From Aurantiacibacter gangjinensis (GTDB taxonomy: Bacteria > Pseudomonadota > Alphaproteobacteria > Sphingomonadales > Sphingomonadaceae): a stretch of DNA of 64,000 nucleotides. Numbering within the stretch: position 1 is the first letter of the stretch; every line of letters begins with the position of its first letter. The stretch covers positions 1,197,001 through 1,261,000 of the forward strand of contig NZ_CP018097.1 in the NCBI RefSeq assembly GCF_001886695.1, read 5' to 3'. Made by a program: the position numbers and the translations under genes. The notes under the pieces are model-generated. The model had not been told where the DNA came from and made no database searches. It saw only the letters and a program-made list of their open reading frames with translations. Shown piece by piece: positions 1 through 64,000 of this stretch.

Positions 1-89
1 TTCCCCGCGCCCGACGGCGAGGAAAGGATGAACATCAGCCCGCGGCGGGCCAACGGGGTCTTCGGATCGGAATGCGGGGAATCGGCCAT
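1..89 (-). CDS. gmk: Guanylate kinase, 5' end only (runs off left edge)
   Basis: Reading leftwards from the ATG at 89, the first 29 codons give a short hydrophilic leader followed by RRGLMFILSSPSGAGK, which is the beta-1 strand and P-loop of guanylate kinase. The enzyme phosphorylates GMP to GDP in the cytoplasm. Only the N-terminus is present, so the GMP-binding and lid regions cannot be checked. No strong Shine-Dalgarno sequence is visible before this ATG. The neighbouring upstream gene lies on the same strand about 50 bases away. The P-loop alone would fit other kinases, but the whole motif with its RRG lead-in is characteristic of Gmk. Confidence 0.85.
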   Translation of the reverse strand, partial: MADSPHSDPKTPLARRGLMFILSSPSGAG

Positions 90-140
90 GCACCGCTATT
101 GCGCAGCGCTTGGTGTGCAATCAAGCCCTGCGCACCAGTC

Positions 141-608
141 TCACACCATGGAATCGGGATCGGCCTGCTTGGACAGGAATGCTTCGCCAGCCTTGCGCGC
201 AGCCCGGCGCGAGCGGCCACGGTCGAAAAGCAGCTTTCCGGCCGCAACGGAGCCGACGATCATCGCGCCCGGCACCGATTTCGTGGCGAACTTCGTCACT
301 CCATAGGCTGCCAGCGAATGCATGATCGATTTGTTATCGATCGCCTCACGCGCGAACGCGCTGCCATAGCGCTTGCCCAGCATGGCCTTTTCGACCGTTT
401 GGCGCGTTATTCGCCCAATCACGCGAATCACGATATCGGCCAGCAGCAGATTGGTTGCAGGATTGGTGGAAGGGCCCGGCACATCGCCGGGTGCGCCTGC
501 CAGCTTGTCAGAAACGGTATCTGTCACATGGTCGCTGGTCGCGCCGCGACTCTTGCGGCGGCTGCGAACGAGACGGTGGATGGTTGCGCGGTCTGGCAGG
601 TCTGTCAT
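141..608 (-). CDS. Conserved hypothetical protein upstream of gmk
   Basis: A 155-residue basic protein. Residues 1-40 are polar and Ser/Arg-rich. Residues 45-75 (NPATNLLLADIVIRVIGRITRQTVEK) look helical and amphipathic. Residues 105-130 contain a Gly/Ala-rich, weakly hydrophobic stretch (VPGAMIVGSVAAGKLLFDRG). I do not recognise a domain and no signal peptide is seen. The gene sits between gmk and sspB on the same strand with short gaps, so it could be cotranscribed with either. Codon use matches the neighbouring core genes, which supports it being real. The function is unknown. Confidence 0.7.
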   Translation of the reverse strand: MTDLPDRATIHRLVRSRRKSRGATSDHVTDTVSDKLAGAPGDVPGPSTNPATNLLLADIVIRVIGRITRQTVEKAMLGKRYGSAFAREAIDNKSIMHSLAAYGVTKFATKSVPGAMIVGSVAAGKLLFDRGRSRRAARKAGEAFLSKQADPDSMV

Positions 609-649
609 GGCGTGGCCCCTTCGGCGTGCGCCGGATTAGGGCGGACGCG

Positions 650-1162
650 TTATTTCTTGCGGCCGAAATCGACCGTGACGACATTGGAGCCGTCTTCAGT
701 AGTGGCAACGTCCTCCACCTTGCGGCGTTCCTCGGCGGTGCCCCCGTCGTTCTCCGCATCCTCGTGCTCGGTCGCCGGATCGTCTTCCATCGCGGCTTGG
801 AATTGCAGGCCGAAATCCACTGCCGGATCGACGAAAGCGGTGATTGCCGAATAGGGGATGGAGAGCTTGGAGGGGATCTGGTTGAAGCTGAGGCCGACCG
901 AAAATCCGTCGTCGCGCACGTCCAGGTCCCAGAACTTGTTCTGCAAGACGATGGTCATCTCGTCCGGAAACCGTTCATGCAGGCTGGCGGGGATATCGAC
1001 GCCCGGTGCTGCCGTCTTGAATGTGATGTAGAAATGATGGTTGCCCGGCAGGGTACCGCCATCGGTCTGCACCTGGCCGAGCACGCGGCCCACGACGGCG
1101 CGCAGGGCTTCCTGCACGATTTCATCGTACGGGATCAGGCTATCGGGCGTATCGTCGCTCAT
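650..1162 (-). CDS. sspB: ClpXP adaptor SspB, alphaproteobacterial type
   Basis: A 170-residue homologue of the alphaproteobacterial SspB adaptor, which tethers ssrA-tagged and other substrates to ClpXP. Residues 1-110 form the substrate-binding fold and include the conserved LPYDEIVQEALR-like start (here LIPYDEIVQEALR), HHFYITF and VLQNKFWDL segments. Residues 125-160 are an acidic, disordered linker. The protein ends in VVTVDFGRKK, which fits the short ClpX-binding (XB) tail. The ATG at 1162 was chosen because the family begins at MSDD; a longer in-frame extension to 1267 is unlike the family. The gene is divergent from hisB, with about 107 bases between the starts. Confidence 0.93.
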   Translation of the reverse strand: MSDDTPDSLIPYDEIVQEALRAVVGRVLGQVQTDGGTLPGNHHFYITFKTAAPGVDIPASLHERFPDEMTIVLQNKFWDLDVRDDGFSVGLSFNQIPSKLSIPYSAITAFVDPAVDFGLQFQAAMEDDPATEHEDAENDGGTAEERRKVEDVATTEDGSNVVTVDFGRKK

Positions 1163-1269
1163 GCGTGGTGTGGTGACGCCACGCGGGCGCAAAATCAAGC
1201 CGGAATCGCCGGAATTGCACGCCTCTCCCCGCTTGCGTGCGCGCGCCAGACGCTTATAGGCTGCCACCC

Positions 1270-1863
1270 ATGCGTACAGGGCGAATAGAGCGGAAAACGG
1301 CGGAAACCGATATCCTCGTCGAGGTGAATCTCGATGGTACGGGCCGCTACGACATTTCCACCGGCATCGGCTTTCTCGATCACATGGTGGAGCAGGTGAG
1401 CCGCCATTCGCTGATCGACATCACGATGAAGGTCGATGGCGACCTGCATGTGGACCAGCACCACACCACCGAAGACAGCGCCATCGCGCTGGGCCAGGCC
1501 TTTGCGCAGGCGCTGGGCGACAAGGCAGGCATCGGCCGATATGGCGAAGCACACAGCCCGATGGACGAGACGCTGGCACGCGTCGTGCTGGATATTTCAG
1601 GTAGGCCCTATCTGGTGTGGAAGGCCCGCTTCACGCAGGAAAAGCTGGGCGAATGGGATACAGAGCTGATCGAGCACTGGTTCCATTCCGTCGCGCAAAG
1701 CGCCGGGCTGACGCTGCATTGTCAGGTGCTGTATGGCAGCAACAACCACCACATTTGCGAGGCGCTGTATAAGGGTTTTGCCCGCGCCATGCGGCAGGCG
1801 GTCGAACTGGATGAGCGCAAGGGCGGCGCAGTGCCCAGCACAAAGGGTCAGCTTGGTGGCTAA
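1270..1863 (+). CDS. hisB: Imidazoleglycerol-phosphate dehydratase
   Basis: A 197-residue monofunctional HisB, which dehydrates imidazole glycerol phosphate in histidine synthesis. Both metal-binding repeats are visible: [14 protein letters not shown] in the first half and [16 protein letters not shown] near the C-terminus. GFLDHMVEQ and RPYLVWKA are further family signatures. The start at 1270 (MRTGRIER) was preferred over an in-frame ATG at 1237, because the family starts just before the R-KTxET segment. It opens the his cluster. A repeat-filled gap of about 120 bases separates it from hisH. Confidence 0.96.
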
Positions 1864-1875
1864 TCGTCTGCTTTT

Positions 1876-1972
1876 CGCACGCCCATCCGGGCGTGCGTCC
1901 TCGCTAGACGGCCTCCGCTGCGCTGCGGCCCCGCTGCGGGCGGGCGGTCGCCCTTGCGGTTGCTGCGCAACC
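1876..1972. repeat. Palindromic intergenic repeat between hisB and hisH
   Basis: Consecutive hairpins fill the gap. Positions 1876-1897 have 9-base arms (CGCACGCCC / GGGCGTGCG) around an ATCC loop, and 1958-1972 form a second small hairpin. Positions 1930-1957 match 19301-19274 on the opposite strand with one mismatch over 28 bases, so this is part of a dispersed repeat. The hairpins could attenuate or protect the his transcript; that is inference. Confidence 0.75.
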
Positions 1973-1985
1973 GTGGGCCTCTGAA

Positions 1986-2618
1986 ATGTCTCAAGCAATC
2001 GCGCTGATCGATTACGGGGCTGGCAATCTTCATTCGGTTCACAACGCGCTGAAGGCGGCTGGCGCGACGAATGCCACCGTGACCGATGATCCGGCACTGG
2101 TGCGCGGTGCCCAGCGAATTGTCCTGCCGGGCGTTGGCAGCTTTCGTGCGTGCTATGAAGGGCTGATCGGCATTCCCGGCATGGTCGATGCGCTGGAAGC
2201 GCGGGTGCTGGGTGAAAAGGTACCCTTTTTCGGCATTTGTGTGGGCATGCAATTGCTCGCAACGCGAGGGCTGGAATTTGGCGAAACGCCGGGGCTGGGC
2301 TGGATAGGCGGTGAGGTCCGCCGGATCGAGCGCACCGATCCCGCCATTCGCGTACCGCATATGGGCTGGAACGACGTCGCGCTTACCCCGCATGCGAAGG
2401 ATCATGTGCTAATCGAGGAGGGCGAGGCCTATTTCCTCCATTCCTACCATTTCCAGCCCGACCACGGCCAGGACATTGCTGCGATGACCGACCATGGCGG
2501 CGGGCTTGTGGCCGCAGTGGCGCGCGATAATATCGTTGGCGTGCAATTCCACCCGGAGAAGAGCCAGGCTTTCGGCCTCGCCCTGCTCCGCCGTTTTCTC
2601 GAATGGAACCCGCAGTGA
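1986..2618 (+). CDS. hisH: Imidazole glycerol phosphate synthase, glutaminase subunit
   Basis: A 210-residue class I glutamine amidotransferase that supplies ammonia to HisF. The N-terminal IALIDYGAGNLHSV strand, the oxyanion segment VLPGVGSF, the nucleophile in FFGICVGMQLLA (Cys about 85) and the HPE of GVQFHPEKSQ (about residues 189-191) complete the catalytic triad. Length is normal. Its stop codon overlaps the GTG proposed as the hisA start, implying translational coupling. It acts as a heterodimer with HisF, encoded about 0.8 kb downstream. Confidence 0.97.
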   Translation: MSQAIALIDYGAGNLHSVHNALKAAGATNATVTDDPALVRGAQRIVLPGVGSFRACYEGLIGIPGMVDALEARVLGEKVPFFGICVGMQLLATRGLEFGETPGLGWIGGEVRRIERTDPAIRVPHMGWNDVALTPHAKDHVLIEEGEAYFLHSYHFQPDHGQDIAAMTDHGGGLVAAVARDNIVGVQFHPEKSQAFGLALLRRFLEWNPQ

Positions 2619-3340
2619 TCGTTTTCCCCGCCATCGACCTCAAGGGCGGCGAGGTGGTGCGTCTGGCCGAGGGCGATATGGACCGCGCCACCGTCTATGG
2701 CGACAATCCTGCAGCGCAGGCCATGCTCTTTGCAGAAGCGGGGGCAGAGCATCTGCATGTCGTCGACCTCGACGGCAGCTTTGCAGGCCGCACGGAGAAC
2801 CGCGAAGCCGTAGAGGCCATCGTCGAGGCCTTTCCCGGCTATGTGCAGCTGGGCGGCGGCATCCGCGATGCGGCAGCGGTGGAAGGCTGGTTCGAGCTCG
2901 GCGTGGCGCGCATCGTGATGGGCTCTGCCGCGCTGAAGAACCCTGATTTCGTGAAAAAGATGGCACGCGAATGGGAAGGCGGTATCGTCGTTGCGGTTGA
3001 CGCGCGCGACGGTATGGTAGCGACCGAAGGCTGGGCCGAAGTGTCCGACGTGCCGGTGCGCGATCTCGCCCGCCGGTTCGAGGATGCAGGCGTCGCCAGC
3101 CTGCTCTTCACCGATATCGGGCGCGACGGGCTGCTGAAAGGCTGCAATGTCGATGCTACGGTGGAACTGGCGCGCAGCGTGGACATTCCCGTGATCGCCA
3201 GCGGCGGCGTGAAGGGTCTGGATGATATTCACATGCTAGCCGTCCACAAGGATGAAGGCATCGAAGGCGTCATCACCGGCCGTGCCCTCTATGAAGGGCG
3301 GCTGGACCTCGCGACCGCGATTGCGATGGCGAACCGGTGA
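2615..3340 (+). CDS. hisA: ProFAR isomerase (phosphoribosylformimino-5-aminoimidazole carboxamide ribotide isomerase)
   Basis: A 241-residue (beta/alpha)8 barrel enzyme that isomerises ProFAR to PRFAR. The catalytic Asp pair is visible: Asp8 in FPAIDLKGG and Asp129 in VVAVDARDG. Phosphate-binding motifs QLGGGIR and ASGGVKGL are present. The start is taken as GTG at 2615, overlapping the hisH stop and giving MIVFPAIDL. An ATG at 2603 would add four residues and cannot be excluded. The enzyme feeds HisF directly. Confidence 0.95.
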
Positions 3341-3350
3341 GGCCTTATCG

Positions 3351-3429
3351 CGTCATTGCGAGGAGCCGCAGGCGACGCGGCAATCCATGGCGCAGTTCCA
3401 TGGATTGCTTCGCTTCGCTCGCAATGACG
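3351..3429. repeat. Palindromic repeat element between hisA and hisF
   Basis: A 79-base inverted repeat. Its ends CGTCATTGCGAG and CTCGCAATGACG are perfect complements, and the inner arms GGCAATCCATGG / CCATGGATTGC extend the stem. This end sequence recurs as a dispersed intergenic palindrome in many alphaproteobacteria (from memory). It lies 11 bases after the hisA stop and 11 bases before the hisF ATG, so the transcribed RNA would form a long hairpin inside the operon. Confidence 0.85.
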
Positions 3430-3440
3430 GGTGCGACACA

Positions 3441-4202
3441 ATGACCGTCCGCATCCGCGTCATCCCCTGCCTCGACGTGGCCGATGGGCGTGTGGTCAAA
3501 GGCGTCAATTTTGTCGATCTGAAAGACGCCGGCGACCCGGTGGAGCAGGCGCAGGCTTACGATGCGGCTGGCGCGGACGAACTGTGCTTTCTCGACATTT
3601 CCGCCACCCATGAAGGGCGCGGCACGCTGCTCGATATCTTGCGGCGCACGGCAGAGGTATGTTTCATGCCGCTGACCGTCGGCGGCGGGGTCGCCAGCGT
3701 GGAGGATGCGCGTAAGCTGCTGCTGGCAGGTGCGGACAAGGTTGCGGTCAATTCCGCTGCGGTGAAGCGGCCCGAAGTGGTCGCCGATATCGCGCACCGC
3801 ATGGGCAGCCAGTGCGTGGTCGCATCCGTGGATGCGCGACGCGTGGCCGATAGCAGGTGGGAAATCTTCACCCATGGCGGCCGGCGCGAAACCGGCATCG
3901 ATGCGCTGGAACATGCCACCAAACTCGCCGAGCTGGGCGCGGGTGAATTGCTCGTCACCAGCATGGATGGCGATGGCACCAAGGCGGGCTATGATCTGGA
4001 GCTCACACGCGCCATCGCTGATGCGGTGCCCATACCCGTGATTGCCAGCGGCGGCGTAGGCAACCTACAGCATCTGGTGGACGGGGTGACGAAGGGCGGG
4101 GCAAGTGCCGTGCTGGCAGCCAGCATCTTCCACTTCGGCCAGCACACCGTGGCGGAAGCCCATGCAGTCCTGCGCGCCGCGGGGCTTCCCGCACGCGGGT
4201 GA
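3441..4202 (+). CDS. hisF: Imidazole glycerol phosphate synthase, cyclase subunit
   Basis: A 253-residue (beta/alpha)8 barrel that closes the imidazole ring using ammonia from His[20 protein letters not shown] holds the first catalytic Asp (about residue 12) and [10 protein letters not shown] holds the second (about 133). Phosphate loops GGGVASVED and [10 protein letters not shown] are intact. The ATG at 3441 gives the family N-terminus [12 protein letters not shown]; frames starting further upstream would read through the palindromic repeat and are rejected. It follows hisA in the same direction. Confidence 0.97.
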
Positions 4203-4269
4203 AGTCCCGCTAAGGGACACCGGGAAGCAAGCGCTTGAGAATCGGCGGGGCGGAGCGTCTTGTGCGAGC

Positions 4270-4440
4270 ATGCTAGCGCGCATCACCCTTTCCGCCATTC
4301 TGCTCCTCTCGGCGTCGCCCGCCATGGCGCAGAATGTCGCGCAGGTGCCGGAGGCTTCCGCCCTCACGCTTTTCGCATTGGGCATTGCGGGCGTCATCAT
4401 CGGACGCCGCCTTTCCATGCGCAAATCCGACGAGGATTGA
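4270..4440 (+). CDS. 56-residue mini-protein: signal peptide plus PEP-CTERM-like tail
   Basis: A tiny exported protein. Residues 1-20 form a signal peptide (LLLSASPAMA before Q21). After a few residues comes VPEASALTLFALGIAGVIIGRRLSM: a VPE motif, one transmembrane helix and a basic RR stop. That is the architecture of a PEP-CTERM sorting signal, although the canonical PEP is VPEA here. Almost nothing lies between the two signals, so it has no room for an enzymatic domain. It sits between hisF and hisE on the same strand. The function is unknown; a membrane-anchored micropeptide is an alternative reading. Confidence 0.65.
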   Translation: MLARITLSAILLLSASPAMAQNVAQVPEASALTLFALGIAGVIIGRRLSMRKSDED

Positions 4441-4487
4441 CCAAAGCGGCTTGACCGGCGCGGGAGATATCCCGCATTGCGCTGCCG

Positions 4488-4811
4488 ATGAATACGATCA
4501 AGCGCCTCGAAAAAATCGTCGCCAAGCGCGCCGGTGACGATCCCAAGAAAAGCTACGTCGCCAAGCTCAATGCCCGCGGTGTGCCGCAGATAGGCAAGAA
4601 GCTGGGCGAGGAGGCGGTGGAAGTCGTCATTGCCGCTCTGGTCGAGAACAAGAAGGCGCTGATCGCCGAGAGCGCCGACCTGATCTTCCACATGATCATG
4701 CTGCTGGAAGCCAAGGGCTTGAAATTCGAAGATGTGCTGCAAGAGCTGGAGCGCCGCGAGGGCAAGTCCGGCCTTGTCGAGAAGGCCGAACGCAAGGCGA
4801 AAGAAAAATGA
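4488..4811 (+). CDS. hisE: Phosphoribosyl-ATP pyrophosphatase
   Basis: A 107-residue all-alpha NTP pyrophosphatase of the HisE/MazG fold, catalysing the second step of histidine synthesis. KKLGEEAVEVVIAAL carries the metal-binding EExxE motif and ESADLIFHMIMLL carries the ExxD motif. The SYVAKLNARGVPQIGKKLGEE block is typical of HisE. There is no HisI domain, so it is monofunctional. Its TGA overlaps the ATG of the HIT gene (4808), indicating coupling. Confidence 0.95.
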   Translation: MNTIKRLEKIVAKRAGDDPKKSYVAKLNARGVPQIGKKLGEEAVEVVIAALVENKKALIAESADLIFHMIMLLEAKGLKFEDVLQELERREGKSGLVEKAERKAKEK

Positions 4812-5188
4812 CCACCGTCGATCCCAGCAAGCCGTACGATCCGGACAATATCTTCGCGAAGATCCTGCGCGGCGAAGTGCCCTGCAATAAGGTCTATGAA
4901 GACGACCACGCCTTCGCCTTTCACGATATCAACCCGCAGGCACCGGTGCACATCCTTGTCATTCCCAAGGGCGAATATGTCAGCTGGGACGATTTCTCGG
5001 CCAAGGCGTCGGATGCGGAAATGGCTGGCTTCGTGAAAGCCGTGGGCCATGTGGCGCGCGAGCAGGGTCTGCCGGTGCGCGGCTATCGCCTGCTGGCCAA
5101 TATCGGGCGCAATGGCGGGCAGGAAGTGCCGCATCTTCACGTCCACCTCTTCGGTGGCGGGCCGCTGGGGCCGATGCTGGCAGGCTGA
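4808..5188 (+). CDS. Histidine triad (HIT) nucleotide-binding protein
   Basis: A 126-residue HINT-type hydrolase. The histidine triad HLHVHLFGG lies near residues 109-117, with the catalytic histidine in the middle. NIFAKILRGEVPCNKVYED is the standard HINT N-terminus and HILVIPKGEY is the central strand. The family hydrolyses nucleoside phosphoramidates and acyl-AMP; the physiological substrate is unknown. It overlaps hisE by four bases, and this pairing with hisE is common in alphaproteobacteria (from memory). It ends the his transcription unit. Confidence 0.93.
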   Translation: MTTVDPSKPYDPDNIFAKILRGEVPCNKVYEDDHAFAFHDINPQAPVHILVIPKGEYVSWDDFSAKASDAEMAGFVKAVGHVAREQGLPVRGYRLLANIGRNGGQEVPHLHVHLFGGGPLGPMLAG

Positions 5189-5276
5189 CGCCTTTCGCCT
5201 CACCTGCAAAAAGACTCAGGTCGGCGATTTCGCCTCTTTGCGGAAGGTCCGCCCGCCTGTAAGCCGCCATTCACCA

Positions 5277-5735
5277 ATGGAAGAGCAATCAGCGCCAATA
5301 GAGCCGCCATCCGGCCGTCTTGATGGGAAACGCCACCTCTTTCCGGTGCGCGTCTTTTTCGAGGATACCGACCTGTCCGGCATCGTCTATCATGCCAACT
5401 ACCTCAAATATTGCGAGCGTGCGCGCAGCGACTTGCTGCGCTGCCTGGGCGTGGACCAGCGCGCGGCGCAGGAAGCGGGCGAGGGCGTGTATGCGGTCTC
5501 CGAAGCGCAGATCAAATGGCAGCGCCCGGCGAAGCTCGACGATGTGCTGACCGTGGTCACCCGCGCGGTGGAACTGCGTGCCGCCAGCGCGCGTATGGAA
5601 CAGCGTGTGATGCGCGGTGACGATCTGCTCGCAAGCATCGATATCGTCGCCGCCTTCATCTCTCCCGAAGGCCGCCCGAAGCGCCAGCCTGCCGCGTGGC
5701 GGGAAGCGTTCGAAACATTTGTCGTGAAAGACTGA
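5277..5735 (+). CDS. ybgC: Tol-Pal-associated acyl-CoA thioesterase (YbgC type)
   Basis: A 152-residue hotdog-fold thioesterase. The signature FFEDTDLSGIVYHANYLKYCERAR (about residues 26-49) contains the catalytic Asp and the YHANYL strand. It hydrolyses short-chain or malonyl-type acyl-CoA and in many proteobacteria heads the tol-pal cluster. The start was set at 5277; longer frames upstream overlap the HIT gene. TolQ starts two bases after its stop. Confidence 0.9.
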   Translation: MEEQSAPIEPPSGRLDGKRHLFPVRVFFEDTDLSGIVYHANYLKYCERARSDLLRCLGVDQRAAQEAGEGVYAVSEAQIKWQRPAKLDDVLTVVTRAVELRAASARMEQRVMRGDDLLASIDIVAAFISPEGRPKRQPAAWREAFETFVVKD

Positions 5736-5737
5736 AA

Positions 5738-6454
5738 ATGGATTTTCCCAACGTGATTTCCCTGCACAATGTGATCGTTGCAGCCGCGCCAACCCGGCTC
5801 GACCCGCTGGAGCTGTTTCTCGATGCCGACATCGTGGTGCAGCTCGTCATCATCGGGCTGGTGCTGGCTTCTGTCTGGGTGTGGGCGATCATCTTCGGCT
5901 TTACTCTCCGCATGAAGCGCACGCGCACCCGCGCGGATGCGTTTGAGGAGGATTTCTGGACGAACGAGGATGTCGACAGCCTTCTTGATGCGCGCCGCCG
6001 GAAAGACAATCCCAGCGCGCGCGTCGCCGCTGCCGGCATTTCCGAATTTCGCCGCAGCCATAAGGCCGGCCTGAAAGATCCCGTCGCCGCCCGCGGCCGA
6101 GTGGCGCAAGCGCTGGAAGGTCAGGTGGCGCATGAGGCGGATACGCTGGCCAACCGGCTCAACTTCCTCGCCACGACCGGCGCCGTCGCGCCCTTCGTTG
6201 GCCTGTTCGGCACTGTGTGGGGCATCATGAACAGCTTCTTCCAGATCGGGATGCAGCAGAATTCGTCGCTGGCCGTGGTCGCGCCCGGCATCGCGGAGGC
6301 GCTGTTCGCAACCGCCATCGGCCTGTTCGCCGCCATTCCCGCCGTGATCGCCTATAACCGTCTGTCCAACACGGTGAACACGTTTGAGGCTTGCCTGCAA
6401 CGCTTCGCCGACCGCGTGCACGCCCAGGTCAGCCGCGAGATGGAGGCCGGGTGA
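5738..6454 (+). CDS. tolQ: Tol-Pal proton channel subunit TolQ
   Basis: A 238-residue inner-membrane protein of the TolQ/ExbB/MotA family. TM1 spans about residues 28-50 (VVQLVIIGLVLASVWVWAII). A cytoplasmic loop follows, then TM2 (LATTGAVAPFVGLFGTVWGIM) and TM3 (IAEALFATAIGLFAAIPAVIAYN). It uses the proton motive force with TolR to energise TolA during cell division and outer-membrane constriction. The ATG at 5738 was chosen over an upstream in-frame ATG inside ybgC. A palindromic repeat follows the gene. Confidence 0.95.
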   Translation: MDFPNVISLHNVIVAAAPTRLDPLELFLDADIVVQLVIIGLVLASVWVWAIIFGFTLRMKRTRTRADAFEEDFWTNEDVDSLLDARRRKDNPSARVAAAGISEFRRSHKAGLKDPVAARGRVAQALEGQVAHEADTLANRLNFLATTGAVAPFVGLFGTVWGIMNSFFQIGMQQNSSLAVVAPGIAEALFATAIGLFAAIPAVIAYNRLSNTVNTFEACLQRFADRVHAQVSREMEAG

Positions 6455-6470
6455 TGGTGAGTAATGCAAA

Positions 6471-6617
6471 ATCCTCCCCTCCTAGGGGAGGGGGACCATC
6501 CGCAGGATGGTGGGGGGGCACCCTTCTGACGACGGGCCGCTTCTATCCGCTTGGCCGTGACCGTACCCCTCCACCCCGCGCTCCGCGCGCGGTCCCCCTC
6601 CCCGTTCCGGGGAGGAT
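6471..6617. repeat. Long palindromic repeat between tolQ and tolR
   Basis: The outer ends ATCCTCCCC (6471) and GGGGAGGAT (ending 6617) are exact complements. Inside them AGGGGGACC pairs with GGTCCCCCT, giving a long inverted repeat of about 147 bases with small hairpins. It resembles the dispersed CCTCCCC...GGGGAGG palindromes of sphingomonad genomes (from memory). Its right end GGGGAGGA sits seven bases before the tolR ATG and serves as the Shine-Dalgarno sequence. Confidence 0.8.
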
Positions 6618-6623
6618 CTGATC

Positions 6624-7070
6624 ATGGCGATGGGCGTCATGTCCTCCTCGCGCCGGGGCCGTTCCAAACGCCGTGCGCCGATGGCGGAGATCAACGTCAC
6701 GCCTTTCGTCGACGTGATGCTGGTGCTGCTCATCATCTTCATGGTGACTGCGCCTTTGCTCGCCAGCGGCGTGCCGGTGGACCTGCCCGACAGCCGCGCC
6801 AATCCGCTCGATCAGGAGCAGGATCAAATAACGATCGCACTGGATGCAGAGGGCTTTATCTATCTCGACGATGTGCTGGTGGAGCCGGGCGGATTACCGC
6901 AGGCGCTGGACGCCGTCGCCGGACCGGAAGGCGCTGAACGGCCGCTCGTCACCCTGCGTGCCGATCGCAGCCTCGATTACGGCAGGGTGATGGCTGTGAT
7001 GGGCGAGTTGAACCGCTCTGGCTTCACCGCCATCTCCATGGTCACTAACAGTTCATCCGAGGCTCCATAG
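6624..7070 (+). CDS. tolR: Tol-Pal proton channel subunit TolR
   Basis: A 148-residue ExbD/TolR family protein with a single transmembrane helix, about residues 26-48 (PFVDVMLVLLIIFMVTAPLL). The membrane-embedded Asp in FVDVMLVLL is the proton-relay residue. The N-terminus SKRRAPMAEINVTPFVDVML is highly typical. The periplasmic domain (50-148) ends in VTNSSSEAP. The ribosome binding site is provided by the end of the palindromic repeat just upstream. It works with TolQ and TolA. Confidence 0.95.
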   Translation: MAMGVMSSSRRGRSKRRAPMAEINVTPFVDVMLVLLIIFMVTAPLLASGVPVDLPDSRANPLDQEQDQITIALDAEGFIYLDDVLVEPGGLPQALDAVAGPEGAERPLVTLRADRSLDYGRVMAVMGELNRSGFTAISMVTNSSSEAP

Positions 7071-7085
7071 CCTTGAAGGCGTAAT

Positions 7086-7910
7086 ATGGCCGCTTTTGCC
7101 AACCTTTCCAGCGAAGAGCGCGTCGGCGTTTCCGCCGCGGTAATCGTGCATGTCGCGCTCGCAGCGGGGCTGGCCTGGCAGGCGATGCAGGATCCGCCCG
7201 TCATCACGCCGGCAGAACGGATCGATGTCAGCCTGGCGACAGAGGTCAGTCTCGAATCCACCGCGCCCGATCCCAGCGCAGAGCCTGCCATGTCCATCGC
7301 ACCCGAACTGGGCGAAGTATCGGAAGCGCCTCAGGATGTTGCCGTGGCGCAGCCGCAGCCGGACACGCGTCCACGCCCGCCGCTGCCCTTTCCCACGCCG
7401 CCGCGCAATGCGCGGCCGGCTCCTACGCCGACGCCGACAGCCGCACGCACGCAGGCCCCGCGGGTAACGCCCACGCCGACGCCGAGCGCCGCTGCCAGCA
7501 GGCCGCCGCGCGGTAGCATTTTGGGTAATGATTTTCTCGAAGGCAGCAGCGATGCGCGCGGCGCCAGCGGCTCGCCCGCGGCCACATTCGGGCCTGCCGA
7601 GCGGGCTTCGCTGGAACAGGCCATCTCGCGCCAGCTCGCGCGGACCTGGCGCGGCACCGCACCCAGCGGCGTCGACGCTGAATTGCTCGTATCAACGGTG
7701 CGCTGGAGGCTTAATCGCGATGGAACATTGCGCGGCTCGCCAAGCTGCTCCAGTCAGCGCGGCGTAAACGATTCAAATCGCCCGCAGGCGAGTATTCACT
7801 GTGAACGTGCTATCCGCGCTGTACGCCGGGCAGCACCTTTTAATCTGCCCGAGCAGTTCTATTCCCGCTGGGACGACCTCGAATGGGATTTTGACCGGAG
7901 TTTAGGATGA
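7086..7910 (+). CDS. tolA: TolA-like periplasm-spanning protein
   Basis: A 274-residue protein with one N-terminal membrane anchor (about 14-32). A long Pro/Ala/Thr-rich linker follows (about 60-160, with repeated TPTPT-type units), then a C-terminal domain from about 175 (ASLEQAISRQLARTWRG...). It has the layout of TolA and its position between tolR and tolB supports that, although the linker is proline-rich rather than the Ala/Lys helix of enterobacteria. TolA links inner-membrane TolQR to TolB/Pal. Its stop overlaps the tolB start (ATGA). Confidence 0.85.
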   Translation: MAAFANLSSEERVGVSAAVIVHVALAAGLAWQAMQDPPVITPAERIDVSLATEVSLESTAPDPSAEPAMSIAPELGEVSEAPQDVAVAQPQPDTRPRPPLPFPTPPRNARPAPTPTPTAARTQAPRVTPTPTPSAAASRPPRGSILGNDFLEGSSDARGASGSPAATFGPAERASLEQAISRQLARTWRGTAPSGVDAELLVSTVRWRLNRDGTLRGSPSCSSQRGVNDSNRPQASIHCERAIRAVRRAAPFNLPEQFYSRWDDLEWDFDRSLG

Positions 7911-9322
7911 AAACGACTGCCGTATTCTCAGCCTTGGCGATTCTGGCTGCCACGCCTGCCGCCGCGCAGGACGGTGACCTGCTCGACGATCTCGATCCGC
8001 AGGGCATCGGCCAGGCCGATGTCGAGGAAGTCGCCGTCGAAGGCGATAATGACGGTCCGCTGCGCGGCACGGTGACGGATGATAGTGCGTGGCAGGATCT
8101 CGGCATCGCCATCGCCAGCTTCGCCACCAATCGCGATGTCGATACGCCCGCCAATGAAAGCGGCACTGCGGCGCTCGGCTTCGAGCTGGCGAATGTCGTG
8201 TTCAACGACCTGCGCTTCAACGGCCTGTTCCGCCCGGTGGGCCCGGCCGCACTGCCGCGCCCGGCCTATGCGGAAATCACCGATCCGGAATGGAACACCT
8301 GGCGCGGGCGCAGCGCCGAAATGCTGGTGCATGGCTATGTGCGCGCCAATGACGATGGCCGCCTGACGGTCGGCTGCTACCTTTACGATGTCGCCTTGCA
8401 GAGCGAACTGGTGCGCGAGGGCTGGGTTGTGCAACCGGGCGAATGGCGCCGCGCTGCGCATCGCTGCGCCGACCTTGTCTATTCGCGCCTCTCGGGCGAG
8501 GATCCATTCTTCGATAGCCGCATCGCATATATCGCTGAAACCGGCCCCAAGGATAACCGCATCAAGCGGCTCGCGATCATGGACAGCGACGGGGCGAACC
8601 ACCGCTTCATCACCAATGGCCAGTCGACCGCGCTGACCCCGCGCTACTCCCCCGATTACCAGCGCATAGCGTATCTCAGCTACACGGACGGCAATCCGCG
8701 CATCTATGTCTATGACATCGGCAGCGGACGGCAGACGCTTGTGACCGAGAGCAGCAACCCGACGTTCGCCCCGCGCTGGAGCCCGGATGGCCGCTATATC
8801 CTCTATTCCATGGCCGTAGCGGGCAATACCGACATTTACCGCGTCCCCGCCACCGGCGGCACGCCGGAACGGTTGACCGACAGCCCATCCATCGAGGTGG
8901 GCGGCAGCTATTCGCCCGACGGCAGCCGCATCGTTTTCGAAAGCGACCAGTCGGGCAGCCAGCAATGCTATGTCATGGATGCCAACGGCTCAAACCAGCG
9001 GCGCATCAGCTTTTTCGGCGGGCGCTGCGCCACGCCTGAATGGAGCCCGCGCGGCGACCAGATCGCCTTCACGCGCATCGCAGGCAATTTCAACATCGCG
9101 GTGATGAACCCGCAGGGTCGCAACATGCGCGTGTTGACCGATGCCTGGCATGACGAGGCACCGACATGGGCGCCCAATGGCCGGATCATCCAGTTCTTCC
9201 GCACCGAGCGCGGCAGCGGCGACACAGCGATTTACCAGGTCGACCTCACCGGCGAGAACGAGCGTCGCCTGCGCACGCCTGTCGGCGCGTCGGACCCTGC
9301 TTGGGGACCTGTTCTGCCGTAA
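7907..9322 (+). CDS. tolB: Tol-Pal beta-propeller protein TolB
   Basis: A 471-residue periplasmic protein. Residues 1-20 form a signal peptide (AILAATPAAAQ). The N-terminal alpha/beta domain runs to about residue 200. A six-bladed propeller built from WSPDG/YSPDG repeats follows (for example APRWSPDGRYILYS, GGSYSPDGSRIVFES, TPEWSPRGDQIAFT). It binds Pal and colicin-type partners at the outer membrane. The start overlaps the tolA stop by four bases. Length is a little above the E. coli protein. Confidence 0.96.
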   Translation: MKTTAVFSALAILAATPAAAQDGDLLDDLDPQGIGQADVEEVAVEGDNDGPLRGTVTDDSAWQDLGIAIASFATNRDVDTPANESGTAALGFELANVVFNDLRFNGLFRPVGPAALPRPAYAEITDPEWNTWRGRSAEMLVHGYVRANDDGRLTVGCYLYDVALQSELVREGWVVQPGEWRRAAHRCADLVYSRLSGEDPFFDSRIAYIAETGPKDNRIKRLAIMDSDGANHRFITNGQSTALTPRYSPDYQRIAYLSYTDGNPRIYVYDIGSGRQTLVTESSNPTFAPRWSPDGRYILYSMAVAGNTDIYRVPATGGTPERLTDSPSIEVGGSYSPDGSRIVFESDQSGSQQCYVMDANGSNQRRISFFGGRCATPEWSPRGDQIAFTRIAGNFNIAVMNPQGRNMRVLTDAWHDEAPTWAPNGRIIQFFRTERGSGDTAIYQVDLTGENERRLRTPVGASDPAWGPVLP

Positions 9323-9402
9323 CCGCGTTATTTCCAGATCAGGGCCGCAAACCAACCCGGGTCATCTGGCCCTGTCACTTCGGTTCAAGGAGAGCCACGA
9401 CA

Positions 9403-9921
9403 ATGAATCGTCTGCTAATCGCCGCCACTCTTTCAAGCGCGCTGGCACTCAGCGCCTGTAACCGCACACCGCCCGAAATCACGCCGGACGCCCCGCAGGA
9501 CACGATGGCGACGCCGACGCCCACGGCCACCCAGGCCCCGGTCGGTCCGCAACCGGGAACGCAGACGCATTTCTCGCAAGCGATGATGGGTGCCGATACG
9601 ATTTATTTCGATACCGACCGCTACAACATCGATAGTGAGGATATGACGGCGCTGCGCCGACAGGCTGAATATTTGCTGCAATATCCCGGTGCGACCGCCA
9701 CGGTGGAAGGCCATGCCGATGAACGCGGCACGCGCGATTACAACCTCGCCCTGGGTGAACGCCGCGCCAATGCCGCGCGCAACTACCTCGTCAGCCTCGG
9801 TGTGCCGGAAAACCGCCTGCGCATGGTGAGCTATGGTGAGGAACGGCCGCAAATGACCGGATCGAACGAAACGGCATGGCAGGCGAACCGCCGCGCCGTG
9901 ACGGTCATGATCAGCCGCTAG
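9403..9921 (+). CDS. pal: Peptidoglycan-associated lipoprotein Pal
   Basis: A 172-residue outer-membrane lipoprotein. The signal peptide ends in the lipobox LALSAC with Cys19. A Pro/Thr-rich linker leads to the OmpA-like peptidoglycan-binding domain (about 60-172), which includes IYFDTDRYNI, VEGHADERGTRDYNLALGERRA and GEERP. The Asp and Arg of the DER...R region bind meso-diaminopimelate. A clear AAGGAGAG ribosome site precedes the ATG. It closes the tol-pal cluster. Confidence 0.96.
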   Translation: MNRLLIAATLSSALALSACNRTPPEITPDAPQDTMATPTPTATQAPVGPQPGTQTHFSQAMMGADTIYFDTDRYNIDSEDMTALRRQAEYLLQYPGATATVEGHADERGTRDYNLALGERRANAARNYLVSLGVPENRLRMVSYGEERPQMTGSNETAWQANRRAVTVMISR

Positions 9922-9928
9922 CCGATTT

Positions 9929-10099
9929 CTAGTGCGACAGGATCGCTTGCGGGTGATCCAGAGCGGGCGCGGCAGCTTGGTTTGTCGCGCCCGTTTGCAT
10001 TGTGCCTGATGCAGGATGCGCACCCGGCGTCGCCCACAGCGCGAATGCCGCCATGGCGAACACAGAGAATACGGCGGAGGTGGCGAGCTGGCGGCTCAT
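9929..10099 (-). CDS. Small exported or membrane protein, unknown
   Basis: A 56-residue protein with a hydrophobic segment at residues 8-24 (SAVFSVFAMAAFALWAT) and an Ala/Pro-rich tail. AGGA six bases before the ATG at 10099 is a reasonable ribosome site and decides this start over a longer frame to 10168. It converges on pal. A GCGGGCGCG / CGCGCCCGT hairpin at about 9963-9994 lies inside it and may be the pal terminator, which weakens the case for a protein. No function can be assigned. Confidence 0.5.
   Translation of the reverse strand: MSRQLATSAVFSVFAMAAFALWATPGAHPASGTMQTGATNQAAAPALDHPQAILSH
9963..9994 (+). terminator. Likely transcription terminator of the tol-pal cluster
   Basis: About 40 bases after the pal stop, arms GCGGGCGCG (9963-9971) and CGCGCCCGT (9986-9994) can form a strong GC hairpin followed by a short T-containing tract. 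No long U-run is present, so rho-independent function is only probable. Confidence 0.4.
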
Positions 10100-10292
10100 G
10101 GTTTTCCTGACGGTGGGATTGCAGTCGTGCTGTACTGGCGGTCGGTTAAAATTGTTGCAATGCAGCAATCGACCGGCGCACGAGCAGTTCCGACAAGCTG
10201 CATTTTTTCTCGCTTACCCGAACAGGCAGGTTCACGCCTGCCGCTTTGCCGCCTATATAGACGCCTATGCACACTACCGGGACACAGCGATA

Positions 10293-10820
10293 ATGGCGCG
10301 CCGATCGAACGATTGGGGCTTCCCGCGCTGGCGCGGCTATGAGGACGGGCGCGAGGCGGTCGAGGTGCGTATTTGCGACCGGTATGGTTGCGACCAGCCG
10401 GGCAATTGCCCTGCGCCGAAATCGCCCAACAGCCCGGATCGCTGGTATTTCTGCGAGCGCCACGCTGCGGAATACAACAAGGGCTGGGACTACTTTCAGG
10501 GTCTCGACAAGGAAGAAGCGGCGAAGCGCGCCAAGGCTGAACAGGCGGAAAGCGCAGGCTACGCCGAGGCGCAGCATTACGGCTGGGGCGGCAGCGGCGA
10601 TGGCAGTCGCAGCGCCGACGAAATGCGCGCGCTGGAGGTGCTGGGGCTGGAGGCCGATGCCGATTTTCAAGCGATCAAGCGTGAGTGGCGCGCTCGGGCC
10701 AAGAAGGTGCACCCCGATGTGAAACCGGGCGATGCGGAAGCGGCGGAAGAGTTTCAGAAGCTGCAACTCGCCTATGAAGTGCTGAAAGCCGCTGAAGAGC
10801 GGCGCGAATGGCGCGGTTGA
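10293..10820 (+). CDS. J-domain (DnaJ-like) protein
   Basis: A 175-residue protein with a C-terminal J domain (about 110-170). It contains ALEVLGLEADADFQAIKREWRARAKKVHPDVKPGD, with the HPD tripeptide that stimulates the DnaK ATPase, and a final helix LQLAYEVLKAAEE. The N-terminal half has CDxxGC...C and CERH motifs (residues about 27-60) that could bind zinc, but no classical DnaJ zinc finger is present. It is a specialised cochaperone of unknown client. It overlaps the next gene by 13 bases. Confidence 0.85.
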   Translation: MARRSNDWGFPRWRGYEDGREAVEVRICDRYGCDQPGNCPAPKSPNSPDRWYFCERHAAEYNKGWDYFQGLDKEEAAKRAKAEQAESAGYAEAQHYGWGGSGDGSRSADEMRALEVLGLEADADFQAIKREWRARAKKVHPDVKPGDAEAAEEFQKLQLAYEVLKAAEERREWRG

Positions 10821-11443
10821 GCGGTCCGCAGCGCCCCAATCGCGGCGGCGCTTTCGAGACATGGACGGTGCGCCTGCTGGTGCCTGCGCTGATCCTTGCA
10901 TTACTGGCTATCGTCCTCGCCGTTCTCGGCTTTCGCGGGCCGGATTGGCGCGCATGGTTCGATACTGAAGATCGCGGCGAATGGCGCGCAGTCACGATAG
11001 GCGGTCTCGATGTATCGAACGAGCGGATGAGCATCATCATTGCGGACGGCGAGATCGTCGGCGGGCGCGATGGCTGCAATTTCTGGAGCTATGACGGTCC
11101 GCCGGATCCGGTGACAGGAGAACGAGGCATGCACTCGACATTAGCCGGGTGCCCCGACACGCCGGAACTGCGCGCATACAACGCCGTCGGCCATTATCGT
11201 GCGGACTTCAGGCTAGAAAGCGAGGATCGACTGGTCGTTTCGTATAACGGCGTCACGGGGCAGTTCATTCGCTGGACCGATGCCATGGAACAGGCCGAGC
11301 GGGAGGCCGACGAACGCGCCATGGAAGCGGCGCGCGCTGCAGAGCCGCCGCCCGCTCGCAGGCCGGCTGTGCCCGCCGCTGTGCCGCCGCCTGCGCCGCC
11401 AGCACAGCCTATGCCCGAACCTCCTCCGCCGCTCGACAACTAG
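10808..11443 (+). CDS. Membrane-anchored hypothetical protein with META-like segment
   Basis: A 211-residue protein with one N-terminal transmembrane helix (about 21-42, LLVPALILALLAIVLAVLGF). The presumed periplasmic domain includes GGRDGCNFWSYDG, reminiscent of the GxGCN...G motif in META/HslJ-type domains, and LAGCPDTPEL; both contain cysteines that might pair. Residues 175-211 are a Pro/Ala-rich tail ending PEPPPPLDN. It overlaps the J-domain gene, so the two are probably coexpressed. The META resemblance is weak. Confidence 0.7.
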   Translation: MARLSGPQRPNRGGAFETWTVRLLVPALILALLAIVLAVLGFRGPDWRAWFDTEDRGEWRAVTIGGLDVSNERMSIIIADGEIVGGRDGCNFWSYDGPPDPVTGERGMHSTLAGCPDTPELRAYNAVGHYRADFRLESEDRLVVSYNGVTGQFIRWTDAMEQAEREADERAMEAARAAEPPPARRPAVPAAVPPPAPPAQPMPEPPPPLDN

Positions 11444-11507
11444 GCAGTTACGCGTACGTGTGAACCGATAGAGGCTTCATGGTGAACGGCTAGGTCACGA
11501 TCGTCCC

Positions 11508-13178
11508 ATGGAGACTTTCGTGCCCGATACCACCCGATCGCAAGACCCATCCGATCCGCCCACACGCTGGCTGGCCGTTCTCGCGGTCGTTGCAATCGCA
11601 TCGCTGCTGTTCGGCCTGCTGGCGTGGCTTGGCATCGCCTTGACGCGCGGCGATGGGCGCATCGCCGCACTGTGGGTGCCCAATGCGCTTCTCATCGTCA
11701 TTCTCATGCGCAGCCGGCGGCATCTGGTCGTTCCGCTGCTCTCGGGCGCCTTCCTCGCCAATATCGCGGCCAATCTGGCGAGCGGCGATGGCTGGGCGAT
11801 GGCGACGGGGCTGTCGCTGGCGAACCAGATCGAGATGCTTCTCGTCCTGCTCGCGCTGCAGCGGCTCGATTGCGAGAAGCCGGATTTCGACTATCCGCGC
11901 CACATTTTCACCTTTGCCAGCGTGGCCGTGCTGGCCTCCGCCATTGGCGGGGTCGTCGCCATTCTCGTGCTGGCGCCGGAAAGCCCGATGGCGGCGCTAT
12001 CGCTGTGGTGGAGCTGGACCCGCGCGGATGCGCTGGGCCTGCTCGTGATCGTTCCTGCCATTACTATCCTTCTCGATGCGTGGAAACGGCGTGACCGGTT
12101 GACACGGGCCAAGCTGGCAGAGGCGCTGGTGCTGATCGCCATCGGCACCTCCATCAGCGTCTACACCTTCTGGCAGACCGAGTACCCGTTCCTCTTCCTC
12201 GATGCGCCGGTGGTGATCCTCTATGCCATCCGGCTCGGTCCGGTCGGCAATGCAATCGCCATCATCAACCTCGCCATCGTCGCTTCCATCGCCACCAGCC
12301 TGGGGCGCGGGCCGATCAATCTGATGGATGGCGATGTAGGCGAGAAGATCATGGTGCTGCAGGTCTTCCTCGCAGCCAGCTTTGCGGTCGGCCTGCCGAT
12401 TGCCGCCTTCCTGCGCGAACGGCAGCAAATGGTGGAGGCAAAGCTGCATTTCCTCGCCAGCATGAGCCACGAAATCCGTACGCCGATGAACGGTGTGCTG
12501 GGCTTTACCGAACTATTGCAGAATACTCCGCTTTCGCCGCAACAGCGTGAATATGTCGGCAATATCAACCAGTCCGGCCAGACGATGGTCGCGCTGCTGA
12601 ACGATATTCTCGACTATGCGCGCATGGAGGCAGGCAAAGTGGACCTGCATGTGCAGCAGGTCGATCTGCGCCAGCTTCTCGCCGCTTCGGTTGCCATGCT
12701 GTCCGGCACGGCGGGCCGAAAGGGCATCGGGCTCGACTGGTCGGTCGATGCCAACGTCCCCGAGACGGTCATTGCGGACCCGCTGCGCCTGCGCCAGATC
12801 ATACTGAACCTGGTCGGCAACGCGGTGAAATTCACGGGCAAAGGCGGCGTGTTCTTGCGTGTGTCGATCGAAAGCCGCCAGCTGCGCTTCGACATTCGCG
12901 ATACCGGCATCGGCATCGCGCCAGAAAACATCGCGCGCATTTTCAACCAGTTCGAGCAGGTGGATGGCCAGACCACGCAGAAGTTCGGCGGGTCCGGCCT
13001 TGGTCTTGCGATCACCAACCAGCTGGTGTCGCTGATGGAGGGCACGATCAGCGCCACATCGCAGCCGGGCAGCGGATCCTGCTTCACGGTCCTCCTGCCG
13101 CTGCCGCCATGCGATGCCAGCCAGCCTGTGGCCGATTTGCCGAGCCTCGCGCAGCGCCCCGCGCTAGCGAGAGCCTAG
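11508..13178 (+). CDS. MASE1-type membrane sensor histidine kinase
   Basis: A 556-residue kinase. Residues about 20-305 are a multi-helix membrane domain resembling MASE1 (ALWVPNALLIVILMRSRR, WSWTRADALGLLVIVPAI). The HisKA domain contains HFLASMSHEIRTPMNGVLGFTELL with phosphoacceptor His321. The HATPase domain carries the N box (NLVGNAVKFT), G1 (DTGIGIA) and G2 (GGSGLGLAI). No receiver domain is fused and no response regulator gene is adjacent, so it is an orphan here. The signal it senses is unknown. Confidence 0.9.
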   Translation: METFVPDTTRSQDPSDPPTRWLAVLAVVAIASLLFGLLAWLGIALTRGDGRIAALWVPNALLIVILMRSRRHLVVPLLSGAFLANIAANLASGDGWAMATGLSLANQIEMLLVLLALQRLDCEKPDFDYPRHIFTFASVAVLASAIGGVVAILVLAPESPMAALSLWWSWTRADALGLLVIVPAITILLDAWKRRDRLTRAKLAEALVLIAIGTSISVYTFWQTEYPFLFLDAPVVILYAIRLGPVGNAIAIINLAIVASIATSLGRGPINLMDGDVGEKIMVLQVFLAASFAVGLPIAAFLRERQQMVEAKLHFLASMSHEIRTPMNGVLGFTELLQNTPLSPQQREYVGNINQSGQTMVALLNDILDYARMEAGKVDLHVQQVDLRQLLAASVAMLSGTAGRKGIGLDWSVDANVPETVIADPLRLRQIILNLVGNAVKFTGKGGVFLRVSIESRQLRFDIRDTGIGIAPENIARIFNQFEQVDGQTTQKFGGSGLGLAITNQLVSLMEGTISATSQPGSGSCFTVLLPLPPCDASQPVADLPSLAQRPALARA

Positions 13179-13184
13179 CCGTTC

Positions 13185-14123
13185 TTACCGGTCGCCGATG
13201 AAAGTGCCGACATAGCGGGTATCATTGTCGGTTTCGGTACTGCTGACCGAGAAGATGATAATCACCTCATCGCGATCAGGCCCTGCCAGCGCGCCCGAGA
13301 GATTGCCCGACAGTGCGTTGGCCGTATCCGTAATGGTAAGGTTGAAACCACTCACCGTATTCAGCTCGGCATCGAATGGCAGAACGGCCACTTCGGTTAT
13401 CGTGCCGTTCACATCCTCGAAGATGCGGATCGTGCCGGAGATGGTGTCCGCGTCGTCGGCGGCAGCACCCGGTTCCACAGTTACGGTGATATCGGGCGCG
13501 GTGATCGCGCCCGCTTCCGTCGTCAGCGGATCGCCACCGAAGACGGCGAAGCTGCCATCATAGGTGATGTTGGCGGTAATCTCGCTATCGGTCGTGACGG
13601 AATTAAAGAACAGGGACGTGCGGTTCGACGCCAGACGACCATCAGTGGTGTCCTGAGTAAAATCCTGTTCCAGCTCATAGGTGACGCGCAGCACGTGCTC
13701 GAAGGGCACTTCCAGCAGCAGCGCTTCGTCCGTGCGCTCGTAGCGGCGCGTGGTCGCGGTCGCCGCATCGAAATCGGCGTCGGTAAACACGACGGCGTCG
13801 GCAAGATCGGGGAAGCTGAAGGTCGCACTTTCCGGAGAGAAGGCGAGCGCAATGCCGGAAGTACCGTTGGTGCGCGATGCGCCGCTGAACACCGTATCCA
13901 TGCTGCCATCGGCGGTGAAGAAGGCATAGCTGAGATTGGCGTTCGTCACTTCGGCCACGAAATCCATCGTCAGGTCGAAATCGACCTGCGAGCTGGTCGG
14001 CGTGGGTGTCGGAGAAGGGCTCTCGCTGGGCGTTGGCGTCGGCGTGGGATCGTCATCGCCGCAAGAGGTCACAAGAGCGCCAAGAGCGGCGACGCCGGCG
14101 AAGAGGGCATATTTGCGAAGCAC
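13185..14123 (-). CDS. Lipoprotein of unknown function
   Basis: A 312-residue lipoprotein with lipobox LVTSC (Cys about 21). A Thr/Pro/Ser-rich spacer follows (TPTPTPSESPSPTPTPT, about 27-43), then a beta-rich domain. The mature part is acidic and rich in Thr, Asp and Val, with alternating strands (AVVFTDADFDAATATTRRYERT; DITVTVEPGAAADDADTISGTIRIF). No catalytic motif is recognised. It converges on the kinase gene at 13178 with a six-base gap. Surface localisation is inferred from the signal. Confidence 0.75.
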   Translation of the reverse strand: MLRKYALFAGVAALGALVTSCGDDDPTPTPTPSESPSPTPTPTSSQVDFDLTMDFVAEVTNANLSYAFFTADGSMDTVFSGASRTNGTSGIALAFSPESATFSFPDLADAVVFTDADFDAATATTRRYERTDEALLLEVPFEHVLRVTYELEQDFTQDTTDGRLASNRTSLFFNSVTTDSEITANITYDGSFAVFGGDPLTTEAGAITAPDITVTVEPGAAADDADTISGTIRIFEDVNGTITEVAVLPFDAELNTVSGFNLTITDTANALSGNLSGALAGPDRDEVIIIFSVSSTETDNDTRYVGTFIGDR

Positions 14124-14224
14124 GTGTTTTCCCGTCCGATAAGCAAGAGTCTTTCCCGCGATAGGCGGGTGAACCTTTCCCTTAGCTGTCTGTCACCCGG
14201 CGGGGCAACCCGCCAGATGCATGC

Positions 14225-15556
14225 TTATACCGCTTCCAGCGCCTGTTCGAAGTCCGCGATCAGATCGTCCGGATCCTCGATACCGATAGATATCCGCACA
14301 AGGTTGTCGGTAATGCGCAGCTCGGTACGGCGACCTTCGGCAACGGACAGGTGTGTCATGCTGGCCGGATGGCTGGCCAGCGTCTCCGTGCCGCCGAGGC
14401 TGACCGCCAGCTTGGCCACTTTCAGCGCATCGAGGAAACGGAAGCACTCAGCTTCGCCGCCCTTGATGAAGAGCGAGAAGGTAGAGCCTGCTCCCAGACA
14501 ATGCCGGTCGTAAATGTCCTGCTGGCGGGCATCCTCGATCATGCCGAGATAACCAAGGCCCTCCACTTTGGGATGGCTCTTCAGGAAAGCGCAAACCCTT
14601 TCCGCATTCTCGCCCGCGCGCTGCATGCGCAATTCGACGGTTTCGAGCGAGCGCAGCAGCATCCAGGCGGTATTCGGGTCGGCGATCCCGCCCATCGTGT
14701 TGCGCAGTGCGCGCACCGCGTCGATCCACTTTTTCTTGCCCGAGACGCTGCCCGCAACAAGGTCCGAATGGCCGCCGACATATTTGGTGAGTGAATAGAC
14801 CACCAGGTCCGCGCCATGCTCCAGCGGGCGTTGCCACAGCGGGCCGAGGAAGGTGTTGTCGATGGCGATCGGGCAGCGTTCGGGATCGAAATGCGCATCG
14901 CGCGCTTCCTTCACCGCTTCGATATCGACCAGCGCATTGGTCGGATTGCCCGGGCTTTCGAGATAAATCAGCGGCACTTCGCCGCCCTGCTCTTCCGCCA
15001 TGGCCTTGGCGCGCCGCATGACGTCATCCAGCTGCTCGCGCGTCGCACCTGCGGGGAAATCGATATTGGTGACGCCGTATTTCGCCATCACCTTGGCGAC
15101 GAAGCCTTCGGAGGCGGCATAGAGCGGGCCGGAATGCACGATAACATCGCCCGCATTACAGGCCGCCAGCATCAGTACCGCAATCGCCGTCATCCCGCTG
15201 GAGAAGCACAGCGCTTCCTCCGCGCCGTCCCAGATGGCGAGGCGATCTTCGAGAATTTCCTGGTTCGGTCCGTTGAAGCGGGAATAGACGAGGCCCTCGG
15301 CACCGCCTGCGCGCTTTCCGGTAATGCCTTCGAAATGCCGCTTGCCCGCCGCAGCATTCTCGAAAGCGAAGGTGCTGGTGAGGAAGATCGGGGCTTTGAG
15401 CGATCCTTCGGACAGCGCCGGATCGAAGCCGTGGCCCATCATCAGCGTGCTGGGCTTCATCTTGCGGCCGCCGATTTCGGTGACTTCGGGCTTGGGCTTG
15501 CGGCGCGGGGTTGGGGTGTCCACGGCGCCCATGGGATCATTTTTCTGGTCGGCCAC
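14225..15556 (-). CDS. PLP-dependent Cys/Met metabolism enzyme (cystathionine gamma-synthase family)
   Basis: A 443-residue fold-type I PLP enzyme. YSRFNGPNQEILEDRLA and ALCFSSGMTAIAVLML bind the cofactor phosphate. AIDNTFLGPLWQRPLEHGADLVVYSLTKYVGGHSD contains the PLP-contacting Asp and the Schiff-base Lys258. TETLASHPASMTH and VRISIGIEDPDDLI close the family signature. Members include cystathionine gamma-synthase, O-succinylhomoserine sulfhydrylase and methionine gamma-lyase; sequence alone does not decide between them. A polar N-terminal extension of about 35 residues is present. It stands alone. Confidence 0.9.
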   Translation of the reverse strand: MADQKNDPMGAVDTPTPRRKPKPEVTEIGGRKMKPSTLMMGHGFDPALSEGSLKAPIFLTSTFAFENAAAGKRHFEGITGKRAGGAEGLVYSRFNGPNQEILEDRLAIWDGAEEALCFSSGMTAIAVLMLAACNAGDVIVHSGPLYAASEGFVAKVMAKYGVTNIDFPAGATREQLDDVMRRAKAMAEEQGGEVPLIYLESPGNPTNALVDIEAVKEARDAHFDPERCPIAIDNTFLGPLWQRPLEHGADLVVYSLTKYVGGHSDLVAGSVSGKKKWIDAVRALRNTMGGIADPNTAWMLLRSLETVELRMQRAGENAERVCAFLKSHPKVEGLGYLGMIEDARQQDIYDRHCLGAGSTFSLFIKGGEAECFRFLDALKVAKLAVSLGGTETLASHPASMTHLSVAEGRRTELRITDNLVRISIGIEDPDDLIADFEQALEAV

Positions 15557-15801
15557 GAGTGGGCTCCTTCCTAGCTAAACGCCCCCAGGAAGGCAGGGGC
15601 CCAATCTATTGTCCAGGCTTGCCCGCGCCTAACCTCCGCAGGCGCGCATCGCGGCAAAACCAGTTTCGCCTGCGATTACTTTGGCGCTTGAGCCAGCGCA
15701 AGGGGCACAGGCAGTCGCCTGCCATGTTCGTGTGCTTTCCTTCGCCCTGGGATTGAGCATAAAAGATGGTCAGGCGAAAGCGGCATGGCGGGGAAGGCAG
15801 C
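15557..15801. other. Intergenic region between divergent genes
   Basis: This 245-base gap separates the start of the PLP enzyme (minus strand) from the next plus-strand gene. It must hold both promoters. GGAAGG just before the minus-strand ATG (GTAGGAAGGAGCC on that strand) is a good ribosome site. No repeat, RNA or further gene is seen. Confidence 0.4.
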
Positions 15802-16362
15802 ATGGCAAATCGCATTGTATGGATACCAGGCGGCTGGAAGCGCCCTTTCATCGCATCGCTCTGCGCTACCCTAGCGTCGTGCACGACGCCCGCGAACGGG
15901 CAGGACGCCGCGCAGCCGCTGGAAAGCCGCTACACGCTGCTCGATAATTGCGTAGTCGTCGCCGCCGGGATCGAGCCCATCGACCACGTGCGCCAGCGCT
16001 GCGACGGCTGGGGCGGAATACCCGTTTGGCTGCAATATACCGACGCAGCGCGATTGGGCGTGGGTTTCGGCTACCCTGCCAATACATTCGGGATGTTCTC
16101 CATAGAGCGCCATCCGTCATGGCCGGTGGAATGGCGTGGACCGGTGCAGGACGGTGTCTTCCAACCGATCGCCGCCATCATCAGGATGAACGATTACGCC
16201 ACAGCGCCGGGCGAACCGGACCGCGCCAGTCTATTGGTGTTCCGGCTGACCGGCGATGGCATGTCATGCCCGCTCAGCTTCGATGCGGGCGACAACGAGG
16301 AGGCGCGGCGCATCGCCGATGCATCGCTTCGCGAATATCGCTGCCTGTCACGCTCGCCGTAG
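15802..16362 (+). CDS. Putative lipoprotein, unknown function
   Basis: A 186-residue exported protein. The start at 15802 (MANRIVWIPG) gives a hydrophobic stretch ending in TLASC, a plausible lipobox with Cys about 27. The mature protein has several aromatics and Cys residues (DNCVVV, QRCDGWGG, GMSCPLSF, YRCLSRSP) that may form disulfides. No domain is recognised. An in-frame ATG at 15766 would place charged residues ahead of the signal and is less likely. It ends 15 bases before the stop of the convergent kinase gene. Confidence 0.65.
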   Translation: MANRIVWIPGGWKRPFIASLCATLASCTTPANGQDAAQPLESRYTLLDNCVVVAAGIEPIDHVRQRCDGWGGIPVWLQYTDAARLGVGFGYPANTFGMFSIERHPSWPVEWRGPVQDGVFQPIAAIIRMNDYATAPGEPDRASLLVFRLTGDGMSCPLSFDAGDNEEARRIADASLREYRCLSRSP

Positions 16363-16377
16363 CCGACGCGCCAGCCG

Positions 16378-18255
16378 CTACGCTGAAGCCACGGTCTCGG
16401 CCGCAGCTCTCGGCAATTCCAACTGCACCACCGTTTCGTCATCGCGCCGCATCACGTGCAGATCGCCGCCGATGGACTGCGCGCGCACCTGCATGTTCTC
16501 AAGCCCGCGACCGCCCTGCCGCGCCTCGCCCAGCTTGTCGCCATTGTCGGCGATCTCGATGGTATTGCCAGTGAGCGTCAGCCGGATGCGATTGCCGGTT
16601 GAGTGCTTCAGCGCATTGGCCACCGCTTCCTGCATGATGCGGAAAACCTGGATATTCGCGCGCACGCCCAACACCGGCAGGTCGTCTGCGTTCTCGATCC
16701 GGCTTTCGAAGGCGAAGCCCGCGCCCTCGCAGCGCATGGCGGCGCGCTCTGCGAACAGGGAGAATGCGGCTTTCAGGCTCTCGCCCATCGAGTCCATCGA
16801 ATCGATCATCAGCCGCATTTCGTCGATCGCGCTTTGCAATCCCTGCTCCATGAAAGGCTGCTCGGTCTTGCCGCGCCGCGCTGCCATCAGCAGGCTCATC
16901 AGCGTGGAGCCGACGCCATCATGCATGTCGCGCATGATGCGAGAGCGTTCATCGGCATGCGCCTGTTCGCGCAAAAGCGTTTTCTCGCGGTCATGCGCCA
17001 GGGCAAGCTCGGCAGTGCGCTCGTCCAGCTGGTCCTGCAATTCGGCATTGAGCTGCTCGCGGCTGCGAAACAGGCTGAAATTGCGCCCGAAAAAGCCGAT
17101 GCCCAGCAGGAGGAGGATGAGCGGCTGAGTTGCGGCGAGATAGGGACGATGCATGCCATCCAGAATGATCGCGGACAGGTGGAACACCATCAGCAGCGCG
17201 AGCAGCACTAGCACGGCTGCCTCGAGATAACGCCGCTCTGCCGGGTGGCGAATGAAGTGCCAACCAAGGCGCAGCACGGTGGCGGCGCTGAGTAGGAGAC
17301 CGGCCCATTCGACCGCCGTTTCCACCACGCCGAATGCGGTATCCGAATAGCGCGCGAACATCATCCAGCCGCTGACGAGCACGGCCAGCGCAAACACGAT
17401 CCAAACGCCCAGCCGGTAAAAGCGCAGCCGGGTGCCCGACCATGCGTCCGCAAAGATCGCCCAGGCCGCTGCGACGAATGTGGCGGTGGCCGCGTAGTAA
17501 AAGCCGCGCGCCGCGCCATCCAATGGAAACCACAGCCACTCGAAGAAGAGGTTGTAGGCTGTCCAGCCAGTGGCCGCGAGGCACAGCCACAGCGGCAAAT
17601 CCCGCTCCCGCGCGCGGCTGGCGGCGATGCCGGCAAACAGCGCGACGACGGCGACGATCACGGCGGAGATCAGCCGGAACTCGTCGATGGTGAAGGCCTT
17701 CCACTGCACCGCGCCTGCAATGCTGTCATACTCGCCCACCAGCGGCGGGATATAGGGCACCTCGCGCGGCAGCGTAGTCATGTAGACGCCGGTCAGCCGG
17801 TTCTGCCCTTCGCGCAGGGCGGCGGCAGGCACATGGATGATTTCCTTGTGATAACTATGATAGCTGGGATCATCGAGATCCATGCTGCCGGGCGAATAGA
17901 CCGACACGCCGTTCATAAAGAAGCGCACATTGTCCGCACCCGTCTGGTCGAGAACGGCCACGCCTTGCGGCGGCACCGCGTCGAGCGAGAATGTGGTGCG
18001 CACCGCGTGATAACCATCGGGGCTCAGGCGAGGGCCGGGCACCATGGGCTCGAAAGCGGCGGCATCCAGTGCCTCGGCCACAGGCGCATCGACCATGGCA
18101 TAGTCCATCGCCTCTATCGCGGGACGCGGCGGCAATTGCGATGGGGGCGGGAGGAAGACCGGGACGAACACGAACCAAAACAATGCCTGCACCATTGCAA
18201 TGGCGGCGATCAGCCGGGCGATATGCCCGCTTTTCCAGCTTGGCGTCTCTGCCAT
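16378..18255 (-). CDS. NarL-type sensor histidine kinase with 7TM region
   Basis: A 625-residue kinase. After one N-terminal helix, residues 45-190 form a periplasmic domain (galactose-binding/7TMR-DISM-like in layout). Seven hydrophobic helices follow at about 205-385 and a coiled coil at about 395-435 (REQLNAELQDQLDERTAELA). The HisKA_3 motif RSRIMRDMHDGVGSTLMSLL holds His445, followed by a HATPase with EAVANALKHS and GGRGLENM. The start at 18255 has GGGGGGAA just upstream. No LuxR-type response regulator is adjacent. Confidence 0.88.
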   Translation of the reverse strand: MAETPSWKSGHIARLIAAIAMVQALFWFVFVPVFLPPPSQLPPRPAIEAMDYAMVDAPVAEALDAAAFEPMVPGPRLSPDGYHAVRTTFSLDAVPPQGVAVLDQTGADNVRFFMNGVSVYSPGSMDLDDPSYHSYHKEIIHVPAAALREGQNRLTGVYMTTLPREVPYIPPLVGEYDSIAGAVQWKAFTIDEFRLISAVIVAVVALFAGIAASRARERDLPLWLCLAATGWTAYNLFFEWLWFPLDGAARGFYYAATATFVAAAWAIFADAWSGTRLRFYRLGVWIVFALAVLVSGWMMFARYSDTAFGVVETAVEWAGLLLSAATVLRLGWHFIRHPAERRYLEAAVLVLLALLMVFHLSAIILDGMHRPYLAATQPLILLLLGIGFFGRNFSLFRSREQLNAELQDQLDERTAELALAHDREKTLLREQAHADERSRIMRDMHDGVGSTLMSLLMAARRGKTEQPFMEQGLQSAIDEMRLMIDSMDSMGESLKAAFSLFAERAAMRCEGAGFAFESRIENADDLPVLGVRANIQVFRIMQEAVANALKHSTGNRIRLTLTGNTIEIADNGDKLGEARQGGRGLENMQVRAQSIGGDLHVMRRDDETVVQLELPRAAAETVASA

Positions 18256-18400
18256 GTTCCCCCCGTATCCTGTCCGGCAGGCCCTCAGCCCTCGCCCGCC
18301 GGACGGCATGTGCGAGGGTGTATGGCCGTCACATTAATCGCCTCATGCCATAAATATGGCAGTCGCGCCGCTCAGATGTGGAAAGCGTGTGGATGAACGC

Positions 18401-18440
18401 AGAAAGGGCGGCGCGCATAGCCGTGCCCGCCGCCCTTTCT
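18401..18440 (-). terminator. infC transcription terminator
   Basis: A perfect 13-base inverted repeat, AGAAAGGGCGGCG (18401-18413) and CGCCGCCCTTTCT (18428-18440), with a 14-base loop. It lies 18 bases downstream of the infC stop on the minus strand. Position and GC-rich stem support termination; the T-rich tail is short. Confidence 0.7.
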
Positions 18441-18458
18441 CGCCTGCCGTCTGGTTAT

Positions 18459-19001
18459 TTACTTCGGTGCGAGCACCATCAGCATTTGCCGGCCTTCGAG
18501 GCGCGGGAAGGCCTCGACCTTGGCGATTTCTGCCACATCGTCTTGCACCCGCTTCAGCAAGTCCATGCCTAGATGTTGGTGCGCCATTTCGCGCCCGCGG
18601 AAACGCAGGGTGACTTTCACCTTGTCGCCATTGTCGATGAACTTGTTCACATTGCGCATCTTCACATCGTAATCGTGCGTGTCGATGTTGGGGCGCATCT
18701 TCACTTCCTTGATGTCCTGCGTCTTCTGCGTCTTGCGCGCCGCATTGGCCTTTTTCTGGGCCTCGTAGCGATATTTGCCGACATCGAGGAACTTGCACAC
18801 CGGCGGGTTCGCATTGGGCGAAACCTCGACGAGATTGAGGCCCGCATCCTGGGCCTGCTCTATCGCTTCGCGGGTGTACATCACGCCGAGATTTTCGCCC
18901 TCGCCATCGATGACGCGGACCTTTTCGGCCTGGATAAACTGATCGTATTTCGGGCCGGACTTGACCGGCGGTGCCATCGTGCGGCGTGGTGGACGTGGTA
19001 T
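18459..19001 (-). CDS. infC: Translation initiation factor IF-3, probable ATA start
   Basis: IF-3 controls start-codon fidelity and subunit dissociation. The N-domain carries [20 protein letters not shown] and the C-domain [17 protein letters not shown]; the end LMVLAPK is normal. The conventional ATG at 18977 has no ribosome site. Eight codons upstream in the same frame an ATA (18999-19001) is preceded by AGGAG (19009-19013 on the minus strand) at a seven-base spacing. It encodes the leader xPRPPRRT before MAPPVKSG. Rare AUU/AUA-type starts are known for infC, where IF-3 represses its own synthesis. I therefore use 19001; 18977 is the alternative. Confidence 0.93.
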
Positions 19002-19149
19002 GGAATCGCTCCTGAAATTGTTTTGGTTCGCGTGGCTATGTAGGGCGTAGAGCAGGCGAAAGCTAGGGGGATAGCGGGGTGGTTGTCAGGCAATTTCAGG
19101 ATTTGTTTTCTTTTCGATCCGGCATCCGCCGAATCGTCCTCGGTGCTGT

Positions 19150-19352
19150 TCGCTCCGTCCTTCGGACTGCGCGGCACCTGCGGTCGCCCGTTCGGGCTCG
19201 GTCGGTCGCTGGCCGCGACCGCGGTCATCGCAAGGACGCTACCGTGTTGCGGATCTCCGTCCCGCTAGGGACGGCAAGGGCGAACGCCCGCCCGCAGCGG
19301 GCGCAGCTTGCTGCGCGTATAGCGAGGACGCTCACGCGGATGCGTGAGCATG
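19150..19352. repeat. String of small hairpins (dispersed intergenic repeat)
   Basis: The gap of about 270 bases between pdeM and infC contains several short perfect hairpins: CCGTCC/GGAC types, GGTCGC..GCGACC, CCGTCCC..GGGACGG, GCGCAGC..GCTGCGC and GCTCACGC..GCGTGAGC. Positions 19274-19301 match 1957-1930 in inverted orientation with one mismatch, so this is a copy of the repeat found between hisB and hisH. No coding signal is seen. Confidence 0.7.
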
Positions 19353-20060
19353 AGGAAAACTATCCTCCCGCCAAAGCGGAAACCGCGCCAGCTTCTTCTC
19401 CGTCGGCACCAACGCATCGACGGCACTCACGGGCTGCATCGCTTTCAGGATAGCGGGATCGGCCGCGTTCATGCCGCCCGTCAGCGCGCCGAATGCGGGC
19501 AGGATCATGCGTCCGCAGCCATCGTCGTTGTGGCCGATCACCGCGCAGGGACGGCGGATGTGGCGATGGTGGATTTTCAGCTGCACGCGCGGGTGAAAGT
19601 GGCCGGAAAGCTCGGGGCGCGTCTCGCCGCGCTTGGCCATATGGCGCAGGATCACGCCGCCCACTTCCAGCTCTTTCGCAATCGCGCCGCCGCTTTGCGC
19701 TTCCATGCTCGGGTCGTGATTGCCGGTGATCCACACCCAGTCCGTAGCGCGGGTGAGGGCGCTGAGCATCCCTGCCGCATGTGCCTCCAGCGTGGTCGAG
19801 CCATGCGAATCGTGGAAATTGTCGCCCAGCGTGATGACGCGCCGCGCATCGAAGCGGCGCACCGCATCGGCTAGCCTCTCCAGCGTCTCGCGGCTGTCAT
19901 AGGGCGGCAGCAACTGGCCGTGACGCGCGAAAAAGCTCGCTTTCTCCAGATGCAGGTCGGCCACCAGCAATGCACGCTCCGCCGGCCAATACACCGCATT
20001 GGCGCGCGTCAGGACGAATTCCTGGCCGCAGAAATCGAAGGCGAACGAAACGGGAACCAT
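19332..20060 (-). CDS. pdeM: Ligase-associated phosphoesterase PdeM
   Basis: A 242-residue calcineurin-like metallophosphoesterase. The metal ligands are visible in order: DLHLEK (about 38-43), GDNFHD (about 79-84), GNHD (about 112-115) and GHFHPRV (about 151-157). The family is named for its association with a DNA ligase, an Lhr-type helicase and a nuclease in a DNA-repair cluster; none of those partners is adjacent here. The start at 20060 has AGGAAG five bases upstream and is preferred over 20078. The C-terminus reads into the edge of the repeat. Confidence 0.88.
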   Translation of the reverse strand: MVPVSFAFDFCGQEFVLTRANAVYWPAERALLVADLHLEKASFFARHGQLLPPYDSRETLERLADAVRRFDARRVITLGDNFHDSHGSTTLEAHAAGMLSALTRATDWVWITGNHDPSMEAQSGGAIAKELEVGGVILRHMAKRGETRPELSGHFHPRVQLKIHHRHIRRPCAVIGHNDDGCGRMILPAFGALTGGMNAADPAILKAMQPVSAVDALVPTEKKLARFPLWREDSFPHAHASA

Positions 20061-20106
20061 GTGACTTCCTAATGGCAATAGGTTTCCGCCTATGCAACTT
20101 CAAATT

Positions 20107-20198
20107 CCGCTCGTCCTGAGCTTGTCGAAGGGCTGCTCTTTCTTCTAGTGATTGGCATGAAGTGAAGGACAACCCTTCGACAAGCTCAGGGTGAGCGG
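20107..20198. repeat. Palindromic repeat upstream of hemF
   Basis: Arms CGTCCTGAGCTTGTCGAAGG (from 20112) and CCTTCGACAAGCTCAGG (20174-20190), flanked by CCGCTC / GAGCGG, form a long imperfect inverted repeat around a loop of about 40 bases. The CCTTCGACAAGCTCAGG core is a widespread dispersed palindrome (from memory). It fills the gap between the divergent pdeM and hemF starts and may overlap their promoters. Confidence 0.8.
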
Positions 20199-20221
20199 TC
20201 GGTGGTTGTCAGGAGCATGGT

Positions 20222-21079
20222 GTGACCGACTGGACCGAGCAAACAGCCACCGCCCGAAACTGGTTCGAAAGCCTGCGCGACCGGATCTGCGCCGAGTTCG
20301 AGGCAATCGAGCGCGAAGCGGGATCGGATGCAACCTTCGCCTACACCTCGTGGGACCGTGAGACGGAGGACGGCTCCGATGGCGGCGGCGGCGTGCAGGG
20401 CAAGATGCTGGGCAAGGTGTTCGAGAAGGTTGGCGTCAATGTCTCCACAGTCTCCGGCGCGTTCAGCTCGGCCTTCGCCGCGCAGGTGAATGGCGCTAGC
20501 GAGGAGGAGCCGCACTTCACCGCCACCGGCATCAGCCTGGTCGCCCACATGGCCAATCCGCATGTGCCCGCCGTGCACATGAACACCCGGTTCCTGACGA
20601 CGCAAAAGGCGTGGTTCGGCGGCGGCGCTGATCTCAACCCGCCGATAGAATACAAGGAAGATACGGACGCCTTCCACGCCCGCCTGCGCGCAGCCTGCGC
20701 GGCGCACAACCCGACTTATTACGAACGCTTCAGCAAATGGGCGGACGAGTATTTCTTCATCCCCCATCGCGGCGTGCATCGCGGCGTGGGCGGCATCTTC
20801 TACGATCACCTAGAATGCGAGGACACCGCCACATTCGACCGCCATTTCGCCTTTACCAAGGATGTAGGCGAAGCTTTCCTCGATGCCTTCCCCGCCATCG
20901 TGCGCCATCGCATGGGCATGGAATGGAGCGAGGAAGAAAAAGCCCTGCAACGCGAATGGCGCGGGCGGTATGTGGAGTTCAACCTCGTCTACGACCGCGG
21001 CACGCTGTTCGGCCTGAAGACCGGCGGCAATATCGACGCGATCCTGATGAGCCTGCCGCCCGAGGTGACGTGGGGGTGA
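20222..21079 (+). CDS. hemF: Oxygen-dependent coproporphyrinogen III oxidase
   Basis: A 285-residue HemF, which decarboxylates coproporphyrinogen III to protoporphyrinogen IX using O2. Signatures include GGGVQGKMLGKVFEKVGVNVS, ISLVAHMANPHVPAVHMNTRF, WFGGGADLNP, HRGVGGIFYD and YVEFNLVYDRGTLFGL. The start is GTG at 20222 with AGGAG a few bases upstream. The length is normal. It implies an aerobic or microaerobic lifestyle. It converges on the DUF4062 gene with a four-base gap. Confidence 0.95.
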   Translation: MTDWTEQTATARNWFESLRDRICAEFEAIEREAGSDATFAYTSWDRETEDGSDGGGGVQGKMLGKVFEKVGVNVSTVSGAFSSAFAAQVNGASEEEPHFTATGISLVAHMANPHVPAVHMNTRFLTTQKAWFGGGADLNPPIEYKEDTDAFHARLRAACAAHNPTYYERFSKWADEYFFIPHRGVHRGVGGIFYDHLECEDTATFDRHFAFTKDVGEAFLDAFPAIVRHRMGMEWSEEEKALQREWRGRYVEFNLVYDRGTLFGLKTGGNIDAILMSLPPEVTWG

Positions 21080-21083
21080 GGTC

Positions 21084-22157
21084 TCAGTCGGTACAATCCC
21101 CGATCGGAAGTTTATCAGAACTGTCAACCTGCTGAACGGTTGTAGAAAGTCCAGAGCGGCGTCTGGCTAAAAGCGTGAGAAGATATCTGTCTCCTTTACG
21201 AGTCAGTTTCCAATAACGATTTTTGTCATTTACACCGCGCTTTTTCTCGCCCTGTTCAATCAGGCCAAGAGCGCGAAGCTGAACTAGAACCTCATTCCAT
21301 GCTTCGGGTGAAACTTCGGCAGAAAGTATCGACCACCTTGCTCGCGGTTCATCCCACCCGGTGAATCTAGCAAGGATTGACTTTAGTTCATTTTCAGTCG
21401 CTTCGTTGATCATCGAAGGGCCCATGTCTTTAAAGACTTGGTCCCAAGATACCATGGCATTCCAGTTTTCATTCTGCCGATCAAAGGTGCCATCGTGTCG
21501 GACCGTTCGCCCACCAGACAGCTCAATTTCGTCAGACCCTTGCTCCAGAGTTTCATCAAAAGTGAAGTCTGTCTCAACGTTGGCATTTCGCAGAACTTCG
21601 TTTTCTTCGGTCAGGTCTTTGATGCGTTCCAAAAGCGCAATCGGAGAACTCCCATCGTTACGAAGCCAGCCTGGCCGTGGATTGATTCTGATCTCGCGAA
21701 TAAGAGAGCGCGAGACTAACGCGCCCAGTTCCTGCGCAGTTGACCACGCTCGGACGGGATATTGATCCATAATTGCTTTTCTAAATGCCTCTAGTCGATC
21801 GCGCCCTTCCCGGTCTTTCTCCGACTTGCCGACAGGAATAGCTTCTGGATTTGAATGAACGAATGCGAGGACTGGTACGCCGAGTTCGCTGGCGTATCGG
21901 TACTCCTTCTCTGTATAGCTTATTCCCTCTTCGGTCACCGATCCATATCGACCTCCAATGATCAAGACGTAGTAATCGCACTCATCGATTACTCTCTGAA
22001 TCACCTCCCACTGGCTTTGGTTTGAGGCTACAAACGCTTCCATCCCTGTTGGTATGCAATCCATCTCCCACAGGGCTTGAATTACCTCAGACCTTTCCTC
22101 GACGAGGTCGGTGAAGGTTGAGCTGACGAAAACCGAGTGACGGATCGAGTAGGACAT
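21084..22157 (-). CDS. DUF4062 protein with C-terminal winged-helix-like region
   Basis: A 357-residue protein. Residues 5-95 match DUF4062 (HSVFVSSTFTDLVEERSEVIQALWEM; CDYYVLIIGGRYGSVTEEGISYTEKEYRYA), a Rossmann-like domain often found as the N-terminal module of signalling or STAND-type proteins. Residues about 270-340 (LVQLRALGLIEQ...YWKLTRKGDRYLLTLLAR) look like a winged helix. The middle is polar. Base composition is visibly more AT-rich than both neighbours, suggesting transfer between hemF and the GH16 gene. Its role is unknown; a nucleic-acid-sensing or defence function is only a guess. Confidence 0.8.
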   Translation of the reverse strand: MSYSIRHSVFVSSTFTDLVEERSEVIQALWEMDCIPTGMEAFVASNQSQWEVIQRVIDECDYYVLIIGGRYGSVTEEGISYTEKEYRYASELGVPVLAFVHSNPEAIPVGKSEKDREGRDRLEAFRKAIMDQYPVRAWSTAQELGALVSRSLIREIRINPRPGWLRNDGSSPIALLERIKDLTEENEVLRNANVETDFTFDETLEQGSDEIELSGGRTVRHDGTFDRQNENWNAMVSWDQVFKDMGPSMINEATENELKSILARFTGWDEPRARWSILSAEVSPEAWNEVLVQLRALGLIEQGEKKRGVNDKNRYWKLTRKGDRYLLTLLARRRSGLSTTVQQVDSSDKLPIGDCTD

Positions 22158-22200
22158 CTGCTATAGCTACCGATCAACTCTCGCGGTTGCCAGATTTGAA

Positions 22201-23115
22201 TTATCGCGGGTCAACCCCATAAACCCGCACCCAGTCCACTTCCATCGCCAGCTCGCCCGCGCGGATGCGCTCTGCCGTTTCCTCAGGCATGCCAACATAC
22301 GGCTGTTCGATACCGTTGATCTTGCGCGGGAAGATGCCGCCTACGGCGAAATTGAGGATCAGGAATTTGGGATTATCGAACGCCCATTCGCCGAAGAATT
22401 CGACATTGGTCTTGGGAATGCGCATCGTCATCACGTCGTCGACATAGAAGCGGATGACATCGGCTTCCCATTCGACGGCATAGACGTGCCAGTCGGTCAC
22501 ATCGGTGCCTTCGGGGAAGTAGTAGCGATCATCGATGCCTGCATCGCCCGAATAGCCGGGGCCGTGCGCGGCGGTGCCGGTCCAGTCGGCCTCGCCGATA
22601 TATTCCATGATGTCGATCTCGCCGGTCGCGGGCCATTCTTCATTGCCCAGCAGCCAGAAGGCGGGCCACACGCCGGTGGCATCGGGCATGCGGATGCGCG
22701 CTTCTGCGCGGCCATAGGTGAAATCGAAATTGCCCCGCGTGTTCACCCGGCCCGAGATGAAGTCGGCATTGCGGTCCTCGCGCGTATCCTCGCCGGGCCG
22801 GTAGACGGGGCGCAGCACCAGCAAGCCGCCATCGGCGCCTTCCACACCATCGGCAAACTGGATGGTGTCCGGGGAATCGACGTAGGCCTGCTCCTCGTCA
22901 TTCACCCAGAAATCCATGCCGACCACGTTCCACTTGGTGCGGTCGAGGCTGCCGGAATTGAATTCGTCCGAGAATATGAGCTGGCGCGCATTGCCTTCAG
23001 CCTGCGCTGCATCGACCTCGGCCTCGGTCGGCGCAGGATTGCGCGGCTCAGCCGCGCAAGCTGCCAGCGCAAGAATGGGCAGGAAGAGGGCGAGTGATTG
23101 TGCGAGGCGGGTCAT
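22201..23115 (-). CDS. Glycoside hydrolase family 16 lipoprotein
   Basis: A 304-residue secreted lipoprotein. The signal peptide ends LALAAC (Cys about 20). The GH16 jelly-roll fold shows IFSDEFNSGSLDRTKW, the catalytic motif GEIDIMEYIG (two Glu flanking Asp) and DWHVYAVEWEADVIRFYVDD. Members cleave beta-1,3 or beta-1,3-1,4 glucans or marine galactans; the substrate here cannot be fixed. The C-terminus MEVDWVRVYGVDPR is typical. Outer-membrane anchoring with the active site facing the periplasm or outside is inferred. Confidence 0.9.
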   Translation of the reverse strand: MTRLAQSLALFLPILALAACAAEPRNPAPTEAEVDAAQAEGNARQLIFSDEFNSGSLDRTKWNVVGMDFWVNDEEQAYVDSPDTIQFADGVEGADGGLLVLRPVYRPGEDTREDRNADFISGRVNTRGNFDFTYGRAEARIRMPDATGVWPAFWLLGNEEWPATGEIDIMEYIGEADWTGTAAHGPGYSGDAGIDDRYYFPEGTDVTDWHVYAVEWEADVIRFYVDDVMTMRIPKTNVEFFGEWAFDNPKFLILNFAVGGIFPRKINGIEQPYVGMPEETAERIRAGELAMEVDWVRVYGVDPR

Positions 23116-23130
23116 TCCGCCAGCTTTAGT

Positions 23131-24078
23131 CTAGCCGGTCACCGGAGTCACATCAGGGCGCTGTTCGTTCTCGCGCATCATCAGCGTGCCGAGGTCGCGA
23201 AGCGCCTGGCTGGATGGGCGGTTGGGCAGGCCGCGATACATGCTGCGGAGATAGGCGCGATCCCACATTGTCATTTCGTCGGCGGAATACTCATCCGTAA
23301 AATAGGCCAGCACCGTGCTGAAAGCCGTTTCGTTTTCCGGCACACGCGCGCGCCCCAGCAATCGCATGGTTGCAAAGTCGGCCACGCCAAACAGGTTGCG
23401 ATCGGCCAGGGCGGAGCGCTCGACCAGCAGGATCGCGAAGTCGATATCCTGCCTGATCGCCGTCCGAGTGCGCGACATGCGGTCAGTTTGCGAAGGAATT
23501 GGGGCTCCGGTACCACTGATCGCTGCCATATTGGCAGTGACAGCCTCGAAACCGGTCACGAGGGGAGCCCCTTCGAGCGTCCGCATACTGGTACGGTGCC
23601 AGGCCACAGTCGATCCGTGCTCTTCGGCGATTTCGCGCCTCACCCTAGGGTGGAGCCCACGGACCAAGAAACTGCGCTCTTCGCGCAGGCTGTTATAGGT
23701 TTCCTGCGGATCGTCGACTACGATGATCCAGACATTCGCGCGGCAATTTTCCGTGGCATTTACCGGGATACCGGCACGCTCAGCATTGGAATAGATACGA
23801 TCAATCATCGGTTGGGCAAATTCCGGCGACAGGCCCCATACGCCCGGACAGACGTCTGCCTGAAAACGGGGCAATGGCTCGGAAGTGCTATACGCTCGCG
23901 GCGTAAGTTCGCGGGCTTGATCGCGCGCGGCGCGATTGGTCTGTCGTTCGCCCTCCACCACGATGCGGCGTTGCTCGTCCTGCGCCTGTTCTTCGGCGGT
24001 CTGGGCATGCGCTGGGGGCAGCGCGGATAGGCAAAGGGCTGCCAGCGCGGTGGCTGCGATCGATTTCATGATCCGCAT
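23131..24078 (-). CDS. Exported protein, tandem paralogue 2
   Basis: A 315-residue protein with signal peptide cleaved after LPPAHA. It shares a framework with its upstream neighbour: CPGVWGL...I.DRIYSNAE (about 73-100), NVWIIVVDDPQETYNSL, RTAIRQDIDFAILLVERSALADRN, and MTMWDRAYLRSMYRGLPNRPS near the C-terminus. Paired Cys residues may form disulfides. I do not recognise the family. The ATG at 24078 has GGAGAG close upstream. It lies 137 bases after its paralogue on the same strand. Confidence 0.75.
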   Translation of the reverse strand: MRIMKSIAATALAALCLSALPPAHAQTAEEQAQDEQRRIVVEGERQTNRAARDQARELTPRAYSTSEPLPRFQADVCPGVWGLSPEFAQPMIDRIYSNAERAGIPVNATENCRANVWIIVVDDPQETYNSLREERSFLVRGLHPRVRREIAEEHGSTVAWHRTSMRTLEGAPLVTGFEAVTANMAAISGTGAPIPSQTDRMSRTRTAIRQDIDFAILLVERSALADRNLFGVADFATMRLLGRARVPENETAFSTVLAYFTDEYSADEMTMWDRAYLRSMYRGLPNRPSSQALRDLGTLMMRENEQRPDVTPVTG

Positions 24079-24215
24079 CGGTCTCTCCTCGACTTGACGC
24101 ACTATGACGCAGAGCGCGGTCAATTTCCTTACCACATTAGGGTGCCGGTTAGAAACAGAGTGAGTGATTTCTTGGCTGTCACATATTCATTAGGCAAATG
24201 TATTGGCGTGTCGTC

Positions 24216-25160
24216 TCACTCGCCGTCGATGTCCTGCTCGTCATCCATCAGCGCGCTGATATTGCCGATCGCCATTCGCGCCGGGCGGACCGGACTGCTG
24301 CGATAAAGCGCGCGCAGATAAGCCCTGTCGAACGCCGTCATGCGCTGCGGAGCACCGATAGCGGCATCACCGGCGATAAACAGACTGAGGATGGTAGAGA
24401 CTGGCGTGTCGCCGTCCGGCACATCGGTATAAGCGAGCAAGCGCATCGTGGCATAATCACCCAGCGCATCGGTATCGAGATCGGCAAGGGCGGAGCGTTC
24501 AAGCAGTACGACCGATAATTCGATATCGGTCCTGATGCCCAGCTCGGATCGCGACATGCTGGAAACCTGGTTGACCGGCGTGCCGAACTCTCCTTCGAAA
24601 AAGCGCTGCGTTGCCTCAAAGCCTGTGGGCACTGGCAGGCCGGTATCGGGATTGCGCGTGGAGATGACGCTCCACCCGCGCGCGCTACCTTCTTCGCTGC
24701 GGATCTTGCGCACCTGCAGCGGGGTCAGGTGGCGGGTCATATGCGAATCGTCCTCTTCGAGCTGGGTAAACGTCGCCTCCACATCGTCCACGACGATCAC
24801 CCAGATATTCGCGCCGCAGCCGACTTCATCGCTTACCTCGGCGCCGATTTCTGCGGCGTTTTGCATGATGCGGTCGGATATCGCCTGCCCGATATCCTCG
24901 CCCAAGCCCCATACACCCGCACATACGGGGCGCGTAAAACGGGCTAGGGGAACCTGATAAGAATACGAACCGATCGTGATGTCACGGGCGGTGCTGCGGA
25001 TGTCTGCCGTGTCGATGCGTTGCCCATCGACGATGATGGTATTCGCTCCCTGCTCCTCTGTTTCGTCCTGCGCGAAGACCGGGTTAACGGACATGGTGCT
25101 GGCCATTGCATAGGCAGCGCAAGCAAAGGCGGAACGGGAACGATATAGCGTAGCGAACAT
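24216..25160 (-). CDS. Exported protein, tandem paralogue 1
   Basis: A 314-residue exported protein (signal peptide to about residue 30, PVFAQ). Conserved blocks shared with the downstream copy are CAGVWGLGEDIGQAISDRIMQNAAE, ANIWVIVVDDVEATFTQL, IRTDIELSVVLLERSALADLD and MTAFDRAYLRALYRSSPVRP. Identity is moderate, so the duplication is old. An acidic tail (MDDEQDIDGE) ends the protein. The function is unknown. It is divergent from the M1 peptidase, with about 166 bases for promoters. Confidence 0.75.
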   Translation of the reverse strand: MFATLYRSRSAFACAAYAMASTMSVNPVFAQDETEEQGANTIIVDGQRIDTADIRSTARDITIGSYSYQVPLARFTRPVCAGVWGLGEDIGQAISDRIMQNAAEIGAEVSDEVGCGANIWVIVVDDVEATFTQLEEDDSHMTRHLTPLQVRKIRSEEGSARGWSVISTRNPDTGLPVPTGFEATQRFFEGEFGTPVNQVSSMSRSELGIRTDIELSVVLLERSALADLDTDALGDYATMRLLAYTDVPDGDTPVSTILSLFIAGDAAIGAPQRMTAFDRAYLRALYRSSPVRPARMAIGNISALMDDEQDIDGE

Positions 25161-25326
25161 GTAGGGAGAATCCTGTGCGTGGAAAGCAGTGATGCGATGT
25201 CATAACTCGCGGCGAAAAGATAGGTGCTGTTCATCGACAAGCGTCTATCCTCCATCGGCGGATGACAGCGGCGCGCGCCGTGCTACAAGCCCGCCCATAT
25301 ACGCAAACGCATCTGCCGGAGTATCC

Positions 25327-27249
25327 ATGCGCAAACCCCTTTTCGCCCTGACCGCCACAGCCATGCTGGCCGCCTGCAACACCGACATGGCCGAGCAGGA
25401 ACGCGTCGTCGCGCCCGTCCTGACCAGCGAGCAGGCTTTCGACGAATTCACATATGCCCGCCCGCAAGAGGCGCGCGTCACCCATGTGGCGTTCGATCTC
25501 GATCTCGATTTCGAGGGGCGCCGGGTGGAAGGCACCGCCACGCTGGACGTGCAGGCTGCCGAGGATGCAACCGAGATCGTGCTCGATTCCGACGGGCTGG
25601 TGATCGGTGGCATTCAGGACGGCAATGGCAATGATCTGGACTATACCATTGGCGAGGCGGACCCCGACAAGGGTGAGCCCATCACCGTGCAGCTGGGCGA
25701 ACTGACCGGGCCGGGCCTGCAGCAGGTCGTCATCACTTATGCCAGTGGGCCCGATGCACCCGCGCTGCAATGGCTCGACCCAGAACAGACGGCGGGCGGC
25801 GAATATCCTTACGTCTTCAGCCAGGGGCAGGCGATCCTCAATCGCAGCTGGATACCCACGCAGGACAGCCCCGGCATCCGCCAGACCTGGGAAGCGCGCA
25901 TCACTGCGCCCAAGCCGCTCAATGTCGTGATGAGCGGCATCAGCCGCGGCGATCCGGAAGATGTCGGCGAAAACCGCCGCGCTTTCGAGTTCACCATGGA
26001 CAATTCCATCCCGCCCTATCTGATTGCGATTGCCGCCGGGAATATCGAATTCGCCGAACTTGGCCCCCGCTCGGGCGTGTGGGCAGAACCCGAAGTGATC
26101 GAGGAAGCGGCTGCGGAATTGTCCGACACCGAAGCCATGATCGATGCGGCGGAAGAGATTTACGGCACCTATCGCTGGGGCCGGTACGACATGATCGTGC
26201 TGCCGCCCGCCTTCCCCTATGGCGGGATGGAAAACCCGGTGATGACTTTTCTTACGCCGACTTTCATTGCGGGCGACCGGAGCAATACCGGCCTCATCGC
26301 ACATGAACTGGCGCATAGCTGGTCCGGCAATCTCGTAACCTATGCCAGCTGGCGCGATGGCTGGCTGAACGAGGGCGTCACCTCCTACCTCACCAACCGC
26401 ATTTCCGAAGCCGTGTTCGGGGTGGAGCGCGCCGAGCAGGAGCGCGCGCTGGAATTTGCAGGGATCGAAGGCGCGCTGGAAAGCCTTGGCAATGACAATC
26501 CGCGCACCGCGCTGCGCACGCCGGACGAGCTGAACCCGCTCGAATACAATTCGGCCATCATGTACGATAAGGGCGCGCTTTTTCTGCACACCGCGGAAAG
26601 CATCATCGGGCGCGAGCGTTTCGATGCCTTTATGCAGCAATGGTTCGATGAGAACGCGTTCCAGCCTGCGACCTCCGAAATGTTCCTTGCCGCGCTGCGC
26701 GAGAATGTCGTGCAGGGGGACGAGGAGCTGGAAGAGGCGCTGATGCTGGACGAATGGATTTACGGCACCGGCCTGCCGGAAAACGCCGTGCGTCCGGGCG
26801 AGGATGTGTTCGGCACCGTCGACACTGCCGTTGCCGCCTATGCAGACAGCCGCGAGCTTCCCGATGCCGAGGCATGGGCCAGCTGGAATGCGTTCGAGCA
26901 GCGCCGCTTCCTCGAAGAGCTGCCCGAAGAGCTGAGCAATACCGAGCTTGCCGCGCTGAATGAATCGCTGGGCCTATCGGAAACCGGCAATAACGAAGTG
27001 CTGTTCCTCTGGCTGGAGGCCGCGCTACGTAACGAATATGACCCCGCCGTGCCGCAGGCCGAGCAGTTCCTGGCCAGCGTGGGCCGCAACAAGTTCGTCG
27101 CCCCGCTGTTCAGCGCATTGTGGAGCACGGGCGATTGGGGCCGACCCATCGCCACGCGCATTTATGAGCAAACGCGCGGCAGCTATCACAGCTATACGCG
27201 CGGCAATGTGGACGGGATCACGGGCTACAGCGCCTCCGATGCGGGCTAG
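25327..27249 (+). CDS. M1 family metallopeptidase (aminopeptidase N / LTA4 hydrolase type), lipoprotein
   Basis: A 640-residue zinc aminopeptidase with lipobox LAAC (Cys17). The exopeptidase motif is PYGGMENP. The zinc site is HELAHSWSGNLVTYASWRDGWLNEG, with His326, Glu327, His330 and a downstream Glu. The C-terminal helical domain (about 480-640) resembles the leukotriene-A4-hydrolase C-terminal domain. It probably degrades peptides in the periplasm. The start at 25327 gives a clean signal peptide. Its stop codon overlaps the stop of the convergent exchanger gene (shared CTAG). Confidence 0.92.
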   Translation: MRKPLFALTATAMLAACNTDMAEQERVVAPVLTSEQAFDEFTYARPQEARVTHVAFDLDLDFEGRRVEGTATLDVQAAEDATEIVLDSDGLVIGGIQDGNGNDLDYTIGEADPDKGEPITVQLGELTGPGLQQVVITYASGPDAPALQWLDPEQTAGGEYPYVFSQGQAILNRSWIPTQDSPGIRQTWEARITAPKPLNVVMSGISRGDPEDVGENRRAFEFTMDNSIPPYLIAIAAGNIEFAELGPRSGVWAEPEVIEEAAAELSDTEAMIDAAEEIYGTYRWGRYDMIVLPPAFPYGGMENPVMTFLTPTFIAGDRSNTGLIAHELAHSWSGNLVTYASWRDGWLNEGVTSYLTNRISEAVFGVERAEQERALEFAGIEGALESLGNDNPRTALRTPDELNPLEYNSAIMYDKGALFLHTAESIIGRERFDAFMQQWFDENAFQPATSEMFLAALRENVVQGDEELEEALMLDEWIYGTGLPENAVRPGEDVFGTVDTAVAAYADSRELPDAEAWASWNAFEQRRFLEELPEELSNTELAALNESLGLSETGNNEVLFLWLEAALRNEYDPAVPQAEQFLASVGRNKFVAPLFSALWSTGDWGRPIATRIYEQTRGSYHSYTRGNVDGITGYSASDAG

Positions 27250-28226
27250 GCAGCCGCGGGCGCAAGGAAGAGCAGGGCGGTGTATCCGGCGTAAAGCGCA
27301 AGGAACACCGCTCCTTCCCAGCGCTTGAGCGTCCAACCCGTTCGCAGGAACAGCAGCAGCAGGGCGGTGACGCCCAGCAGCACCCAGATATCGAGCGCGG
27401 CAATCTGTTGCGGCACCGCCAGCGGCTGCACCAGCGCGGTGATGCCGAGAATGCCGAACACGTTGTATATGTTCGACCCCACGACATTGCCCAGCGCCAC
27501 GTCGCCGTGCCCGCGCAGCGCGGCGACGACGCAGGCGACCAGCTCCGGCAGCGATGTGCCAACCGCCACGATGGTGAGTCCGATGACCGCTTCGGATACG
27601 CCCCAACCTTGCGCCAGCGCGATCGCGCCCTCCACCAGCAGGCCCGCGCCGTAAATGGCAGCTGCGATGCCGGCGATGGTCATTACCGCGAGCGCAGGGG
27701 TGCCTTTCGAGAGCGGGGTGGCGGGCGCGGCGACGGCATCTGTTGCCAGCGCCTCGTGCATTTGCGCCGCAGCGTCGCCCGATTGCCTCTCCGACAGATA
27801 GGCCCAGAGGATATAGCCGATCAGCGCCGCAATCAGCGCGATACCGGCGATACGCCCGATCCCGCCCGCCAGAACGCAAGCGAGCGCGGCGAGCGAGGAT
27901 GCCGCCAGCGCAATGCCATCGCGCTTGAAGGCTGCACGATTGGCGGCAAGCGGCAAGATCACTGCCGTGACGCCGAGGATCAGGATGATATTGGCGATAT
28001 TGGAGCCGACCACATTGCCAACCGCGATATCGCTCGATCCGGCGAACGCCGCCTGGATGCTGGTCGCCAGTTCGGGCATGGATGTGCCGAAGCCGACAAT
28101 GGTGAGCCCCGCCAGCAGCGGCGAGACGCCGAGCTTTTCGGCTATGCCGACCGCCCCGCGCACCAGCAATTCGCCGCCCAGCGCCAACAGCGCGAGACCG
28201 GCCAGGATCAGAACGGCAACGGACAT
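27246..28226 (-). CDS. Calcium/sodium (or K-dependent Na/Ca) exchanger, YrbG family
   Basis: A 326-residue inner-membrane exchanger with about ten helices in two inverted halves. Each half carries the alpha repeat: GFGTSMPELATSIQAAFAGSSDIAVGNVVGSNIANI and AVGTSLPELVACVVAALRGHGDVALGNVVGSNIYNV. The acidic GTSxPE and GNVVGSN motifs form the cation site. The start at 28226 (MSVAVLILAG) is chosen because the first helix follows at once. A cytosolic loop at about 150-170 is Ala-rich. Confidence 0.92.
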   Translation of the reverse strand: MSVAVLILAGLALLALGGELLVRGAVGIAEKLGVSPLLAGLTIVGFGTSMPELATSIQAAFAGSSDIAVGNVVGSNIANIILILGVTAVILPLAANRAAFKRDGIALAASSLAALACVLAGGIGRIAGIALIAALIGYILWAYLSERQSGDAAAQMHEALATDAVAAPATPLSKGTPALAVMTIAGIAAAIYGAGLLVEGAIALAQGWGVSEAVIGLTIVAVGTSLPELVACVVAALRGHGDVALGNVVGSNIYNVFGILGITALVQPLAVPQQIAALDIWVLLGVTALLLLFLRTGWTLKRWEGAVFLALYAGYTALLFLAPAAA

Positions 28227-28357
28227 ATCGACATGCTCCAGACCGTGCGATCGGCAGCGGTCTTGCAAAGCAAGTTTCGCGCGGCACGAACGGTTCCGGA
28301 ATGCCCACACAAATTCCGCTGGCATCGCAAATGCGGTTCTATTAAACGCCCGCGCCA

Positions 28358-29689
28358 ATGTCCGCACTGCGCGATCCCGTCCGGCTGATTCCCTTCCTGT
28401 TTGCGGGTTTCATCATTGTGGGCACCATCCTGCTTGCGATGCCTTTCTCCAGCGCATCCGGCGAGTGGACTTCGCTGGTGACGGCGTTCTTCACTTCGAC
28501 CTCTGCCGTCGCGGTGACCGGCCTCATCATCGAGGATACGCCGGTCTACTGGTCGATGTTCGGCCAGATCACCATCATGGTGCTGTTCCAGATCGGCGGC
28601 TTCGGCATTATGACCGCAGCCACGCTGCTCGGCCTCGTCGCCGGGCGGCAATTCGGCCTGCGCGACAAGATGGCGACGCAGGTGGAGCGCAGCCGGCTGG
28701 ATATCGGTGATGCCGGATCGGTGCTGAAACTGGTGCTGAAGATCACGGTGGTCGTAGAATCCGTGCTCGCCACCATCCTCGCCATCCGCTTTGCGACCGT
28801 GCACGATTATGCTTGGGAAGCGGCAATCTGGCACGGCATCTTCCACGCTATAAGCGCCTTCAACAATGCCGGTTTCTCGACCTTTTCCGACAGTCTGATG
28901 GGTTTCCAGACCGATCCGGTCATCCAGGTTCCGGTGATGCTCACCATCATCCTGACCGCGCTGGGCTACCCCGTGATGCAGGAATTGCGCGCACGGCCAT
29001 TGCAGTTTGCCAAGTGGACGCTGCACACGAAGATTACCGTGTCCGCCACCATCGTGCTGCTGCTGGTGGGCTTTTTCGCCACGCTGGGCATGGAATGGGA
29101 CAATCCCGATACGCTTGGCCCCATGTCGACCGGCGCCAAGGTGCTCAATTCGTGGTTCCATTCGATCACGCCGCGCACCACCGGCTTCAACACGCTGGAT
29201 ATGGGCGCGATGCGCGACCAGACCATCGTGCTCAATTATATCCTCATGTTCATCGGCGGCGGCAGTGCAGGTACGGCGGGCGGCATCAAGATTACGACCT
29301 TCGTGGTGCTGCTGATCATCGTCTGGTCGGAAATCCGCCGCCAGCGCGATGCGGTGGTGTTCGGCCGGCGGATCGAGCGAGGGGTGGAGCGGCAGGCGCT
29401 CTCCATCGCCACGTTGGGCGCGACGCTCATCATGCTGGCGACCATGTACCTGCTCTCCATCACCGGCCTGCCGCTGCGCGATGTTCTGTTCGAGGCGATC
29501 AGCGCCTTTTCGACCGTGGGCCTGTCCACCGGCATCACTGCCGACCTTCCGCCTTCGGGCCATATCGCGCTGTGCGTGCTGATGTTCGTAGGCCGCGTGG
29601 GAACCATCACCGTGGCCACCGCGCTTGCCCTTGGTGCTGCCCAGCACAAACCCTATCGCTATCCCGAGGAGGCCCCCATTGTCGGCTAA
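28358..29689 (+). CDS. TrkH/KtrB-type potassium transporter
   Basis: A 443-residue membrane protein of the TrkH/KtrB superfamily with four pore-loop repeats. Recognisable selectivity-filter segments include STSAVAVTGL, SAFNNAGFST, TPRTTGFNTLDM and SAFSTVGLSTGI. GGGSAGTAGGIKITTF is the gating-loop region. It imports K+ together with the RCK subunit encoded immediately downstream, which it overlaps by 11 bases. Short length and single partner point to KtrB rather than full-length TrkH. Confidence 0.92.
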   Translation: MSALRDPVRLIPFLFAGFIIVGTILLAMPFSSASGEWTSLVTAFFTSTSAVAVTGLIIEDTPVYWSMFGQITIMVLFQIGGFGIMTAATLLGLVAGRQFGLRDKMATQVERSRLDIGDAGSVLKLVLKITVVVESVLATILAIRFATVHDYAWEAAIWHGIFHAISAFNNAGFSTFSDSLMGFQTDPVIQVPVMLTIILTALGYPVMQELRARPLQFAKWTLHTKITVSATIVLLLVGFFATLGMEWDNPDTLGPMSTGAKVLNSWFHSITPRTTGFNTLDMGAMRDQTIVLNYILMFIGGGSAGTAGGIKITTFVVLLIIVWSEIRRQRDAVVFGRRIERGVERQALSIATLGATLIMLATMYLLSITGLPLRDVLFEAISAFSTVGLSTGITADLPPSGHIALCVLMFVGRVGTITVATALALGAAQHKPYRYPEEAPIVG

Positions 29690-30338
29690 ACGCAAACCTG
29701 TTCTCGTCATCGGCCTGGGCCGCTTCGGCGGTGCCGTGGCGCAAACGCTGGAGCGCATGGGGCACGAGGTCTTGGGCGTCGATACCGACCCCGCCTATGT
29801 CCAGCAATTCGCCGGCGAACTGACGCAGGTGGTGGAAGCCGACTGCACAGAGCTGGATTGCCTGTCCCGCCTGGGCGCAGGCGAGTTCGAAAGCGCGGTC
29901 GTCGGCATCGGCTCCGACATTGAGGCGAGCGTGCTGACCGTGCTGGCGCTGATCGATCTGGGCGTGCCCAATATCTGGGCCAAGGCCACGAACGAAAAAC
30001 ATGGCCGCATCCTGCAAAAGATGGGCGCGCATCACGTCGTATTCCCCGAGCAACGCATGGGCGAGCGCGTGGCGCGCCTGCTGAACGAGCGGCTGCTCGA
30101 TTTCATCAGCTTCGAGGACGAGTTCGCCATCGCCAAGCTGGCCGCGCCTGCCAGCATTGTCGGCGTGCCGCTGGTCACCAGCGAGTGCCGCAAGAAGCAC
30201 GGCGTCACCGTGGTCGGCGTGAAGCGCGAAGGCGAGGATTTCATCCATGCGACCCCCGACACGCTGATCCTGCCCGATGACCTTGTGGTTGTTTCCGGCC
30301 GCACCGAAGACATCGAGGCTTTCGCCGCGATCGGGTAG
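29679..30338 (+). CDS. TrkA/KtrA-type potassium channel regulatory subunit
   Basis: A 219-residue cytosolic RCK protein. Residues 7-35 are the Rossmann nucleotide-binding motif (VLVIGLGRFGGAVAQTLERMGHEVLGVDTD). The RCK_N domain runs to about 135 and RCK_C (TrkA_C) occupies about 145-219 (GVPLVTSECRKKHGVTVVGVKREG; DTLILPDDLVVVSGRTEDIEAF). The start is TTG at 29679, set by GAGGAGG seven bases upstream; no ATG fits. It overlaps the transporter gene and gates it in response to nucleotides. Confidence 0.92.
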   Translation: MSAKRKPVLVIGLGRFGGAVAQTLERMGHEVLGVDTDPAYVQQFAGELTQVVEADCTELDCLSRLGAGEFESAVVGIGSDIEASVLTVLALIDLGVPNIWAKATNEKHGRILQKMGAHHVVFPEQRMGERVARLLNERLLDFISFEDEFAIAKLAAPASIVGVPLVTSECRKKHGVTVVGVKREGEDFIHATPDTLILPDDLVVVSGRTEDIEAFAAIG

Positions 30339-30399
30339 CGCCTGCACTAACTGCTTTTTCCGCTTGCCGAAAAAGCTGCCGCACCGCACAATCGCGTCA

Positions 30400-32481
30400 A
30401 TGCTGCGCCAGTACGAACTTGTTGAGCGGGTCAAGGATTATGACCCCGACGCCGACGAGGCGCTGCTCAACCGCGCCTATGTGTACACGGTGCAAAAACA
30501 CGGCAGCCAGAAGCGCGCCAGCGGCGATCCGTATTTCAGCCATCCGGTAGAAGTCGCCGGGCTGATGACCGACCTGAAGCTGGACCAGCAGACCATCATC
30601 ACCGCGCTGCTGCACGATACGGTGGAAGATACGCTCGCCACCATCGACGATATCGAGGAAAATTTCGGCACCGAAGTCGCCCGGCTGGTGGACGGTGTCA
30701 CCAAGCTTTCCAAGATCGAGGCCATGCCGGAAAACGAGCGGGCGGCGGAAAACCTGCGCAAGTTCCTGCTCGCCATGTCGGAAGACTTGCGCGTGTTGCT
30801 GGTGAAGCTGGCAGACCGGCTGCACAATATGCGCACGCTGCATCACATCAAGAAGCCGGAAAAGCGCCGCCGAATCGCCCGCGAAACGATGGATATCTAC
30901 GCCCCGCTGGCAGAGCGGGTGGGCATGTACGAATATATGCGCGAGATGCAGCTGCTCGCCTTCGAGCAGCTGGAGCCGGAAGCCTATCACACCATCACCA
31001 AGCGGCTGGACCAGCTGCGCCAGAGCGATGCCGGGCAGGTCGACCGCATCGCGCTCGACATCAAGCAGGCGCTTTCGGGCGCCGGGCTGGATACGGAGAT
31101 ATGGGGCCGCGAGAAGCACCCCTATTCGATCTGGCGCAAGATGGCAGAGCGGCATGTCAGCTTTGAGCAGGTGACCGACATCATGGCCTTCCGCGTGCTG
31201 ACCGACAGCGTGGAGGATTGCTACCGCGCGCTGGGCGTCCTGCACCAGACCTTCCAGTTCGTGCCCGGGCGCTTCAAAGATTACATCTCCACGCCCAAGA
31301 ACAACGGCTACCGATCGCTGCACACCACATTGTTCTACGACCAGTCCATGCGCGTGGAGGTGCAGATTCGCACCCGCGAAATGCACCGCACCAACGGCTT
31401 CGGCCTTGCCGCGCACTGGGCGTACAAGCAGGGCGGGCAGGTGGACGGGCAAGTCGGCTGGCTGCGCGACCTGATCGAGATCGTGGAACAGAGCCACGAT
31501 GCCGAAGAGCTGATGGAGAACACCAAGCTCGCCATCTACCAGGACCGGATTTTCGCTTTCACGCCCAAGGGTTCGCTTTTCCAGCTGCCCAAGGGATCGA
31601 CTGCCGTAGACTTCGCCTTTGCCGTGCATACGGACCTTGGCGCGCAGACCGTGGGCGCCAAGATCAACGGCCGCCACATGCCGCTGCGCACGCCGCTGGG
31701 CAATGGCGACGTGGTGGAGATCATCAAGGGCAAGAATGCCGAACCGCAGCTGAGCTGGCTGGGATTCGTCGTCACCGGCAAGGCGCGCTCTGCCATTCGC
31801 CGGGCAGTGCGCCAGAAGGAGCGCAGCGAGATCGCCGAGATCGGCACCAAGCTGTTCGAGGAAATCACCGACCGCCTGCCTGCCAAGGTGGGCAAGAAGG
31901 CGATCCGGCAAGCTGTCGAGCGGCTCGGCATGAGCGATGTCGACGATTTCATGTACGCCATTGGCTCTGCCAAACTGTCCGATCGCGAGGTGATGGAAGC
32001 CGTTGTGCCGGGCAGCACAGCCGACCTGCCCAGCGATCCGCCGCAAGAACGCGCCATCTCCATCAAGGGGCTGACGCCGGGCGTCGGCTTCGACCTTGGC
32101 GAATGCTGCCACCCGGTGCCCGGTGACCGGATCGTGGGCCTGCGCCGCCCGCATGAAAGCGTGGAAGTCCACACGATCGACTGCCTGGAACTCGCCAATG
32201 GCGTGGATGCAGACTGGGTCGATCTGAGCTGGGGCGAACGATCCCAGGGCGCGGTCGGACGGCTGAACGTGGTACTTTACAACCGCCCTGGCACGCTGGC
32301 CGAAATGGCGGGCGCGTTCGCGCGCAATGCAGCCAATGTCATGCATCTGGAGCTGCTACAGCGCGACGATCCGTTCCACACCTATGCGGTAGATCTCGAA
32401 GTGCAAGATCTGGCGCACCTCACCCGCATCCTCAGCGCACTGCGTGCGACCGATGCCGTGGCGCAGGCGGACAGGGTCTAG
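30400..32481 (+). CDS. Bifunctional (p)ppGpp synthetase/hydrolase Rel
   Basis: A 693-residue RelA/SpoT homologue controlling the stringent response. The HD hydrolase domain has HPVEVAGLM, LLHDTVEDT and KLADRLHNMRTL. The synthetase domain includes GREKHPYSIWRKM and RFKDYISTPKNNGYRSLHT. The RFKD (RxKD) motif is the version of bifunctional enzymes. TGS (about 390-450, FAFTPKGSLFQLPKGSTAVDFAFAVHT), zinc-finger-like (GECCHPVPGD) and C-terminal ACT domains follow. The start at 30400 gives the family N-terminus. It is the only such gene in the window. Confidence 0.95.
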   Translation: MLRQYELVERVKDYDPDADEALLNRAYVYTVQKHGSQKRASGDPYFSHPVEVAGLMTDLKLDQQTIITALLHDTVEDTLATIDDIEENFGTEVARLVDGVTKLSKIEAMPENERAAENLRKFLLAMSEDLRVLLVKLADRLHNMRTLHHIKKPEKRRRIARETMDIYAPLAERVGMYEYMREMQLLAFEQLEPEAYHTITKRLDQLRQSDAGQVDRIALDIKQALSGAGLDTEIWGREKHPYSIWRKMAERHVSFEQVTDIMAFRVLTDSVEDCYRALGVLHQTFQFVPGRFKDYISTPKNNGYRSLHTTLFYDQSMRVEVQIRTREMHRTNGFGLAAHWAYKQGGQVDGQVGWLRDLIEIVEQSHDAEELMENTKLAIYQDRIFAFTPKGSLFQLPKGSTAVDFAFAVHTDLGAQTVGAKINGRHMPLRTPLGNGDVVEIIKGKNAEPQLSWLGFVVTGKARSAIRRAVRQKERSEIAEIGTKLFEEITDRLPAKVGKKAIRQAVERLGMSDVDDFMYAIGSAKLSDREVMEAVVPGSTADLPSDPPQERAISIKGLTPGVGFDLGECCHPVPGDRIVGLRRPHESVEVHTIDCLELANGVDADWVDLSWGERSQGAVGRLNVVLYNRPGTLAEMAGAFARNAANVMHLELLQRDDPFHTYAVDLEVQDLAHLTRILSALRATDAVAQADRV

Positions 32482-32653
32482 ACTGTCCTACAGCCTGTGT
32501 GCCGGTATATCGCGGCGGCGCTCTTTCTCATCGCTATCACCAGCCGCGCGCCGAAAATTCCCGGCGGAGTGTCAACTTCGCAAGATCCGCGATAACTGTT
32601 TCAAATTGCGTGATAAAGATCGCAAAATCGGCCGCTCCGGTCTGTCAGCTTTG

Positions 32654-33622
32654 TCAACTTTGCGGCTCCGCATCGACGCGTCGGACCGGCACCTCGACAT
32701 TGCACACATCCACCCCGCCAGCAGGCACCGTGTAAAACGCATCGTCGCGATTGGCCCGCACCGCGACATAGGCGGCAAAGCTCTGGCTTTCCGTGCTGAG
32801 ATATTCGAAGGACGGCGCGTCCTCCATCTCGCTGGCGAGCCGCACGGAGAGGATCGGCGTGCGCAAATGCGCCTCTTCCTCGCTGTAGAAGCCCAGTTCC
32901 CCGGAGCCGCGCGGCAGGCTGGAGAGATGCTCCATCCCGTCGATGATACGCCCGACAACGGCAAGGTTGCGATCCATATGCCGCTGTGGCTGGCCGATGA
33001 TCGTGTAAAGTTCAGCACCGGTGCCGGTGTCGGGCGCGTAACTCCGGCCGACGCCGACATAGCCATAACAGTGGATGGGCCATGCAGCGTCCAGAGACAT
33101 TGCAACGGGCCATCCGGCTACGGTGCCTACCAAAGACGCATAGGAGTCACGCGATCCAATAATGCGCGCCTCGGTAAAAGTGGCGGTCTCGTGATCTATA
33201 CCGGCTTCATTTAGGGAATATGTCCGAGGCAACCGCACTTCGTAGGGTATAGAAGGTGATTCAATACCAATCGGAACCGGCTTCTCCTCCGTCACATCGC
33301 CCCATTGGGTAACGTAATTGTCCTGCACGCGGTTTATACTCGTGCCGTCCCACCAATGGGCACGGGCGAGGGTGCGGATATTCTCCACCCAGGGCTGGCT
33401 GAAGGGCGGGGGGATCAGCTGGATGACCACGCGCCGGTCACTGCCGTAACTGTCGGGGGCCAGGTCCATCACCAGCAGATCATCAGGTGCGATGGCGATC
33501 CATTCGCTGTCCTGCGCGGCGGCGACGACGGAGGTTGGCGTTGCCGGCTCGGGCTCTGCCTCCTGCGCGATGGCGGGAAGCGAAAGGGCGAGGGCGAGCG
33601 TGCTGGCGATCAGGTGTTTCAT
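32654..33622 (-). CDS. Exported cyclophilin-type peptidyl-prolyl isomerase
   Basis: A 322-residue protein with a signal peptide (ALALSLPAIAQ). The cyclophilin domain (about 60-250) shows RTLARAHWWDGTSINRVQDNYVTQWGD, a variant of the FHRVIxxFMIQGGD core, and ELYTIIGQPQRHMDRNLAVVGRIIDGMEHL. Catalytic Arg and Gln are present in altered context, so activity is likely but not certain. The C-terminal 70 residues contain two Cys. The start at 33622 was chosen over 33631. It follows the zincin gene by 38 bases on the same strand. Confidence 0.83.
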   Translation of the reverse strand: MKHLIASTLALALSLPAIAQEAEPEPATPTSVVAAAQDSEWIAIAPDDLLVMDLAPDSYGSDRRVVIQLIPPPFSQPWVENIRTLARAHWWDGTSINRVQDNYVTQWGDVTEEKPVPIGIESPSIPYEVRLPRTYSLNEAGIDHETATFTEARIIGSRDSYASLVGTVAGWPVAMSLDAAWPIHCYGYVGVGRSYAPDTGTGAELYTIIGQPQRHMDRNLAVVGRIIDGMEHLSSLPRGSGELGFYSEEEAHLRTPILSVRLASEMEDAPSFEYLSTESQSFAAYVAVRANRDDAFYTVPAGGVDVCNVEVPVRRVDAEPQS

Positions 33623-33660
33623 GCCGCCCATCCTGCCACCGCGTTGCCGGATGGCAAGCC

Positions 33661-34065
33661 CTAGCGAACCTGCTCTTCCAGCGTGTGCATGTCTTCGTCC
33701 GACAGGCCGAAGTGGTGGCCGATCTCGTGCACCAGCACATGCGCCACCAGATGTTCGAGCGTTTCATCGCCGCGTTCCGACCATTCGAGCAGGATCGGCA
33801 TGCGGAACAGGCGGACGCGGTCAGGCATGGTGCCGGAATGTTCGATGCTGCGCTCGGTCAGCGGCACGCCTTCGTAAACGCCGGTCAGGTCGAACGGGCT
33901 TTCAATGTCCATTTCGGCAAGCAAATCGTCTTCGGCAAAGTCCTGCACCTGCATCACGACGGCGCCCAGATGCTCCGCAAAGGCAGGCGGGATGCGGTCC
34001 AGCGCGCGCTGCGCCATGGCCTCCATTTCGGCGATGGAAGGGGCGATGCCGATCGTCCGGGTCAT
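33661..34065 (-). CDS. Small zincin-like metallopeptidase family protein
   Basis: A 134-residue protein of the widespread actinobacterial/alphaproteobacterial zincin family. VAHVLVHEIGHHFGLSDEDM (about 107-126) has the HExxH zinc motif followed by Gly and a third acidic ligand candidate. FRMPILLEW and GVYEGVPLTERS are family blocks. Substrates are unknown and no signal peptide is present, so it is cytosolic. The start at 34065 (MTRTIGIAP) is preferred over a GTG at 34074. It is probably cotranscribed with the cyclophilin gene. Confidence 0.88.
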   Translation of the reverse strand: MTRTIGIAPSIAEMEAMAQRALDRIPPAFAEHLGAVVMQVQDFAEDDLLAEMDIESPFDLTGVYEGVPLTERSIEHSGTMPDRVRLFRMPILLEWSERGDETLEHLVAHVLVHEIGHHFGLSDEDMHTLEEQVR

Positions 34066-34147
34066 GCTGCGCACTTAAGGGCGGATTGCCCGCTTGTCAT
34101 CGCCCGCCCGCTCCGCTAGGTGCCCGCCTCTGCCAAGACAGGCATGC

Positions 34148-34238
34148 GGAGCGGTGGCCGAGTGGTCGAAGGCGCACGCCTGGAAAGTGTGTATACGGTA
34201 ACCCCGTATCGAGGGTTCGAATCCCTCTCGCTCCGCCA
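34148..34238 (+). tRNA. tRNA-Ser (anticodon GGA)
   Basis: A 91-base type II tRNA including encoded CCA. The acceptor stem GGAGCGG pairs with TCGCTCC (with a G-T pair). The D arm is TGGCCGAGTGGTCGAAGGC-like. The anticodon loop CTGGAAA gives GGA, reading UCC/UCU. The long variable arm contains TACGG / CCGTA, and the T arm GAGGGTTCGAATCCCTC is standard. The accessory region starts immediately downstream. Confidence 0.95.
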
Positions 34239-34279
34239 CCTGTAAGTCACTAATCTGCAAGAAAAATATACGGCTTGGA

Positions 34280-34303
34280 GAACGGCGCAGAACTGCGCCG
34301 TTC
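34280..34303. terminator. Perfect hairpin downstream of tRNA-Ser
   Basis: Arms GAACGGCGCAG and CTGCGCCGTTC are exact complements over 11 bases with a two-base AA loop, 42 bases after the tRNA. It could terminate the tRNA transcript or be a structured recombination site at the island edge. No T-run follows, so termination is uncertain. Confidence 0.4.
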
Positions 34304-34416
34304 TGCGCCTCATCCGGTACTGCAGAGAATCCCAAATCTGCATCATTGCGCGCTAAATGCGGGACTTTCTCTCCTAGCCTTTTCGGAGGTACGGGATTCG
34401 GTTGTGAGGTTGGGGA

Positions 34417-36069
34417 TCAAGTACCCAGCAACTTCTGCTGATCTGACCAGCTCGCTGGAAGTTCGACGGTCCGGAGTCGGCTAGGAGTTAGCGCGACTGG
34501 TTGAGTGCCCGTAGCAACGGCCTCAACGATCTGCGGGGACAAGAATGCCAGTCGCACCATGCGGGTGACGTATGATGCTGTTACATCGTGACCCCGCGCA
34601 AACTGCGCGATGCTTTGCTGGCCCGATACGATCTCTTCCCACCAGGATCTTCCCTGTTGAACGAGACGCAGCAGCGTTGCATCGACCTGCTTGATACCGC
34701 TGCGTCCGTTCGACTGAACGAGTTGCAGCGCTCTTCCGGTTCGTTTGAGGCAGACGTCTATTGCTAGCGTGGGATTGCGAATGGGCTGTGTTGCCGGAAG
34801 GCTCAGTTCGGAGGCACGCCCAGTTGCATGGAGTGAGATATCCAAGTGCTTGGCAGAGACCTTCACATGCTCGATCAGCGGACGGATCGAGGATACCTGT
34901 TTTTCCCGAATGCGTGCTGCCAGCGCTTCAGCTTTCGTCGATAGGGATGACAAGCTGCTCGCGGATAACTCGCCGCCCATTTGTTCAATCAGCGCAAGCG
35001 GTTGCTCGAGTTCGCTTGCCAGTCGTTCGATGACCGCACCTTCGAGCTCTTTTGCAGGTATCCGCCAGCCCTCGGCGGTCCTGCCACCATCGTGCTGAAG
35101 CGATCTGCTGACATAAAAGCGATAGCGAATCTTGCCTTTACAGGCATGGCTTGCGACCAGCGGCTCACCGCTTTCATCAGACACTTTGCCTGCCAGCATG
35201 CTGGGCGATCGGATTGACTTCGATCGCTGCTCGCCTTGCCGGTTCTCGCCCAGCCTGCATTGCACGGCGTTCCACACATCGCGGTCGATGATCGGCTTGT
35301 GCTGTCCCTTGTAGGTCCGATCCTTGTGCTGGATTTCGCCGATATAAATCGGGTTAGAAAGTATCCGGTAGATCTGGCCCCTTGTGAAGAATGAACCGCC
35401 AATCGCTTTGCCCGAGCGCAGAGTACGCTTGGGCACTTTGATCCGTTCGTCAATAAGCTGGTCGAATACGAGCCGAACGTTGCCATACTTGCGATAACGC
35501 TCGAACAGGTCTCGGATGATAACAGCATGTTCTTCGATGATCCGGAGCGTTCGCCCGTTCGGCTCATAGCCAAGTGGAGATACCCCGCCCATCCACATAC
35601 CCTTGGCCTTTGAAGCAGCAATCTTGTCGCGGATACGCTCAGCGGTAACTTCGCGCTCGAACTGCGCAAAGCTGAGAAGCATATTGAGGGTCAGGCGCCC
35701 CATACTGTTGGTCATGTTGAAAGACTGGGTCACAGAGACGAAGCTGACCTCCGCTTTATCCATGGTCTCGACCAGCTTAGCGAAGTCGAGCAGCGAACGC
35801 GTTAGGCGGTCGACCTTGTAGACCACCACGATATCGATTTTTCCGTCGCGAATGTCCTTTAAAAGCCGCTGCAGAGCAGGGCGCTTCATCGTCCCACCAG
35901 AGATACCGCCATCGTCGTAACTGTTCCCGATTAGCGACCTGCCTTCCGATGTCTGGCTTGTGATATAGGCAGCGCAGGCATCGCTCTGGGCATCGAGCGA
36001 GTTAAAATCCTGCTCTAGTCCTTCCTCGCTTGATTTGCGGGTATAGATGGCGCAGCGGACTTTCTTCAT
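34417..36069 (-). CDS. Large serine recombinase
   Basis: A 550-residue site-specific recombinase. The resolvase domain (about 1-150) begins KKVRCAIYTRKSSEEGLEQ with the nucleophilic Ser in YTRKSS. It contains VVVYKVDRLTRSLLDF and the RLTLNMLLSFAQFEREVTAERIRDKIA helix. The Recombinase domain follows (about 170-290, GVSPLGYEPNGRTL; IYRILSNPIYIGEI). A zinc-ribbon-like region is weak. The C-terminus (about 400-550) includes a helix-turn-helix-like stretch (SIAQFARGHDVTASYVTRMVRLAFLSPQIVEAV). It overlaps the DUF2924 gene by four bases, a common mobile arrangement. Confidence 0.93.
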   Translation of the reverse strand: MKKVRCAIYTRKSSEEGLEQDFNSLDAQSDACAAYITSQTSEGRSLIGNSYDDGGISGGTMKRPALQRLLKDIRDGKIDIVVVYKVDRLTRSLLDFAKLVETMDKAEVSFVSVTQSFNMTNSMGRLTLNMLLSFAQFEREVTAERIRDKIAASKAKGMWMGGVSPLGYEPNGRTLRIIEEHAVIIRDLFERYRKYGNVRLVFDQLIDERIKVPKRTLRSGKAIGGSFFTRGQIYRILSNPIYIGEIQHKDRTYKGQHKPIIDRDVWNAVQCRLGENRQGEQRSKSIRSPSMLAGKVSDESGEPLVASHACKGKIRYRFYVSRSLQHDGGRTAEGWRIPAKELEGAVIERLASELEQPLALIEQMGGELSASSLSSLSTKAEALAARIREKQVSSIRPLIEHVKVSAKHLDISLHATGRASELSLPATQPIRNPTLAIDVCLKRTGRALQLVQSNGRSGIKQVDATLLRLVQQGRSWWEEIVSGQQSIAQFARGHDVTASYVTRMVRLAFLSPQIVEAVATGTQPVALTPSRLRTVELPASWSDQQKLLGT

Positions 36070-36482
36070 GCGGCTTTCGCTTTGTCTCGCAAGCCGAAGA
36101 AGGCAGGGCCTGACCAGCGCGTTCCAGTGATCGCGCGCGCGACCTCGCTTAGCGAGTTCCATTGGCGGCCATTCCATATGATCTCGCCAGCATCGCCGAT
36201 TGTGACCACGTGGACCTTGCCGCCATGCTCGCGCGCCAGCCGCATGCCGGGTTTGAGGTCGCGTGTGATCGCTTTACTGCTTGCACCTGTATTCAATGCC
36301 TGCTTCGTCTTTCGCGACAGCTTCCCCAGCGCTTTGGCCTGCAGTTCGTAGCCAATCGCGAGGCGAAGCAGCGCTGCGCTTACATTGGGAGCTGGTCGAC
36401 CGGTGAGCTTCACCCACCGGTCCTTGAGCTCGGGCCTATTGCGTGCCTCCAGCTCGACAAGCTGCTCGTCGAGCCTGTTCAT
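36066..36482 (-). CDS. DUF2924 protein
   Basis: A 138-residue protein of the DUF2924 family. Blocks LRLAIGYELQAKALGKLSRKTKQAL, LKPGMRLAREHGGKVHVVTI and EIIWNGRQWNSLSEVARAITGTRWSGPAFFGL are diagnostic. Its biochemical function is unknown. It is almost always found directly upstream of a large serine recombinase, as here (ATGA overlap at 36066-36069), so it probably assists recombination or DNA binding. Its own start overlaps the stop of the DUF3489 gene. Confidence 0.9.
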   Translation of the reverse strand: MNRLDEQLVELEARNRPELKDRWVKLTGRPAPNVSAALLRLAIGYELQAKALGKLSRKTKQALNTGASSKAITRDLKPGMRLAREHGGKVHVVTIGDAGEIIWNGRQWNSLSEVARAITGTRWSGPAFFGLRDKAKAA

Positions 36483-36739
36483 ACTCTCGCGCTTGCCGTG
36501 ATAAGATAATGCGAGACTCCATCGAAAGCCTTACGTTCGATTGTGTAGCCTTTCTTCTTAAGTCCGGTCATCGCGGCCCGAGCCGTGTGTGGTTGCCAGC
36601 CTGTGGCCTTCACAATCTGATCGAGCGTCGCGCCCTGCTTCCGCTTCAGAAGCGCGATGACCTTCCCGATTTTGGTCTCGCGCGGCGGCGCTGTCTTGGT
36701 CGCTTTAGCGGCAGGTTTCTTCGGCGTCTTGGTTGTCAT
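36479..36739 (-). CDS. DUF3489 winged-helix-like protein
   Basis: An 86-residue protein. A Lys/Ala/Thr-rich N-terminus (KTPKKPAAKATKTAPP) precedes a compact winged-helix-like domain: KIGKVIALLKRKQGATLDQIVKATGWQPHTARAAMTGLKKKGYTIER. This matches DUF3489, a likely DNA-binding protein. The start at 36739 has AAGGAGAA seven bases upstream. It is the first gene of a three-gene unit (DUF3489, DUF2924, recombinase) with four-base overlaps and could regulate the unit. Confidence 0.88.
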   Translation of the reverse strand: MTTKTPKKPAAKATKTAPPRETKIGKVIALLKRKQGATLDQIVKATGWQPHTARAAMTGLKKKGYTIERKAFDGVSHYLITASARV

Positions 36740-36899
36740 GTGTGGTTCTCCTTCTTGGCGAGCACGCAGGATTGCGGCTCCCACCACTCAAAGCCCCGCG
36801 AAACCATGCTCGGCGGGGCTGGCAGCGGATCGGCAGAAGCGATCCGGTCCGGACACCAATGCTTGCTGTCGCGGCGAAGTCGAATGGAATGTGCGGGTG

Positions 36900-37127
36900 T
36901 CAGCTATCTTCGTGAGAAGACCGAGAGCGTGCGATGTGATTTGCGCGGGCGGCGGCTGCGAACGCGGACAGCGCCTCCGTTACTTCGCAGAGATGATCGA
37001 TGCGCTTGTTCTGCGAATCGGCATCATCGGGCCATATGCGGATCAAGAGAGGCGTCGTGTCTTCCATCAAGCATGCCGCCTCGAGCAACAGGCGGGAAGT
37101 TAGGTCATGATCCGGTTTGGTAGCCAT
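36900..37127 (-). CDS. Small hypothetical protein upstream of the recombinase unit
   Basis: A 75-residue candidate starting MATKPDHDLTSRLLLEAACLMED. It is Ala/Leu-rich and probably helical, with a polar C-terminus. A small helical protein of this type is, from memory, often seen near DUF3489/DUF2924/recombinase modules, but no domain is assigned. The ribosome site is weak. A longer frame up to 37292 exists but its extra residues are low-complexity and unlike the rest. Confidence 0.45.
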   Translation of the reverse strand: MATKPDHDLTSRLLLEAACLMEDTTPLLIRIWPDDADSQNKRIDHLCEVTEALSAFAAAARANHIARSRSSHEDS

Positions 37128-37898
37128 GCCGCCGACATGCTCTCTTGTCCGGCGAAGTCCAGACGCAGCTTTCATACAATGTCCGCTTTGCGCCCCAATC
37201 TCGGCCATCGGAGATACGCGCGAGGGAACCCGGAAGCTGCCGTTCGTTAAACAGAAAATGGAATGGCAGCTAGGCGCCCCATTTGCCGCCAATCACAGAA
37301 TTTCGATCTTCGGACCCGGACGGGCGGCTTTGCACATGCTATCCGGCGAAAACTCGCCAAAGCCGAACATCTGGTCCTCAAATACGGATCTAGTAAACCG
37401 CCAGCCGCCAATCGGCAGCGGTCATCTCGGTGACGTTATGCGCGCCAGCCTTTGTTCGAGACGATGTGCCAGCCACTGGAAAGTGTGATCGGCGGTCAGC
37501 GCGAGTTCCTCGAGCAGATCGTAGAGTTGGACGCCCGCATCGCGCTGCTGCTGGTAGAAACGCTCTACATACGCATGCAGAATACTGAGGTTTGACTGCT
37601 AAGGGACGTCAGCCTCGGTTGGGCTGCCGTCCATTCTTGAGTTCGGAAGCTAACGAGCAACTTTGACCGTGCGGGACCATTGTGCGCGCGAGCCGATGAG
37701 CTTGCGAACCGCATAGCAACTTACCCGTAGCGTCGCGTCACCGGTGGACTGCGGCCTCGGCGGTGAAGAGCAGCGGCCTTGGCACTCAGCTCTTCGGACG
37801 CTGCAGAGCGCGTCCAAGCCCGCTGCCCTACGACATCGGGGGGAAAAGCGGATCGACGACTGGCGGCGCCACGGTCTCCGGGCTACTTCCGGACGGAC
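37128..37898. other. Gene-poor stretch with possible ORF fragments
   Basis: No convincing intact gene lies here. A short plus-strand frame at 37464-37595 (43 codons, MCQPLESVIGG... ending RMQNTEV) has protein-like composition but no partner domain, and may be a remnant. Another plus-strand frame (37117-37488) has atypical composition. The region probably reflects insertion and decay between the recombinase module and the next cassette, and must contain the promoter for the MazG-like gene at its right end. Confidence 0.35.
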
Positions 37899-38264
37899 AT
37901 GATGCAAGACGACTTCTCCGCACGAACGATGGATTGGTATCTCGCCTGCTTCGGTCCGGTCCGGCAAGGCGATCGGGTCGAGCGCGTCCATCGTTTCCTC
38001 GAAGAGGCGCTCGAGCTCGCGCAGGCGCAGGACTGCACGAAGGAGGATGCGCATGCACTGGTGGAGTACGTGTATTCGAGACCGAAGGGAGACATCGGCA
38101 ACGAGGTCGGAGGGGTGATGATCACGCTGGCGGTTCTGTGCGAGATCGCAGAGGTGTCGATGCAGGAGGCCGGCGAGGAGGAGCTGGCACGTAACTGGAA
38201 GCGGATGGATGCGATCCGCGCGAAGCGGAGGGACAAGCCTGCCGGCAGTCCGCTGCCCCAATGA
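37899..38264 (+). CDS. MazG-like all-alpha NTP pyrophosphohydrolase
   Basis: A 121-residue protein. RVHRFLEEALELAQAQ carries the EExxE metal motif and GDIGNEVGGVMITLAVLCEIA is the second helix, where the usual ExxD appears as ExGG. The end ELARNWKRMDAIRAKRRDKP is also typical of a MazG-like clade common in phages and alphaproteobacteria (from memory). It probably hydrolyses (d)NTPs to monophosphates and could clean or feed a modified-nucleotide pool. The first Met at 37899 is used; 37902 is equivalent. It leads a plus-strand run with the HigB-like and IrrE genes. Confidence 0.75.
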   Translation: MMQDDFSARTMDWYLACFGPVRQGDRVERVHRFLEEALELAQAQDCTKEDAHALVEYVYSRPKGDIGNEVGGVMITLAVLCEIAEVSMQEAGEEELARNWKRMDAIRAKRRDKPAGSPLPQ

Positions 38265-38317
38265 ACAGGGGTCTGGAACGCCTTCCGCCGGTGCGGGAAT
38301 GAATACCGAAGCTCGAC

Positions 38318-38635
38318 ATGCTCCAGATCAGCTATCTCGATGCGACGACGCGCGATCTCGCGACACGGGAGGGGGTCGCCGACGAGAGGCTCGGTCCCGC
38401 CGACGCTCGCGCCCTGCGCACGCTCATCGCGGAGGCGGAGGCCTTCGAATGCGCTGCGCAGTTCATGGAATTCCGAGGCATCGACCCAGACGCGGGGGAT
38501 TCCCTCGAGGTCCCTTTCGGCCTAGGGGGCATCGCGAAGTTCGCGCCGGTGCATCGGCGACGGGTCAAGGACGGGCATGAGCCGCCCGGATGGGACGAAA
38601 TCAAGAGACTCATGCTGAAGGAGGTGTCCGGATGA
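38318..38635 (+). CDS. HigB/RelE-like toxin candidate
   Basis: A 105-residue protein. RLGPADARALRTLIAEAEAFECAAQF resembles the helical hairpin of HigB-type killer proteins, and the second half (LEVPFGLGGIAKFAPVHRRRVKDG) could form the beta sheet. The catalytic residues of characterised HigB enzymes cannot be matched with confidence. The gene overlaps the HigA-like/IrrE gene by four bases (ATGA at 38632), which is the arrangement of a toxin-antitoxin pair and is the main support. An unrelated small partner protein is the alternative. Confidence 0.6.
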   Translation: MLQISYLDATTRDLATREGVADERLGPADARALRTLIAEAEAFECAAQFMEFRGIDPDAGDSLEVPFGLGGIAKFAPVHRRRVKDGHEPPGWDEIKRLMLKEVSG

Positions 38636-39723
38636 CCGAGCAGGCCCAACACGACTGGTTCTCGCCGGTCGGCGACAGCGTCCTCGCAGCCATGCGGCGT
38701 CGAGGCGTGAAGGCCGATTCGCTCAGCCAAGCGCTGCAGGGCGGCCGTGACGAGCTGCGCGCCATCCTCGCAGGGCAGACCGACATCGGCGATCGGACGG
38801 CGACGATCCTCGCCCGGATTCTCGGTGGAACGGCGGCGTTCTGGACGACGAGGCAGAAGAACTTCGAAGAAGCGCTCGGTCGATCCATCGATGCCCTCAA
38901 CGAGAAGGAGAGCGAGGTCTGGCTCGGGACGATACCCATTCCGACGAGGCGACGTCTTACCAAGAGCAACCGTAAGGAAGAACTTCAACGTCGCCTGCGT
39001 TACTACGGGGTCTCGTCGCTTTCGGGTTGGCAGCGTCGCTACGTGCTGGATCGAACGGCCACCCGATTCCGCTCTTCCAACTCGTTCACGTCCGACGAAG
39101 GGTCGTTGTCGCTCTGGCTGCGTTCAGGCGAACTGGAAGCGGCGATGGTCGACACCAAGAGCTGGGACGCGAAGCGTCTAAGTGAACTTCTCCCGGAGAT
39201 CCGTGCCCTCTCGCGCTTCAGCAACCCGTCCGTATTCGTCCCGAAGCTGCAAAGCCTCCTCGCTAAGGCCGGGGTCGCGTTCGTCTTCGTCCGTGCGCCG
39301 AACGGCTGCCGCGCCAGCGGTGCGAGCCGGATGGTCGCGGCGGACAAGGCGATGCTGCTCGTGAGCTTCCGTCATCGCTCCGACGACCAGTTCTGGTTCA
39401 CCGTGTTCCACGAGATCGGCCATCTCGTGCTCCACGGGGCCGAACCCTTCGTTGACCTCGACGGCGGCGACGCGGACGATCGGTTCGAGAGGGAGGCGAA
39501 CGCGTTCGCGGAGGAACTCGTCGTACCTAAGAAGATGCAGCCGGAACTAACGGGCCTTCCCAACCGCAAGAAGGAGATCGTCTCCTTCGCCAGACGGGTC
39601 GGCGTGTCCCCAGGACTGATCCTTGGACAGATGCAGTTCAAGGGGCTCGCTCCCTTCAGTCGCAGTTCGAGACTCCAGAGGACATGGACCTGGAACGACA
39701 TCGAAGCGGCCTTCGAAAGCTAA
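38632..39723 (+). CDS. HigA-type HTH fused to ImmA/IrrE metallopeptidase
   Basis: A 363-residue fusion. Residues 15-75 form a Xre/HigA-like helix-turn-helix (DSLSQALQGGRDELRAILAGQTDIGDRTATILARILGGTAAFWTTRQ). The central part is helical. Residues 255-330 are an ImmA/IrrE peptidase with FHEIGHLVLHG (His260, Glu261, His264) and the downstream FEREANAFAEELVVP segment. Such proteins cleave repressors or act as antitoxins in mobile elements. It begins inside the stop of the HigB-like gene, so the two are coupled. It converges on the pyrophosphorylase-like gene, 39 bases away. Confidence 0.88.
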   Translation: MTEQAQHDWFSPVGDSVLAAMRRRGVKADSLSQALQGGRDELRAILAGQTDIGDRTATILARILGGTAAFWTTRQKNFEEALGRSIDALNEKESEVWLGTIPIPTRRRLTKSNRKEELQRRLRYYGVSSLSGWQRRYVLDRTATRFRSSNSFTSDEGSLSLWLRSGELEAAMVDTKSWDAKRLSELLPEIRALSRFSNPSVFVPKLQSLLAKAGVAFVFVRAPNGCRASGASRMVAADKAMLLVSFRHRSDDQFWFTVFHEIGHLVLHGAEPFVDLDGGDADDRFEREANAFAEELVVPKKMQPELTGLPNRKKEIVSFARRVGVSPGLILGQMQFKGLAPFSRSSRLQRTWTWNDIEAAFES

Positions 39724-39762
39724 GGAGCCGGCCGGACTGACGTTCCGGTATCCGACCCGGCC

Positions 39763-40695
39763 TCAGCCTTTGTAATGCACGAAATGTGCGGGGTGCTTCT
39801 GCCAGTTGCAGAGCGCATCCTCCCATACCTTCATGCCGACCTCGACGCGCCCGTCCAGCTCGAGCAGCCATTTCTCGAAGGACGCCGTCAGGCGAGCGGG
39901 AGCCTTCGTCGATCCCGTGAACAGGAGCGACGCGCCGCGCAGCGGGCCGGTCGACCCGCGAAGGTAGGCGGAACCGGGCGTTGCATGCACGATCCCGTAG
40001 CGGTCGAGCATGGACACCCAGTCGAACCTGCCCAGCCGCGCGAATCCGACACAGGGTAAAGCGCGAAAGAATTCGTCGAAGATCGCCTCCCGACTGTTGC
40101 CCGCCTCCCGGACGAGCTGCGCGAACTTCGCTTCATGGCCACCGGCGCATCCGATCCAATTGGCATACTGGGTGATGGCGCGCCCGATCGGTCGCCGGGA
40201 GTCCGGTCGCATGCTCTCGTACCGGCGATGGCCGCCTTGGTCCCCGCCGACCTCCTGCCAATGCCGCGCGAGCCAGGTTTCGAGGAGATCCGGCTGCGCC
40301 TGCATCGAATTCCAGTCCGCGCGAGCGGTGCCGAGACGACCGTAGACGTCTCTCAGCCGCTTCCAACCACTGCCCGCCGGCTTGCCGAAGACCGTCATCA
40401 GGAAGACGAGCCAGGCCGCCTCGTCGATCTGGCCCCGCTGGAGGAGATGAACTAAGCCGAGTTCGGCCTCGAAGCGATCGTCGTGTGGATTGGCGCGAAA
40501 CGCGGGGATGGCGCCGCGTTCCTGAAGTAACTCGAAGTAGCGCTCCCGCCGCACGCTGGCGACGAGCTGCAGGGCAAGCGTATCCCTCGACGCGTCGTCG
40601 CCAACACCTGGCAACTCGCGGACCTCGCGCGAATAGGCGTCCAGGTCTTCCGCAAACGCCTTCCGCATTTCGGCATATCTCGGCCATCTGGTCAT
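39763..40695 (-). CDS. Alpha-glutamyl/putrescinyl-thymine pyrophosphorylase-like protein (clade 3)
   Basis: A 310-residue protein. The pattern FEAELGLVHLLQRGQIDEAAWLVFLMTVFGKPAGSGWKRLRDVYGRLG, then GGHRRYESM, then LPCVGFARLGRFDWVSMLDRYGI and PGSAYLRGSTGPLRGASLLF matches my recollection of the clade-3 aGPT-PPlase family. That family is predicted to act in DNA-base hypermodification by displacing pyrophosphate from an activated hydroxymethyl-pyrimidine. The fold is helical. It overlaps the thymidylate-synthase-like gene by four bases (ATGA), which strongly supports joint function. No catalytic residue is proven; assignment is by recall of the family pattern. Confidence 0.65.
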   Translation of the reverse strand: MTRWPRYAEMRKAFAEDLDAYSREVRELPGVGDDASRDTLALQLVASVRRERYFELLQERGAIPAFRANPHDDRFEAELGLVHLLQRGQIDEAAWLVFLMTVFGKPAGSGWKRLRDVYGRLGTARADWNSMQAQPDLLETWLARHWQEVGGDQGGHRRYESMRPDSRRPIGRAITQYANWIGCAGGHEAKFAQLVREAGNSREAIFDEFFRALPCVGFARLGRFDWVSMLDRYGIVHATPGSAYLRGSTGPLRGASLLFTGSTKAPARLTASFEKWLLELDGRVEVGMKVWEDALCNWQKHPAHFVHYKG

Positions 40696-41672
40696 CGAGC
40701 CACAGTTTCCCTCTTCCCGACGGGGACCACCCCGTCGCGGTCGTCCATGTAGGTATGGTATTCGCGGTGCGTCAGTCCCCGCATGGCCCGCGTGACCTCC
40801 CCGGCGTCGTCCGACCGGAAGTTGACCAAGACGAGCCGGGCAATGTCCTCGTAGTAGGAATCGAAACCGAGGCCATCGAAGTCCACAGCATCGCCATCTC
40901 GTATCCTAGTCTCGACCTGCATGAGCTTCGCGAATGCTTCGAAAGGATCGCCTGCCGGCATCGCAGGCATGGGCGCGATGCGATGGTATCCCTCGTGCAG
41001 GTAGCCACGGGCGGCGGCGAGATTACTCTCGTATATGTGCATGCTACCGGCGAAATGCACGTATTCGCCCAGGCCAAGCCTGAGCCGGGTGGCGACCATC
41101 TCCTGCAGCATCGTGAAGCAGAAAAGGTCATGCGGGAGGCCGATATAGGCGTCGTTTGACCGCATGGTCGTCGTCATGTGGAGTTGATCGCCGCGGCCAT
41201 GGAACTGGAGGGTGGTCGTGCAGGGGACGTCGCGTTCAAGCGTCCTGTCAGCGGAATCGTAGATCTGGATGATCGCGCGGCGACTGCCGGGCTTTTCCCT
41301 CAGCGTCTCCAGGACGAACTGCAACTGATCGTAGTCGAAGCCCTTCTCGGGAAGCCGTCCGCGCAGACGCGGCCCGTAGGCGTCGGCGACCTCGCTCGGC
41401 GCGCCATCCTGCGAATAGTAGCGGTGGTATGGGTCCATAAAGGACGCCTCGTCCGTGCCGGACAGGTACCAGAGCAGTTCGCCGATCGCGCTGAAGGGCT
41501 TCGCCCGCCTCATCGAACGGCTAAGCCGCGCCCTAGGGTCGGTCAGTCGCAGCGTCGTGCCAATGGTGTCGAGATGCCGCCCCTTCGAACCGACGTTTTC
41601 GACGCCGGTCTCGAGAATGAACGGATAGAGCTGAGCCAAGAGGTCGTCAAGACCGTCCGCCCTGAACTCCAT
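40692..41672 (-). CDS. Thymidylate-synthase-fold enzyme, predicted dCMP (hydroxymethyl)transferase
   Basis: A 326-residue thymidylate-synthase homologue. Cys151 (DVPCTTTLQF) is the nucleophile and RRAIIQIYD holds the phosphate-binding Arg. RSNDAYIGLPHD places Asp182 where E. coli ThyA has Asn177. The Cys-to-Asp spacing of 31, and His212/Tyr214 at +30/+32, reproduce the ThyA register exactly. Asn at this position selects dUMP; phage dCMP hydroxymethylases have Asp. I therefore predict dCMP as substrate. The start at 41672 (MEFRADGLDD) fits the family; a longer frame to 41975 adds atypical sequence. It is coupled to the pyrophosphorylase-like gene. Confidence 0.85.
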   Translation of the reverse strand: MEFRADGLDDLLAQLYPFILETGVENVGSKGRHLDTIGTTLRLTDPRARLSRSMRRAKPFSAIGELLWYLSGTDEASFMDPYHRYYSQDGAPSEVADAYGPRLRGRLPEKGFDYDQLQFVLETLREKPGSRRAIIQIYDSADRTLERDVPCTTTLQFHGRGDQLHMTTTMRSNDAYIGLPHDLFCFTMLQEMVATRLRLGLGEYVHFAGSMHIYESNLAAARGYLHEGYHRIAPMPAMPAGDPFEAFAKLMQVETRIRDGDAVDFDGLGFDSYYEDIARLVLVNFRSDDAGEVTRAMRGLTHREYHTYMDDRDGVVPVGKRETVAR

Positions 41673-42028
41673 CGCGCCATTCCTTCTGCGTAAAGCACAG
41701 ACATTTAGCCCATCGACAGTGCGGCGCCACCCCGCCCGTCCGCCCGTCCACAGTTCGTGATCAAGAAGCGGGTGTGGAATCGATATTCTACTGACGGTCG
41801 CGTTGTGTCGAAAGGAAGGCTGATCGGCACGGGGACCCGGAGTATTGGTCGAAAGCGGACAGACGCCCCGAACGCATTCCAGCAACGACTGCATGAGGAT
41901 AAGACCCGTGGCCCGATCGACCAGCGTAGATTGCGACCTGCCGCGCTTCCGTGCCGCCGAAAGACACCCAGTCAACTAGGAAAGGAAGCCGATGCTGGCG
42001 ACTGCGTCAGCACGCCAATGAGGAAGCC
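41673..42028. other. Intergenic region upstream of the TS-like operon
   Basis: These 356 bases separate the divergent starts of the TS-like gene and a small plus-strand gene. They should contain both promoters. Open frames here (for example 41757-42047 on the plus strand) have poor composition and no recognisable domain. I see no hairpin repeat or RNA. Confidence 0.35.
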
Positions 42029-42316
42029 ATGCTCGAATACAGAATGACATCGACGGACAATTGGAACGGAGCTATCGGCCAGTCGCTTGTCGAAGGCACG
42101 CCGGAACAACTGAAGGAAGCGCTACATTCCGTGGAAGCGTTCGCTTCGAGCGAGGTGCCTGTCGAACTCCTTCACGATGGACGGAGCTTCGCGTCCTGCG
42201 TGACTATCGCAGCCGAGGTCCTGGCGTGGCGTACAGACCGCTCCGCGCTGCGCCGCCCGACGATCGGGGTCAATACCTACCTTGAAGAGATACCCCTGAC
42301 GTCAGGGCGCCGATAA
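42029..42316 (+). CDS. Small hypothetical protein
   Basis: A 95-residue protein starting MLEYRMTSTDNWN. The central part (EGTPEQLKEALHSVEAFASSEVPVELLHDGRSFASCVTIAAEVLAW) looks like an alpha/beta domain. No family is recognised. AGGAAG lies just upstream of the ATG. It is followed by about 205 bases without a gene and then by the larger unknown gene in the same direction. Composition resembles the cassette genes rather than the core. Confidence 0.5.
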   Translation: MLEYRMTSTDNWNGAIGQSLVEGTPEQLKEALHSVEAFASSEVPVELLHDGRSFASCVTIAAEVLAWRTDRSALRRPTIGVNTYLEEIPLTSGRR

Positions 42317-42521
42317 AGGACGGCACTCAACCTGTTTAGACAGCACGCATCGACAAGTTCCACCAACGTTGGGCCACAAGGATCGTCACGATGCCTGCCT
42401 CGACACGATCCGTCGGGTCGTTGCCACCATCGTCGCGACAAAGCGGAAGATGAACCAGTGTGGGCAGCGCCATTCTGATTCAAGACCATGACAGTGGCGG
42501 ATCGAACGCGCATAAGGAGGA

Positions 42522-43619
42522 ATGGCTCTCCACCTGCCGAGCAAGATATCGCGGCTGATAGGCGACTACGCGACGTTGTGCGCACTGATCGGAATGATCC
42601 CGCATGAACTGGAGAAGCGCATCGTCGCCAGGCACTGCGCAGCGAAGCTGGACACGCTCGTGAAGCTGCTGCCACGTCTCAAAAACGAGATGATCTCCCA
42701 TGAATGGATCGGCGGCTCGGACGCGACCGACCTGAACGCGGCAATAAGGCGTCTGCGGACAGACTACGAGGGTAGCCCTCTCGAGAAAGTTCGAGACTCG
42801 ATGTTGGCGCACGCCTTGCAAGTTCCCCCAGCCAGCATTGTCTCGTCGTGGCTGGAGCTCAACGAGACGATGGTCACCATCCTCAACGACGACCTACAAG
42901 GGATAGACCGGAAGCTGGCGTCGCACCATCCAGGCTATCATGGCTTCGTAACGCATCCCGTCGCCGAGAACTGGCCCGAGAGCTGGTGCGACGAAGATCT
43001 CCTCGGCTCGGCAGATGCCATCCGCTTCGCCTCCCATCCGGCGGGCATCGCTTCCGCCGACGTCGCCTCGATGGTGCCGGGCGGTCACCCGGTCCAGGAC
43101 GCCACGCTCAGGATGTCTGGTCTGATGACGTCCATCCGTCAGATAGATCGCATTGCGTTCCCGATGGACGGCTATCCGAACTGCCGCCGTCTGATGGCGG
43201 AGATCATGCTCGTCGACTACTGCGCTATGTGGGAGGGTCTCACCACCGGTCCGGTCAGGAACAACTACGGCGAAGACGAGCCCGGCCTCGGCGCGATGTG
43301 GTCGGAGGATGGCTGGAGCGGCGCCCATCTGCTCATCGATCTCGCGACCCACCCTCATCCAGACTTCAACGCATGGAGGGAGCAGCGCAATCGAAGTGCG
43401 GCACATGTCGACCCGGACATTCCGATCCAGGATATCGATCTGGACAGATGGCCCATGACTTTTGAAGAGCTGACGGTCGAAGCATACAGAGTGATGAATG
43501 CAGTCCAGGCCGCAGCCATGCAGGACATACGTTCGAGGATCGCCATGATGCCGTTACAAACAATCAAAGGAACCCTCGGTCTCGCCGGGAAGGAGGGCAC
43601 GCGCTTCGACGGGCTATGA
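42522..43619 (+). CDS. Hypothetical protein with HEPN-like RNxxxAH motif
   Basis: A 365-residue, mostly helical protein with no signal peptide. Near the C-terminus, WREQRNRSAAHVDPDIPIQDI contains an R-x-R-x3-H arrangement (RNRSAAHVD) like the catalytic Rx4-6H motif of HEPN ribonucleases, followed by helices. The rest is unassigned. An upstream in-frame stop at 42513 forces a start at or after 42522. AAGGAGG ends one base before that ATG, unusually close, so true initiation may be at a later codon or may be inefficient. The context is the accessory cassette. Confidence 0.6.
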   Translation: MALHLPSKISRLIGDYATLCALIGMIPHELEKRIVARHCAAKLDTLVKLLPRLKNEMISHEWIGGSDATDLNAAIRRLRTDYEGSPLEKVRDSMLAHALQVPPASIVSSWLELNETMVTILNDDLQGIDRKLASHHPGYHGFVTHPVAENWPESWCDEDLLGSADAIRFASHPAGIASADVASMVPGGHPVQDATLRMSGLMTSIRQIDRIAFPMDGYPNCRRLMAEIMLVDYCAMWEGLTTGPVRNNYGEDEPGLGAMWSEDGWSGAHLLIDLATHPHPDFNAWREQRNRSAAHVDPDIPIQDIDLDRWPMTFEELTVEAYRVMNAVQAAAMQDIRSRIAMMPLQTIKGTLGLAGKEGTRFDGL

Positions 43620-44074
43620 ACCGTCCGGTTCGTAAAACGTCCAGATCGGATTCGTCGCTGAAACTACAGGCGACTCGTCCGTGCGGGCGACTTTAGTTAC
43701 CTTCATAACTTCCAAGTCCTTCTGAAGCCCTGCGTGGCGGGAATGGCGGTGAACTTGCCGTAGCGCGTGTCGGCCACGTCTAGCGCCGCCATAAACCTTC
43801 TACGCTTTTCGATATTTTCCTAGCCATCGATCAGCGAGCGCTGTCGGCGTCCTGCGGTCTTAGGCAATTGCCGTCCTATCGGATTTCGATCTGGCGTCTT
43901 TGATCAGGCCGGATGCTGAAGGGCGGCTTTGCGCGCTCCGTCATTCAAAACCGGACGGTCTGCAGTCGGCCCAATTGCGGACGCAAAACGGGACCGCACC
44001 TATAGCCCGACCTCGCCTTCCCTAATGAAGGCAGGCTCGTTTTGTGGCAAAGCCGGTTTTTGTGTCTGAGCTAC
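43620..44074. other. Non-coding stretch with decayed coding fragment
   Basis: These 455 bases hold no intact gene. On the minus strand about 29 codons ending near 43709 (MAALDVADTRYGKFTAIPAT...) read like the C-terminus of a protein, but the frame is closed by a stop just upstream, suggesting a remnant. A GCCTTC / GAAGGC hairpin lies near 44012-44031. The stretch probably marks the junction between two inserted segments. Confidence 0.35.
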
Positions 44075-44716
44075 TCACTCAGAGACTGTAGTTTGGGTAA
44101 ACCACATGCTTCGCCTTTCCAGAGCTGCCCTCAGCGCTGGGCAAACAGGTGTATGAGGTGTGCTACTGCCGCTTTCAGAAGAAGACGTCCGCAAGATCGC
44201 CTCAGCGAGGTCTCCTGCTAAATATCCCGCGTCACACATATTGTTGATCCGGGTTTGGCTCGCATCGTGGATCAATCCGAAACTGTGGTTTTGCTCGTGA
44301 ACAAATGTATTCAGCAAAGCAAACTCGTCTGCAGTGAAGCGCCATAGGTTAAGGCTTACTTCGCCATTGCTTGGGTTATATGCAGCAGTGGTTCTGGAGA
44401 ACGGATTCCACTTTCTCCAAGCGCGTAGCTTTGAGCTAGGAAGTCCTCCAGCCTCATCATACTTCGCTAGTAGCCAGCCTATTCGGCTACTATACAAGTC
44501 AGCCTCCGCATCCGCGGCATCGGTCAGCCGATTTTCCCAGACAATTGAACCTTCGGCATCAAGCTCCGTCAAAATTTCAGCGAATCTTGGATCACTGATC
44601 GCATCCGCCTGCATTTCCATTGCGGGCGAAATGAAACGCTGGTGTCTTTCGCCAAAAGTTGCACAGCCTCCCAAGAGTAGCGCCATTCCAATTGCTAGTG
44701 TCCAACGTGCTGTCAT
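44075..44716 (-). CDS. Lipoprotein with metzincin-type zinc motif
   Basis: A 213-residue lipoprotein (lipobox LLGGC, Cys about 18). The motif FVHEQNHSFGLIHD contains His140, Glu141, His144, Gly147, His150 and Asp151, that is HExxHxxGxxHD, the extended zinc signature of metzincin peptidases. A candidate Met-turn is less clear (NNMCDAG follows about 10 residues later). LNLWRFTADEFALLNTF precedes it. It is probably a membrane-anchored periplasmic peptidase. It is the last gene of a minus-strand run of three lipoproteins, three bases after its neighbour. Confidence 0.72.
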   Translation of the reverse strand: MTARWTLAIGMALLLGGCATFGERHQRFISPAMEMQADAISDPRFAEILTELDAEGSIVWENRLTDAADAEADLYSSRIGWLLAKYDEAGGLPSSKLRAWRKWNPFSRTTAAYNPSNGEVSLNLWRFTADEFALLNTFVHEQNHSFGLIHDASQTRINNMCDAGYLAGDLAEAILRTSSSESGSSTPHTPVCPALRAALERRSMWFTQTTVSE

Positions 44717-44719
44717 AAT

Positions 44720-45619
44720 CTAGTCCTCGGTCGCTTCATTCGGCTGGCTCGACGATGGTTCACGCGTCAGCTCAATGTCGCTCGCAAATGAAATGCCTGA
44801 AGCGTCGGTCGCGAGCGTGGGCTCAATCGTCTGCAACGAGTAGGTCCGGGTGCTGCCATTAGGCAGGACGATCTCACCAGTATTCTCAAGCAGCAAGTCA
44901 AGCTCACCGCTCGCCAAATGCTGTGCGAAATTGTCCATCCTCAGAGTCGTTCGAACATCAACATCTGCTCCAAACGGCAGCTGAAAACCGGTCCTCAATT
45001 CGACGTCGAGCTCACGGGGCGAGATGATCGCCAGCCTGTATTGTGGGTTTACTCCTGAGTGGTGCGGATCAACCTCAAGGCGCAAGCGAACTGTCGGGCT
45101 ACTTCTTCCCGAAACACCGAGTGTCACAGTAGGCGACCAGCCACCCCAGCAAGGACGGCGAGCCGAGCCAGCTATTTGCGTTCGTGCTCTCAAATCCATC
45201 TCGCTTTGGAGGACGAAACCAGTGTCGTCGGGGAGCAGTGTGAGCGGTCCAATAGTGTAGTCCACTCTCGTGGAATCTTCTTCATGTATTGCGACTCTGT
45301 ATCCTGGCCTTATCGAACCAAAAACCCGACATCGACGACTTTGCCGCGCCAGGTCACCCCCTTTCGAAGTCTGACGGAACGTTATGGTCCGCTGGCCGAA
45401 ATTTGATGCCCATTGCTGAAAGGGCCGGTATGCTATGCGCGTGCGAACGTCCTGGCCCGGTGTGCCAATTTCCTCAGTTCCTTCAGCAATTTCCGTTTCG
45501 AGGATATCTAACCGGCTCTGTGTGGCGCTGATTTCTGTCCGCAAGTCTGACGTTGAACTACACGCTGAAAGGCCAACCGCTACCGGCAGAGACAATGCAA
45601 TACGTTTGATATTCGTCAT
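44720..45619 (-). CDS. Lipoprotein, middle gene of a three-lipoprotein run
   Basis: A 299-residue lipoprotein (lipobox GLSAC, Cys about 20). Residues 25-50 are a helical heptad-like segment (LRTEISATQSRLDILETEIAEGTEEI). The remainder is beta-rich with repeated strands (GFVLQSEMDLRAR, VTLGVSGRSSPTVRLRLEV, ADVDVRTTLRMDNFAQHL). It ends in a polar acidic tail. The fold is unrecognised; it and the upstream gene share a layout of lipobox, short coiled coil and beta domain. The start at 45619 has GAGGGA eight bases upstream. Confidence 0.68.
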   Translation of the reverse strand: MTNIKRIALSLPVAVGLSACSSTSDLRTEISATQSRLDILETEIAEGTEEIGTPGQDVRTRIAYRPFQQWASNFGQRTITFRQTSKGGDLARQSRRCRVFGSIRPGYRVAIHEEDSTRVDYTIGPLTLLPDDTGFVLQSEMDLRARTQIAGSARRPCWGGWSPTVTLGVSGRSSPTVRLRLEVDPHHSGVNPQYRLAIISPRELDVELRTGFQLPFGADVDVRTTLRMDNFAQHLASGELDLLLENTGEIVLPNGSTRTYSLQTIEPTLATDASGISFASDIELTREPSSSQPNEATED

Positions 45620-45621
45620 TC

Positions 45622-46368
45622 TCAAAGTCCCTCTACGTTAGCGAAAACATGCACCCCATTCTCTAGAAAGAGAATGTTTTGGACAGCAAAGCGGCCTGTC
45701 GTAAGCGTCGTCGGAACATTGATATTTCCGCGGATGTAACTGCCATTGCCAGTGCTAATCCGGCCCGTATCAATCACCTGCGCATCAGCCCCGAAAGCGA
45801 AGTCCTGCGCCAACGGCAAAACCACGCCCGGCAAACTGTCGGTAAACTTGGAAGCTTCTAACTCGAGAAGTGACCGAACAAATCGCGCTTTTGTGAAGTT
45901 GAGCGGCCCCCACCGAAGGTCAGGCACCATTCGCGTTGCTATAATTCTCGCGGTAAGCTCTTCAGGCCTATCTGGATCCCTAACAAGCACGATCCTGGTA
46001 TCAATCTCGATGCCAGCCTCAATTCCGCTTTGAAGGTCCACTGCATTTGCTGCGAGAGTGATTTCCGGGCTTCCAGGGCGGAAGTTTGTGGAAAAGGTGC
46101 CGACGGTGATCTCTAACGGACGCCCACCCGCATCTATCTCTATAGTCTGCCCCTCAACCTCGGAGAAAACGCGCTGGAAGACATCGACGTCAAGCGCGAG
46201 GTAGGCATCGTATCGCGCAGGGTCGTAGCTCCCCTGATCGATTCCAATTTGAACCTGTTGAGCATTGCTCTCGAGATATTGGAGCCTGCCAAGCTGCAGT
46301 TCCAGAATATCTCGCTCGGTAGAACAACCTGCCAGCAGGACAAGTGCTGCCAGTGCTAAGGGTCTCAT
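45622..46368 (-). CDS. Lipoprotein, first gene of a three-lipoprotein run
   Basis: A 248-residue lipoprotein (lipobox LLAGC, Cys about 14). After a short helix (DILELQLGRLQYLESNAQQV) the protein is beta-rich, with many paired strands (PLEITVGTFSTNFRPG, GIEAGIEIDTRIVLVRD). The start at 46368 (MRPLALAALVLL) gives a proper signal peptide; the longer frame to 46413 would bury it. Two bases separate its stop from the next start, so the three genes are probably one transcript. The function is unknown. Confidence 0.68.
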   Translation of the reverse strand: MRPLALAALVLLAGCSTERDILELQLGRLQYLESNAQQVQIGIDQGSYDPARYDAYLALDVDVFQRVFSEVEGQTIEIDAGGRPLEITVGTFSTNFRPGSPEITLAANAVDLQSGIEAGIEIDTRIVLVRDPDRPEELTARIIATRMVPDLRWGPLNFTKARFVRSLLELEASKFTDSLPGVVLPLAQDFAFGADAQVIDTGRISTGNGSYIRGNINVPTTLTTGRFAVQNILFLENGVHVFANVEGL

Positions 46369-46641
46369 TCTTCGCTCACCAGCGACACCAACTAAATTGC
46401 GCGATTGGGACACAATAGGCTCCTCTTGGAAATTGAGAGGAGTGCATGTGAGGTTTCTTCGGTGATGTCCGTGACAGCCATCACGCTTTGAGAGGTTTAT
46501 CGAGCCAGCCTGCCAACATACGATTTAGTTTTCTAAGCGCATTGGCGCTTTACTGAGCTTGGCGCAGGCGCGCTTGGCAGATTTGTTGTGATCTTGCTCA
46601 AACTGCTTGGCGGAGCGAGCATCGCCTTGTAGCGGTAACCC

Positions 46642-47295
46642 ATGCCCGACCGCGAGTTCGTCGCCATTGTTCAAGCCGCCTTGGGCTGCACAGAAAACTC
46701 GGCGCTTGAAGCGACGCAGTTCGCAGCGCGTCGGTTGTTGGAGCGCGCAAAGGTCGCGTATCATCAAGGGTCTTTCGTCCAGACCTGCAACATCATAATT
46801 TCTGGGTCCGCCGATCTTCGCCTGTTGAGTCAGGATGGCAAATACTTCCAGATGGCAACGGTAGAAGTCGGCGAGCTGTTCGGCGTCTATCCCGACAGCG
46901 CTGAAATCCCAGTTGACGTCATCGCCAGAGAGGGCGCCGAGTTCCTATCTTTCGATGCAGCCAGCCTCGCCAAAATGGCTCTGAACGACTCCAGTCTTGG
47001 TGCCGCGCTGGCAGAAAAATTTGCAATGCAGAACAGCGCCTTGCTTGGGAGGTTCGCGGCCCGCCTGACACTTTCCGCGTCAGGAAGAGTGTGTGAGCAA
47101 TTGCTGCTGGCGATGGACGAAGACAGACGGGTTACACCGGTGCCTGTCATTTCAGCACTTGCAATCCTTGCGCAAACGACCCGTGAAACCGCCTCGCGCA
47201 CAATCAGCAATCTGGAAAGGCGGGGCATTCTAACACGGCATGCCGACCACTGGCTGATAGTAGCTCCCAGAACTTTGGAAGATGCGTTGGTCTGA
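46642..47295 (+). CDS. Crp/Fnr-family transcriptional regulator
   Basis: A 217-residue regulator. Residues about 20-120 form the cyclic-nucleotide-binding-type beta roll (VQTCNIIISGSADLRLLSQDGKYFQMATVEVGELFG), followed by a long dimer helix and a C-terminal winged helix. The recognition region is LAQTTRETASRTISNLERRGILTRHADHW. No Cys cluster of Fnr type is seen. The ligand is unknown. It converges with the TPR/SLOG gene; the two stop codons abut (47295/47296). Confidence 0.85.
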   Translation: MPDREFVAIVQAALGCTENSALEATQFAARRLLERAKVAYHQGSFVQTCNIIISGSADLRLLSQDGKYFQMATVEVGELFGVYPDSAEIPVDVIAREGAEFLSFDAASLAKMALNDSSLGAALAEKFAMQNSALLGRFAARLTLSASGRVCEQLLLAMDEDRRVTPVPVISALAILAQTTRETASRTISNLERRGILTRHADHWLIVAPRTLEDALV

Positions 47296-48705
47296 TCAGC
47301 TGTCAAATATCTGATAGACGTCGAAGGTGCCGTTGGCTGCCTTCACTTCGCCCAAAGGATCGAGCACAAGGTCCGGTGTTTGTGCAAGAGCCGAAAACGC
47401 AAAGGCTTTGGTCGCGCAAAATTCTCCAGCATTTGTTACAGCCAACAGTGCGATCACGCGCTGGTGTGGCTGATCCGGATCGCCTTTGTGCGGAACGTGA
47501 CGATGATCAGCGGCAACTGCGTCTCCCCGGGCGATATGCTGAGCCGCCAAAGCCAATGCAGACGAAACATCCCTACAGATCTGAGTTTTGGGCGGCTGTT
47601 TCACAGCCTGTGTGGCGAGAACAACAAGATTACTGCCCGGATTTACTATCTGACGCGCCATGCCGGGCGCGCGATCTGTTGTCAGGATTATACGCGCGCC
47701 GTCTGCACGCGTTTGAGCGGCATTTGGGCTGGCACGATCTTTTATTCTCAAGCTACACATAACGGTCTGCATTGCTTTGGCATCGTAAACTGCCAAACCT
47801 TCAGCAAGACTTTCGGCAAGCGAAACTGCCGCTGGATTTGGCCCATCGCTATTGGCAAGGCAATCGACAGTTTCAGCTGCCTCCAGCACGGCATCGAACC
47901 TGTCACCCCAAGCATGATCGACTGCCAGCACTGAGTGCTCGCGGAAGAGTGCGCGCGGGCAAGGCAAAATGACATGCAAAGCGCCGCCGCGTTCTAGGAG
48001 GCACTCCGCAACCATTATGTCAGAGCCAGCAGCAAGCGCGCCGTATGCAAAGCCTATAGAGTGTTGATCGAGGGTCTGGGTTATCGCGGGACGCAGTTCC
48101 TCATCGTCTAGGGCAACGGACATAATGCCAGTGTAATGCAGGCATTGGGGCGGTTGGAAATCCGATAGCCAATCTGTTTGCAGACCAAGTGCGTCGCTGA
48201 TCAAGGCGAACTGACTGATCGTAACCGCACGATCTTCCCAAGCCTTTGGGGCAAGCGCCACTGCGCCGGTCAGTGCCTGTCTCGCCTCGCTTGACTTGCG
48301 GAGAAGGAGCAAGGCTTCGGCATATGTTGCATGCCGCCAATATGGCGTTTCCGCCTCGTCCGGATTCGCGTCCAGAGCGTTCAGTGTTTGCTGCGCGAGC
48401 TCTCGTGATTGTTCCTCCTCGCCCGCTAGCAGGGCAAGGGTCGCTGCATTGATCAGCGGATAGGAAAGATGCTCTGCGCCGACGGCGCTTGCATAAAGGT
48501 CGGATGATTGCCGAAACAAGGCTCTGGCCTCATCGCCATCGCTCCGTTTGGCGCGCTCTTTAAGCAGGCGCCCGCGCAGCAATAGAACAGCCGGATCCTC
48601 CGCGTCTTGGCTGGCTGCAAAGTCCTCCAGCAAGCCAAATGCCCGGTCGAGATTTCCCGACCGGGCGTGGCGAATGACGCGGTTGCGGATGCTATGCGTT
48701 TTCAT
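47296..48705 (-). CDS. TPR protein with Rossmann/SLOG-like region
   Basis: A 469-residue cytosolic protein. Residues about 1-160 are TPR-like helices (NLDRAFGLLEDFAASQ; LSYPLINAATLALLAGEEEQSRELAQQTL). Residues about 180-290 form an alpha/beta region: HYTGIMSVA, then IGFAYGALAAGSDIMVAECLLERGGALHVILPCP and LFREHSVL. This resembles the SLOG-like nucleotide-binding part of TRAFs-binding/TPR proteins often linked to cyclases or TIR proteins (from memory). The C-terminus IILTTDRAPGMARQIVNPGSNLVVLATQAV is unassigned. The ATG at 48705 is preferred to a TTG at 48723. It lies 45 bases downstream of an unknown gene. Confidence 0.72.
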   Translation of the reverse strand: MKTHSIRNRVIRHARSGNLDRAFGLLEDFAASQDAEDPAVLLLRGRLLKERAKRSDGDEARALFRQSSDLYASAVGAEHLSYPLINAATLALLAGEEEQSRELAQQTLNALDANPDEAETPYWRHATYAEALLLLRKSSEARQALTGAVALAPKAWEDRAVTISQFALISDALGLQTDWLSDFQPPQCLHYTGIMSVALDDEELRPAITQTLDQHSIGFAYGALAAGSDIMVAECLLERGGALHVILPCPRALFREHSVLAVDHAWGDRFDAVLEAAETVDCLANSDGPNPAAVSLAESLAEGLAVYDAKAMQTVMCSLRIKDRASPNAAQTRADGARIILTTDRAPGMARQIVNPGSNLVVLATQAVKQPPKTQICRDVSSALALAAQHIARGDAVAADHRHVPHKGDPDQPHQRVIALLAVTNAGEFCATKAFAFSALAQTPDLVLDPLGEVKAANGTFDVYQIFDS

Positions 48706-48750
48706 GAAATCATATTTCAACAATTGTTTCGTCGAGAGCGGCTCACCCGA

Positions 48751-49407
48751 TTATGGGTCGGATGGCAACATCAAGAAACTGCCGATGGGTGGGTGCGCCC
48801 CGCCGTGGTTAGGCAGTTCCTCAAGCTGCGGCGTATTGCGTTTGTAAGGCATCGAGACCCATGGGAGATTACCATCGGGATCAAGCAAGTTAAAATAAAA
48901 GGGTAAGCGGATGGGACCGCTCCGTTTTAGAGGCAGTCCGGGACGGCCGTTTGCAGGCAAGAACACCCGTTGATGCTCCAGGACAAAGGAAGCCCAACGC
49001 GGTTCGCCCGCTGCCGGCGCATGTTGCCTTGGATCTTCTATGATTGGCTCCATTATCGTACCGTTGCATCCGAATGATTCCAGCGGTCGGGTGTCGTGGA
49101 AGAACAAGCTTTGGCCGTGGTCGTAGCCTGACCCCGGCTTTTTCCCGGCGTTGAGATAAATCGCATAAAGATGCCTGCCCTTCTCGACACTTATATCAAG
49201 CAGGCGGTCATTCGGTACCAAAGGATCGACAGGTTGCTGTGGTGTTGGGTCCCTCTCCCAATTGCCGCCAATCAATTGCTCTAGCACTTTGTAAGCATCT
49301 TCATTCGGCTTGATTTTGAACTGCTTTATACGAGAAAAATACGCATCGAATGTTCCTGATGTCTGCACTTCGTGAACGACAATTGATTTGATTTTGTCAT
49401 TCGTCAT
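48751..49407 (-). CDS. Hypothetical protein in the TIR/TPR locus
   Basis: A 218-residue soluble protein without signal peptide. An N-terminal alpha/beta part (IKSIVVHEVQTSGTFDAYFSRIKQFKI; RLLDISVEKGRHLYAIYLNAGKK) precedes a Pro/Gly-rich C-terminus (HGGAHPPIGSFLML). I recognise no domain. It lies 13 bases after the TIR gene and 45 bases before the TPR/SLOG gene on the same strand, so it is probably part of the same transcript and function. Confidence 0.65.
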   Translation of the reverse strand: MTNDKIKSIVVHEVQTSGTFDAYFSRIKQFKIKPNEDAYKVLEQLIGGNWERDPTPQQPVDPLVPNDRLLDISVEKGRHLYAIYLNAGKKPGSGYDHGQSLFFHDTRPLESFGCNGTIMEPIIEDPRQHAPAAGEPRWASFVLEHQRVFLPANGRPGLPLKRSGPIRLPFYFNLLDPDGNLPWVSMPYKRNTPQLEELPNHGGAHPPIGSFLMLPSDP

Positions 49408-49420
49408 AAGTCTTTCCTTC

Positions 49421-50980
49421 CTACTCGAAAACCTGTCTGCGATATTCGCGCCACCGCGCGTTGGCCGGGTCGCGCTCGATCAAGAGGGCGTTTGTCGCCC
49501 GTGCTCGTTCGAAATAGCTGTTTGCCGCTTCTTCCTGCCCTATGCTGCGAAGCAATGCTGCATGGCGCACATGGATTTCCATCGAAAGCTCGCGCCGCAG
49601 CATATCTTGCGGATCGTCGGCAACCAGCTGCTCTGCAATCTGGAGATAACGCTGCTGTGCGGTTTCGGAGATGTCCGGCTCCCCTGCGCGCAGCGATGCC
49701 ATCGCCAGCCACAGATTATGATAGGCTAGGTCATACAGCCCATCATCACGTTCCTCGCTGACAGTGTTAAGGCGCCGATCGACCATTTCGATAAGCTCAA
49801 GATTTCGGTCAACCGCATTCCGGCAGGCGGAAAAGTCTGAAAGTGGCGCTCGGTCGCGGCTTACTTGCGCGGCGCAGATGTTGCCTTGCGCGTAGGCTGC
49901 AAGCCGAACCCATTCTTCTCGCTCGTTGCCCCAGTCTGCACTGCTTTCGAGCAGTTCGAGCACGGGCTCCCAGACCATCAGTGCGTCCGAATATTCGCCC
50001 CGTTCGAAAGCAAGAAGCGCAATGCGGTTCTGTCCTTCTGCATGACGGAACATTCTGTAAGGATCCCCCGGGCCATCTTCGAGAAGCGCCTGCGTTTCCG
50101 CTAAAGAATCACGGTAATGTGCTTCCGCTGCGTCGAAATCACCGAGAGCCTGATCATCTTGCCCCAACCGCATAAGCGACAGTGCCCTCAAGTCGCGGCT
50201 GTCATTGGCGAGGCGGGCAGCATCCCCCTGTCGCTGATAATATTGCTGAACGCGCTGATTGACTGAACTCATCAAATCGATTCGTCCGACTTCGGTCAGT
50301 TTGCCGCGCAGATCAGTCACCATGAAGTCAACCAAGCCTTCAGCTTCAGCGCGCTGCTGTTCGGCGGTTTCACGAGCTTGGATTGCGACATATGTCATGA
50401 TTGCCATGGCTACCATCACGACCGAAGCGAGCGCCGTGACTGCCATCACGCGGCGCAATTTTCTTTGCGCATCGCGTTGCAACAACTCGGTTAGCGGAAC
50501 GTGGGCGAGGCCTGCGATGAGTTTTAAAAGACCAAGGCGACGCCCGTCGCTGTTAGCGCGGAAATCGGCGGCAAGAGGCTCTGCTGTCTTATCTAACTTA
50601 GAAAGGGCTGGGGGAAAGGCTTTCTTTGGCTCGCCCGATGCGAGCGCCAGTAAAATCGGCCTTCCAGGATGCAATTCGCGAAAAACCTCAATCTCGCGAT
50701 TGACCCATTGCGAGGCGGCGGCATTTGGAGAGCAAATGACGACCAAAGCATCGGAGCGCTCCAACGCAGCCTTGACTTCAGCAGTGAGACTGGTCGCTGC
50801 GGGAAGTTCCTCGCGATCGAGAAATACCGGCAGCAGCTTCTTGTTGAGCTGGCCGTCTGGCGTTTCGCTCTGGGTGACTTGCTTAGGAAATCGATAGGTC
50901 TGCAAGCGTGAATGTAGCCATTTTGCGAATGTCGCATCTGCATGGCTGTAACTGATAAACGCGCAGTATCGCTCCACCAT
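49421..50980 (-). CDS. TIR-domain protein with transmembrane helix and TPRs
   Basis: A 519-residue protein. Residues 1-140 form a TIR domain: YCAFISYSHADATFAKWLHSRLQTY, VFLDREELPA, SDALVVICSPNAAASQWVNREIEVF. The Glu in QWVNREIEVF lies where NAD-cleaving TIRs have the catalytic Glu. A transmembrane helix follows at about 180-203 (VMAVTALASVVMVAMAIMTYV), and the rest is TPR-like helices (about 260-515). The layout suggests a membrane-anchored receptor or effector. It heads the minus-strand unit with the unknown protein and the TPR/SLOG protein. Confidence 0.85.
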   Translation of the reverse strand: MVERYCAFISYSHADATFAKWLHSRLQTYRFPKQVTQSETPDGQLNKKLLPVFLDREELPAATSLTAEVKAALERSDALVVICSPNAAASQWVNREIEVFRELHPGRPILLALASGEPKKAFPPALSKLDKTAEPLAADFRANSDGRRLGLLKLIAGLAHVPLTELLQRDAQRKLRRVMAVTALASVVMVAMAIMTYVAIQARETAEQQRAEAEGLVDFMVTDLRGKLTEVGRIDLMSSVNQRVQQYYQRQGDAARLANDSRDLRALSLMRLGQDDQALGDFDAAEAHYRDSLAETQALLEDGPGDPYRMFRHAEGQNRIALLAFERGEYSDALMVWEPVLELLESSADWGNEREEWVRLAAYAQGNICAAQVSRDRAPLSDFSACRNAVDRNLELIEMVDRRLNTVSEERDDGLYDLAYHNLWLAMASLRAGEPDISETAQQRYLQIAEQLVADDPQDMLRRELSMEIHVRHAALLRSIGQEEAANSYFERARATNALLIERDPANARWREYRRQVFE

Positions 50981-51322
50981 CGTAGCACGCCCTCCTTATC
51001 TGCGTAGAAAGCCTCACATAAACTGCGAGATGTAGCAATGGCAGCGGAAAACGCTGTCAGGGCAAGCGCGCCAGTGAGCGGAAGGGCGGCATTGGCCTAG
51101 GGGTGATGCGACGTTCATCAACGGCTCGTCAACAGCTTGGCAGTTTTAAGAGGCTCAACTCCGAATTCCAGACATTCCGCTTCCGGCCCAACTCCAGTCG
51201 AAATGTCTAAAGCAAAGTGTTCATCACATCATCAATCTGTTCGCTCTGCCAACCGCTGTTATCGTTATAGCTATTGCATCGTGGACTTTGCCAGATAAAT
51301 AAGCCTTCGGGGTCACAGTATC
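50981..51322. other. Divergent promoter region before the type I secretion operon
   Basis: These 342 bases separate the divergent TIR and exporter genes. No gene, repeat or RNA is evident. The right part (51200-51320) is AT-richer and is the likely promoter of the exporter operon. A clear ribosome site before the ATG at 51323 is not visible, so start efficiency or position is uncertain. Confidence 0.35.
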
Positions 51323-53509
51323 ATGGCAGATATGGAAAACGATATGGCGGCAGTGCCCGCCGATCCGGCGCTGGCGAGCTTTGTCCTCCTCGCGCAGTTT
51401 CTCGGCGTGCCTGCTGAACCATCGCAGATCCATCATGATCGCGGGCAGGGCGATCGCCCCTACACTTTTGATGATTTAGTGCGCATCGCCAAAAAGCTGG
51501 AACTGATTGCCCGGCGCAAGGCTGCGCCGCCTGAGAATCTGCCAAAACTGCCGACCCCGTCACTGATCGCATTGGCCGGCGGTGGAACGGCCATGCTGCT
51601 CAAAGTCGATGACGATATTGATGCGGGTACGCGGTATATGGTGATGCTGCCTGACGACCAGCGCCCACAAATCTGGTCGCAGGAAGATGTCGAAACGCGG
51701 TTCCAGATCGAAGGCGGCAAGGTCGATCTGCTGCTGATGACGAGCCGCGAACACATTGCCGGACAAAAGCGCGCCTTTGATTTTAGCTGGTTCATCCCCG
51801 CCATCGTCAAATATCGCAAACCCATGCGCGATGTTCTGCTGGGCAGTTTCTTCCTGCAGCTATTGGGCCTTGCATCGCCGATCTTCTTTCAGCTCGTGAT
51901 CGACAAGGTATTGGTCCACCAGTCCATGACCACGCTGGAAGTGTTGGCCATAGGGCTTGCCACGGTGCTGGTGTTCGAGACGATGCTGTCGGGTCTGCGC
52001 AACTGGCTGTTTGCGCATACCACCAACCGTGTCGATGCAGAATTGTCCGCAGCATTGTTCCGTCATCTGGTCGCGCTTCCGCTTTCGTATTTCGAGGCGC
52101 GGCGCGTGGGCGACAGCGTGGCGCGAGTGCGCGAGTTGGAGAATATCCGCAACTTTCTCACCAGCAATGCCGTGACGGTCGTGATCGATCTGTTCTTCAC
52201 GATCGTGTTCTTCGTAGTGATGTATCTCTATTCGCCGTTGCTTACCCTGATCGTGGCGCTGACGATCCCTGTCTATGTGCTGATCTCTGTCTTCATCACG
52301 CCGCCGCTGCGTGCGCGATTGGACGAGAAATTCAAGCGTGGAGCGGAGAACCAGGCGTTTCTCGTGGAAACCGTCACCGGTATCGGCACGCTGAAAAGCA
52401 TGGCGGTGGAGCCGCGTATGCGTGACCGCTGGGAGAAGCAGTTCGCAGGCTATATCAAGACTGGCTGGGACGTGACGGTGCTGTCGACATGGGGCAGTCA
52501 TCTGATCCAGCTGGTGAGCAAGCTGACGACAGTGGCCATCCTGTTCTTCGGGGCGAGGGCTGTAATCGCGGGCGAATTGACCGTCGGCAGCCTCGTTGCT
52601 TTCAACATGCTGGCAGGCCGCGTGGCACAGCCGATCCTGCGCCTGTCACAGCTGTGGCAGGATTTCCAGCAGGTGCGTATCTCGGTGGATCGGCTCGGCG
52701 ATATTCTCAATTCTCCGGCCGAGCCTGAACACAATCCCAACCGGGCAACCCTGCCGCCGATCAAGGGGCAGGTGGAGTTCGACAAGGTGCGTTTCCGCTA
52801 TCGCCCCGACGCGCCCGAAGCCTTGCGCGGCGTCAGTCTGGACGTGAAAGCGGGTGAGATGCTGGGAATTGTCGGCCCGTCGGGAAGTGGCAAGTCGACC
52901 CTTACGAAGCTGGTGCAACGGCTTTATGTGCCAGAGCAGGGGCGCGTGCTGGTGGACGGCACTGATCTTGCGCTGGTCGATCCGGCCTGGCTTCGCCGAC
53001 AGGTCGGCGTGGTGCTTCAGGAGAACATCCTGTTCAACCGCTCGGTGCGCGAGAATATCGCGCTGAGCAATCCGACCATTCCGATGGAACGCGTCATTGC
53101 CGCTGCAGAAATGGCGGGCGCGCATGAGTTCGTTCTCACCCTATCGCATGGCTATGATACGGTGATCGAAGAGCGCGGTAGCAATCTGTCTGGCGGCCAG
53201 CGCCAGCGCCTTGCCATCGCACGCGCGCTGATTAGCGATCCGCGCATACTCATTCTCGACGAAGCGACCAGCGCGCTGGATGCCGAGAGTGAGGAGATCA
53301 TACAGAACAATCTCAGCAAGATCGCCGAAGGTCGTACGGTGATGATCATCGCCCATCGCCTGTCCGCTGTGCGCCCCTGCCACCGTATCATCACGGTTGA
53401 AGCAGGCGAAATCACCGAGATGGGAAGCCATGAGGAACTTCTGAAGGCCGGTGGACGCTACGCGCAGCTCCATGCCAAGCAGACGGGTATGGCAGGAGTG
53501 GTGGCATGA
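51323..53509 (+). CDS. Type I secretion ABC exporter (HlyB-like)
   Basis: A 728-residue exporter for RTX substrates. Residues 10-140 are a C39-like domain lacking the catalytic Cys, as in HlyB, where it docks unfolded substrate. Six transmembrane helices cover about 165-440. The ATPase has Walker A GPSGSGKST, the ABC signature LSGGQRQRLAIARAL, Walker B ILILDEATSALD and an H-loop IAHRLS. It works with the adaptor encoded next, whose start overlaps its stop, and an outer-membrane TolC-type channel not found in this window. Confidence 0.93.
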   Translation: MADMENDMAAVPADPALASFVLLAQFLGVPAEPSQIHHDRGQGDRPYTFDDLVRIAKKLELIARRKAAPPENLPKLPTPSLIALAGGGTAMLLKVDDDIDAGTRYMVMLPDDQRPQIWSQEDVETRFQIEGGKVDLLLMTSREHIAGQKRAFDFSWFIPAIVKYRKPMRDVLLGSFFLQLLGLASPIFFQLVIDKVLVHQSMTTLEVLAIGLATVLVFETMLSGLRNWLFAHTTNRVDAELSAALFRHLVALPLSYFEARRVGDSVARVRELENIRNFLTSNAVTVVIDLFFTIVFFVVMYLYSPLLTLIVALTIPVYVLISVFITPPLRARLDEKFKRGAENQAFLVETVTGIGTLKSMAVEPRMRDRWEKQFAGYIKTGWDVTVLSTWGSHLIQLVSKLTTVAILFFGARAVIAGELTVGSLVAFNMLAGRVAQPILRLSQLWQDFQQVRISVDRLGDILNSPAEPEHNPNRATLPPIKGQVEFDKVRFRYRPDAPEALRGVSLDVKAGEMLGIVGPSGSGKSTLTKLVQRLYVPEQGRVLVDGTDLALVDPAWLRRQVGVVLQENILFNRSVRENIALSNPTIPMERVIAAAEMAGAHEFVLTLSHGYDTVIEERGSNLSGGQRQRLAIARALISDPRILILDEATSALDAESEEIIQNNLSKIAEGRTVMIIAHRLSAVRPCHRIITVEAGEITEMGSHEELLKAGGRYAQLHAKQTGMAGVVA

Positions 53510-55005
53510 GCTGGCTATCGGATCGGTTCCCCACGCTGGCTAAACATGCGACGATCCTTCGCGACAGCTGGCGCGACCAGAACGAAGCCGATGCCGCCTT
53601 CAGGCCGAAAGACGAGCATGAGTTTCTGCCCGCCGCCTTGGAGATCATGGAAAAGCCGCCCAGTCCGGGCATGCGGTGGCTTCTTTGGCTGACCTGCGCG
53701 CTGTTCGTGCTGGCTTTGCTATGGGCGATATTCGGCAAGATTGATGTGGTAGCCGTGGCGTCGGGCAAGACTGTACCCGACGGCAATGTGAAGGTCGTGC
53801 AACCGATCGAGATTGGCGCAGTGCGGGCCATCCATGTACGCAATGGCCAGTTCGTGGAAGCGGGCGAGCTGTTGATTGAACTCGATCCGACAATGGCTAG
53901 CGCGGAAGAGGCACAAAGCGGGCAAGCCTTGCAGTCCGCACAAATCCAGCGCGCCCGCAATGATGCCCTGCTGGCCTATCTGGATGGAGGCGAGCCGCGT
54001 TTTATAGCACCCGAAGGCACGCCGCCCGATATTGCGGCTACCGAACAGGCGATGGTCCAGGCAACTATCGCTGAATACGAGGCCGAAAGTGCCAGCCTCT
54101 CACAGCAACGGGCAGAGCAGATCGCGGCGCTGGAGGCAGCGCAGGCGGAAGTCGCAAAGCTGGAAGAGGCACTTCCCTTCATTGAGCAGCAGCTTGAGGC
54201 ACGTGCGACGCTGGCTGAGCAGGGCTTCTACTCGCGCCTGCAACTGCTGGAATATGAACAGCTGCGCGCAGAGCATGTGCGCAATATCGATATCCAGAAC
54301 GCCAGCGCGCGCGCCGCCATGGCGGCAATGGGCAGGATCGATGCGCAAAGCCGAGCACTGCGCTCCACCTTCGGGCGCACCGCTATCTCGGACCTGTCGC
54401 AGGCCAACCAGAATGCAGGCTTGGCAGGGGAAGAATTGCGCGCATCGGAGCGTCGACGGCAATATCAGGATTTGCGCGCGCCGGTCGATGGCGTGGTGCA
54501 ACAGCTGTCGGTGACCACAGTGGGCGGGGTGGTGCAGCCCGCGCAGCAGCTGATGGTCATCGTCCCATGCAGCTCCGGCGATGCCAGCGTTGCGGCAGCC
54601 TGCAATGCGGGCATCTCTGTCGAAGCCTATGTGCAGAACAAGGATATCGGCTTCATTGCCGTGGGTCAGCGTGTGGCGGTGAAGCTGGAGGCGTTTAACT
54701 TCACCGATTACGGCCTGATTGAAGGAACCGTCACCAATATCAGCCGCGATGCGATTGATCAGAGCGATGCTCCGCTGGGCAGCCAGCGAGACGCAAACGG
54801 CAGGCCGGTGCAGGCTGGCCTCGTTTACGCGGCGCGCATCAGCCTCGATTGCGGGCCGGACATCGCTGATCCGCATCCCCTATGTGACAGGGTGCAGCCA
54901 GGGATGAGTGTGCAGGCAGAGATCAAGACCGGGACGCGGCGGATTATACAGTATCTGCTCTCGCCGATCAGTCAGGCGCTCGATGAAGCGGGGCGGGAGA
55001 GGTAA
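53506..55005 (+). CDS. Type I secretion periplasmic adaptor (HlyD-like)
   Basis: A 499-residue membrane fusion protein. The N-terminal cytosolic tail and one transmembrane helix (about 60-82, LLWLTCALFVLALLWAIFGKI) are followed by a lipoyl half-motif (VVQPIEIGAVRAIHVRNGQFVEAGELLIELDPT), a long coiled coil (about 175-300), the second lipoyl half (RRRQYQDLRAPVDGVVQQLSV) and a beta-barrel domain. It bridges the exporter and an outer-membrane channel. It overlaps the exporter gene by four bases. Confidence 0.92.
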   Translation: MSWLSDRFPTLAKHATILRDSWRDQNEADAAFRPKDEHEFLPAALEIMEKPPSPGMRWLLWLTCALFVLALLWAIFGKIDVVAVASGKTVPDGNVKVVQPIEIGAVRAIHVRNGQFVEAGELLIELDPTMASAEEAQSGQALQSAQIQRARNDALLAYLDGGEPRFIAPEGTPPDIAATEQAMVQATIAEYEAESASLSQQRAEQIAALEAAQAEVAKLEEALPFIEQQLEARATLAEQGFYSRLQLLEYEQLRAEHVRNIDIQNASARAAMAAMGRIDAQSRALRSTFGRTAISDLSQANQNAGLAGEELRASERRRQYQDLRAPVDGVVQQLSVTTVGGVVQPAQQLMVIVPCSSGDASVAAACNAGISVEAYVQNKDIGFIAVGQRVAVKLEAFNFTDYGLIEGTVTNISRDAIDQSDAPLGSQRDANGRPVQAGLVYAARISLDCGPDIADPHPLCDRVQPGMSVQAEIKTGTRRIIQYLLSPISQALDEAGRER

Positions 55006-55145
55006 GGATTATGATGCGAAATGGGTCGCGGATGAAACCGACTTTCCGACAATTTTCCAAGATAAAAGATGGCTTTATACAGTTGACTGATTGCCCGGAA
55101 TGACAAATACATATCGCTGGAGCGGGTATATACTCTGGGGGAATT

Positions 55146-55796
55146 ATGAGTCGCAAAGGGAATGGCGCCGCTGGTGCCGCTAAGGGGCCTTCAAAAGCAA
55201 AGGCGGTAAAGACGCATCAGAAAAAGGCGGCGGAAACGCCCAATGCTGCGCCCGACGATGCGTCGGCGGAGGCAAAGCCTGTCTCGCCTGAAATGAAGGC
55301 CAAACTGGCCGAAATCCGCGAGCGCGTGCAGCTGACTGTTGGTCAGGTGGTGCTCGCAATGGGTAATCTGCCGCGCTACCGCAGTCAGACGCTGGGTGAT
55401 TTGCAGCATCTGGTGATTGAGCCGCTATTGCGTGATCGTCTGGCGATTGCGCAGGCCCGCCCGCGCGAAGGTGACGAGGGTGCAGATTCTCCGGCCGCCG
55501 GTCAGCAAGCCACTGCCGGTATCGCCATCTGGGCGAGCGTGTCGGACGAGGTGGCAGAGAAAGTCCGTGACCAGATCAAAGGGGGCGTGTTCCCTACCCG
55601 GCTGTCGGCGGAGGACTGGGCGAGCGGCGAGAATATCTGGCTGCTCGACCTGATCGCGCCTAACCGCCAGCTGGCAACCGCAGTGCTGGCGAATTTCAAA
55701 CAGATCGCAGGCGATAAGCCGGTTTCCATCCACCCGATTGTGGCGCGCAGCGTGGACCGTGAGGTGCTGGAGCAGATGAGGGTCAAGGGAGAGTAG
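55146..55796 (+). CDS. RTX-activating lysine acyltransferase (HlyC-like)
   Basis: A 216-residue toxin-activating acyltransferase. Such enzymes transfer fatty acyl groups from ACP to Lys residues of the RTX partner. Residues 1-55 are a Lys/Ala-rich extension absent from HlyC. The catalytic domain has LGDLQHLVIEPLLRDRL (His candidate), GIAIWASVSDEV, and LSAEDWASGENIWLLDLIAP (Asp candidate). The domain is shorter at the C-terminus than in classical enzymes. The gene lies 140 bases after the adaptor and four bases before the lipoprotein. Confidence 0.85.
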   Translation: MSRKGNGAAGAAKGPSKAKAVKTHQKKAAETPNAAPDDASAEAKPVSPEMKAKLAEIRERVQLTVGQVVLAMGNLPRYRSQTLGDLQHLVIEPLLRDRLAIAQARPREGDEGADSPAAGQQATAGIAIWASVSDEVAEKVRDQIKGGVFPTRLSAEDWASGENIWLLDLIAPNRQLATAVLANFKQIAGDKPVSIHPIVARSVDREVLEQMRVKGE

Positions 55797-55800
55797 GCAT

Positions 55801-56553
55801 ATGCTGAAACGATTTCTGGCAATGGCGCTGCTCGGCCTGTCGCTCGCATCCTGCGGGGACAGCTTCCCTGACTATCATTACAAGATGACCATCTATGTCG
55901 ACGGGCAGGAGTATTCTTCGGTGCGCGCGGTGGATCAGGACGAGGTAACCAGCATCGTCGACTCGACAGGCAGCAGGGTCGAAACATCCATGCGGGGCGA
56001 GGCGGTGATTATCGATCATCCCAATGGCCGCACCTATTATGCGTTGCTGAGCAAGCCCGGCAGCCCGCAATATGGTGCCTTTGCAGCAGAACTGGCGCTG
56101 ATGCCGCTGGTAACGCGGGCACAGCGGTCGCAAACCGATAACTGGATGGGCGCGAACCAGTCGGGCGACCTCGATCTTCGCGCTCAGGATCATCAGGCGA
56201 TGGTGGCGATCGAAGGCCCGCAGGAGCTGCGCCGCGCAATCCCGGTGGATGAGCTGCGCCGCCATAGCGGCTCTGGCGATCCCGACTTTCCCGCCTGGCC
56301 GATGTTCGTGACCTTCTCAGACCCTTCCGACCCGCGCACGGTGCGCGAAGTGACGCCCGAAAGCCTGGGGGTGGAGCGCATCACCATCGAAATCACCGAT
56401 GAGGATGTGACGACGGGGATTGAGGAAAGGTTGGCTTGGCTTGATACCCATCGCGGATCATTCGTGAAGCGCCGGCAAGGTCAATTCCTCGATGAAATGT
56501 CGCCGGTTGCGCGCCTTGGGCCATCATCTCTAAGCCAAGGGGTGTTGCAATGA
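55801..56553 (+). CDS. Lipoprotein between acyltransferase and RTX genes
   Basis: A 250-residue lipoprotein (lipobox SLASC, Cys about 18). The mature domain starts FPDYHYKMTIYVDGQEYSSVRAVDQDEV, a beta-rich opening. The centre is NHPNGRTYYALLSKPGSPQYG-like, and the C-terminus RITIEITDEDVTTGIEERL. I recognise no family. Its ATGA overlap with the RTX gene (56550-56553) indicates coupled translation. By position it might protect the cell from the secreted lipase or assist its folding, but that is inference only. Confidence 0.75.
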   Translation: MLKRFLAMALLGLSLASCGDSFPDYHYKMTIYVDGQEYSSVRAVDQDEVTSIVDSTGSRVETSMRGEAVIIDHPNGRTYYALLSKPGSPQYGAFAAELALMPLVTRAQRSQTDNWMGANQSGDLDLRAQDHQAMVAIEGPQELRRAIPVDELRRHSGSGDPDFPAWPMFVTFSDPSDPRTVREVTPESLGVERITIEITDEDVTTGIEERLAWLDTHRGSFVKRRQGQFLDEMSPVARLGPSSLSQGVLQ

Positions 56554-59500
56554 ATCGAGACCTTTTTCTGGCCATACTTGCCCTAGACTCATACAACCGC
56601 GGGTACGGTCAGCGACTAGCAGGCCTCTTAAGCGAGGGATTCTTGGGGAACGCCAGAATCTTGACTGACTCGCAGGTTGAGTTCGACACTGCGACGGACA
56701 CGCCTAGTGAAGACGCCGATTTCTACGCCATCGCCTACGAATGGAATGGCGAGACGATCATCTCGTATCGCGGGACGGACAACCCGCTGGAAGATGCCAA
56801 CACCGGCTATGGGTTGGGTGCCGGGTACCCTGGGGTGGTTGTTTCCCAGCAGATTCTCGAAGCCCTTTTCGGCCACATTTACAGCGACGATTTTGGCGGC
56901 GCGGTCACAGATATTTTTCATGCTTTGGGTGTCGAGACCCAGACATCGCAAAGCAATCTTGCGCTGGAATTTTACAGTGCAGTAACGGATCGGCCCATTA
57001 CCGACCTGATGTCGGCGGATGTTCCCAGCGATGTCGTCGTCGTCGGCCATTCACTAGGTGGCGGCCTGGCAGGGCTGGTCGCATCGCTTACGGGCGTGGA
57101 AGGTTACGGCTATGATCATATGCCCTTCGTACAAGGGTCCTTCTCCTATGCTTTGAATTTCATCGCGGCTTTGGCGGAGGCCAGCGAAAGCTCTGAATTT
57201 CTCGATCTCCTTGCCGAAAAGGCGACGCCGGAAGAATTCGGAGATTTAAAAACAAAGATAGAGCAGTTCCAGGAAGCCTACTCCGCGTCTGTCGAAGACT
57301 TTGAAAACGTTGGGCTGCGTGCGCCTTCCGTCGATAACTTTACCGCGATCGCTGTCGAGGGCGAGTTGCTTACCTATGTGCGCAACGGCAACGTCCAACT
57401 TATCGCGGCGTTCATTGCTACCGCGACCGCCATCATTTCTGGGGGTAGGGTTGGGTTGGCCGCGGCCATCGAGGGATGGAGCCAGGCGATCAGAACGCCG
57501 CTCGCCGAATCGACCGTTCCGCAGGAAGAATTGTCTGTATTTGGCGCAATCGATTCGCCGTTGGATATCGTTAAGCGGCACAGCCAAGCGCTGCTTGTAA
57601 TGCTGAAATATGCAGAGGTGATGCCAATTGATACAGACTGGCAGACCGCTGCACCGGACCTAATCGATTCTCTTTTCGATGATGACATTGGGGAAGCGCT
57701 CGGGCGCTCTTCTGGTTCAGTCGAGAGCGGAGGTCAGGGTGAGTACGCGCCTACCGATCAGCTAAGAGCAGCTATTGCCTACTCCGCTATCGATGAAGGC
57801 GAACGCCCATTTGGCGATACGGCAATCAAGGCTTGGTTCAATGATGCCAACCAGCTTGGAAGAGTGCTGGCTGATGAAGGTATCTCCGATAGCTTTCGAA
57901 ACATAGCTGGCGATTTGGCGCGGATTATCACGCAGTATGCCGGACGGCTGGCCTTTGCCGACGTGGAGGACCAGCAATTTACCGCAGGTGTGATCGATGT
58001 GAATGGGGATCGCACTGCCCTCTCAATCGATCTTTCGGACGTTACTTGGGATGCGGGGCAAGAACGTCAGGAAATGGAAATCGTTGGCATCTCTACGATG
58101 CTTCGGAATGCCACTGGTGATACGCAGTTCCCCCTGCGTTTTTACGGCCCAGTTCCAGGCCAAGCCGATGGCGTAGAGTGGGCTTCGCCGGTACGAGCCG
58201 GCGCGAAATGGCTTTACGATGTTGAAAATCCAGGCACAATTGTAGGGCGTCTCTCTGTCCAAACCACGGACAACACATTCGATGGGCTAGCACCGGGCAG
58301 TGCAAACCGTTTGTCGGATGATGAAATAGCAGTCTTTGTTCTGGGGGATGGAGACGACAAGGTAACAGGTACCGACGATAATGACTTTCTGATCGGTTCG
58401 GCGGGCAGCGACACATTGGTTGGCGGGCTCGGCAACGACATGTTGTTCGGCGGTGCCGACAATGACGTTCTCTCCGATATATATGGGAACAACTTTTTTC
58501 AGGGCGGCGGGGGCGAAGATCGTGTCGACCTATCGCGAGCCAATCCGCTTGAGGGTTATGAAGTCACCCTGACCGCAGTTGCGTCCCCCGACAATGATCG
58601 CAAGACCGATATCGAGTTCACGCTTAATAGTCTCCTTACCGGCGATACAAGTGTGAACCGGATGCAGGATGTCGAACAGCTCATTTTGACAGACTACGCC
58701 GATGAGTTGAAGCTCGACGCGGCGACGATGAATGAATACGTCACTGGTTATGTGGACATATTCGGCACGCCGTTTACGGTTGATATGGGCGCTCCGACTG
58801 TGGGCACCGTCCGCACATCAGGCTTCGACACCGTAGAATATGCAACGCGCGGGGAATCTGGCGAAACGGGAATTTTCTGGCGTAACGGAACCACTCAAGG
58901 CGCTTTGGGCAACTTGTCCTACTCGGAGTATTCGGCGCTCGGATTTTTCTCAGCGGTGCCGACCCTCCTTCTGAATTTAAGCGGTGCCAGCTTTGCCGTC
59001 GAAGATGGTTTGACGGGTGACGATACAGTAAAGACAAAAGGTCTCGAGAATGTCGTTCTCACTAATCAGGACGACAGCTTCGCCTTTACAGCTCAAGACT
59101 ATTCTATCCATTCGGGGTACGGTACGATTACCGCAGGGGCGGGCGAAGATGTCGTCCTCTACGTTGGCGCAAAAGCGTTTACTGCCGGTAAGTATTTCGA
59201 CCCTGCCCAGCAGGAACTTGCCGATGCCAAGGCTGCGGCGATGGCTGCAGGTGAGGAATATACCGGACCCGAGCCGGATCCATTTGCCCTGAAAGCCGGC
59301 GAAGAGTTGCGCCTCACGATTGATGGCGGTTCAGATGACGACCGCCTTATGGTGCGCGGCGGTGAGGGCGCCATCGTGGTCGGCGGCGAAGGTCGCGATT
59401 TTCTCTACAACTCGTCCTACAAAGGTCAGCTGTGGGGTGACGGTCTGGACGGGAAGGGTGTTTCGTATACGGGCGCGGGGAACGATGACACCTTCTGGTG

Positions 59501-62500
59501 GAGTGCGGGCAGCTTCATCATGGATGCCGGCAAGAACGACCGGCTGCAGCTGTTTGGCGCGCCGCTGACGGGCGGGACCAATAATGGCTGGCTGGGCGCC
59601 GCGCTGGAAAAGGGCACGGCGCGCGATTGGTTGCTGCCTTGGGTAACCTATGGCCGGACGGAGAGCGACCAGCTGCTGGTGTCTTTCGGGCCCAATCTGT
59701 CGGCGCAGGAGACCGAGGAAGAGCTGCTCTCGCACACGATGGTGGTGCAGGACTGGGACGAGGGCGACCTCGGCATGGAGTTCTTCATTTTTGGCGGGGA
59801 CAACGAGATTTCGCTGTTCCGCGCACTCTTCAGCTATGTCGGTGCCTTTGCGCAGGCTGCGGGTCGCTTTGCCAAGAATCTGTTGTGGTTGCCTGCTGAC
59901 GATCCGCTCGTGCTCGACCTTAACGGTGACGGGATCGTGTCCACCGGACTTGGTGCGGTCTATTGGGATAATGACGGCGACTTATTCGGCGAAAAGTCGG
60001 GCTGGATTTCGGGCGATGACGGATTCCTGGTCCACGATGCCGATGGCGACGGGCTGATAACTGCGACAGAGCTGTTCGGCGGGCCGGGCCTTTCGGGCTA
60101 TACTGAATTGGAGGATTGGGACAGCAATGGCGACGGAATCGTCGATGCCTCCGACCTGAACTTTGCCGACCTACAGATCTGGCGCGATGCCAACGAAAAC
60201 GGGATTACCGACGCGGGCGAACTGCACGAACTGGCGGCTTTCGACATCACCGCGTTCTCTGTTCGCCCGACACAAGTGGATATTGAAGTCGCCAGTGGGG
60301 CAACGATCCGCGCAGAGGGCTTCTATGCCCGGTCGGACGGCTCCACCGGGGCCATGGGCGAGCTGATCTTCCCCATCGACCGCAGCGAAACGCGCTACCT
60401 TGGCGACAACGGCACTGCCTCTTTTGCTCCCAAGGAGGCCTCGGGCGAGGCTATCGGTGCCAAGGGCTATGGCGTGCTGACCGATCTTTCCGTGGCGAGC
60501 AGCAACGATGCGGCACTGGCAGACCTGCTGGCGGACACGGCCTCGCAAATGGTGACCGGCGATCTCGACCAACTGCGTGATCAGGCACGCGAAGTGCTGG
60601 GCGCGTGGGCGCGCTCCAACCCGGCGTCGCACGAACTTTCTGCCGTGCTGCTGGATGCAGGCGGCGAACTGGCTGATCACGCCGTCTATGTCGAGGATGC
60701 CAGCGGCGGATACTGGCAACTTGCCAGTGGCAATACTGTGCTTGACGCCACAGGTGCGTCCATTGACCGGCCAACGCTGGAAGAGGTGCTGGCACAATCC
60801 GACTCCGGTGGCGGCAGCTGGCAGTTGGTGCAGGGTTGGACTCCCGCCGGGCGCGGTTTCGTTCCTGAGGCGCGTGAGGAAACCGCCTATCTCGTTTCGC
60901 TTGATGGCGGCGTCGCCACGGTGCTCGACTATGCCATGCGCCACACCGATGCGCAGGGCGAATACTGGACATTGGCGAGCGGCAATCCCGTGCTTGACGC
61001 CACAGGTGCATCCATCGACCGCGCGAGCCTTTCCGACATCCGCAATCAGACTGTGGCTGACGGGCAGGAGTGGCGGATCGAGGTCTTTGCCCCTGCCATG
61101 CTGGAGCAGCCATACGACAAGGCGGCATTCTACATTCGCGATGGTATCGTCACGGACTATTCGGTCTGGATCCGTGATGAGGACGGCATGTTCGCGGTCT
61201 GGGCCAGCAATCTGCAACGTGCGCTGGATAATCAGGCCGCCTATGGTCCAGGCCAGTTCGGCCTGCGCGGGTACCAGCTCGATCTAGAGAATCTCCCCGA
61301 CGCCAACAACAGCGACGACAGTGCCGTGCGCGTGGAAGTCATGGCGCTGGAGGAAATAGAGTTCGCCTTCGCGTCTGCCGGGTTCGAGTTCCGGCCTGAG
61401 CTGTTTGTGGCCGAAAGCGCGGCCGACAATTCGCTGGTCTACGACTACAGCATCTCGGAGAACATCGACTTCTCGCGCACGCTGGTCGACGCCTTCCTCT
61501 CAGTCGGGCGTGCCATGGCCGTGCGCATCGCTTCGCAGGGCGGTCTCGCCAGCTTCTTCGAGGGCGTGGAATACGATCCCGCTACCGACACCTTCCAAGC
61601 CACCTCAGGCCGCGAGCTGATCCCGCTTTTTACCAATGTTTTGGAGGCAGCGCCCGCCGGGGCGACGGAAACGGTCGACTACCTGCGCGAATGGGACAAG
61701 GTGCTGAATACCGTCTATCCCGATTTCAAGCGCCACGGCAAAGGCCCCAACAGTCAGGAATTCCTGTTCCATATGGTCGTTGCCGCGTTCGAGAATGCAC
61801 CGGTCGACGCCAGCTTCCTGCAAGTGGCAGAGGCGCTGTCCGTCGACGAGGAGCGGATCGGACTCGTTGATGCGACAAATCCTGAGTTCGATGGGACGCG
61901 TGGAGATGATCTGATTTATGTCGGTGCAGGCGCAACGCTCGCGCGTGGTGGGCTGGGTAGCGACACCTACGTGATCGGACGCGATTTCGTCGATGTCACC
62001 ATCCAAGATATCGAAGGCATTCTGCAACCGCGCGCCTCCGACTACCTGCGCTTTGCCCACCTGACGCCGACCGACGTCTATCTTTACAAAGACGGCGAAG
62101 ACCTGGTGATCCAAGAGATTGCGACCGGTCACACGGTGACCATCCGCGACCAGTTCGATGGCCGCTGGCCGGGCTTATTTGGCGGCGACTATTCGGACAA
62201 CACCGAGATCGTCGAGATCGTTTTCGCCGATGGCACGGTGTGGGATTTCGTCGACATGGCCTACGCGGCCAGCCATCCGCTCGACAGCAATGATGTGGTG
62301 TTCGGTACCAGTTCGATCGACGTGCTGGATGGCGGTGCAGGCAACGACATCCTGCGCGGTGGCGGTGATGGCGATCTGTACATGTTCAAGCAAGGCTATG
62401 GCGAGGACACGATCATCGACGCGGAGGACAACCCCTTCCGCAACGGCATCGATATTGTCTCCTTCGGAGACGGTATTTCCGCCGATTCCATCTCGCTGCA

Positions 62501-64000
62501 ACGCATCGGCGATTCCAACGATTTTACCATCTATCTGCTCGACGAAAACGGCGAGCGCACCGGAGATAGTCTGACTATTCAGGGCCAGTTCTTCCAGCAG
62601 AACGCCTTTATTACCACACTCCGCCCGAACCAGATTGAACTGCTGGTGTTCGAGGATGGAAGCTTCCTGGACGAAGAACAAATCCGCAAGCGCGTACTGG
62701 AAGAAGCGCGCACCGATGGCGAGGACGCAATCTTCGGATTCGGGGAGGCCGAAACGCTAGACGGCGGTGCGGGCGATGATCTGCTTGCTGGCGGTGACGG
62801 TTCCGACACATACATCTTTGAGCGCGGATACGGAAACGACGTTATCCAAGATAGCTCATTTGAAGTCGGCATCGGCGTTTCGGAAACCGAGAATACACTC
62901 GTTCTGAACGGGATAAGCGCAGACGATATCGAAATACTGCGTGAACCCGGCTCACAAACAGTGCAGCTGCGCGTGAAGGATACCGGCGAAGTCGTCACTC
63001 TAAAGAACCAATTTCTGGTAACCTATGCATTCTGGATCATCTGGGAAGACAACGTCGACCATATCCAGTTCGGCGATGGGACTATCTGGGATCAGGATCG
63101 TCTTGGTCGAGAAATCTTGGCGCAAGAAAGCACCGACGGCGATGACACGATTATCGGCTTCGACTGGAACGACACGCTCGATGGAGGGGCGGGCGATGAC
63201 CTGCTGCAAGGCGGCCTCTTCAGCGACCGTTACATTTTTTCCAAGGGCTATGGCCACGATCGCATTTTCGATACTGGAGAGGGTCGTCATCTGCTTCTGC
63301 CCGCTGGTTTCGATGTGCTTGAAATCACCGATACCGACCTGTTCGGCATCGACTTTTCGCGCGCCGCCAATGACCTGACCCTGACGATCCGCGAAACGGG
63401 CGACAGCCTGACGCTGGTGGGCCAGTATAACCGCCTTGCAGACACCGTGATTGAGCAACTAATGTTCGACGGCTTGGCAGTGGCCTGGACTGATCTCGGT
63501 GCGGACGATATCGACCTGATCGGTACCGATGGCGACGATGTGCTGATCGGCACACACTATGCCGAAACCATCGACGGGCGTGGCGGTGACGATATCCTGC
63601 GCGGCTCGTCGGACGGCGATATCTACCTGTTCGATATCGGTTACGGCAACGATATCATCGACGACAAGATCGACCATGGCAACTGGCGCGCGGATGACCG
63701 CGTTCGGTTCGGTGCCGATGTGGTTTATGACGATGTGCGCTTCTCCAAGGAAGGTGACGACCTGCTGATCAGCTTCGTCGGCTATACCGATACCCTGCGG
63801 GTTTCGGGCCAGTTCGGCTCGGTGCTGAAAGGTGTCGAGATATTCGAGTTCTTCGGCGGCTCGGAGATCACCATCTCTGATGTTGAGGAAATTCTGCAAA
63901 TCTCCGGCGGCACGCGCGGCGACAATGTGCTGACAGGGTTCGAGGATCGCGAAAACATCCTTGATGGTCGCGAAGGTGATGACCAGCTGTTCGGGGGCTA
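56550..64000 (+). CDS. Giant RTX protein with N-terminal lipase-type domain (3' end beyond window)
   Basis: Open for at least 2483 codons and running off the right edge. Residues 1-190 look like an alpha/beta hydrolase with VVVGHSLGGG (Ser168 nucleophile). The first glycine-rich nonapeptides appear at about 605-640 (DNDFLIGSAGSDTLVGGLGNDMLFGG). EF-hand/dockerin-like Ca sites lie at about 1120-1200 (LVLDLNGDGIVSTG, DADGDGLITATELFG, DSNGDGIVDASD). From about 1770 a module of roughly 130 residues (DTLDGGAGDDLL.GG...YIF..GYG.D.I.D) recurs five or more times, as in HCBP-type RTX proteins. It is secreted by the upstream exporter and probably acylated by the HlyC-like enzyme. Confidence 0.9.
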   Translation, partial: MNRDLFLAILALDSYNRGYGQRLAGLLSEGFLGNARILTDSQVEFDTATDTPSEDADFYAIAYEWNGETIISYRGTDNPLEDANTGYGLGAGYPGVVVSQQILEALFGHIYSDDFGGAVTDIFHALGVETQTSQSNLALEFYSAVTDRPITDLMSADVPSDVVVVGHSLGGGLAGLVASLTGVEGYGYDHMPFVQGSFSYALNFIAALAEASESSEFLDLLAEKATPEEFGDLKTKIEQFQEAYSASVEDFENVGLRAPSVDNFTAIAVEGELLTYVRNGNVQLIAAFIATATAIISGGRVGLAAAIEGWSQAIRTPLAESTVPQEELSVFGAIDSPLDIVKRHSQALLVMLKYAEVMPIDTDWQTAAPDLIDSLFDDDIGEALGRSSGSVESGGQGEYAPTDQLRAAIAYSAIDEGERPFGDTAIKAWFNDANQLGRVLADEGISDSFRNIAGDLARIITQYAGRLAFADVEDQQFTAGVIDVNGDRTALSIDLSDVTWDAGQERQEMEIVGISTMLRNATGDTQFPLRFYGPVPGQADGVEWASPVRAGAKWLYDVENPGTIVGRLSVQTTDNTFDGLAPGSANRLSDDEIAVFVLGDGDDKVTGTDDNDFLIGSAGSDTLVGGLGNDMLFGGADNDVLSDIYGNNFFQGGGGEDRVDLSRANPLEGYEVTLTAVASPDNDRKTDIEFTLNSLLTGDTSVNRMQDVEQLILTDYADELKLDAATMNEYVTGYVDIFGTPFTVDMGAPTVGTVRTSGFDTVEYATRGESGETGIFWRNGTTQGALGNLSYSEYSALGFFSAVPTLLLNLSGASFAVEDGLTGDDTVKTKGLENVVLTNQDDSFAFTAQDYSIHSGYGTITAGAGEDVVLYVGAKAFTAGKYFDPAQQELADAKAAAMAAGEEYTGPEPDPFALKAGEELRLTIDGGSDDDRLMVRGGEGAIVVGGEGRDFLYNSSYKGQLWGDGLDGKGVSYTGAGNDDTFWWSAGSFIMDAGKNDRLQLFGAPLTGGTNNGWLGAALEKGTARDWLLPWVTYGRTESDQLLVSFGPNLSAQETEEELLSHTMVVQDWDEGDLGMEFFIFGGDNEISLFRALFSYVGAFAQAAGRFAKNLLWLPADDPLVLDLNGDGIVSTGLGAVYWDNDGDLFGEKSGWISGDDGFLVHDADGDGLITATELFGGPGLSGYTELEDWDSNGDGIVDASDLNFADLQIWRDANENGITDAGELHELAAFDITAFSVRPTQVDIEVASGATIRAEGFYARSDGSTGAMGELIFPIDRSETRYLGDNGTASFAPKEASGEAIGAKGYGVLTDLSVASSNDAALADLLADTASQMVTGDLDQLRDQAREVLGAWARSNPASHELSAVLLDAGGELADHAVYVEDASGGYWQLASGNTVLDATGASIDRPTLEEVLAQSDSGGGSWQLVQGWTPAGRGFVPEAREETAYLVSLDGGVATVLDYAMRHTDAQGEYWTLASGNPVLDATGASIDRASLSDIRNQTVADGQEWRIEVFAPAMLEQPYDKAAFYIRDGIVTDYSVWIRDEDGMFAVWASNLQRALDNQAAYGPGQFGLRGYQLDLENLPDANNSDDSAVRVEVMALEEIEFAFASAGFEFRPELFVAESAADNSLVYDYSISENIDFSRTLVDAFLSVGRAMAVRIASQGGLASFFEGVEYDPATDTFQATSGRELIPLFTNVLEAAPAGATETVDYLREWDKVLNTVYPDFKRHGKGPNSQEFLFHMVVAAFENAPVDASFLQVAEALSVDEERIGLVDATNPEFDGTRGDDLIYVGAGATLARGGLGSDTYVIGRDFVDVTIQDIEGILQPRASDYLRFAHLTPTDVYLYKDGEDLVIQEIATGHTVTIRDQFDGRWPGLFGGDYSDNTEIVEIVFADGTVWDFVDMAYAASHPLDSNDVVFGTSSIDVLDGGAGNDILRGGGDGDLYMFKQGYGEDTIIDAEDNPFRNGIDIVSFGDGISADSISLQRIGDSNDFTIYLLDENGERTGDSLTIQGQFFQQNAFITTLRPNQIELLVFEDGSFLDEEQIRKRVLEEARTDGEDAIFGFGEAETLDGGAGDDLLAGGDGSDTYIFERGYGNDVIQDSSFEVGIGVSETENTLVLNGISADDIEILREPGSQTVQLRVKDTGEVVTLKNQFLVTYAFWIIWEDNVDHIQFGDGTIWDQDRLGREILAQESTDGDDTIIGFDWNDTLDGGAGDDLLQGGLFSDRYIFSKGYGHDRIFDTGEGRHLLLPAGFDVLEITDTDLFGIDFSRAANDLTLTIRETGDSLTLVGQYNRLADTVIEQLMFDGLAVAWTDLGADDIDLIGTDGDDVLIGTHYAETIDGRGGDDILRGSSDGDIYLFDIGYGNDIIDDKIDHGNWRADDRVRFGADVVYDDVRFSKEGDDLLISFVGYTDTLRVSGQFGSVLKGVEIFEFFGGSEITISDVEEILQISGGTRGDNVLTGFEDRENILDGREGDDQLFGG

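Follow-up and report, generated by a model that had tools for sequence, protein, structure and literature searches.

Enzymes of the aGPT-PPlase type are known chiefly from phages, in which they serve hypermodified DNA, and ImmA-ImmR and CapP-CapH are infection-sensing repressor/protease pairs. In phage PaMx11, the hypermodification pathway comprises the TS gp51, the 5-hmdU kinase gp50 and the glycinyltransferase gp46/PUGT, which is a phage 5-PmdU glycinyltransferase by its entry title and acts on DNA. PD-lambda-2 has a toxic B protein, an A protein that neutralizes it and a third gene related to a P4 phage antitoxin, and it defends against lambda (PMC9519451). DefensePredictor (2026) predicted aGPT-PPlase and MazG domains to be defensive and, for the E. 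coli systems it validated, named a TS and a 5-hydroxymethyluracil kinase as domains; the aGPT-PPlase system was not validated there (PMC13092281). A literature search found no description of the module presented here, and an earlier account in Iyer 2013 or Burroughs 2015 (NAR) is possible.

Gene content and conservation

The window, i.e. the whole stretch of 64,000 nt that was analyzed, is the forward strand of NZ_CP018097.1 from 1,197,001 to 1,261,000 (Aurantiacibacter gangjinensis, GCF_001886695.1), and the feature under study occupies 37899..41672. The five genes placed there by an initial annotation were confirmed to exist (Table 1). The TS gene was started at the ATG at 41672, its open frame extending to 41975, and shares 4 bp with the aGPT3 gene.

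Table 1. Features of the locus and its left flank, in window positions
Feature	Position	Strand	Length	Support
tRNA-Ser (GGA), left island border	34148..34238	+		ARAGORN
Large serine recombinase, likely island integrase	34417..36177	-		PF00239 E 9.2e-38, PF07508 E 1.1e-13
DUF2924 + DUF3489 genes adjoining the recombinase	36066..36787	-		PF11149 E 6.2e-35, PF11994 E 1e-19
MazG-like all-alpha protein, optional fifth gene	37899..38264	+	121 aa	
HigB/RelE-fold protein	38318..38635	+	105 aa	
HTH (HigA-like) + ImmA/IrrE zinc-peptidase fusion (HTH-IrrE)	38632..39723	+	363 aa	
aGPT-PPlase clade 3 (aGPT3)/ADDT-type base-hypermodification enzyme (predicted)	39763..40695	-	310 aa	
TS-fold pyrimidine hydroxymethylase, predicted dCMP hydroxymethylase	40692..41672	-	326 aa	PF00303 E 3.7e-27

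Loci were found via aGPT3 (n = 117, several near-identical), 23 were set aside as truncated and 94 were counted. The TS, aGPT3, HTH-IrrE and HigB genes were all present in 94/94, in identical order and on identical strands, a count that favors closer relatives as the contig scan took the best 80 of 164 relatives. The four genes thus co-occur elsewhere, and the convergence of the HigB/HTH-IrrE genes on a coupled TS-aGPT3 pair, as initially described for the window, was kept throughout. Stops lay at most 60 bp apart in 91 of these 94 loci, and the core was complete in 90 of 95 clusters formed at 90% aGPT3 identity. Genome draws made independently of the layout (199, 398 and 385 genomes) contained aGPT3 in five genomes besides that of the window. 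Four of these had adjoining TS and IrrE genes, with HigB in three and a stretch too short in the fourth; the fifth (G271) carried a lone, divergent aGPT3 with no partner in 12 kb of contig, only 1.65 kb of it upstream, so aGPT3 may act alone.

The four protein trees were correlated (86 loci, r = 0.74-0.89, highest permuted value 0.16, uncorrected for host phylogeny). Between a second complete copy of the module in the window's own genome (copy 2) and one Novosphingobium copy, dN/dS was 0.05-0.09 for all five genes, a comparison that is partly saturated given dS of 0.66-1.94. The module spans eight phyla, some represented by MAGs or plasmids only, and was present in 226 of 5,426 complete E. coli genomes (~4%).

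MazG enzymes bind metal through the motifs EExxE ... ExxD. The 121-aa protein showed weak MazG kinship: EExxE was kept in 37/37 aligned sequences, and the second motif read ExxG instead of ExxD in 36/37. A further MazG-like alignment took in 20 of 34 sequences. Of the 108 loci in which the core was complete, 36 had a gene of the window's type. The initial view of a MazG-like pyrophosphohydrolase as a cassette member stands as to likeness but is not supported as to membership of the core, and the pyrophosphohydrolase activity is uncertain; the module is four core genes, and MazG-like genes are optional.

Neighboring frames (at least 90 aa, within 3.5 kb) were clustered, and among the first 30 listed of the clusters with at least 3 loci there was no enzyme common to the module, neither a conserved kinase nor another fifth gene; those clusters comprised antisense frames along with families of recombinases and integrases. 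At 87 aa, the E. coli-type MazG-like gene fell below the size limit of this clustering. A DUF4031-type gene occurred in eight loci and lay upstream of TS in seven; its type was checked with Pfam in one member.

The two predicted base-modifying enzymes

The aGPT3 product matched Pfam PF18746 (aGPT-PPlase clade 3) at E = 2.1e-119 and 398.5 bits, against a curated cut-off of 25, which rules out a spurious call and bears out the initial aGPT-PPlase assignment. Its best structural match was PUGT, its fold also resembled DNA glycosylases, and the Pfam ADDT family (amino acid:DNA transferases) was matched by both aGPT3 and PUGT. Foldseek returned no match under E 0.001 in PDB and one in BFVD, a phage ADDT protein (3.7e-4). 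Aligned by profile, aGPT3 and PUGT agreed weakly (probability 2.7%), their common C-x-W stretch being suggestive only, and the aGPT3 profile (alignment of 60 sequences) found nothing better than E 0.08 among PDB sequences. From family and fold, aGPT3 is predicted to transfer a group onto an activated hydroxymethyl base. The protein is basic (median pI 9.43, n = 112), which is weak evidence for a DNA substrate as its characterized relative PUGT has a pI of 5.69.

The best PDB match of the TS product was MilA, a CMP 5-hydroxymethylase (E 2.1e-35). Meanings of active-site residues were taken from PMC5175136 and PMC6400193, the latter giving an acid three residues before the catalytic Cys plus Ser-x-Tyr as the hydroxymethylation signature. 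The catalytic Cys, the cytosine-selecting Asp at the position of EcTS N177 and a deoxyribose-type Ser at S167 were each found in 113/113 aligned TS sequences, and an acid at Cys-3 in 104/113; in Ser-x-Tyr, Gly stood for Ser in 108/113, as it does in phage gp51. The product bears predicted dCMP-hydroxymethylase signatures, and these residues agree with the dCMP-type specificity proposed initially. Fold, catalytic Cys and cytosine-selecting Asp are common to the module TS, MilA and T4 dCMP hydroxymethylase. The T4 enzyme also shares the acid at Cys-3, but has Ser94 where the module TS mostly has Gly; MilA differs in having a ribose-type Ala where the module TS has Ser. The cell's own thymidylate synthase was ruled out as the identity of this product, since a full-length ThyA is encoded at G000:C1:1787936, with Leu at Cys-3 and Asn at 177.

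It is very unlikely that the pair works at the nucleotide level as in mildiomycin synthesis, with hydroxymethyl-(d)CMP made by TS and its base released or exchanged by aGPT3 to give a growth inhibitor. Against such a route, of the two residues behind MilA's preference for ribose, Ala176 is Ser in all 113 TS sequences and Lys133 is kept in only 19 of them, and aGPT3 belongs by profile with the amino acid:DNA transferases.

The PaMx11 pathway is alike in having a TS-fold enzyme and an ADDT-family transferase in one region. It differs in that gp51, used as control phage TS, has Asp at Cys-3 but Asn at 177, where the module TS has the cytosine-type Asp, and in that the module adds a toxin-antitoxin-like pair. 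The 5-hmdU DNA kinase profile PF18723 had 0 matches in the window's own genome and a control match in phage PhiW-14; phmmer with PaMx11 gp50 as sole kinase query found no 5-hmdU DNA kinase in the cassette loci, where other kinds of kinase are possible. The phage thymidine pathway was therefore not simply copied, and reading the locus as a replica of the phage hypermodification route is not supported.

The HigB-fold and HTH-IrrE proteins

The fusion of an HTH to ImmA/IrrE was confirmed (PF06114; TIGR02607 fell below its cut-off), and H, E and H of its zinc site (HExxH) were each kept in 112/113 sequences. The best PADLOC match of this protein was PD-Lambda-2_B (E 6.1e-21), with capP and RmrA also listed. 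The HigB-like nature of the 105-aa protein, initially suggested, was recovered at the level of fold (HigB/RelE fold by fold comparison, VIA-align): the HigB sequence profile PF05015 did not match the window protein and matched 2 of 56 relatives at up to E 0.1, and the profile of the HigB alignment (56 of 97 distinct sequences) found nothing better than E 0.08 among PDB sequences. PADLOC gave no PD-Lambda-2 A or C match for the five proteins of the locus or the 56 HigB relatives, from a library that may lack A/C models.

PD-lambda-2 likewise has a HigB-fold protein followed by an HTH-peptidase fusion; its further partner is the gene related to a P4 antitoxin, whereas the module has the TS-aGPT3 pair in tail-to-tail orientation. 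By analogy with PD-lambda-2B, HTH-IrrE would be the toxic or effector half, and the HigB-fold protein is possibly the antitoxin, as PD-lambda-2A is. Quite unlikely, in our estimation, is a non-killing role in which HTH-IrrE and HigB form a repressor/protease that senses infection and then turns on the two enzyme genes. An HTH joined to a zinc peptidase with conserved HExxH, the capP and RmrA matches, and the RefSeq name XRE regulator given to the E. coli protein would suit such a switch, but the best match is to a protein shown to be toxic, and the convergent arrangement puts the promoter of the pair and that of TS at opposite ends of the module.

Mobility, neighborhood and proposed role

Contiguous DNA matches to three congeners stopped at the 3' end of the tRNA-Ser gene (40 of 152-186 candidates scored per genome), and aGPT3 was absent from 3/3 congeners. 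No exact 15-mer of the tRNA-Ser region recurred elsewhere in the window as an attachment-site repeat. Eight plasmid records carried aGPT3. A tblastn search of 50,697 phage records with the window aGPT3 gave no match at E 1e-3, and in 13 of 26 IMG/VR loci aGPT3 was at least 95% identical to that of a bacterial-genome or plasmid locus; both results weaken the idea of a phage-derived DNA-protection set.

The E. coli module was chromosomal and adjoined type I restriction genes in 3/3 regions read, two of which also had an adjoining dGTPase-family gene. McrBC-type genes adjoined copy 2 and lay near the L052 copy; characterized enzymes of this type cleave 5mC/5hmC DNA. From 281 selected flanking genes a set of 129 was taken, one of which (L102) was a MazG-like module gene, and 128 entered the scan. 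Among the 25 listed of 219 matched families, PADLOC found restriction-modification, GajA, LmuB and reverse-transcriptase models, one or two proteins each; these matches are not specific, as one (MzaA) fell on a sigma-70 protein.

Pure addiction, in which the module would merely stabilize its plasmid or island, fits its carriage on plasmids and an integrative island and its toxin-antitoxin-like proteins. We judge it decidedly improbable, because two conserved metabolic enzymes under purifying selection would be superfluous and the E. coli regions read have the module in the chromosome beside restriction genes. A self-DNA mark with a guard is unlikely, though less so: some of the cytosines in the cell's DNA would be hypermodified by the enzymes, and the toxin pair would stay silent only while the mark persists, giving self/non-self discrimination with addiction. 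The strongly basic aGPT3, its likeness to PUGT and its glycosylase-like fold speak for a DNA mark, whereas the failure to find a kinase for the hydroxymethyl group, the McrBC-type neighbors and the lack of a phage match for the window aGPT3 speak against it. The initial interpretation, which offered phage defense and self-DNA modification as options, is partly supported. Mobility, the type I restriction neighbors in the three E. coli regions read and the PD-lambda-2 kinship of HTH-IrrE tentatively favor defense over self-modification.

Gene families, fixed layout, correlated divergence, purifying selection (one copy pair) and placement on islands and plasmids were established by computation. 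We tentatively read the locus as a mobile conflict module of four genes, to which a MazG-like gene may be added, and most likely as an anti-phage system of abortive type. By its active-site residues, the TS-fold enzyme would convert dCMP to 5-hydroxymethyl-dCMP. Judged by family and fold, aGPT3 would then couple the cytosine, via the activated hydroxymethyl, to an amine or amino acid, on the nucleotide or in DNA. By comparison with PD-lambda-2, the HigB-fold/HTH-IrrE pair would be a toxin-antitoxin-like switch, freed when infection alters the modified nucleotide or DNA state, and the MazG-like protein, where present, may exclude modified triphosphates from the cell's own DNA. Counted against the anti-phage interpretation are the activation step, for which no kinase was found, and the lone aGPT3 in G271; the tail-to-tail layout might stem from co-transfer rather than a functional link.

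Similarly improbable to addiction is a nucleotide alarm, in which TS and aGPT3 would turn dCMP, rising when phages degrade host DNA or hydrolyze dCTP, into a hypermodified deoxycytidine, the ligand that triggers cell death through HTH-IrrE/HigB. If true, immunity would here employ a modified base as second messenger, produced by enzymes so far credited only with protecting phage DNA.

Across eight bacterial phyla and in about 4% of complete E. coli genomes, a distinct aGPT-PPlase clade thus keeps company with a hydroxymethylase of cytosine type and with toxin-antitoxin-like proteins, and the E. coli allele makes the module testable at once in laboratory strains. If its role is the tentatively favored one in defense, base-hypermodification chemistry would have been turned into immunity, via some modified cytosine.

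Gene arrangement and conservation

Five open frames, three running rightwards and two leftwards, were found at 37899-41672 of the window. The two groups face each other tail to tail, their stops 39 bp apart, and a 4-bp overlap links HigB to HTH-IrrE as well as TS to aGPT3. The convergent arrangement described in the initial annotation was borne out. A second copy (locus L006) with the full five-gene set in unchanged order was identified in the same 2.72 Mb genome, with protein identities to the window copy of 59% (MazG-like), 35% (HigB), 50% (HTH-IrrE), 50% (aGPT3) and 51% (TS).

Features of the module, its relatives and their surroundings
Feature	Location	Strand
tRNA-Ser	window 34148-34238	
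MazG-like gene	window 37899-38264	+
HigB (HigB/RelE fold)	window 38318-38635	+
HTH-IrrE (HTH + ImmA/IrrE fusion)	window 38632-39723	+
aGPT3 (aGPT-PPlase clade 3)	window 39763-40695	-
TS (TS fold)	window 40692-41672	-
365-aa protein	window 42522-43619	
Crp-type regulator, TPR-sensor/MAP3K-TRAF-binding-like protein, protein of no assigned family, TIR-TPR protein	window 46642-50980	
Module copy 2	L006:3926-7704	
McrBC-type genes adjoining copy 2	L006:32-3795	
McrBC-type genes, Novosphingobium	L052:11317-15986	
HigB-type frame, E. coli	L135:9164-9499	
dGTP triphosphohydrolase family genes, E. coli	L136:3446-4678; L137:4289-5521	
Lone aGPT3 (genome G271)	L126:1387-2295	
DUF4031-type gene (example)	L050:1326-1718	
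Partial TS match	G000:C1:1788861-1789058	

Relatives of aGPT3 numbered 164 in GTDB genomes (80 were used), with 26 further loci from IMG/VR and 8 plasmid records, seven of whose regions were read. This gave 117 loci with aGPT3, and in 94 of them the sequence extended far enough to either side. TS, HTH-IrrE and HigB were present in all 94, always in the order TS, aGPT3, then IrrE and HigB on the opposite strand, and the aGPT3 and IrrE stops lay ≤60 bp apart in 91. Conserved co-occurrence in other genomes was found for this four-gene core, with the MazG-like gene as an occasional partner. A few loci held an extra copy or fragment of one module gene. Clustering at 90% aGPT3 identity gave 95 groups, of which 90 included a complete core. 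Trees of the four core proteins were correlated (r = 0.74-0.89, 86 loci; ≤0.16 after permutation), and dN/dS between copy 2 and its Novosphingobium counterpart (L052) was 0.05-0.09 for all five genes (dS 0.66-1.94).

Hosts, by record title, included Pseudomonadota, Planctomycetota, Acidobacteriota, Chloroflexota, Gemmatimonadota and Bacteroidota (several as MAGs only), and those of plasmid-borne modules included Actinomycetota and Spirochaetota. The module was rare (3/199 family, 4/398 phylum and 1/385 class-draw genomes, the window's genome counted in each). A small DUF4031-type gene, an assignment confirmed by Pfam for one of eight members, lay beside the module in eight loci, upstream of TS in seven. 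One lone, divergent aGPT3 (L126) stood without any of the module partners over the 12 kb read, and stand-alone use of the enzyme is possible; the preceding gene resembles a beta-lactamase-type hydrolase by eye.

In E. coli, the module was matched over ≥80% of the query in 226 of 5,426 complete genomes, and of the 250 records that matched to any extent, 245 did so at ≥99% identity. In three regions picked from the best matches, TS and aGPT3 converge on HTH-IrrE, followed by type I restriction genes. An unannotated HigB-type frame follows HTH-IrrE (family match E = 6.7e-33), and two of these regions have a dGTP triphosphohydrolase family gene ahead of the module, with one insertion sequence in between. 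RefSeq names some E. coli aGPT3 copies clade 3. The E. coli module also has a gene annotated as MazG-like, whose relatives occur at three further loci, a near-identical pair among them. Because this gene is opposite in orientation and its product was not matched by the window-type MazG profile (up to E = 0.1), MazG-like genes probably joined the module at least twice.

Predicted specificity of the TS-fold enzyme

The top PDB match of TS was the CMP hydroxymethylase MilA (E = 2.1e-35); the highest-ranking thymidylate synthase scored 1.1e-17. Across an alignment of 113 sequences, including the window's, the catalytic Cys was invariant, the position of E. coli TS Asn177 was Asp in all 113 and that of MilA Ala176 was Ser in all 113; according to passages of PMC5175136 and PMC6400193, these residues select cytosine and deoxyribose, respectively. 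Both positions agree with the dCMP-type specificity first proposed for this enzyme, and module TS is a predicted dCMP hydroxymethylase. Unlike MilA, it carries Ser for Ala176 and mostly Arg for Lys133 (Arg in 94, Lys in 19). The same passages give the hydroxymethylation signature as an acid at Cys-3 plus Ser two before Tyr; the former was Asp or Glu in 104/113, and the latter was replaced by Gly in 108/113. As controls, the genome's own ThyA had Asn at the base-selecting position and Leu at Cys-3, and phage PaMx11 gp51 had Asn and Asp at these two positions. A partial TS match interrupted by a stop immediately follows the cell's ThyA gene and is perhaps a decayed duplicate.

Genomic setting

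The window copy lies on an island beginning at the 3' end of tRNA-Ser, up to which the contiguous DNA match of three congeners runs, and after which come a large serine recombinase and DUF2924 and DUF3489 genes. From the tRNA to 46.5 kb, the matches listed were a recombinase stretch in one congener plus short pieces to the left of 36.9 kb, with none inside the module, and aGPT3 was absent from a profile search of the same genomes. Just past the module, the 365-aa protein has good coding signal and no match in Pfam, NCBIfam or PADLOC. The separate four-gene cluster in the same accessory region is possibly another defence locus (TIR-TPR protein: TIR_2 E = 2.1e-15, ThsB_TIR 4e-9).

Copy 2 is flanked by McrBC-type genes and an integrase-like gene. 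McrBC-type genes also lie near the closely related Novosphingobium copy, and occurred only at these two of the loci searched. In known cases, McrBC-type restriction cuts 5mC/5hmC DNA, and finding it next to an enzyme predicted to make hydroxymethylcytosine is suggestive.

Proposed function

In the phage route, a kinase first phosphorylates the hydroxymethyl base. Searches revealed no kinase of this kind in the window's genome (control positive) or, with one query sequence, in the module loci. The high pI of aGPT3 (median 9.43, n = 112) slightly favours action on DNA, despite the pI of 5.69 of the phage glycinyltransferase PUGT; the free-nucleotide substrate predicted for TS and the MazG-like partner present at some loci speak for nucleotides instead.

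No published description of the four-gene module was found in a literature search, which did not reach all relevant earlier work. In DefensePredictor (PMC13092281), aGPT-PPlase and MazG domains are predicted defensive, without testing, and thymidylate synthase and 5-hydroxymethyluracil kinase are among the domains of validated systems. Since the four-gene set is strict, the enzymes and the toxin-like pair are argued to act together. Of the readings considered, the likeliest is an anti-phage system, in which TS and aGPT3 would produce a modified deoxycytidine and the HigB/HTH-IrrE pair would serve as effector.
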